A DNA stretch of 29,091 bases from a virus: IMG/VR virus record IMGVR_UViG_3300025889_000682, positions 1 through 29,091 of that record; one strand, written 5' to 3'. Positions 1 to 29,091 of the stretch are shown here, in pieces (position 1 is the stretch's first letter; each line of letters starts with the position of its first letter). Both the position numbers and the translations under genes were made by a program. The notes under the pieces were generated by a model, which worked only from the letters and a program-made list of their open reading frames with translations, did no database searches and was not told the DNA's origin.

Positions 1-150
1 AAGCCGGGTGTCCCGTCAAGATTCTTAATTGACGTGCCATTGGAGAAACTTCTTGAGACACAGAAGTATGTGAAGCCCAAGATGAGTCCCCACGTGGATT
101 GGAAGAAGTTTTGTAGTGACCCCTTTAATTTGGGAGCGAGAGCGAGATGA
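1..150 (+). CDS. 3' end of an unidentified phage gene (partial)
   Basis: Frame 1 is open from the window edge to a TGA at 148-150, giving the last 49 residues of a protein that begins upstream. The fragment is basic towards its end (it finishes GARAR) and carries no motif I recognise. It is accepted as coding because its stop overlaps the next gene's start as ATGA, the same junction used repeatedly downstream in this operon. The longer reading frame on the opposite strand at 25-474 would need both this fragment and the next gene to be false. Function unknown. Confidence 0.6.
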   Translation, partial: KPGVPSRFLIDVPLEKLLETQKYVKPKMSPHVDWKKFCSDPFNLGARAR

Positions 151-635
151 AGCCAGAAAAACCTTTTGGTTGGGTTCACATGACTGATGGTAAATGGGAA
201 GATTTTTTCTTGTACAAAGATGGTGTTGGAGAGTGTGAAGATTGTGAATACTGCATCCCACTTTACACCGCACCTGTACGCTCCAGCGACATAAGCCAAG
301 AATGTGTCGATGAAACGGCAAAGTCTGCACCGCCAAGGCAACGGTCTTTTTATGATGACGTTGGGCGCTTAATAAAGGCTGGCAAAGGTTTTTATGACGA
401 TGGCACACCCATTGACTACAAAGAAATACAACTAGAAATAAAAGGCGTAGGTGAAGGTATTTTTGAATGTACAAAAGTCTTTATTCCACGACCACCAAAG
501 CGTGAATGGGTTGGGCTGACGGATCATGAAATCAGCGAGTGGTGGTGGGCTGTCACAGGAGAGTTGCCTGAAGACAGTTGCATTGTTGACTTTGCTCGTG
601 CCATCGAAGCCAAACTGAAGGAGCGAAATGCATGA
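147..635 (+). CDS. Hypothetical phage early protein (162 aa)
   Basis: The start ATG overlaps the preceding TGA. The sequence has an N-terminal KPFGWVHM segment, a Cys pair (CEDCEYC), a PLYTAPVR stretch, and a C-terminal segment beginning REWVGLTDHEI followed by a helix rich in Ala, Glu and Lys. The PLYTAP and REWVGLTDxEI phrases recur, from memory, in many small accessory proteins of proteobacterial phages (the DUF551/Ea22-like type), where they are mix-and-match modules of unknown function. There is no catalytic motif and no membrane segment. It lies at the front of the early operon, a usual place for host-takeover accessory genes. Real gene likely; function not assigned. Confidence 0.8.
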   Translation: MKPEKPFGWVHMTDGKWEDFFLYKDGVGECEDCEYCIPLYTAPVRSSDISQECVDETAKSAPPRQRSFYDDVGRLIKAGKGFYDDGTPIDYKEIQLEIKGVGEGIFECTKVFIPRPPKREWVGLTDHEISEWWWAVTGELPEDSCIVDFARAIEAKLKERNA

Positions 636-880
636 ACGAAAAACAAATTGTTAATTGGCTACTAGGTTTTACGATGGGTATGTTGACGGTGCTATCTTAC
701 GAGAAGCTAATGAGTGAGCCGTTGATCATCCCTGATGGCGAAACGGTACGTGCTGATGAACTCATCAGTATTTACAAGCGTGGGATTAAAGACGCATTAC
801 GGACCAACCCCGTGTCGATGGACCTTGAGCAAGCGTGTCTTGAGGTATGGGCTAACAAACAACCTGTGGAGACAAAATGA
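632..880 (+). CDS. Small single-span membrane protein (82 aa), hypothetical
   Basis: The start overlaps the previous stop in the context GCATGAAC, so translation is probably coupled. Residues 6-23 form one hydrophobic segment (IVNWLLGFTMGMLTVLSY) with few charges, followed by a polar remainder with acidic and basic residues. This predicts a short N-terminal anchor in the inner membrane with a cytoplasmic or periplasmic domain of about 55 residues; the topology cannot be decided by eye. No signal-peptidase site or lipobox is evident. I do not recognise a family. Its neighbours are other small accessory proteins, so a host-interaction role is possible but not shown. Confidence 0.7.
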   Translation: MNEKQIVNWLLGFTMGMLTVLSYEKLMSEPLIIPDGETVRADELISIYKRGIKDALRTNPVSMDLEQACLEVWANKQPVETK

Positions 881-1248
881 GTAAATTCACGTACCCCGAA
901 ACGCTAAACGATTTAATCAAAGAAACGCAAGAAACCATGCGTGTAAGCGGTGTGCCATACCCTGTACCCGCACGTGATAAACAGTTTGGTGGTGATCACT
1001 ACAAACGTATGGGTGTTGAACCTTGGGATGTTGTTGACACGTGGCCTATTGAGCAACGTGTTGGCTATTACCGAGGCGGTGCCCTGAAATACATAATGAG
1101 GTTGGGTAATAAAGACGAACGACTCCAAGAGGCACAAAAAGGCTTGCATTATCAGGAGAAGTTGGTGGAAATTCTTAAAGCGGAGCAAAAAGATTCCGCA
1201 GTAGTTGGAGTGTCAGGTCGGTCCTACCGGACCGTCGATCCGAAGTAA
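877..1248 (+). CDS. DUF3310 family protein (T7 gp1.7-like)
   Basis: The central region reads QFGGDHYKRMGVEPWDVVD (residues 36-54), then YYRGGALKYIMR and a QEAQKGLHYQEKL helix. This order is the signature of the DUF3310 family, small proteins found in many phages. The best studied relative is T7 gp1.7, a nucleotide kinase acting on dGMP and dTMP; whether this protein has that activity is inference. Length (123 aa) fits a single domain plus short tails. The start overlaps the previous stop as ATGA. The last codons contain a perfect CGGTCC/GGACCG inverted repeat. Its place just before the replication genes suits a role in nucleotide supply. Confidence 0.85.
   Translation: MSKFTYPETLNDLIKETQETMRVSGVPYPVPARDKQFGGDHYKRMGVEPWDVVDTWPIEQRVGYYRGGALKYIMRLGNKDERLQEAQKGLHYQEKLVEILKAEQKDSAVVGVSGRSYRTVDPK
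1219..1234 (+). repeat. GC-rich hairpin at the end of the DUF3310 gene
   Basis: CGGTCC and GGACCG form a perfect 6-bp stem with a TACC loop, ending 14 bases before the DUF3310 stop. No T-run follows, so it is not a typical intrinsic terminator. It could protect mRNA from 3' decay or simply be chance in coding sequence. Confidence 0.3.
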
Positions 1249-1270
1249 CTTTATCTTGAAGGAGATTTAG

Positions 1271-1792
1271 ATGAACGTTGGAAAGCTACAAGTAGTAAAG
1301 GAGTTGCGCAGTGAGTGGTCCAATACGATTACGCACGACGGAGGGCACTGCGTTGTCTGCTCTCGGTGGGGCAAGGTCTACGGGCGAAACATCAATCGAA
1401 CGATGGCGAAATCATTAGCATGGTTGAAAGCCGCCTGTGACGAAGTTGGTGGAGATCGCTGGGTCGAGGTTGCAAGAAAGGCTCCTCGCTGGATGGTGCG
1501 GTCCAATCAGTTGTCTACGTTAAAATCGTGGGGGCTGGTCGAACGGCTGACGAGCGATGAGGGTAAGGTAAAGCACTCAGGCATTTGGCGGGTGACGGGT
1601 TTGGGTGTTGCGTTTGTCGAAGGCCGTATCGCTGTGCCTTACAAAGTCTATACATACAACGATATGGTTCACGACGTGAGCGACGACACGGTGACGTTTG
1701 CCGAATGCTTTGAAGACACATTCGATTATCAGGCAACGATGAACGAGATCTACGCAAACGCATCAATGCGATCTGTCGAAGAAGTTGAATAA
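1271..1792 (+). CDS. Hypothetical phage protein, possible winged-helix fold (173 aa)
   Basis: The ATG is preceded by a strong ribosome site (AAGGAG about 7 bases upstream). The protein has an N-terminal CVVCSRWGK motif (a Cys pair that could hold metal but lacks a second obvious pair), then a helical block ending NQLSTLKSWGLVERL, then SGIWRVTGLGVAFVEG. The pattern of a helix reading LxxLxxWGLVE followed by a beta hairpin with SGxWRxTxxG resembles the winged-helix core of phage DNA-binding proteins. That fold call is inference from pattern, not a family match. It sits directly before the DNA polymerase, separated by 15 bases. Confidence 0.75.
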   Translation: MNVGKLQVVKELRSEWSNTITHDGGHCVVCSRWGKVYGRNINRTMAKSLAWLKAACDEVGGDRWVEVARKAPRWMVRSNQLSTLKSWGLVERLTSDEGKVKHSGIWRVTGLGVAFVEGRIAVPYKVYTYNDMVHDVSDDTVTFAECFEDTFDYQATMNEIYANASMRSVEEVE

Positions 1793-1807
1793 CCAAAAAG
1801 GGTACAC

Positions 1808-3634
1808 GTGAATTTAATTACAGTAGACTTTGAGACGTACTACGCCAAGGATTTTGGCTTCAAGACTCACACCACGGAGGAATATGTTCGTGATTCAAAG
1901 TTTGAAGTCATTGGCGTAGGTGTGAAGTTAAACAACCAACCTGCGGAGTGGGCAAGTGGCACGCACGAACAACTTAAAGAATGGTTACAGAAGTCCTTTC
2001 CTTGGTCGGACTCGATGGTGCTGGCTCACAACACCATGTTCGACGGGGCTATTCTTGGTTGGCTTTTTAATATCACTCCCCGTGTTTGGCTTGACACTCT
2101 TTGTATGGGGCGTGCTTTGCACGGTGTCGAGGTTAGCGGATCTCTCAAAGCGTTGGCTGAGCGGTACGGCATTGGTCAAAAAGGCAACGAAGTTTTAGCC
2201 GCACTTGGCAAACGTCGTACCGATTTTCATCCCGAAGAACTTAGCCGTTACGGAGACTACTGCTTAAACGACGTGGAGTTAACCTACAAACTCTTTAACA
2301 TCATGGGGCGAGGCTTCCCCAAAAAAGAACTCAAGCTGATAGACCTCACACTGCGAATGTTCATCGAGCCTTTACTCGAACTTGATCTGCCACTCTTGGA
2401 GCAACATCTTATGGCAGTGAGGGATCGCAAAGAGGAACTGCTTCAAAAGGCTGGGGTTGATAAAGAAATCCTGATGAGCAATCTGAAGTTTGCTGAACTG
2501 CTGAGATCTGTTGGCGTTGAACCTCCGATGAAGATTAGCCTGACCACAGGCAAAGAGACATTGGCACTTGCCAAGAACGACGAGGAGTTTAAAGCCTTAG
2601 AGGAACATCCTGACGATAGAGTACAGGCACTGGTTGCGGCGAGACTCGGAACGAAAAGTACGCTAGAAGAAACTAGGACGCAACGCTTTATCGACATTGC
2701 AGGTAGGGGCACGTTACCCGTACCCGTGCGTTACTATGCCGCACACACCGGACGGTGGGGTGGTGACGACAAGATTAATATGCAGAACCTACCGAGCCGA
2801 GGGCAGAACGCCAACCGGATCAAGCAAGCGATCATCGCACCAAAGGGACACATCATTATTGATGCTGACTCCGCACAGATCGAAGCACGGGTGCTGGCAT
2901 GGCTGGCCCATCAAGATGACTTGGTCGAAGCCTTTGAGAAAGGTGAAGATGTTTACAAGATAATGGCCTCGGCTATCTACGGTAAGCCGCTTGAAGACAT
3001 TACTAAAGAAGAGCGGTTCGTTGGTAAGACCACGATTCTCGGAGCCGGGTATGGCATGGGTGCGGCAAAGTTTCAGGCCCAGCTTAAAACGTTTGGCACG
3101 GAGATCGACCTAGAAGAAGCTAGGCGGGTGATTGATATTTACAGACGGACCAACGGACGCATTGCCCATCTGTGGCGTGAGGCACAACAAGTTTTGGTTT
3201 GTATATCGAGAGGTGATCCGGCTGCTTTGGGTCGCCCCGGTGTCTTAGAAGTTGTTCCTGATAGGCAAGGTATCCGACTGCCGTCTGGACTGATGATGTG
3301 TTACGACGATCTACGGTTCTCAGAAGGTGAGAAAGGTTTGGAGTTTCATTACCGAACCCGTCGAGGGCGTACCAAGATCTACGGTGGTAAGGTCATTGAG
3401 AATGTTTGTCAGGCGATAGCCCGATGCATCATTGGTGAGCAGATGTTGAAGATCGCTAAGAAGTACCGAGTCGTGCTGACCGTTCACGATGCGATCACTT
3501 GCGTCGTGAGGGAAGTCGATCAAGAAGAAGCGCAAGCCTACATCGAGGAGTGCATGAGGTGGGTTCCCGATTGGGCCGTGGGTCTTCCCGTTAATTGTGA
3601 ATCAGGAATAGGGGCCAGCTATGGAGATTGCTAA
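1808..3634 (+). CDS. DNA polymerase, family A, with 3'-5' exonuclease domain
   Basis: This is the replicative polymerase. The N-terminal DEDDy proofreading domain shows Exo I DFE (D7, E9), Exo II around N75-D79 and Exo III Y151xxxD155. In the polymerase domain, motif A is DSAQIEAR (D354-R361), motif B runs R403...K407...Y415-G416, and motif C is V-H560-D561-A562. Motif C normally reads HDE; here the Glu is Ala, while the metal-binding Asp is kept. From memory, other phage polymerases of this type also vary here, so it need not be inactive. The length of 608 aa, with no 5' nuclease domain, suits small-phage enzymes. The start is GTG, with AAAAAGGG upstream. It is followed by a tiny gene and the PD-(D/E)XK nuclease. 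Confidence 0.95.
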   Translation: MNLITVDFETYYAKDFGFKTHTTEEYVRDSKFEVIGVGVKLNNQPAEWASGTHEQLKEWLQKSFPWSDSMVLAHNTMFDGAILGWLFNITPRVWLDTLCMGRALHGVEVSGSLKALAERYGIGQKGNEVLAALGKRRTDFHPEELSRYGDYCLNDVELTYKLFNIMGRGFPKKELKLIDLTLRMFIEPLLELDLPLLEQHLMAVRDRKEELLQKAGVDKEILMSNLKFAELLRSVGVEPPMKISLTTGKETLALAKNDEEFKALEEHPDDRVQALVAARLGTKSTLEETRTQRFIDIAGRGTLPVPVRYYAAHTGRWGGDDKINMQNLPSRGQNANRIKQAIIAPKGHIIIDADSAQIEARVLAWLAHQDDLVEAFEKGEDVYKIMASAIYGKPLEDITKEERFVGKTTILGAGYGMGAAKFQAQLKTFGTEIDLEEARRVIDIYRRTNGRIAHLWREAQQVLVCISRGDPAALGRPGVLEVVPDRQGIRLPSGLMMCYDDLRFSEGEKGLEFHYRTRRGRTKIYGGKVIENVCQAIARCIIGEQMLKIAKKYRVVLTVHDAITCVVREVDQEEAQAYIEECMRWVPDWAVGLPVNCESGIGASYGDC

Positions 3635-3794
3635 AGACGTTGATTACGCACCGCATTATTTGCAGTCGCAGAGACTACTTCGTAAGATATACGAACATCT
3701 TAACGAACGTGAGTTTAAAGAAGCAGAAGAGCTAGGCGTTCAGTTGATTGTTGAAACCAAACTTTTACTCAACGCTATAAAGGCTCAGAAATGA
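3621..3794 (+). CDS. Small hypothetical protein (57 aa) between polymerase and nuclease
   Basis: An ATG at 3621 lies inside the last codons of the polymerase gene and opens a 57-residue frame whose TGA overlaps the nuclease start as ATGA. The upstream overlap, the downstream ATGA and the otherwise empty 156-base gap all argue that it is real, although it is short. The translation is polar and predicted mostly helical: MEIAKDVDY at the start, a central LLRKIYEHLNE, a REFKEAEEL stretch and VETKLLLNAIKAQK at the end, with the amphipathic look of a small helical-hairpin protein. No family is recognised. A helper or regulatory partner of the flanking replication enzymes is possible from position only. 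Confidence 0.65.
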   Translation: MEIAKDVDYAPHYLQSQRLLRKIYEHLNEREFKEAEELGVQLIVETKLLLNAIKAQK

Positions 3795-4465
3795 AACTAC
3801 CCCCATGGTCATTTAGTGGCATCAAAGCATTCGACCAATGCCCCAAGAAGTATTACCACTTAAAGGTGGTCAAGGATTACAAAGAGCAAGTCACTGATGC
3901 ACTGACCTACGGATCGGAGTTTCACAAAGCCGCTGAACTTTACATCAAGGAGGGCACCCCACTACCGCCCCAGTTTAGTTATTCCAAAGGTGCGCTCGAC
4001 AACCTGAATCAGTTACCGGGCGAGAAGCTGTGTGAATACGAGATGGGCTTGACAGAAGATCTTGAGCCTTGTGGGTTCAAGGCCGAGAATGTCTGGTGGC
4101 GTGGGATTGCTGACCTGATCATCCTAGACCGGGAAAAGGGGGAGGCACGGGTACTAGACTACAAGACCGGAAAGTCGGCAAAATACGCAGATACCGGGCA
4201 ATTGGAATTAATGGCACTGGCGATATTCAAGCACTTTCCTGAGGTACGGAAGGTCAAGGCCGGACTTCTGTTTGTGATCGCTAAGCAATTTATTAAGGAT
4301 AGTTACACGGTGGACTCAGCGCCAACGCTTTGGCAAAAGTGGCTACGAGACTACGACCGTTTACGGTTTGCGTATCAGACAAATGTTTGGAACCCGAGAC
4401 CCTCAGGATTGTGCAAGAAGCATTGCGTCGTGACTGAGTGTCCCCACAACGGAGGATATATGTGA
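3791..4465 (+). CDS. PD-(D/E)XK nuclease, Cas4/RecB-like (224 aa)
   Basis: The motifs of the Cas4/RecB nuclease fold appear in order: an N-terminal SGIKAFDQCPKKYY with C17, then EFH (H45), GIADLI (D108), and VLDYKTGK giving D123-Y-K125, followed by a GQLELMALAIF helix carrying the QxxxY/L-type residues. Three Cys close the protein (C208, C212, C217). Together with C17 they match the one-plus-three layout that binds a 4Fe-4S cluster in Cas4 and AddB, so an iron-sulphur nuclease is a fair inference. The likely job is DNA-end processing, probably as an exonuclease in phage recombination or replication. It lies between the polymerase and the SNF2 helicase, and related phages often keep these three genes together. 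Confidence 0.9.
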   Translation: MKLPPWSFSGIKAFDQCPKKYYHLKVVKDYKEQVTDALTYGSEFHKAAELYIKEGTPLPPQFSYSKGALDNLNQLPGEKLCEYEMGLTEDLEPCGFKAENVWWRGIADLIILDREKGEARVLDYKTGKSAKYADTGQLELMALAIFKHFPEVRKVKAGLLFVIAKQFIKDSYTVDSAPTLWQKWLRDYDRLRFAYQTNVWNPRPSGLCKKHCVVTECPHNGGYM

Positions 4466-4734
4466 TGCCGTACAAGAACCCAAAAGATCGAAACTTTAAA
4501 CGAGAGTATGAACTGCAAGTCAAGCGTGGCGACATTGACGAGAAGATAGAACGTCAACGGGCACGCAGGGCTATTGACAAGACTGGAAAAGATGCCAACA
4601 AAAATGGTAAGGCTGACAAGCGTGAAGGCAAAGACGTGAGCCACAAGAAGCCATTGAGTAAAGGCGGGTCCAATAAGGACGGATACTTTATTGAAAGCCG
4701 TGCAAAAAATAGATCACGCAATTACAAAAAGTAG
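4465..4734 (+). CDS. Small basic HNH-like protein (89 aa)
   Basis: The ATG at 4465 shares a TGATG overlap with the nuclease stop and has GGAGG ten bases upstream; an in-frame GTG at 4438 has no such site, so the ATG is preferred. The protein is very Lys/Arg-rich. Its end reads DVSHKKPLSKGGSN (H60, G67-G68, N70), then SRAKNRS, which follows the DHxxPxSKGGxNxxxN...NR layout of small phage HNH endonucleases. The usual Asp before the His is Ser here, and the expected Cys pairs are absent, so activity is uncertain. It may be a minimal or decayed HNH nuclease or a basic DNA-binding protein. Confidence 0.65.
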   Translation: MPYKNPKDRNFKREYELQVKRGDIDEKIERQRARRAIDKTGKDANKNGKADKREGKDVSHKKPLSKGGSNKDGYFIESRAKNRSRNYKK

Positions 4735-4736
4735 TG

Positions 4737-4742
4737 TATAAT
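4737..4742 (+). promoter_or_regulatory. Candidate -10 element before the SNF2 helicase gene
   Basis: A perfect TATAAT lies three bases past the HNH-like gene's stop in the only sizeable gap in this stretch. No good -35 hexamer is seen 16-18 bases upstream (TCACGC at best), so it is weak evidence. If used, transcription would begin just before the hairpin at 4755-4772. Confidence 0.3.
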
Positions 4743-4754
4743 TGAAATTCAAGC

Positions 4755-4779
4755 AAGGGCGAACCCGCCCTTCGCTTTT
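4755..4779 (+). terminator. Weak intrinsic terminator or leader hairpin
   Basis: AAGGGCG and CGCCCTT form a 7-bp stem with an AACC loop, followed by CGCTTTT. The T-run is only four long and offset by three bases, so termination would be partial. It sits 15 bases before the helicase start and could reduce read-through, or sit in the leader of a transcript from the TATAAT upstream. Confidence 0.45.
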
Positions 4780-4793
4780 GTCACTGAGGTTTT

Positions 4794-6332
4794 ATGGAGA
4801 TTATCGAGAACAAAGCACTCTTATTGCGTGTTCGTGAACCGGATCGCATTACAACTGTTATTCCAAAAAGCAAGCAACTGCCTAACAATCAGGTCGTTGT
4901 CAAATGGGGATTGGATGAAGCGCAGGTACTTCGCAACTTGCGCATTAAAAACGTGCCGTCCCCCATTCTCGGGCAGTACGACTGGCCCGGGCAGTACAAA
5001 CCATTTAACCATCAACAAACAACTGCGGCATTTCTAACGCTCAACCGCAAGGCGTTTTGCCTCAACGAGCAGGGCACAGGCAAGACCGGATCTGTTATTT
5101 GGGCGGCAGACTATCTGATGAAGAAGGGCCGCATTCGACGAGTTCTTGTCATTTGTCCATTGTCGATTATGGATTCGGCATGGCGTGCTGACTTGTTTAA
5201 GTTTGCAATGCATCGAACCGTAGACATCGCTTACGGTGCATCAGACAAGCGTCGAGCCATCATCAAGGGCAATGCCGAGTTCATCATTATTAATTACGAC
5301 GGGGTGGAGATCGTTGCTGACGAGATCGCCCGAGCAGGGTTTGACCTGATCGTGATTGACGAGGCCAACGCCTATAAGAATGCACAGACCAAGCGGTGGA
5401 AAACGCTTAAGTCTTTGATCACACCTGAAACATGGTTGTGGATGTTGACCGGAACCCCAGCCGCACAGTCGCCACTTGATGCCTACGGACTTGCCAAGCT
5501 GGTGAATCCTGAGGGTGTGCCTAAGTTCTTTACCACGTTTAAAGACATGGTGATGACCAAGCTGAGCATGTATCGGTGGATCCCAAAAGAATCGGCAACA
5601 CAGACCGTATTCAAAGCACTCCAACCCGCTATCCGATTTACCAAAGACGAGTGCCTTGATCTGCCTGAGATGACCTACGTCAAACGCAAGGTCGAGATGA
5701 CCCCTCAACAGAAAAAGTACTACCTGATTCTGCGAGACAAGATGATGATGGAGGCCGATGGGGAAGCAATCACATCGGTCAACGCCGCAGTAAAAATGAA
5801 CAAGCTTCTCCAAATATCTTGTGGAGCGGTCTACTCCGATACAGGAGAGACGATTGGGTTTGATATTAAGAACCGGTACAACGTTCTGAAAGAAGTTATA
5901 GAAGAGGCATCTCAAAAGGTTCTGGTGTTTGTCCCGTTCAGGCACGCCATCACAATCCTTGCCGACAAACTACGAACCGATGGGGTTACCACAGAAATTA
6001 TCCGGGGCGATGTGTCTGCATCCGAGCGCACTGCCATATTTAAACGGTTCCAAGAAACGCCTGAGCCACGGGTGCTGGTCATCCAGCCACAAGCCGCCGC
6101 CCACGGTGTAACCCTGACTGCCGCCAATACGGTGGTGTGGTGGGGGCCGACCAGTAGCTTGGAAACCTACGCACAGGCCAATGCCCGGGTCCATCGATCA
6201 GGTCAACGTCACCCGACCACGGTCGTTCAGTTGTATGGATCTACTGCTGAACAACATGTTTACAGATTGTTAGATAATAAAATTGACGTTCACACACAAA
6301 TTGTTGAACTTTACAAGGAACTACTTGAATAA
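4794..6332 (+). CDS. SNF2-family DEAD-like helicase/translocase (512 aa)
   Basis: A superfamily 2 ATPase that couples ATP hydrolysis to movement on DNA. A Q-like PFNHQQTTAAF lies at 70-80. Motif I is EQGTGKT (K97), motif II is IDEAN (D189, E190) in place of DEAH, and motif III is TGTP (219-222). The C-terminal RecA lobe shows VFVPFRHAI, RGDVSASER and motif VI YAQANARVHRSGQ (Q461, R465, R468, Q471), the SNF2 hallmark. No extra DNA-recognition or zinc domain is fused, so this is a bare motor of the kind common in phage replication modules. It probably remodels DNA or replication intermediates for the neighbouring polymerase and nuclease. The start ATG lacks a strong ribosome site (TGAGG nearby). 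Confidence 0.93.
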   Translation: MEIIENKALLLRVREPDRITTVIPKSKQLPNNQVVVKWGLDEAQVLRNLRIKNVPSPILGQYDWPGQYKPFNHQQTTAAFLTLNRKAFCLNEQGTGKTGSVIWAADYLMKKGRIRRVLVICPLSIMDSAWRADLFKFAMHRTVDIAYGASDKRRAIIKGNAEFIIINYDGVEIVADEIARAGFDLIVIDEANAYKNAQTKRWKTLKSLITPETWLWMLTGTPAAQSPLDAYGLAKLVNPEGVPKFFTTFKDMVMTKLSMYRWIPKESATQTVFKALQPAIRFTKDECLDLPEMTYVKRKVEMTPQQKKYYLILRDKMMMEADGEAITSVNAAVKMNKLLQISCGAVYSDTGETIGFDIKNRYNVLKEVIEEASQKVLVFVPFRHAITILADKLRTDGVTTEIIRGDVSASERTAIFKRFQETPEPRVLVIQPQAAAHGVTLTAANTVVWWGPTSSLETYAQANARVHRSGQRHPTTVVQLYGSTAEQHVYRLLDNKIDVHTQIVELYKELLE

Positions 6333-6341
6333 CTCGCTGTC

Positions 6342-6350
6342 TGATACAAT
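6342..6350 (+). promoter_or_regulatory. Candidate extended -10 promoter before the coiled-coil gene
   Basis: TGATACAAT matches an extended -10 (TGnTAnnAT). It lies in the 61-base gap after the helicase, about 44 bases before the next start. A TTGAAT lies upstream but only 14 bases away, too close for an ideal -35. The gap also carries a strong ribosome site, AAGGAG, for the next gene. It would be an internal promoter for the second half of the replication operon. Confidence 0.35.
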
Positions 6351-6393
6351 ATAACAAGCTGTACAAAATATTCTATTCTTAAGGAGATTAGTT

Positions 6394-6807
6394 ATGACTG
6401 AAGCACTAAAAGCCAAGCCGGAGGTTTTACCGGAGAAGTTGGTCAAGGTCTACATAAAGATGCGTGCCAAGCGTGCCGAACTTTCAGCGGCATTTGACGA
6501 GCAAGACAACAAGATCAAGGCTCAGATGGAAAAGGTCAAAGCCGCCCTGCTGGAGTACTGCAAGGAAAACAGCGTCGAGAGCGTGCGTACGACTGAGGGC
6601 TTGTTCTACCGCACCGTTAAGACCAATTACTGGACAAGTGATTGGGAGTCCATGGGCAAATTTATTCTTGAGCATCAAGCCCCTGAGTTATTAGAGAAGC
6701 GCATTCATCAGGGCAACATGCGCCAGTTCTTAGAGGAACACCCCGATGTGCTACCCCCGGGGCTAAATGTGGATAGCGAATACGGCATCACTGTAAGGAG
6801 AAAGTAA
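6394..6807 (+). CDS. Coiled-coil phage protein, possibly Gam/Gp157-like (137 aa)
   Basis: The start follows AAGGAGATTAGTT, a strong ribosome site. Residues from about 14 to 58 form a long charged helix (VKVYIKMRAKRAELSAAF onward) that looks like a coiled coil and ends LLEYCKENSVE. A short beta region (TTEGLFYRTVKTNYW) follows, then a helical end with LLEKRIHQGNM and a final LPPGLNVDSEYGITVRR. A long helix followed by YCxEN, a hairpin and a short helical end resembles the layout of Mu Gam and siphovirus Gp157 proteins, which bind DNA ends or accompany recombination genes. Sequence identity with those is not evident, so this is a layout-based suggestion. Conserved phage protein likely; function open. 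Confidence 0.75.
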   Translation: MTEALKAKPEVLPEKLVKVYIKMRAKRAELSAAFDEQDNKIKAQMEKVKAALLEYCKENSVESVRTTEGLFYRTVKTNYWTSDWESMGKFILEHQAPELLEKRIHQGNMRQFLEEHPDVLPPGLNVDSEYGITVRRK

Positions 6808-7076
6808 TGACAGACCTAGCCAAGTTTGTACCGATTGAATCGGTTGCAAAGCATTTCATGGTTTCAATCTCAACGGCCCGAGCGTGGGTGCGGCAGGGGC
6901 ATATCCCGCCTGACACCTACCTCAAGATTGGTAACACGTACCGTTTTGATTTGCAGAAAGTGGTTGATGCTTTAACCAACCGCCCACGACTGAAACCGAT
7001 AGTAGTTCCCGAGAAAGAGGGCAAGGAGCCACAACAACTTGAACTCGACTTTGGCAATCCCGACGAAGACATTTAA
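6807..7076 (+). CDS. Excisionase-like helix-turn-helix DNA-binding protein (89 aa)
   Basis: Start and preceding stop overlap as TAATG, with GGAG upstream. Residues 8-30 (VPIESVAKHFMVSISTARAWVRQG) give a MerR/excisionase-type helix-turn-helix, followed by the expected wing and KIGNTYRFDLQKVVDAL, in which the Arg of the typical RF/W wing is present. The last 20 residues are acidic and Glu/Asp-rich. Proteins of this kind are small DNA-binding regulators or recombination directionality factors. No integrase is in the window, and the gene is inside the replication operon, so a transcription regulator or origin-binding accessory role is more likely than excision. The acidic tail could contact a partner protein. 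Confidence 0.8.
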   Translation: MTDLAKFVPIESVAKHFMVSISTARAWVRQGHIPPDTYLKIGNTYRFDLQKVVDALTNRPRLKPIVVPEKEGKEPQQLELDFGNPDEDI

Positions 7077-7087
7077 AGGAGAAACTT

Positions 7088-7993
7088 ATGTCTGACATGA
7101 CCTTGTTTAAACCCAACAAAGCCGCCCTCGCTCTTTTAGGAGACGTGGAAGACAACCTGACGGATCGCCTTGCCGGGTCCACTGGTGGATCTATTAACCG
7201 ACGCATCAGCATCAAGGGTGGCGTCTTTCGTGAAATCATCAACGGTAAAGAAGTTCGTGTAAACGAAGAGCGTGCGATGAACGTTGTGCTGGTGAATGCC
7301 GCACCCCTTAGCCGCATGTACTACGCTGGGGTGTACAACGAGGGAGAAGTTACCAAGCCAATGTGCTGGTCAAGCGACACACAAACGCCTGACCCCAAGG
7401 TGCCTCAGGATCAGAGGCAATCTGCCCGATGCATGGACTGCAAGCAGAACATTCGTGGCTCTGCCGCATCCGGTGAGGGTAGGGCTTGTAAGTTCCAGCA
7501 ACGTGTTGCTGTGATGCTCGACGGTCAACTCGACAACGAAGAGATCTATCAGATTACGTTGCCATCAACGTCTATCTTTGGTGACGGTGAGAAGGGTAAG
7601 TTACCTCTCCAAGCGTACGGTCGCTTCTTAAAAGCGCACAACACGCACGCTATCTCGGTTATTACTGAGATGAGGTTCGACACTTCCAGCCCCACACCGA
7701 AGCTGGTGTTCAAGGGTGTTCGCCCCTTGGAAGAAGATGAGTTAAAAGCAGTTATTGCGATGAAGGATCATCCCGATACCATCAAGGCGATTACACTGAA
7801 CGTCGCTCAGATGGATGGGGTTATCCCTAGTGGGGAAACAAAAGCCCTGACAGTTAAGAAGCAAGAGACTGCACCAGTAGCCACGGAAGAAAACGAAGTG
7901 GAAGAGGAACCCAAGAAAGTTACAAAGAAAGCCACTCCTGTAGTCGAAGAGAAGGCCGAACTTTCTGATATTGTGGGCGACTGGGACGATTAG
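7088..7993 (+). CDS. Probable phage single-stranded DNA-binding protein (301 aa)
   Basis: No SSB domain is obvious by motif, but several traits agree. There is a 250-residue mixed body. Four Cys (C93, C115, C118, C134) read as a zinc site, with CMDC as the core pair. A flexible Glu/Lys/Thr-rich linker follows from about residue 255, and the extreme C-terminus is acidic (DIVGDWDD), the tip by which SSBs recruit replication partners. T4 gp32 likewise combines zinc with an acidic tail, though I claim no sequence match. The operon otherwise has polymerase, nuclease, helicase and primase but no SSB, which supports the call. The ATG has AGGAG eight bases upstream. It could instead be an annealing protein. 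Confidence 0.6.
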   Translation: MSDMTLFKPNKAALALLGDVEDNLTDRLAGSTGGSINRRISIKGGVFREIINGKEVRVNEERAMNVVLVNAAPLSRMYYAGVYNEGEVTKPMCWSSDTQTPDPKVPQDQRQSARCMDCKQNIRGSAASGEGRACKFQQRVAVMLDGQLDNEEIYQITLPSTSIFGDGEKGKLPLQAYGRFLKAHNTHAISVITEMRFDTSSPTPKLVFKGVRPLEEDELKAVIAMKDHPDTIKAITLNVAQMDGVIPSGETKALTVKKQETAPVATEENEVEEEPKKVTKKATPVVEEKAELSDIVGDWDD

Positions 7994-8161
7994 TCTCGGA
8001 GGGGAAAGCGTTAAGAGATTCAGTTGTTTCAACGCTACTGATCGGGTGAGTACCCTCCACCCACTTCACTGGTTAACCACGACTAGGCTGACGAGCCGAA
8101 AAGGGCGCAAGCCGCACGGTGCCCCTGTCGTGGGTTCTTTTACGTGCGAAGAAGGCGGCAA
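7994..8161 (+). ncRNA. Candidate structured regulatory RNA before the primase gene
   Basis: This 168-base gap is unusual in an operon of overlapping genes and holds nested complementary segments. Hairpin one pairs AGCGTT (8007-8012) with AACGCT (8031-8036). Hairpin two pairs GGGT (8044-8047) with ACCC (8052-8055). A longer helix pairs AACCACGAC (8075-8083) with GTCGTGGGTT (8127-8136) over nine pairs and one bulge. It closes a three-way junction with GGCT/AGCC (8086-8097), a GAAAA joint, and GGGCGC/GTGCCC (8103-8124, one G-U). Inside the last arm, GGC-GCAA-GCC could form a GNRA-capped alternative. TTCTTTT follows the closing helix, like a terminator or attenuator. Position and style recall phage P4 CI and P1/P7 C4 RNAs; that link is a hypothesis. 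Confidence 0.5.
8070..8079. promoter_or_regulatory. Perfect 10-base palindrome TGGTTAACCA
   Basis: A fully symmetric decamer in the intergenic region upstream of the primase. It could be an operator half-pair for a dimeric regulator, for example the nearby HTH protein, or part of the RNA fold, whose closing helix uses its right half. No second copy was noticed. Confidence 0.3.
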
Positions 8162-11029
8162 ATGAAAACAGAAGATTTTTTAAGGTCGGCACTGGGAGAT
8201 GAGGGCTACTACTGTGTAGTCGGATTGAAGCCGAAAGAAGATCGGCGACTGCAAAAGTTTTACGATTCGATTGATGATGTCTTATCTGTAGCGCACAACC
8301 TTGATAACGAGGGATTCGATGCCTACTTTGCCTTGGCGACTTTTGAGAATGGTGAGTCACGCAAGCGAGACAACGTCAAACAACTGCGGTCGTTCTTCTT
8401 GGATCTCGACTGCGGTCTGTCGAAAGAGTACCCAAACCAGTCCGAGGCGTTGGTAGCCCTACGAGGTTTCTGCAAAGATCTCTCCCTACCAAAACCCACG
8501 ATCATTAACTCAGGTAATGGCATACATGTTTACTGGTTCTTAGAAGAAGCGATGAGCCGTGACGAGTGGTTACCTGTTGCCGAGCGACTAAAGCAACTAT
8601 GCAATCAGCATGATCTAAAGGCTGACCCTGCGGTTACATCAGATTCGGCACGGATACTGCGGATACCGGGTACGCATAATCACAAGGCCGACGAGCCTAA
8701 AAAAGTAGTCGTGATTGGAGAACCGGGCAACAAGATTACATTTGCTGAGTTCAAAGCTACGCTTGGTGAGGGCTTCATTGAAGCACCCAAGAAGTATGTG
8801 CCGATGGAGAAAGATGCCATCATGGAGGCACTCTCAGGTAGCTACACCAGCAACTTCAAAGATATTCTTATCCAGACACAAGCTGGGGTTGGGTGCGCAC
8901 AGATCGAATACGCTGTCACCAACCGAGCAACATTGGACGAGAAGTTATGGAGAGCGACACTTTCTGTTGCCGCATTCTGTGAAGATCGTGACAAAGCGAT
9001 CCACAATATTTCAAAGGGGCACCCCGAATACACATTCGATGCCACTGAAGCTAAAGCGAGGCTGATTAAAGGCCCATACAAGTGCGCAACATTTGATAGC
9101 TACCGACCGGGCATTTGCCCCAAGTGTCCACATTGGGGTAAGTTTGGTTCCCCGATACGGATTGGTAAGAAGGTCATGGAAGCTACCGAAGACGACAACG
9201 TAGTGGTTGAGAAGTTTGCAGATATTCCAACCATGACCCCACAGCAATTCACCATACCGCAATACCCGACCCCCTACTTGCGGGGTAGTAATGGAGGCGT
9301 GTTCAAACGAGTTACCACGCCAGACGAAGTAAAAGAAGTGCCTGTTTATCACAATGACTTGTATGTCATTCGTCGCATCCGAGACCCCGAGATTGGGGAG
9401 AGTGCCGTTTTACGTTTGCACCTACCACGAGATGGCGTGCGTGAATTTACGATGCCGCTTACAGCAGTGGGGTCCAAAGAAGAATTTAGAAAGTACTTGG
9501 CATCGAACGGCGTTGCCGTGATCAAAATGGATGAACTTATGGCATACATTAGTAGGTGGATAAATGATCTTCAAATGAAGGTTGCCGCTGATGCCGCAAG
9601 GCTTCAGTTTGGTTGGACAAACGACGATCCCGAAGAACCGGACGGCCTGTCTTCATTTGTGGTTGGCAACATGGAAGTATTTAAAGATCGCATCGAGGTT
9701 AACTCCCCGTCATCAAAAACAGTCGATCTCTTCCCAGCGTTCCAGCCCAAGGGCACCCTTGAGAAGTGGAAGCAAACGATGGAGTTTTGGAATCGTCCCG
9801 GTGTAGAGATGCACCAGTACATGTTTGGCATTGCTTTCGGTGCCCCGCTGGTCCCTTTCTTTGGGAATATAAATGGTGTGATCTTTCACACGCACAGCAA
9901 AGGTAGTGGGTTCGGCAAAACAACAGCGATGTTGGCGGGTGCTTCTGTGTGGGGCGACCCCGATGTTCTGATGCTCAAAGAGCGAGACACCTACAACTCA
10001 AAGATGAACCGTGCCGAGGTCTACAAAAACTTGCCTGTTTACGTAGACGAGATGACCAACACCGCACCGAAAGATTTGAGCGACTACGCCTATCAAGTGC
10101 CCAGCGGTCAACAGCGTAATCGGCTAGGTGCAAAAGGTAATACCGAAAGGCACAGAGGTAAGCCTTGGAAAACTCTCTTTGCCTCGACGGGTAACACAAG
10201 CATGTTAGAGCGTATAGCCCTTTACAAGGCACTACCCAAGGCAGAAGCCCAACGTATCTTAGAGCGTGAAGCAATCTCGGTCGAGTTCAACAGCAAGGCC
10301 GAAACCGATGAATTTAGTCGAAACATCATGGCATCTTACGGTCATGCTGGGGTGCCATATCTTCAGTACATCATGGCCCACAAAGAAGAGGTTTGGAAGC
10401 TGGTGCTTTCAACTCAAGCCAAGATCGACAAAGCCGCAGGGCTTACAAAAGAAAATAGATTTTGGTCGGTCCATGCCGCCGCAACCATCACTGGGTTGTT
10501 GCTGGCTAAACGCATGGGGCTTATCAACTGGCAGATTGCACCGATTGTCCAGTGGGCCATCGAGTCAATGAAGGGCGCCAAAGAAGACATCGACAACATG
10601 GGTGGAGATGTTGAGAGTTTACTCACTGACTACTGGGCGGAGAATTACAACAACGTCCTTCGTATCAAGAGTACTGATACGGTCAGAGGTAGTAGCGGTG
10701 GGCTTGATCACTTGATCACACCGGATGCAACACCCCGGTTGGCCCTTGTGGCTCGGTACGAATACGACGTTAAAAAGCTTTATCTGTTACCCAAACCCCT
10801 CAAAGAATGGTGCGGTAAAAACCAAATTAACTATGGTGGGTTCGTTGCGGGGCTTAAATCGGGACGTACAGCCGCACGATACGTACCAAAACGACTGGGT
10901 TCAGGCACTCACATCAACTTGCCGCCACGCTCTGTGTGGGAGATAGACTGTTCGGGATTCTTGACCGATGAGATCGAAGAAACGATTGCTGGTAAAGCCG
11001 CAGTCAACGAAAAACCGGATTCGGTTTGA
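8162..11029 (+). CDS. AEP primase fused to DUF927-type helicase (955 aa)
   Basis: A primase-helicase in one chain. The N-terminal archaeo-eukaryotic primase domain shows FFLDLDCG (D81, D83), INSGNGIHVYWF (S117 to H122) and DSARILRIPG (161-170). A Cys/His cluster (C308, C319, C322, H324; ICPKCPHWGK) is a likely zinc site. From about residue 400 a DUF927-like ATPase follows, with Walker A GSGFGKTT (K586) and Walker B VYVDEMTN (D629, E630). This order suggests primer synthesis plus DNA unwinding at the fork. ATG at 8162 (AAGG upstream) is preferred over GTG at 8144, which has no ribosome site. It follows the structured gap, so its expression may be controlled there. Its last 62 bases overlap the next gene. 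Confidence 0.92.
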   Translation: MKTEDFLRSALGDEGYYCVVGLKPKEDRRLQKFYDSIDDVLSVAHNLDNEGFDAYFALATFENGESRKRDNVKQLRSFFLDLDCGLSKEYPNQSEALVALRGFCKDLSLPKPTIINSGNGIHVYWFLEEAMSRDEWLPVAERLKQLCNQHDLKADPAVTSDSARILRIPGTHNHKADEPKKVVVIGEPGNKITFAEFKATLGEGFIEAPKKYVPMEKDAIMEALSGSYTSNFKDILIQTQAGVGCAQIEYAVTNRATLDEKLWRATLSVAAFCEDRDKAIHNISKGHPEYTFDATEAKARLIKGPYKCATFDSYRPGICPKCPHWGKFGSPIRIGKKVMEATEDDNVVVEKFADIPTMTPQQFTIPQYPTPYLRGSNGGVFKRVTTPDEVKEVPVYHNDLYVIRRIRDPEIGESAVLRLHLPRDGVREFTMPLTAVGSKEEFRKYLASNGVAVIKMDELMAYISRWINDLQMKVAADAARLQFGWTNDDPEEPDGLSSFVVGNMEVFKDRIEVNSPSSKTVDLFPAFQPKGTLEKWKQTMEFWNRPGVEMHQYMFGIAFGAPLVPFFGNINGVIFHTHSKGSGFGKTTAMLAGASVWGDPDVLMLKERDTYNSKMNRAEVYKNLPVYVDEMTNTAPKDLSDYAYQVPSGQQRNRLGAKGNTERHRGKPWKTLFASTGNTSMLERIALYKALPKAEAQRILEREAISVEFNSKAETDEFSRNIMASYGHAGVPYLQYIMAHKEEVWKLVLSTQAKIDKAAGLTKENRFWSVHAAATITGLLLAKRMGLINWQIAPIVQWAIESMKGAKEDIDNMGGDVESLLTDYWAENYNNVLRIKSTDTVRGSSGGLDHLITPDATPRLALVARYEYDVKKLYLLPKPLKEWCGKNQINYGGFVAGLKSGRTAARYVPKRLGSGTHINLPPRSVWEIDCSGFLTDEIEETIAGKAAVNEKPDSV

Positions 11030-11231
11030 TGATTTAGCCCCGGATGGGGTGCGGATTTTAGTGGACTGGAGCCGATTTACTGTGGGGTCTTCCGTGTTTG
11101 TACCTGCCATTGATACGACAGAACTTATCGGGCAGTTCCAATCGATAGCAAATTATTACAACTGGGAAATTGATTACCGCTATAGGGTTGAAGGAGGGCG
11201 ACAAGGGTTACGGTTTTGGCGGCTTGTGTGA
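10968..11231 (+). CDS. Small conserved-looking protein at the operon end (87 aa)
   Basis: The frame overlaps the primase end by 62 bases. The part past that overlap reads RFDDLAPDGVRILVDWSRF, then SSVFVPAIDTTE and ends RVEGGRQGLRFWRLV. This pattern of a short N-terminal strand, VDW, SVFxP and a closing G(L/V)RxWR resembles small proteins that follow primase genes in other proteobacterial phages, from memory. The first 17 residues are basic and read through primase codons, so the true start could be later, but no better ATG is present. The fold looks alpha/beta; the function is unknown. It is the last gene before the terminator. Confidence 0.7.
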   Translation: MRSKKRLLVKPQSTKNRIRFDDLAPDGVRILVDWSRFTVGSSVFVPAIDTTELIGQFQSIANYYNWEIDYRYRVEGGRQGLRFWRLV

Positions 11232-11237
11232 TACTAT
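11229..11237 (+). promoter_or_regulatory. Candidate extended -10 just before the terminator
   Basis: TGATACTAT overlaps the last gene's stop and resembles TGATACAAT at 6342. If active it would give only a transcript of about 65-70 bases ending at the strong terminator. No good -35 is seen. Low-confidence candidate for a tiny RNA or a chance match. Confidence 0.15.
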
Positions 11238-11282
11238 TGTTCCGGTAGTTCCTTGTCGTAAAATCTCCTTGTATTAGCTTAC

Positions 11283-11311
11283 AGCCCTCCGAAGTTCGGA
11301 GGGCTTTTTTA
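11283..11311 (+). terminator. Strong intrinsic terminator ending the replication operon
   Basis: AGCCCTCCGA (11283-11292) pairs perfectly with TCGGAGGGCT (11296-11305) over ten bases with an AGT loop, and a run of six T (11305-11310) follows directly. This is a textbook rho-independent terminator for + strand transcription. On the - strand the hairpin also forms, but no T-run follows. The stop codon of the convergent giant gene lies at 11309-11311, in the T-run, so the two arms end against each other. Confidence 0.95.
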
Positions 11312-14300
11312 TTGGTACTCCTCAGGATCAGTGGAGTACTCAAGGTCATCATCGTATTCGGCGATGCTACGCATCAGTTCAGGACGCATGTTCTTACTGA
11401 TCGTGATGCCGTGATACATGTTTGCGGTGGTGCGCATGTGCTGTTCTAGCGAATTAATGATCGTATCAGGGAGAATGGCGGCAGTCGGATGCTTGGAATT
11501 AAATTTCCGGATCTTTTCCATAAGATCTTTCTGAGCCGCACCGTCACCTTGGCGTAGCGCCACGTAGTATTGACGTAGCAACTTGGTCCGAGTCTCATTG
11601 GTAGTGCGGTCGATACGCTTAATGTTGGCATTAATTTCCAACTGACGCACGTACTCAGCAGGGGCAAATCCAAGCCCTTGTGCGAAGACATTCCAAGGCC
11701 CAAGCTCACCTGTAATCGGATCACCACGCAAGGTCTGTGGGCCTTCAGCCCCATAGCGCATAGACTTCAGGACATTACCCATCGAAGACGGGAGCATCTG
11801 CTCGACACCACGCTCGACAAAGCCGTCGTTAATAAGATCCAAACCTCTTTCCATACGACTGGCTACACCGAGAACCGGACCACCAAGCATCTCCATCGTG
11901 CTAAGCATGAAGCTTTGCTGATCTTTGACGGTGTTGTCACGGAATATTAAGTCAGATAATCCCATGCGACTGGCAACATCCACACCGAATACAGCGTTAC
12001 CGAGGCCCGAGTACATGGTCTCACCAAGCCACTTGCGTGCAACTTCATCAGCCTTATCTTCATCGTCGTCTGTAAACAAGTTGTACGCCATAGCGGCAAT
12101 GCCGTAGAGCGGAAGCCCCTGCACACCAGCCATGAGTCCAGCCGAGAGGTAGATGCCACCGATCTGCTTCATAGCCTGACGACGAACCTCAGGATCTTTA
12201 TCTTTCAATGCTTCTCTAGCAGTCTTAAACAGCATGTAGTACATCGACACGCCGTACCGCTTAAACATGAAGAGGACTTTACCGAGTCCGGTTTGGGCAA
12301 TCCTTGGAGCCGCCGATGCAACTGTGCCGCCGTTAGTAAGTTCAGTTACGTAAATGGCGTAGTCAGCCGCTTCTTCCTGTGCGGCCTTTCCGGTTTTACC
12401 TGCTTTTTTCAGTCTGGCAAGCTCAAGTTCGTAGGCGGCAATCATCGCAACCTGACGGTTCATACGCTCACCATGGTGGAAGACAAAACCGGATGCGGCA
12501 TTGACCTTGGTCAGAATATTTGTGCTGTCATCAACGTCTAGTACGTCATACACAATCGAACGATTAAGTTGCCCACGAGTAAGGGCTAAATCGGAAAGCG
12601 TCTTAAGGTGCGCCAGTTCCGGGTTTTTGTCGAAGTCGATGTTGTCCAGCGACGGGAACGCCCGTACCTTTGCTTTCTTTTCTCCGGTATCGGTCGGGAC
12701 GAGCATTTCAACTTCTCGGTCGAATCCACTTTGGGTGAAGATTCGGGTTGCTCTTCCGAGTGCTTTTGTTGTTTCGGCATAACCGTATTTACCCCCAAGA
12801 TAAGGCATTACGACCAACGGTATCTGGGATAAGTTTACTAACGCCGACGATATGTTGAAGCCCAAAGTCATGTTAAAGCCGAAAGATGTTGCCAGTCTGG
12901 CCCATAAAGGAACGTTCGGCGAGATAGCAAAGTCAATCCGCTTCTCAAGTTCTTTCATGTACTCAACTGCAACTTCTTCGTTACCTTGCTCTTTAACATG
13001 GTCCCGCATCTCACCACGGAGTGCCTCTAACTTATTGGCGTACTCCAAATTAGAAAGCTGGCGGGACAGGTTATAAGTCTTAGTCCGAAGGGCACCGATG
13101 GCATCACGCTTAAATCCAAGCGTGCCTTTTCGTCGCCGGAAAGACTGGGCAAAGGAGGTCTCTGGCAGTGCGTCTAAGAATAACCGCATCACCTGATCAA
13201 CCGCTTTGGAATCAACTTTATTTACTTCCATCACCCGCAAGACGCTGTTTACAAACGAAGTGGGTGGGGCGTTTTTGTAAGAAATATCGGATAGGTTGGC
13301 AAATTTTTGGATCTGCTCAGCACCTGATGCCTTGAGTTCTTTAACAGCATCGTCCCGCTCATACTTGGTCTCAAACGCCTCGACGAACAGTTCTTTCGTT
13401 TTGGTGCGTGGATCAGTGGCGTGGTACGACAGCCAGTATTTACCCGAACGTGTTAACGGGAAGTAAGGCTCAATGGCACCTTTGGCAAAAAGCTTTTGAT
13501 AAATTTCTGTCTTAACTTTTCTTGCGGTCTCTTTATCAGTTAAAGAGTCGTCGATGCGAGAATCCAACACACGCTTAACATCTTGATACAAGGCGTTGTA
13601 AGTATCACGCATCTGGTTGTAAACAGATTGACCCCCCGAAGCTTTTAACTTCTTCCAGTTTGCCTGTAGCTTGTCCCAAGCATCCAACTTCTCGGGGTCT
13701 TCAATATAAGAAGTACGAGGCTTACTGGGGTCAACTTGATCCAAGGTGCTGGTGTAGACCACCTCATTAAAGGTGTCCAGCATATCGGGATGGTCTTTTG
13801 CCCACTGAGCAGTGCGCTTAATAATTGGCTCAATGCTTTGGTTCCGTTTGCTTTCAGCACCCGCACGCTCCCCAACAAGGTCATCCAACCTCTTTGCCAT
13901 AGGAATGTACGTACGGGAGATGTCCACCAACGCATTAAGCGGAAGTGCCGACATGACCACGTCTTTGATCGTATTCGGCACAGAGCCTGTGAAAAACTCG
14001 TGGAAACGGGCAACCTTTTCTTTGTCCAATTGCGGGAAGCTGTGAACCCGTTCTGCTAACTTATTAAAGACAGCCCCACCATTGCCGAATGTAGCGGCGG
14101 CGTACAACATTCCTGCATCACGATTGCTTGGGGCAGGAGACAAAATGGCGTCAATAAGGCGAGTTGCCCGGTCAGCCGCAGTCTCAACACCACGGGTGGG
14201 TAAGCCGATTAGCCTACGGACAAAGTTACTGATGGTGTTGGCAAACCGGTCCCATGCCGAGATCTTGCCGCCTTTCGGATTGATGGCGTGCAGTTTGACT

Positions 14301-17300
14301 TGGAACTCAGAATTAGAGAACGCCTCAGCCACAAACTCGTCAAGACTTGTTGCGCCGTATGCAGTGTCAAGCGAATCTTTAACATCTTGATACAACTGGT
14401 TAAGCTGTTTAGTAACAGGATGTGACTTGTTATCAAGTATGTGAGATGTTGCCGCATGGACTGACTCGTGCAACAACACGTGAGGCGACATGCCTAATTC
14501 AGCGTCTATCTTGATGGTGTCTGTCTTGGGGTCGTAGAATCCAGCAACCGTTTGACCCGCATCGTCTGTAAGGTTTTGAATTACCTCAACTTTTGTGTCG
14601 CCTATGGTTGCGGCAATGCGCATAGCGGCACTACCCATAGTAGAGTCAAGCCTACTACCCATAGTACGTAAGGCACCACGTAGATCGCCAGCTTGGATCA
14701 AGCCACGCACTGCCGGGTGCAGTGGCATCCCAAGGTCAATGATGGCGGTGATCTCAAGCTTTTTCTTTTCCGGTCTTCCTTCTCGCACAACGTCTGTAAA
14801 TGTTGTGGGTCTGGGGCGTTCTTTCTCAAGCTCTTTTTCTCGTGTTTCCCAAAATTCTTTAAGTTCCGCTTCAGTCCAAGACGGGGTAACTTCCGGTGCG
14901 ACTTTCTTGCGGCGAACTTTTGGCTTGCCAGTCTTTGGCTCGGCCTTAGCTATGTTTTCTTGGATGACTTTAGAGATAGCTTCTTTCTCAGACATACCTT
15001 TATCAATGTAAGTCTGCATCCGTTCTGCGGCTTTGTCGCCATAGAAATAGGCGAGGTCCGTAGTCGTTGGTTGAGAAGTTGGCGACGAAATTAAACGTTG
15101 AAGTGCTTCATCCGTAAAGGTGTTCTTGATCTCTTCTTGTGCGTTAACAAGTTTAACCAAGGCACCTTTAGCCTCATTACTAAGATTGTCGTTAACCCAA
15201 TCTCTGGCTTTACGTGCATTCTCCCCGCTCATGCCTCGGAAGAAAGCGGCCTCAGCTTCACTCTCGGTCGTGCGTCTAAAGAGTGGTGGGTCATAAACAA
15301 GGTCGAATGCGATGTTAAGTAGGTTGTCAACAACCCGTCGCATCTTCTCAAAATAGATACGAGCCGCCTTGGCGGCGGGCTTGAGTTCCATCGGTGCCGC
15401 ATTCAACAAACTTGTGATTGCTTGCACATCTTCTTTTGGGGGGCCAAAGGCCGTACCAATGTCGGACTTAATGATGTCGCTGTAAGACCCGCTAATAATT
15501 TTCTCAAAGCTGACCAACGGCTCAGAAGCAAGTTCTTGCCAAGCCTTGTTACCTTTTCCTTCGGCTTCTTCTACAGTTTGAGTAGTCTCATCAGGAGGTG
15601 GTTTTTTACCCTCTTCGGTAGGGGGAGCTTTAGGCTTAGTAGGAGTAGGCTTTTTAGCCACGCCTTTAGCAGTTCTTTCAGCACCTCGACCAGCACCTCT
15701 CGGCTTAGTCTCTTTAGCGGTCTTCTCAGTTTTCTTAGTTTCTCCCGCCAATTCATCTTCCAACTCCTTTTGTAGATCTGCTTGCTCTGCGGCGGTCAGG
15801 TCTTCATCTACTGTAATGTCTGGCTTTCTTTCTCGTGATTTATCAGCAGTAGTGCGTTTCTTAGCGCCAGCCAATCCCTCAGTTGGAGGTGCCTTAGGTT
15901 CTTCGGCACCTTTAGCTTTACTTGGTTCGGCTCGTTCTCCAACTCCGACACCACCCTCAGGGCCAACTCCAACTCCGGTTGGCTCAACTCCTCTAGGTTG
16001 TCCATCACGTTTCGCTCCTTTCGGTGCCGCACGGACCCCACCACGGGGTCCAAACATATCTTGTTGCTGGGCTAAACCACCAAATGCTTGCATTGCAACA
16101 GACTCAACAGCTTCTTTTGTAGCCGTTGAAAGGTTTGGATTAGCCCTGACACGAGCCATCACATCTGCCACCAGTTGTTGCTGGCCCGGGTCAGCCATAT
16201 CTTTGTTAAGAAGTTGTCGGTAGTAGCCCGACTGTCTGGGCAGTCCAGTCTTATCTAACACCTCAGGCGTTAAGACAAGTGGAAACTCCGCTTCTACTTC
16301 AGGCTCTTCTGCGACCTCGGGTGCAAGACGCTTGCCAACACCGGGGATGCCTAACTGTTCAGGCACCCGTTCGGTTCTCTTCTCAGGTATGAGGGCCTCT
16401 AACTCAGCCGTTTCCGGTGAGGTGGGTGTAGGTTCGGGAGGTGTGGCATTTCGTATGTCATAAACCCGATTAACAATATTGCGCTCACGAGGTGTCAGTT
16501 TTGTATCTGTGTAGCCTTCAGCCTTGAGTGCATTGACAAACTTGCGAGGTATGTTGCCCGGTTCAAAAGCTTCAACAATTGGAAGCAGAATTTGTAAGCG
16601 TTTCTCTTGAGATGTTTTTTCTTTGTTAGCTTCAATACGTCCGGCTAACTCTGCCATGTCTGATTCAAATTTTAATCTGGCAGTTTCAAGATCTTCGGCG
16701 GTTGTGTCTTGAGGTGTTGGATCTGTCTCAGCCAGCATCGACTCAATGTCGGCTGTCTCCAACTCATCAATCATGTCCCGAGTTTGCGTATCTCGGCTTA
16801 CAGGTTCAGCCTCTGGCTCAGTGGGTGTTTCACGTGGAGCAGTAATCTCTCCAAACAAATCAGGTTCAGCGGCACCGAATGTTTCTTCTAAGGCCGCTTC
16901 TTTACCTCGACGTGCAAGATCACGATCAAACGGGGACAACCTTGCAAGTGGGTCTGAAGTGCGTAAATCTTGTTCACGCTCTCTAGCGACTTGGTCTTGT
17001 TGAGTAGTGTAAGTATCAAGATCTTTTTGACTTGTTATGACCGACCCGTCAGGCATGATAACCGGAGTAAACGGTTCAGCTTGGTAACTTAAAAGAGGCG
17101 GTTGCGTTGGACCTGTCGGTCCCTCTGCGGTAGGTTCTTCGTCCGATGGACCACGTCTTGCACGGCGGCCCAGTGCCATATCAGTAATGGCTTGGATCAG
17201 ACCACCAACACCTGCACCGTAGCCAAGGGCTTCGCCGGAACCAGTGAACACGCCAGCCTCGGGATCGTAAATACCCTTAGCAATTAAGTTTTGAGCAATC

Positions 17301-18007
17301 TGTGCAGAAGCTTCTTGCAAGCCCTCGGCACCACCTGTGGCGGCGGCACGTCGTGCCCGGGACAAAATGCCGTCTGTAAGGGGCTTACCTAAGTTATCAA
17401 TAAACTTAAAGACAGGAAGGATCTCGGTTACACCAACAAGACTACCCAGTCCGGTGGCAGTGCCCCGTTGTTCTTCCGTTGCACCTGCCTCTCTCGCCCT
17501 TTCGCTTGCCTCACCCGCACCGGCGGCGGCACCGAGACCACCCGCTGTAACCCGCCCAGCAACACCTAAAGGACCAAGCGCAAAGAATGGGATGGTGGAA
17601 CCGAGGGCTTCACCAAACTTACGCCCAACACTTTCTTCGTAGCCGGGAGCCGCTTCAAACGGCTTCTTAGCAATCCCAGCAATTTCTTTTATCTTGTCAC
17701 GAGCGGCTGTTTCTGTTTCTTCATCAAAAATTGCAGATGCACCCAGAGCGGCAGATTCGACAAGACCAATAGCACCCGGTACAAGACCTTTAAAAGTCTC
17801 GCCGATTTGCCCACCAAACGTGGTCTCAGGTTCTTCTTCAACAACAGAGGGCTGTTGCAATTCAGTCATCCGACGACGGTAGTCGTCACGACGTTGTTGC
17901 CGAATGTAGCGTTGAGCGGCGGCTAGAACATCAGATTCTTTTGCGCCTTCTGGTCCTTCAATCTCATAGATGTTGCCATCTTTAGCCTGAACTTGATAAA
18001 TAGGCAT
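11309..18007 (-). CDS. Giant polyvalent-type ejection protein with metallopeptidase and PLxRFG-like domain (2,232 aa)
   Basis: A multi-domain virion protein probably injected with the DNA. It opens MPIYQVQAKDGNIYEIEGPEG, a common start of phage ejection proteins. Gly/Ala-rich hydrophobic stretches follow near 70-280. From about 670 to 815 is a Pro/Lys/Glu/Thr-rich linker. The metallopeptidase motif is LLHESVHAA (H1180, E1181, H1184) with a downstream EFVAEAF (E1224 or E1228 as third ligand). A PLxRFG-like motif reads YFPLTRSGKYWL at 1517 (Ser for Phe). Membrane-like segments lie near 1700-1745 and 1945-1975. This domain pairing is that of the polyvalent proteins described by Iyer and colleagues, which act on host targets after entry. 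Start: ATG with AGGAG five bases upstream. Confidence 0.85.
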   Translation of the reverse strand: MPIYQVQAKDGNIYEIEGPEGAKESDVLAAAQRYIRQQRRDDYRRRMTELQQPSVVEEEPETTFGGQIGETFKGLVPGAIGLVESAALGASAIFDEETETAARDKIKEIAGIAKKPFEAAPGYEESVGRKFGEALGSTIPFFALGPLGVAGRVTAGGLGAAAGAGEASERAREAGATEEQRGTATGLGSLVGVTEILPVFKFIDNLGKPLTDGILSRARRAAATGGAEGLQEASAQIAQNLIAKGIYDPEAGVFTGSGEALGYGAGVGGLIQAITDMALGRRARRGPSDEEPTAEGPTGPTQPPLLSYQAEPFTPVIMPDGSVITSQKDLDTYTTQQDQVAREREQDLRTSDPLARLSPFDRDLARRGKEAALEETFGAAEPDLFGEITAPRETPTEPEAEPVSRDTQTRDMIDELETADIESMLAETDPTPQDTTAEDLETARLKFESDMAELAGRIEANKEKTSQEKRLQILLPIVEAFEPGNIPRKFVNALKAEGYTDTKLTPRERNIVNRVYDIRNATPPEPTPTSPETAELEALIPEKRTERVPEQLGIPGVGKRLAPEVAEEPEVEAEFPLVLTPEVLDKTGLPRQSGYYRQLLNKDMADPGQQQLVADVMARVRANPNLSTATKEAVESVAMQAFGGLAQQQDMFGPRGGVRAAPKGAKRDGQPRGVEPTGVGVGPEGGVGVGERAEPSKAKGAEEPKAPPTEGLAGAKKRTTADKSRERKPDITVDEDLTAAEQADLQKELEDELAGETKKTEKTAKETKPRGAGRGAERTAKGVAKKPTPTKPKAPPTEEGKKPPPDETTQTVEEAEGKGNKAWQELASEPLVSFEKIISGSYSDIIKSDIGTAFGPPKEDVQAITSLLNAAPMELKPAAKAARIYFEKMRRVVDNLLNIAFDLVYDPPLFRRTTESEAEAAFFRGMSGENARKARDWVNDNLSNEAKGALVKLVNAQEEIKNTFTDEALQRLISSPTSQPTTTDLAYFYGDKAAERMQTYIDKGMSEKEAISKVIQENIAKAEPKTGKPKVRRKKVAPEVTPSWTEAELKEFWETREKELEKERPRPTTFTDVVREGRPEKKKLEITAIIDLGMPLHPAVRGLIQAGDLRGALRTMGSRLDSTMGSAAMRIAATIGDTKVEVIQNLTDDAGQTVAGFYDPKTDTIKIDAELGMSPHVLLHESVHAATSHILDNKSHPVTKQLNQLYQDVKDSLDTAYGATSLDEFVAEAFSNSEFQVKLHAINPKGGKISAWDRFANTISNFVRRLIGLPTRGVETAADRATRLIDAILSPAPSNRDAGMLYAAATFGNGGAVFNKLAERVHSFPQLDKEKVARFHEFFTGSVPNTIKDVVMSALPLNALVDISRTYIPMAKRLDDLVGERAGAESKRNQSIEPIIKRTAQWAKDHPDMLDTFNEVVYTSTLDQVDPSKPRTSYIEDPEKLDAWDKLQANWKKLKASGGQSVYNQMRDTYNALYQDVKRVLDSRIDDSLTDKETARKVKTEIYQKLFAKGAIEPYFPLTRSGKYWLSYHATDPRTKTKELFVEAFETKYERDDAVKELKASGAEQIQKFANLSDISYKNAPPTSFVNSVLRVMEVNKVDSKAVDQVMRLFLDALPETSFAQSFRRRKGTLGFKRDAIGALRTKTYNLSRQLSNLEYANKLEALRGEMRDHVKEQGNEEVAVEYMKELEKRIDFAISPNVPLWARLATSFGFNMTLGFNISSALVNLSQIPLVVMPYLGGKYGYAETTKALGRATRIFTQSGFDREVEMLVPTDTGEKKAKVRAFPSLDNIDFDKNPELAHLKTLSDLALTRGQLNRSIVYDVLDVDDSTNILTKVNAASGFVFHHGERMNRQVAMIAAYELELARLKKAGKTGKAAQEEAADYAIYVTELTNGGTVASAAPRIAQTGLGKVLFMFKRYGVSMYYMLFKTAREALKDKDPEVRRQAMKQIGGIYLSAGLMAGVQGLPLYGIAAMAYNLFTDDDEDKADEVARKWLGETMYSGLGNAVFGVDVASRMGLSDLIFRDNTVKDQQSFMLSTMEMLGGPVLGVASRMERGLDLINDGFVERGVEQMLPSSMGNVLKSMRYGAEGPQTLRGDPITGELGPWNVFAQGLGFAPAEYVRQLEINANIKRIDRTTNETRTKLLRQYYVALRQGDGAAQKDLMEKIRKFNSKHPTAAILPDTIINSLEQHMRTTANMYHGITISKNMRPELMRSIAEYDDDLEYSTDPEEYQ

Positions 18008-18015
18008 GGTGGCTC

Positions 18016-19734
18016 CTATTTGGTGCTACCGGGTTTAACTCCTACAACTTTTAAACCACTTCCGGGCATAAGCGAATCAATCAAGTCGTCGTACTGATCT
18101 TCAATACTGCTAACAACAAGATCTCGACGGGCACGCAAATTAGCTAATTGCTCCTGTTGAGACTTATCTAATTTACCACCCATAATTTGCATAGACTCAA
18201 GTGTAGAAATCTGCTTATCAATTTCTTTAGTTGCAGAATTAATTGCCCGTTGCCGCCCGTCGGTGAGAAGACGCAACTGTGTTTGGGTACGCATTTCACC
18301 TTGCAGATTCCGATTGGCATCTGCAATATCTTTTTGAACTTTTGCATTAATATCGGCAATTCTTTCACGAGAGTCACGGTCAAGTCCTGCGCTGTCAAGT
18401 TGCTTATCCACATCTTTACTGCGCATTTCAAACCCACGCATTGTTGTACCAATTTTAGCGGCTTCTTGACCCGCACCGATACCTTTCTCAACAGCGGCTC
18501 TTTCAATGCCAATAACATCTTCCAGTTTCTTCTGGACAGCTTCAGTACCTTTAAGGCGTTGTCCAAAACTTCGACGACGCTCTGCTTCAGCCCCACCGGA
18601 AACTCCCGCCATTACGGAACCAAAGGAACCACGGTTAGCCGCACCACGGAGGGCGGCAGACAATCTACGCTCACGTTGCGCTTCGGGGTCCATCTCTTCA
18701 GCATAAAGCCTACGAAGATCTTCTGCACCTTTGTTGTAAGTATCCCGCTGGGCTTGGGTGAGGCCAAGCAATCCCGCAACCCGAGTTTCTTCGGCTTTTT
18801 GCATAGCCATTGGATCAGTTAAAGCTGGGAGGCCAGCCCCCGCCATGGGTGGATGGGGAGAGGGTGCGGCAGGGGCTGGCGCAGAAGGAGTGGGTTTAGC
18901 ACCGGGAAGCGTAGCGAGACCGCCGGGAGCAGGTGCCGGAGTAGGCGGTGTGGTAAGTATACCGGGAGCAAGAGTAGGAGTTTTTTGGGGGAAGTCCCGC
19001 AAAAAAGTTTGAACAGTGTTGGCGGGAGGTATAGGTTCTACACTTTGCCTGTAAGCCTCTAATTCTTCGGCTTCTTTCTTAGGTACAAACCCTCTGCCGG
19101 GAACCTCAACAAGTTCTCCACGCAAGATCTGTTTTTCTCGCATGTCTTCCGCAGACTCGTAACGCCCTGTCATTGGATCTTTAGCAAACTGTGGTTTAGG
19201 GGGAGGTGCGCCTTTAGGTGTCCCATCAGGATTATGTGTTTCACCATATTTGCGATCCCATGCGTAAACACTTGGGTCACCGGGAAGCTTGGGCCTTGGG
19301 CGAGGAGGCACACGACCTTCAACCAAATCACCTTCAGCAAAAGCCACAATGCCACCACCCGCCATACGAGCCATACCCGGTGCGGGGAGTGTAGCAACAC
19401 CTGACCCTAACATTTGCTGGAGTCGGCGTTGATCCATAGCTTGTTTCTGCCTTGCAAGACCACCCACCTGTTGGGCAAGCTCTTGCTTGGTCATGTTCAT
19501 AACTTCTTGCTCACGCTGATCTTTAACTGTAGGGGGTTGACCCTGTGCCGCTTGTTGTTGCGCCATCTTTAACTGCATATCTCGGGCGGCGGCTTCTTTT
19601 TCAGACTTAATCTTTTGCAGTGCAAGAAGATCCAGAAGCTCCTGCTTCATCGCATATTTTTGCTGTAGTTGTTGAGGGTTGCCTCGGTAAGCATCTATCC
19701 GAGAATCAATTTCGCCTTGAATACCGTACGCCAT
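18016..19734 (-). CDS. Coiled-coil and proline-rich virion-type protein (572 aa)
   Basis: Residues 1-115 are Gln/Lys-rich and helical (QQLQQKYAMKQELL onward, then TKQELAQQVGGLARQKQAM), followed by a glycine motif MARMAGGGIVAFAEGD and a long Pro/Ala-rich low-complexity stretch to about residue 300. The C-terminal half is again helical and charged, with many Glu/Lys/Gln residues and a closing MPGSGLKVVGVKPGSTK. The MAGGGIVAFAEG motif recurs in large structural loci of aquatic phages, from memory. Its position between the ejection-type genes supports an internal virion or tail-tube accessory role; no enzyme motif is visible. It ends eight bases before the giant polyvalent gene. Function inferred from context only. 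Confidence 0.75.
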   Translation of the reverse strand: MAYGIQGEIDSRIDAYRGNPQQLQQKYAMKQELLDLLALQKIKSEKEAAARDMQLKMAQQQAAQGQPPTVKDQREQEVMNMTKQELAQQVGGLARQKQAMDQRRLQQMLGSGVATLPAPGMARMAGGGIVAFAEGDLVEGRVPPRPRPKLPGDPSVYAWDRKYGETHNPDGTPKGAPPPKPQFAKDPMTGRYESAEDMREKQILRGELVEVPGRGFVPKKEAEELEAYRQSVEPIPPANTVQTFLRDFPQKTPTLAPGILTTPPTPAPAPGGLATLPGAKPTPSAPAPAAPSPHPPMAGAGLPALTDPMAMQKAEETRVAGLLGLTQAQRDTYNKGAEDLRRLYAEEMDPEAQRERRLSAALRGAANRGSFGSVMAGVSGGAEAERRRSFGQRLKGTEAVQKKLEDVIGIERAAVEKGIGAGQEAAKIGTTMRGFEMRSKDVDKQLDSAGLDRDSRERIADINAKVQKDIADANRNLQGEMRTQTQLRLLTDGRQRAINSATKEIDKQISTLESMQIMGGKLDKSQQEQLANLRARRDLVVSSIEDQYDDLIDSLMPGSGLKVVGVKPGSTK

Positions 19735-19746
19735 AGTTATACCCCG

Positions 19747-20583
19747 TTACTTTCCACCAAAGATGATGTTATACAGATCACGCAGACCACCTGCCCCAGA
19801 TAAAATTTCAGACAGCGCACTGGGCTGTGCGTAAGTGTAAGTCTGTGCCGCAACCGGAAGACCCTGTAAAAGTGACTGCATGTACTGGGTTTGCTTATAG
19901 GGGAAATCACGCTCTTCTTCAAACTGTTGTCGCTCAGCCGTAAGTCCTTCTTGCTCAATGCCCCGTTGTACACCACCGAGTTCAGCTTGCCTTCCTATCG
20001 TAGCAAGACCGTATTCTCTGGCTCGTTGCTGTTGCTCGGCTTGACGTTGTTGCTCAACATTAAACTGTTGCTGAGCCGTATCAAACGCTTGCCTGTAACC
20101 AGTGCCGGTAATACCTGCTAGGTTCTGTAACAAGTTTCTATTAAGTTCAGACTCCATAATGGCCTGACGACCGCCACCGTAAGCACCTGCCCGAGTGAGC
20201 CGACCTGCTTGCTCTACCCTAGCGATGTCGGCTTGGCGACGAGCCTCATCAATTTGAGGTTGTAATGCCGCCATGAGGTAGGGATTCATATACTGCCCCG
20301 CCGCTTCCGCAGTAAATGTCTGCGGTGTGTAAGCCGTCATCTGATCAGTAGGGATAGTTAAGCCAGCCAGTCCTTGAAAAGCTTGAGTCTGTAATGCCGA
20401 CTGCCCTGCTGTAAGGGGTCCGGTATAAGCTTCATAAGGCATCGAGGCAAGTGCTTGCCCACGGCCCAGCATCTCCGTGACATAAGGACCGGCCCAGTTA
20501 GATAGGGACGACTCCGTGCCTGTCTGTTGCCCGACAATCGGGTCGGCGGGAGTGGTTACTCCGGTGCTATCTGTTGTTGCCAT
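19747..20583 (-). CDS. Phage internal-virion/ejection-type protein (278 aa)
   Basis: The N-terminal half has MPYEAYTGPLTAGQSALQTQAFQG, with a GLTIPTDQMTAYTP stretch, then GAYGGGRQAIMESELNRNLL. A Gln/Arg-rich coiled coil follows (AFDTAQQQFNVEQQRQAEQQ onward), then DFPYKQTQYMQSLLQGLP and a short glycine-rich end. The YxAYTGP, GAxGGGRQ and FPYKQxQYMQSLLQGLP phrases are, from memory, common in podovirus proteins encoded after the tail genes and thought to be virion components delivered or assembled with the ejection apparatus. There is no enzymatic motif. Start ATG with GAGG upstream; the gap to the next gene is 12 bases. Confidence 0.75.
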   Translation of the reverse strand: MATTDSTGVTTPADPIVGQQTGTESSLSNWAGPYVTEMLGRGQALASMPYEAYTGPLTAGQSALQTQAFQGLAGLTIPTDQMTAYTPQTFTAEAAGQYMNPYLMAALQPQIDEARRQADIARVEQAGRLTRAGAYGGGRQAIMESELNRNLLQNLAGITGTGYRQAFDTAQQQFNVEQQRQAEQQQRAREYGLATIGRQAELGGVQRGIEQEGLTAERQQFEEERDFPYKQTQYMQSLLQGLPVAAQTYTYAQPSALSEILSGAGGLRDLYNIIFGGK

Positions 20584-20591
20584 AATTTACC

Positions 20592-21590
20592 TCACGCAAA
20601 TAAGTATTTGTTAGGGTTAACTTCTTTACCCTGTTTAGAAGTGCCCGTACGTGCCTTACGAATACGAGCCATCATTTCATACAGTTTTTTTGCACCTGCT
20701 TCGGAGTTGCCGTTACCAAGATGACTGACAACATCTGCGGGAATAACGAACTCACCATGACTTAGCGCCGCTGGCTGTTCTCCGTCTTTACTAACAATTT
20801 TAGTGCGTAGTTCGTCACTCATACCGTCTGTGGAGCCACGTAAGTACTGACCCGATTTAAGTCCAGCAATACCGCCAGCCGCATAAGTAGGCACTGGCTT
20901 ATCCTCAATAACCACAGAGGCGGGACGAGGTGTGGTTTCTTCAACAGGAGTTGCAGTAGCAGTCGGGGCCACGGGCCGCTTCTCATTTGCTAAGTTAGCG
21001 GCATTCAAGGCGGCTAAACCAGCGGCTTGTTCTGTGGCGGCGGCTCGTGCGGCTTCTAATTCCTCAGGTTTGGTATAGCTAACGTCAGAAAAGTAACGTC
21101 GCCCACCACTACCGGGGCGGCGGTCTGCTTCATAAGGCACATCAACCCGCTCACGGACAGCCGTGTATTCAGGGATCTTACCTTGATAACCCGTGGGCTG
21201 TTGCTTGGCACCGCCAAGACCCATCAGTCCCATTAAGCCACCACCAACCGTTGCTATACTTCTCCAATCAACACCACCTCCGGGTTTCGTAAAAGCACCC
21301 ATGAGAGTTTTTAAAATGTCACTACCAATACCCGAAGATGGGGACCAAACTTCTTGGTTGTCAAAAAAGTAATCGCCCGTAGGGGAGATAGCAGTGCCGT
21401 CTGAGAAATAACGCCAGCCATAACCTTCCTGACCGGGCTGTGCAGGGTTGGCAATTTCCTCTACGTTGTAGTCATTACCGTAGTCAAAATTAAACCAACT
21501 GTCGTCATAGGCGTCATCTCCCGCACCAAGCTCGTCATAGGTGTAATTACCCGAGATAGCGTCTGCCCAGTCTTGTTCAAACTCATCCAT
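20592..21590 (-). CDS. Phage structural accessory protein with conserved C-terminal domain (332 aa)
   Basis: The N-terminal 75 residues are very acidic and aromatic (DEFEQDWADAISGNYTYDE, then DDSWFNFDYGNDYN). A Gly-rich hydrophobic segment follows (ATVGGGLMGLMGLGG, about residues 113-127), then a Pro/Ala/Thr linker, and from about residue 236 a C-terminal domain: YAAGGIAGLKSGQYLRGSTD, GMSDELRTKI, ALSHGEFVIPADVVSHLGNG, GAKKLYEMMARIRKARTG. This last block, with its GEFVIPADVV and LYxMMxRxRKARTG phrases, is widespread in tailed phages beside tail or ejection genes; I know of no assigned function. Start ATG with AGGGGAT eight bases upstream, two bases after the preceding gene's stop. Confidence 0.8.
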   Translation of the reverse strand: MDEFEQDWADAISGNYTYDELGAGDDAYDDSWFNFDYGNDYNVEEIANPAQPGQEGYGWRYFSDGTAISPTGDYFFDNQEVWSPSSGIGSDILKTLMGAFTKPGGGVDWRSIATVGGGLMGLMGLGGAKQQPTGYQGKIPEYTAVRERVDVPYEADRRPGSGGRRYFSDVSYTKPEELEAARAAATEQAAGLAALNAANLANEKRPVAPTATATPVEETTPRPASVVIEDKPVPTYAAGGIAGLKSGQYLRGSTDGMSDELRTKIVSKDGEQPAALSHGEFVIPADVVSHLGNGNSEAGAKKLYEMMARIRKARTGTSKQGKEVNPNKYLFA

Positions 21591-21592
21591 AC

Positions 21593-24500
21593 TTATCCCC
21601 TAATAATTCTCAAAAGTGCATCGGTCACGTCTTCTTCGACTGCACCCCCTTTAGCATAAGGAGTTACAAACATCTGCTCTTGTTGTGGCGTAGCAAAAAT
21701 ACTGGGGCCAGAGATGTCGTAAAGGTACCTTAATTGTAGTGGATCCGGGGCTTTTACGGTAACTTGTTGCCCCGCAACATCCGGTGCGCCGCCTAGCATT
21801 GAAAGCAAAGTATTTACATTTTGCCTTTGTTGCGTCTGTTTGGCTAGTTCCTCAGCCTGTGCCTGACCCGCCGCCGCTTGTTCAGCCAAAGTAGCGTAGA
21901 TTCCAGTGGGTTCTTGCCGCCAAACGGTTCCCTCAGCAGGGACAAACGGCATATCGACGGTGCCACGCACCACATTCTGTAAGAAGTCAAGGTCAGCCTG
22001 ATCAATAACACCGTCTTGATTTGTGTCGTAGGCTAGTTGTTCTGGGGTCAGAGTTGTCGTCGGCTCGGCTTGTTGTGTGGTAAGGATGTCTTGCACAGAG
22101 CCTATGTCTGCCTCGGTGACGCCTCGATAGGGTGCGCCAATTGATTCCTTAATATCATTGATATTTTGTTGTAAAGCGTTGTATCTAAACTCATCTAATT
22201 TACCTGCGGCACGATCCGCAAGTAACTGTTCTTCATACTGCCCAATCAGTGAAGCCGCATCCTCAGGACGCACGTCTTTGAAGCCAAGGTTTTCAAACGC
22301 TTGTATGACTTCATCTTGAGAAACAACTCGTGGATCGACAAACTCTTCCAACTGGGTGCGCAGTGCCTCTTCTGAAACCTCTGGCCCTTGCTGGATGTAT
22401 TGTTGAATTTCCTGCTCGGTTGGGGTGTAGCCAGCCTCTTCAAAAAATCCAAGTGCTTCTTCTCGTGTTACTTGGCGGGGGCCAACGTATTCCTCAACGG
22501 CAGTCTTTGCATCGGTCTCGGGCAGGTTTTCTCTAATAATCTGATCGATTTCAGTGTCGGTTGGGGTGTACCCAAACTCGTCTTCAAAGAACGTTTTTGC
22601 TTCTTCCCGAGTGGTACCAATCGGATCAAATTCTGTTTTAGCTTGCTCAAGTGTGTCAGCCTCAGATTTTTGCCCAATGTATTGGTTAATTTGATCTTCA
22701 GTTAAGGTAATGCCTTCAGCCGCCGCCGCATCAATAATCTCTTGTCTGTCAACAAATAATGGGTCAATGTAGTTATTGACTGCATCCGGCAAAGCGGTAT
22801 TTGGTGTGGCACCTGTAACGGCCTTGATGTCATCAGGCTTTGCTACAAAATCGGGTTGGGATGCAAACGCCTGAGCGGCTTCATCAGTGCTGGTGTAATC
22901 CGCATCGAACTTGGTGTTCAGAATGTTTGTCTGAGTGGTTGTGTCCGTTATGCCAAGGTCATTTAACTTGGTCGTGAGGTCTTGCGGAGTGGTCGAAGTC
23001 GTGATCGCTTCGTTAACTTGTGGGCTGTTGACGACAATGTTAGAGACAATATCTTTACCTGTAGATGCCGTGTAAGCACCTCCAGCGATGCCGCCCCCTG
23101 CGATTGCTCCTAATATAGAAGATGCAGTAATGTTGGCGGCAACGTCCCGAGTCGGATCCAACTGATACAGTTGGCCCTCAACATAGGCTTGGGAGAGACC
23201 CTCTTCAATACCTTCGGTAACACCCTCTTTAATAACAACCTGACCGCCCTCACGAACCCGGTCACCTAACTCATTAATTATGCTGGCAAGCTTGCCACTA
23301 CCCTCTTTACCGAGAATAACTTTCTCAAGGGCGTTACCACCAAGACCGAGTGTCGTTGCCGTAATCGTTCCTGCCACCAGACCAGACTTAGCCGCAACGT
23401 CAAGACCAACACGCACCGCATCGGACTCATTCATGCCTTTAGCGACGGCTAGGTTGTAGGCTTCTTCAAATGCATTTGCCGCCGTACCCCCGGCACTTTC
23501 GGCAATGTCAGACACCCCAGCGGCGGCAATACCTGTGCGAACAGCAACCCGATTGGCAAATGTAGTGCCCATACCTCGGGCAAGTGCTAAACCTCTTGCA
23601 AAAGTCGCCGCTCCACCACCAACTAAGAGAGGGACAAGTTCTTGCATCCCCTCCACGCCGATGACCTCAGCAAGAAATTCAGCCGGATGTTCTGTTAAGT
23701 TTGTGTAGATTGCATCCACCATGCCTGTGAAGCCCTCGGCTTCGGCATAGTTTGTGTTCATTTTTTCCAGAGCGGCTTTGTACTCGTCCGTGTTACTGGC
23801 GGTACCAAGATCAATAAGTGTTTTTGCCAACTCCCCTGCGGCGGTGCTTTCGGGGTTTATGTCAAAGAAAGTCACCAAGCCATTGAACGATCTTAGAATC
23901 CCACCCCCTGCTTTAATTGCATTAGCGGCGGTGTTAATGATGGTGGAGTTGTCTGTTGCTTGGGCAATATTGATTGTTTTTTTAGCCAGCGAAACAAGAT
24001 CATCACTGATCGTGCGGTCCACGTCGGGTAGGGTCGCCGCTGAATATACCCATGCTAGGGGGTCTTCTTCTAAAAGATCCGCAGAACGTTTTGCTGTGAC
24101 AGTAACGTCATTTAACTCTGTAAACTCCCCTTTAAGGGGATCCCACTGCTTAACAGGAGTTTTAGAAATCCAAACAGGTTTACCATCATCGGTTGTAAGT
24201 AAAAGTGCATCACCCGCTCTATACTCTTCCGACGTTGCGTATTTAGCACCCACAGGTAAATCAAAAGTGCCTTCAGGAGGTTTAGCCCAGTCACCGTAAG
24301 CGACGCCCGTGACATCAATTCTGAAGCCTTCTTCGTTGGATTTTTGTAGGGCCTCATCAATTGTTATGGCGTTACCAGTAAGATAGTCTTGAATGCTGGC
24401 ACCACGCAGAGCGGCAAGGTTGTTGCCGTAGGTTTTGGTTATATTGTCGTTGAAGTTTCTAACATCTTCATCGGAAAGCTGGGAAATGCTGACCCCCTTT

Positions 24501-27178
24501 TCATCTGCAAGATCAACAAGTAACCGGCCCTTTTCTGCACTAATATCGGTTTGAGCCGTTTCAAGATTGGTTTTAAGGCCCTGATACTGACCGTTTGTTA
24601 ACCAATGCTCAAAAGCCTGATTGTCTGTCAGATTTTTTAGGTCGTTAACTTCTTTGTATTCGTCAACGTTAAACGTCGGATCCATTTCCTGCACGAATGC
24701 ACGAGTGGTGTTGAAGTACAGAGTGTCGTATGTATCTTGAAGTGGTTGAAGCGTTTTTCTGGTGTCTGCTAAAACAACTTCGTAATCTTCATAAAGACCG
24801 TCGTAGTTTGTTTTAAGATCAGCCAACTGATCGCTGTAAGCATCAAGTTGAGGTTTGTAAATTTCTCCATATTCCTTAGTAAACTGGTCAACGTAATTGT
24901 TGAAGTTGCCTATGGCTTCATTTGCCGCCGCCGCAGTCGCTGAGTTAGGGTTCTGCTCGTAGGCGTTTCGGGCGTCTTGAGCCAGACCAAGAAGTCGATT
25001 TTGCTCGTCTACTTTTTCTTGGAGTTCAGTTCCAAGATTGTTGTAAGCCGTGACAATCGCCTGTTGTTCTTTGACGTTGTTGTTAACCGAATTGGTTGCT
25101 ACGTCTAATTTAGACTGTTCTACGTTGGCTTTACTTACTAACTCATTAAACTCATCAGACAAAATGTCGCCAAGCTGTTTTACCCCGACCTTCATTAAGG
25201 TAGCTTGGAGTGCCGCACTGGGATCTTTACCTAAAAACGCCGCAGTTGTCACATTAGTAAGAGCTTGAGCGGCGATGGCTTTTTGAGAATTAGAGATGTC
25301 GGGGTAATCTTTAGTAACTTCATTGACCAGCTTGGTCGCAACGCCACTGCCTTGAATAACAGCGGCAACCGTTGCGCTGGTTATGTCTTGTCCCGTGAAC
25401 TGCGAGTTGATTGATGCCTCAACAACTTTTGCCGCAGTTGGATTTTCTTCTCTTAGCTTAGTAAACGCACCGTTTGTATTTACGTCAATCTGGTCTATAA
25501 CAACGGTGGTTAGTGCGTTTCCTGCACCAAAAGCAAGACTTGTTGCCAACGCATCTGCTGGGTCTCGGCCTAATACAATCCCTGCCGCTGTGGCACCGAG
25601 AGTGGATCCTGCAAAATTACCAGCAATATTGGCAAGCGTATTCATGCCCGCTTCTTGCGCAACAATCTGAGCAAGTTGTTCAGAACCCATCTCTAGGCCG
25701 TATTCAGCGGCGGTCGCCGCTTCAGTTGCGTAACTGCCTACAGCCTCACCAACAGCCTGACCAACTTGTTGGGCAATATAGGACTTAGCCGCCGCTTCTA
25801 AAACATCTCCAAGGTCACCACCTTGTAGGGCAACTGAACCACCAGAAATAATTGGAACCGCCCATGCGTTACCCGTAGCAATAGCGGCAATGTTAGCTAT
25901 CGCAGTAATCGGCCCAAGATTGGACGCTGTGTCTTTCCATGCCGGGAAGAAGATGGGAATCCCATCTTTAAACATAATCCCGTAGTCCGCCATCCCCTCG
26001 ACAGAGGTGTCAAAATCGTAGCGTTGGTATGCACCGTTAGCCCTGTCAATTACTTCTAGGGGTTGCCCAAACTTAAACGTGTTGCGAGTAACCTCTAAAT
26101 CTCTCCAGTTCCCACTAAGACCAACCTCAGGAATTTTTTCGCCCGTTTTTTTGTTGATTAGGTATGTGCGAGTAACGTCACCCCCACCAGCCTGATGTTG
26201 GGCACGGGTTTCCGGCAGAGTTGGATCATCAACCTTTTCTGTAACGGTGCCAACATCATAGATTGACGTAACGCCTGTTGCTACAAGTTTGGCGGCTTGC
26301 GCATAAAAGATGTTTGTTAGTTCTGCAACATTATCGTTACGGTATTTGTAGCCGTCTTGCTTAAGAAAGTCGTATTGCTGTTGAAGTTCTTTCGTAACTT
26401 TGTTGACTAACTCGGGGTTTAGTATTTCCTTGCCGTTAATTTGACTTGTTATCGTCAAAGGCATTTCAGGAATTTCAACCGTTGCTTGTTCTGTGGGAAC
26501 TTGAAAAACTTCTTGTTGTAAGTAGGTGTTCGCCGCCGTTTGGTCCCCAGTCCCTTGTGCCCCAAAAGCAATATTTTGAGCAATGTTGTCAGGGGTTGAA
26601 GCACCTGACATTACTTCAGAAACCCAGTACATATAACCGGGATCCGTTGGTGTCGGTGTGCGCCCTAAAACTGTTTCATAAGTTGACTTAACAAGAGCCT
26701 TGGCTTGATCCTCTGCTTTTTGTTGAGCCACAAATTCAGGAGTTAACTCAATGTTGGTAGGAACGGTTGTTTGTGTTGATGCGTATTGAGATTCAAGTTG
26801 TAAGATGCGCTCCGGGGCCGAAGCAACGGTAGTGTTATAAATTTGCTGAATTTCTTGAGTATTGGCTCCATAAGCCGCCGCTAACTCTTGGGGAGTTACA
26901 CCGTAAAGATCCAAGGCACCCTTAATATCTGCGGCGGTTCCACCAATACTTACTAAGCCATCAACGTAATCTCTGATGACGGAAGACTCAAACTTGGCGG
27001 CGGCAGGTTCAAGTTCTGCGGTATTTTTTGCTTCGCCGCTTGCAACAGCCCCACCTAAAAAGGTTTGTATTTCGTCAGGTTCAATTGTTGGACCAAACTC
27101 TTTTGCCCAATAAGCATATCCCTCGTCATCCGGTGGACGACCAAGAACTTGTTCATATAATTCGGTAAGCGTAGTCAT
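21593..27178 (-). CDS. Giant modular virion-type protein with DUF4214-like, repeat and EF-hand-like parts (1,861 aa)
   Basis: Two DUF4214-like units are seen: YEQVLGRPPDDEGYAYW near residue 8 and YETVLGRTPTPTDPGYMYW near 168. A middle zone repeats Gly/Ala-rich blocks with LGRDPADALATSLAFGAG and LGKDPSAALQATL. A long Gln/Asn-rich coiled coil spans about 700-860. Membrane-like Gly/Ala stretches include AIAGGGIAGGAY (about 1,360). Four 47-49-residue repeats lie at about 1474-1657. One DxNxDGxIDxxD loop (D1718-D1729) is EF-hand/dockerin-like. The C-terminus reads YAKGGAVEEDVTDALLRIIRG. No peptidase motif was found. DUF4214 is typical of bacterial surface proteins. A tape-measure, internal-core or ejected role is inferred from size and neighbours. 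Its ATG overlaps the previous stop region (TAAATGA), no ribosome site. Confidence 0.75.
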   Translation of the reverse strand: MTTLTELYEQVLGRPPDDEGYAYWAKEFGPTIEPDEIQTFLGGAVASGEAKNTAELEPAAAKFESSVIRDYVDGLVSIGGTAADIKGALDLYGVTPQELAAAYGANTQEIQQIYNTTVASAPERILQLESQYASTQTTVPTNIELTPEFVAQQKAEDQAKALVKSTYETVLGRTPTPTDPGYMYWVSEVMSGASTPDNIAQNIAFGAQGTGDQTAANTYLQQEVFQVPTEQATVEIPEMPLTITSQINGKEILNPELVNKVTKELQQQYDFLKQDGYKYRNDNVAELTNIFYAQAAKLVATGVTSIYDVGTVTEKVDDPTLPETRAQHQAGGGDVTRTYLINKKTGEKIPEVGLSGNWRDLEVTRNTFKFGQPLEVIDRANGAYQRYDFDTSVEGMADYGIMFKDGIPIFFPAWKDTASNLGPITAIANIAAIATGNAWAVPIISGGSVALQGGDLGDVLEAAAKSYIAQQVGQAVGEAVGSYATEAATAAEYGLEMGSEQLAQIVAQEAGMNTLANIAGNFAGSTLGATAAGIVLGRDPADALATSLAFGAGNALTTVVIDQIDVNTNGAFTKLREENPTAAKVVEASINSQFTGQDITSATVAAVIQGSGVATKLVNEVTKDYPDISNSQKAIAAQALTNVTTAAFLGKDPSAALQATLMKVGVKQLGDILSDEFNELVSKANVEQSKLDVATNSVNNNVKEQQAIVTAYNNLGTELQEKVDEQNRLLGLAQDARNAYEQNPNSATAAAANEAIGNFNNYVDQFTKEYGEIYKPQLDAYSDQLADLKTNYDGLYEDYEVVLADTRKTLQPLQDTYDTLYFNTTRAFVQEMDPTFNVDEYKEVNDLKNLTDNQAFEHWLTNGQYQGLKTNLETAQTDISAEKGRLLVDLADEKGVSISQLSDEDVRNFNDNITKTYGNNLAALRGASIQDYLTGNAITIDEALQKSNEEGFRIDVTGVAYGDWAKPPEGTFDLPVGAKYATSEEYRAGDALLLTTDDGKPVWISKTPVKQWDPLKGEFTELNDVTVTAKRSADLLEEDPLAWVYSAATLPDVDRTISDDLVSLAKKTINIAQATDNSTIINTAANAIKAGGGILRSFNGLVTFFDINPESTAAGELAKTLIDLGTASNTDEYKAALEKMNTNYAEAEGFTGMVDAIYTNLTEHPAEFLAEVIGVEGMQELVPLLVGGGAATFARGLALARGMGTTFANRVAVRTGIAAAGVSDIAESAGGTAANAFEEAYNLAVAKGMNESDAVRVGLDVAAKSGLVAGTITATTLGLGGNALEKVILGKEGSGKLASIINELGDRVREGGQVVIKEGVTEGIEEGLSQAYVEGQLYQLDPTRDVAANITASSILGAIAGGGIAGGAYTASTGKDIVSNIVVNSPQVNEAITTSTTPQDLTTKLNDLGITDTTTQTNILNTKFDADYTSTDEAAQAFASQPDFVAKPDDIKAVTGATPNTALPDAVNNYIDPLFVDRQEIIDAAAAEGITLTEDQINQYIGQKSEADTLEQAKTEFDPIGTTREEAKTFFEDEFGYTPTDTEIDQIIRENLPETDAKTAVEEYVGPRQVTREEALGFFEEAGYTPTEQEIQQYIQQGPEVSEEALRTQLEEFVDPRVVSQDEVIQAFENLGFKDVRPEDAASLIGQYEEQLLADRAAGKLDEFRYNALQQNINDIKESIGAPYRGVTEADIGSVQDILTTQQAEPTTTLTPEQLAYDTNQDGVIDQADLDFLQNVVRGTVDMPFVPAEGTVWRQEPTGIYATLAEQAAAGQAQAEELAKQTQQRQNVNTLLSMLGGAPDVAGQQVTVKAPDPLQLRYLYDISGPSIFATPQQEQMFVTPYAKGGAVEEDVTDALLRIIRG
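22208..22759 (-). repeat. Four tandem 47-49 aa repeats in the 1,861-aa protein
   Basis: Copies align on a GxTxTxxExxxY core: GITLTEDQINQYI (G1489), GYTPTDTEIDQII (G1536), GYTPTEQEIQQYI (G1583) and the diverged GFKDVRPEDAASLI (G1632). Spacing is exactly 47, 47 and 49 residues. Each copy starts with an Arg/Glu-rich helix (TREEA, SQDEV). Copies two and three also agree at DNA level (TCGGTTGGGGTGTA), so this duplication is fairly recent. Each unit looks like a small two-helix module. Confidence 0.85.
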
Positions 27179-27874
27179 TTACGGTACCGCAGAAACAAAA
27201 CTGATTGAGCCAATGGCTGACGGAATAGCAGGTCTGGCATAGGGAGATGTCTGCGCTGTATCAGAAAATATGTAAACTCCGTCCTGCACACCAGCATCGT
27301 AAGCCTGCTCAGTTGCCCAATAAAGCTCAATCTCGTCGCCAACGGCAACCTCAAAAACAACTTCAGAATAGCCAACATTTAACGCCGGTACCCCAGTACT
27401 TTTTCTTGCCATTAACGTAAACTGCGTTGTCGATTTTGCTACGTCTGTTCCATTATTTCTTAACCATACAGTTGCGTCGTGCGCTGCGTTATCTGTATTA
27501 GCAAATTGTAAACTGTAAGTAATCTTATATACACCCGCCACCTGTGCCGTGGCTGATCCGGGAGAGTTTAACGTCCATAAATACTCAGAATTAAGCGTGT
27601 CCCATGTAGCTAAAGTCGGCGTGTTGTTGCCAGTAGCATACTGAGCGCCAGAATCCGATGCGGCAATGTGGGGTAACTTAAACCCAAACCCATCACCAAT
27701 GAATTGACCGCCGTAAAAATAGTCGGCCCGATAAGAGTATGCTCGGTTAGCGGCATCCGAATCCAACTGGTTAAAGTAAATACGTAGGACGTTAATAAGC
27801 TGGTTGAAATACTCTCGGTTGTATTCCATACCGGGATACGGCAACGCTGGAGCCTTAAATTCCTCCATTGCCAT
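27179..27874 (-). CDS. Beta-rich tail protein, C1q/TNF-like (231 aa)
   Basis: After an N-terminal helix pair (YNREYFNQLINVLRIYFNQL) comes a short FYGGQFIGDGF segment and then a beta sandwich: GVYKITYSLQFANTDNAAHD, VWLRNNGTDVAKSTTQF, GYSEVVFEVAVGDEIELYW and a final AIGSISFVSAVP strand. The strand order with GVYxIxYSxQ, VWLRxNGxD and VxxGDEIxLYW is the familiar C1q/TNF-like pattern of phage tail fibre or capsid-decoration tips. An adhesin or tail-tip role is the best inference; the N-terminal helices would join it to the virion. It starts at the first of two nearby ATGs, with AGGAG upstream; an in-frame ATG two codons on is also possible. Confidence 0.8.
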   Translation of the reverse strand: MAMEEFKAPALPYPGMEYNREYFNQLINVLRIYFNQLDSDAANRAYSYRADYFYGGQFIGDGFGFKLPHIAASDSGAQYATGNNTPTLATWDTLNSEYLWTLNSPGSATAQVAGVYKITYSLQFANTDNAAHDATVWLRNNGTDVAKSTTQFTLMARKSTGVPALNVGYSEVVFEVAVGDEIELYWATEQAYDAGVQDGVYIFSDTAQTSPYARPAIPSAIGSISFVSAVP

Positions 27875-27876
27875 GG

Positions 27877-29091
27877 CTATCTCCTACCGTCCGGTCGCAT
27901 GTCAAGACGAGGGGCACCCAACTGCCAAGCCACGCCCAACGCTGTTGACTCCACCTTCATCGCCAACTGCCGTCCACGCACTCGTGTGTAAACCTGACCC
28001 GTAAACTCTTCAATGGGTAGCGTTGCGATACGACTGATGGATGCCGAACTGGAGTTAGCAACTGAATGCTCTGCGTTAGTCGCCTTATTGACAGAGTACC
28101 CTGAGCCTGAATTTTTAAGGGGTAACAGGTACATAGTCATAGACGGAGTCGTTGCATCGGACCCCCTGAACGTCACATCCGGCAGAACCCTCCAAACAAA
28201 GGCAAACTTGTCGCCATCGTCCAAATCAAACTCAGAAGATGTTATGTAAGAGGTGATTGCCGCAGGTGTGCCTGTTGCATTGTCGTCGTTGCCGAACTCT
28301 TGGTTGACCAGATTGTTGATGTAGGTCGCCGCCAGCGGATATTGACTCAAGCCCGAATCCAGCCAAGCCGTACGAGCCAGCGTGCCAAAGTACCAGATAT
28401 TTTCTAGGTAGTTGTAAACAACATAACGGTCAATTGTCGTGCTATTACTAGAACAGTAGAACCACCAAATCTCGTTATAGGACTCGTTGGTGCCTGAGAA
28501 AATTTGACCGAACTGATCTGTTGAGATGTTATTAAATATGTATTGACGTAGATCACAGTTCAACGTCTGTGTACGACCATCGTACTTATAGAACTTGTCA
28601 AAGCCCATCCAGTAAGCCACGCCGTTAGCGTAAGCAACTGAGTTCTGGCTAACAATTGATGTGTTCTCACCAACCAACTGCGCCGCCCAGACAGCAGGTG
28701 CCCCAACATACTGGAGGGAATACAACGCCGCATCGGTCCAAACGAGAACTTCCTGACGGGCTTGGGTTGCCGTGATGATCTCTGAACCACGAGACAGTCG
28801 CAGACTACCTGCTTGGTTTGTTGCCGCCGGGGTCCAGTTTGTTGCATCTTCTTGATCAGACCATCGAACCAGCATCGGGTCTTGTACGGTCGATCCGGCC
28901 TCGTTACATCCAAGGGCAAAGACAAAGCGGTTAATATCCGAAATAATTGTGAAGTTCTGAACAGTGGGTACCCCAGATGCGTTGGCTAAGTTAGCCAAGT
29001 TCTCACCACGGGAGAGAATACGGTGCGTGCCTGACTGTGTGCCAGACGTGTTAATGGCAGAACCACCTACAGTCGTAGAAAGATTGAAAGT
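27877..29091 (-). CDS. Tail/head-completion protein, open at the window edge (partial)
   Basis: The frame is open to the right edge, so the N-terminus is missing. A TTG at 28998 is not the likely start, because in-frame codons continue upstream. The visible 404 residues have repeated short beta elements with aromatic pairs: RLSRGSEIITATQARQEVLV, TDAALYSLQYVG, VAYANGVAYWMG, FDKFYKYDGRTQTL, NEIWWFYCSSNS and YVVYNYLENIWYFG. This spaced pattern resembles the propeller-like proteins of podovirus tails (P22 gp10-type packaged-DNA stabilisation or tail nozzle proteins). That match is by pattern, not alignment. It lies upstream of a tail adhesin candidate, as expected in a tail module. It ends MRPDGRR. 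Confidence 0.7.
   Translation of the reverse strand, partial: TFNLSTTVGGSAINTSGTQSGTHRILSRGENLANLANASGVPTVQNFTIISDINRFVFALGCNEAGSTVQDPMLVRWSDQEDATNWTPAATNQAGSLRLSRGSEIITATQARQEVLVWTDAALYSLQYVGAPAVWAAQLVGENTSIVSQNSVAYANGVAYWMGFDKFYKYDGRTQTLNCDLRQYIFNNISTDQFGQIFSGTNESYNEIWWFYCSSNSTTIDRYVVYNYLENIWYFGTLARTAWLDSGLSQYPLAATYINNLVNQEFGNDDNATGTPAAITSYITSSEFDLDDGDKFAFVWRVLPDVTFRGSDATTPSMTMYLLPLKNSGSGYSVNKATNAEHSVANSSSASISRIATLPIEEFTGQVYTRVRGRQLAMKVESTALGVAWQLGAPRLDMRPDGRR

Follow-up and report, generated by a model that had tools for sequence, protein, structure and literature searches.

An int-alpA RNA before a phage primase-helicase gene: covariation of its loop with two downstream sites suggests antisense control of translation

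The locus

The window analysed here is a stretch of 29,091 nucleotides of viral DNA (IMG/VR record IMGVR_UViG_3300025889_000682). Positions 7994 to 8161 form a gap whose limits, read from the sequence, are exact: the stop codon of the upstream gene ends at 7993 and the ATG of the following gene is at 8162. The first gene codes for a protein of 301 amino acids (PHROG 27714), the second for a DUF927 primase-helicase of 955 amino acids. An original prediction, made from the letters alone, had proposed that all 168 bases of this gap make a structured RNA. The features retained after the present analysis are as follows.

8076..8148, + strand: int-alpA RNA (Rfam RF02996), full match including a 14-nt 3' tail (cmscan)
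8076..8083, + strand: helix P1, 5' arm, pairing with 8127-8134 (sequence; covarying in 65 members)
8086..8097, + strand: P2 hairpin GGCT-GACG-AGCC (GACG loop in 55 of 65 members)
8098..8102, + strand: conserved joint GAAAA (present in 51 of 65 members)
8103..8124, + strand: P3 hairpin GGGCGC...GTGCCC (stem covaries)
8109..8118, + strand: P3 loop AAGCCGCACG, putative antisense loop (own versus permuted complementarity, 65 members)
8127..8134, + strand: helix P1, 3' arm (covariation)
8135..8141, + strand: terminator-like U-tract TTCTTTT behind helix P1 (usual in the primase-linked group but not across int-alpA as a whole)
8143..8148, + strand: target site T1, CGTGCG (complementary to the P3 loop; covaries)
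8150..8155, + strand: Shine-Dalgarno-like AGAAGG (sequence only)
8155..8159, + strand: target site T2, GCGGC, between the Shine-Dalgarno and the start codon (complementary to the P3 loop)
8162..11029, + strand: candidate regulated gene, DUF927 primase-helicase, 955 aa (Pfam PF06048, PHROG primase families)

The C of a CTA joint (8083-8085) pairs with G8127, and the dinucleotide CT at 8125-8126 lies between P3 and the 3' arm of P1. At the outer end of P1, A8076 may alternatively pair with T8135 if G8134 is bulged. This is the single bulge of the helix 8075-8083/8127-8136 proposed originally, and that helix is present in the sequence, as are the enclosed pairings GGCT/AGCC and GGGCGC/GTGCCC, the GAAAA joint and the TTCTTTT that follows the closing helix. 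Within the P3 loop, CGCACG (8113-8118) is complementary to T1, while GCCGC (8111-8115) is complementary to T2.

Taken alone, the junction (8076-8140) has a more stable fold than 197 of 200 shuffles (z -2.4), with the overall three-way shape and a P3 drawn slightly differently; the whole 168-nt gap is no more stable than its shuffles (z 0.08), and its folding was dropped as evidence. No sigma-70-like promoter was found in 7600-8300, and the idea of a separate small RNA with a sigma-70 promoter of its own was set aside accordingly. An extended primase start at GTG 8144 was also rejected, being out of frame in the relative L002.

Membership of the int-alpA family

The RF02996 match scores 47.5 bits against a gathering cut-off of 35.8 (E 4.6e-7), covers the model at full length (1-71) and coincides with the three-way junction that had been foreseen. 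It is the sole Rfam match above cut-off in the window, where those to mir-1497, astro_FSE and isrF are weak and far below theirs. By the family's own covariance test, the window RNA belongs to int-alpA. It had been suggested that it might be a relative of the C4 antisense RNAs, or else a new class. By sequence it is not the former: while RF02996 matches, the C4 model RF01695, which does match phages P1 and P4, finds nothing in the window with E relaxed to 5. The latter falls because the family is already catalogued. The int-alpA family was reportedly first described by Weinberg et al. 2017, and Rfam classes it as sRNA. In the literature that we searched, which did not extend to that founding description, int-alpA is named once, as a predicted sRNA in a list, RF02996 is absent and no function was found described.

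The int-alpA consensus has the same P1, P2 and P3, the same GACG loop and the same GAAAA joint as the window RNA, and its P3 loop (aaaCCuUu) and 3' tail (AgGG) are complementary too. The surroundings differ from what is typical. Whereas the family name evokes a site between integrase and alpA genes, a location that membership does not require, the window RNA sits between the gene of the PHROG 27714 protein and a DUF927 primase gene, in a group of phages without detected tyrosine integrase; other members do follow integrase-like C-termini, recognised by eye.

Relatives and covariation of the helices

After a strict structural parse, pattern scans of IMG/VR left 35 distinct copies from phages, and RF02996 was found above cut-off in 50 of 398 sampled Pseudomonadota genomes. 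From these IMG/VR copies and Pseudomonadota loci, 65 non-redundant RNAs with enough downstream sequence were retained for covariation. The variable pairs of P1, P2 and P3 occur there as G-C, C-G, A-U and U-A, and their positions are paired in 63-65 of the 65 members, as against about 27-39 after shuffling, with a weaker outermost pair of P1 (48/65); as the parse demanded stem pairing, the proportion paired is partly selected, while the variety of pair types is not. Covariation thus backs the three-helix structure, and the proposed three-way junction is real and conserved. The closest cases are L002 and L003, whose primases are 69% and 62% identical to that of the window: both have an int-alpA RNA before the same gene, and in both P1, P2 and P3 are intact despite changes in the two arms, so that homologues do carry compensatory changes in P1-P3.

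Unpaired positions are strongly kept as well: CTA in 61, GAAAA in 51, GACG in 55 and CTG in 48 of the 65 members, counts to be taken as upper limits because the search patterns, the parse and the model demand or fix part of this core. Likewise, two viral scans fixed the P3 loop (GCCGC), and the loop of the primase group is partly selected for. No DNA match was found in cultured phages, and none of the examined stretches of Rollin and RHph_TM27A, which have distant primase homologues, contains an int-alpA RNA.

The upstream half of the gap (7994-8075) fared otherwise. In most relatives no more than about 15 nt lie between the upstream stop codon and the RNA; in L003 the distance is only a few bases. 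The two outer helices that had been proposed there are not kept: GGGT/ACCC is lost and AGCGTT/AACGCT weakened in L002, and upstream helices are absent in L003 and most relatives. About half of the supposed 168-base RNA is thereby excluded, and its 3' half, 8076-8148, stands. The competing folds that were to allow switching, GGC-GCAA-GCC and the palindrome TGGTTAACCA, were discarded too, since neither is conserved in L002 or L003, where P3 reads GAGTGCAGGCC and GGGTACATGCC, respectively. The window (8017-8035) and L002 (approximately 3859-3877) share an identical 19-nt block, GATTCAGTTGTTTCAACGC, in front of the RNA; it is absent in L003 and has no promoter match.

Some relatives depart from the common pattern. 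L155 and L141 have int-alpA-like RNAs with GGCC replacing GACG in the P2 loop and without clear target sites, placed behind a gene whose C-terminus resembles a repeat or tail-fibre protein. In a subfamily made of L128, L139, L140, L149 and L159, the P2 loop is TCATG or GCATG and the P3 loop contains TCCTGG; the RNAs of L128 and L139 precede PHROG 5931 genes.

One loop and two target sites

Across the 65 relatives the P3 loop and its two sites vary jointly into unrelated sequences. In L020 the loop GCCTTTTC is complementary to GAAAAGGC and AAAGGC; in L082, ACACCCTG to CAGGGT and AGGGTG; in L090, ATCCTTTCA to TGAAAGG and TGAAAGGAT; in L106, CGCCTTA to TAAGGC and TAAGGCG; in L128, TCCTGG to CCAGGA and CAGGA; and in L084, where the loop has CGTCA, TGACG occurs twice. 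Both partners of the T1 pairing vary even among primase-group members (CGCACG/CGTGCG, CCGCAG/CTGCGG, CCGCGC/GCGCGG). Neither T1 nor T2 played any part in the parse or in the member searches.

Exact complementary runs between a loop and its own downstream sequence average 6.1 nt, against 4.55 with permuted partners (sd 0.14, maximum 5.1 in 5000 permutations), and at least two sites are present in 57 of 60 members where 33.6 are expected (maximum 45 in 200 permutations). Mean duplex energies over the 65 members agree: -10.1 for loop and own T1 against -5.75 permuted (z -12.8), and -9.7 against -7.2 for T2 (z -8.2), with controls at z 0.4 for the P2 hairpin, z -1.7 for the region 50-88 nt downstream and z +3.2, that is weaker than permuted, for the upstream region. 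These z-scores are inflated by the kinship of the members, and the test to trust is that restricted to 23 mutually dissimilar representatives, in which T1 and T2 each reach p about 5e-5, the control standing at p 0.055. To be sure, the loops tend to be anti-Shine-Dalgarno, which gives the T2 signal a generic share that permutation corrects only in part; among non-primase members the +50-88 control shows a weak positive signal (z -2.7). In the primase-linked group alone the T1 signal is moderate (z -3.1), and the value for T2 (z -0.2) is uninformative because GCGGC hardly varies there: T2 is kept in this group and covaries in the wider family. A third target site upstream of the RNA was considered and rejected, complementary runs in that region showing no excess over permuted partners. 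The exceptions, lacking one or both sites, are L155, L141, L118 and two L173 copies.

The geometry is close to constant. T1 starts 7-10 nt after helix P1 in 57 of 63 members, the T1-T2 spacing is 11-14 nt in 46 of 59, and T2 lies at the ribosome-binding site. Of 38 members scored outside the primase group, moreover, 33 can place T2 in the loop of a hairpin of 4 or more pairs (mean 5.0 pairs versus 4.1 with shuffled flanks). In the primase group such a hairpin was sought and discarded, its 21 members doing no better than shuffled flanks (2.6 pairs versus 2.9). This group has instead a U-tract after helix P1, which many members outside it lack, and on this ground the primase-group RNA is a sub-variant of int-alpA.

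Genes behind the RNA

Some two dozen distinct phage sequences have an int-alpA RNA before a DUF927-type primase (DUF927 was verified by Pfam for the window, L005 and L042). Elsewhere the gene after the RNA is a NUMOD4/HNH homing endonuclease (L020), a homing endonuclease with NUMOD3 and AP2 domains (L078), endonuclease VII (L084) or PAPS reductase (L080), and outside the primase group many prophage genes in this place have no Pfam match. Upstream genes in bacterial genomes resemble, by eye, integrase C-termini or RelE/HigA-type genes.

Several elements carry more than one copy. L169 has two int-alpA RNAs (1006-1072 and 3858-3923, minus strand) with identical P3 loops. Two similar homing-endonuclease-like genes follow, one immediately behind each RNA: the duplicated unit is a cassette of RNA and gene. 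L145 likewise has two RNAs, its cassette duplicated with the gene. Three RNAs are found in L173 (2650-2717, 3350-3417 and 5090-5157, minus strand), preceding an integrase, a RelE/HigA-like pair and an unknown gene, all identified by eye; two of these copies have no clear T1 or T2, and may be decayed or trans-acting.

A phage immunity RNA had been suggested for the window. Tyrosine integrases, the type covered by the search, were not found in primase-group records of 61.7 kb (L052), 46.9 kb (L053), 40.9 kb (L064) and 31.2 kb (L012), which are linear and maybe incomplete; the same search was positive in the records of L013 and L020, both from other groups. For this reason a role in lysogenic (prophage) immunity is unlikely in the primase group.

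Likeness to known antisense systems

The C4 RNAs of phages P1 and P7 and the CI RNA of phage P4 have, like int-alpA, a closing helix, two hairpins and an antisense loop in the position of P3. In phage P1 the annotated order is C4 (48343-48419), site a2 (48423-48429), site b2 (48452-48459) and the start of icd (48470), the same as in int-alpA: the RNA, one site directly behind it and another at the ribosome-binding site of the next gene. The loop of the C4-family RNA of P4 is complementary to TTCACAGG at a downstream ribosome-binding site. This C4-type feature, an antisense loop against a downstream ribosome-binding site, is present in int-alpA as judged from complementarity and covariation. 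By contrast, the two families share no sequence match, and their P2 loops and joints are unlike; each of the two C4 targets has a different antisense stretch, where int-alpA would use one loop for both; and C4 and CI also have target sites upstream (a1/b1, seqA), where int-alpA shows no enrichment. Of the original comparison with C4 and P4 CI, the similar build is therefore kept, together with probable control of the downstream replication gene, and the kinship is not. In the leader of phage P4 (L087) an isrK match at 8615-8692 (minus strand) lies upstream of the C4-family RNA, which agrees with the SeqA/IsrK similarity already described (PMC4825925).

In phage T4, hairpins that sequester the ribosome-binding site silence homing endonucleases and late genes on early transcripts (PMC2988022). 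Here too a leader structure in a phage would silence a cistron on long polycistronic transcripts, and homing endonucleases also lie downstream of several int-alpA RNAs; the T4 hairpin, however, sequesters the site directly, whereas in int-alpA the contact would come from a loop in a separate three-way-junction RNA.

Replication-factor production is controlled by loop pairing in the case of the plasmid copy-number antisense RNAs (CopA, RNAI, the IncB/ColIb Inc RNA). These are read from the opposite strand, while int-alpA lies upstream on the same strand.

A proposed mechanism and its rivals

Comparison between members supports helices P1-P3, the covariation of the loop with both T1 and T2, and the location of T2 at the ribosome-binding site. 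On this basis we consider it probable that the int-alpA RNA in the primase-helicase leader is an antisense module masking the ribosome-binding site, and controlling that gene. The RNA (8076-8134) would form in the leader of the primase-helicase cistron, and its P3 loop would pair with T2, overlapping the ribosome-binding site, and keep the primase from being translated. The target is repeated as T1 immediately after the RNA, and this copy would compete for the loop or anchor it. Pairing would repress, with T1 and T2 presumably excluding each other: the ribosome-binding site would be free when the loop is held by T1, and closed when it is held by T2. We infer at least some action on the very mRNA that carries the RNA, because of the near-constant spacing, the closeness to the upstream stop codon and the duplication of cassettes. 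The U-tract of the primase group may in addition end some transcripts behind the RNA, and the free antisense RNA of 60-70 nt so made could act in trans like P4 CI or P1 C4; it is this U-tract and the C4/CI analogy that point to a free RNA, additional or alternative. The switch would likely serve to time the synthesis of replication protein from a long early transcript, or to limit it by feedback.

That the RNA is in essence a small trans-acting antisense RNA, terminated at the U-tract or cut from an early transcript, and repressing other copies of the leader as a diffusible molecule (in replication feedback, for example, or in the exclusion of related phages), appears to us possible but rather unlikely. 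P1 C4 and P4 CI, whose anatomy it shares, are indeed released antisense RNAs (for P4 CI, see PMC4825925). Rfam's typing of int-alpA as sRNA, the U-tract of the primase-linked group and the diversification of loop/target pairs among related phages also fit this reading. Yet many members outside the primase group have no U-tract, the near-constant T1 and T2 spacings would be superfluous for a diffusible RNA, RNA and gene are duplicated together in L169 and L145 as a cis element would be, and the records of the primase group are without tyrosine integrase.

An improbable alternative is a leader sensing a ligand or a protein, which would bind the joints CTA, GACG, GAAAA and CTG and thereby switch the loop between T1 and T2. 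It would account for one loop having two mutually exclusive partners, and for a conservation of these joints that exceeds the evident needs of an antisense scaffold; this conservation is inflated by recruitment through patterns and model, however, and primases, homing endonucleases, endonuclease VII, PAPS reductase and unknown prophage genes share no metabolite theme. A plain intrinsic terminator or attenuator between the upstream and primase genes, with incidental loop complementarity, is very improbable: TTCTTTT does follow helix P1 and one terminator-like site is called nearby, but this call relies on an alternative hairpin and is no more than chance would give (0.8 expected), a U-tract is missing from most of the wider family, and the conserved joints as well as the loop-T1/T2 covariation would be left unexplained.

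Beyond the masking module proposed for the primase leader, the comparison suggests a built-in antisense switch on translation as the mechanism of the family. We give about even chances to the broader proposal that int-alpA RNAs overall are a portable and self-contained translation switch, with one loop, T1 as a decoy and T2 at the ribosome-binding site, all re-specified together, and an independent solution of the C4/CI kind. If so, the same switch would have been placed before replication genes, homing endonucleases and other phage and prophage genes. The two-site rule gives the family a testable mechanism, which predicts the controlled gene for each member, and int-alpA supplies naturally diversified loop/target pairs. 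A C4/CI-like logic would here run on a different scaffold, in phages that look non-integrating, and would therefore not be confined to lysogenic immunity. Two genes upstream of the RNA, the window also codes (6807-7076) for a small protein matching HTH_17 just under cut-off, a helix-turn-helix protein that is a candidate early regulator.
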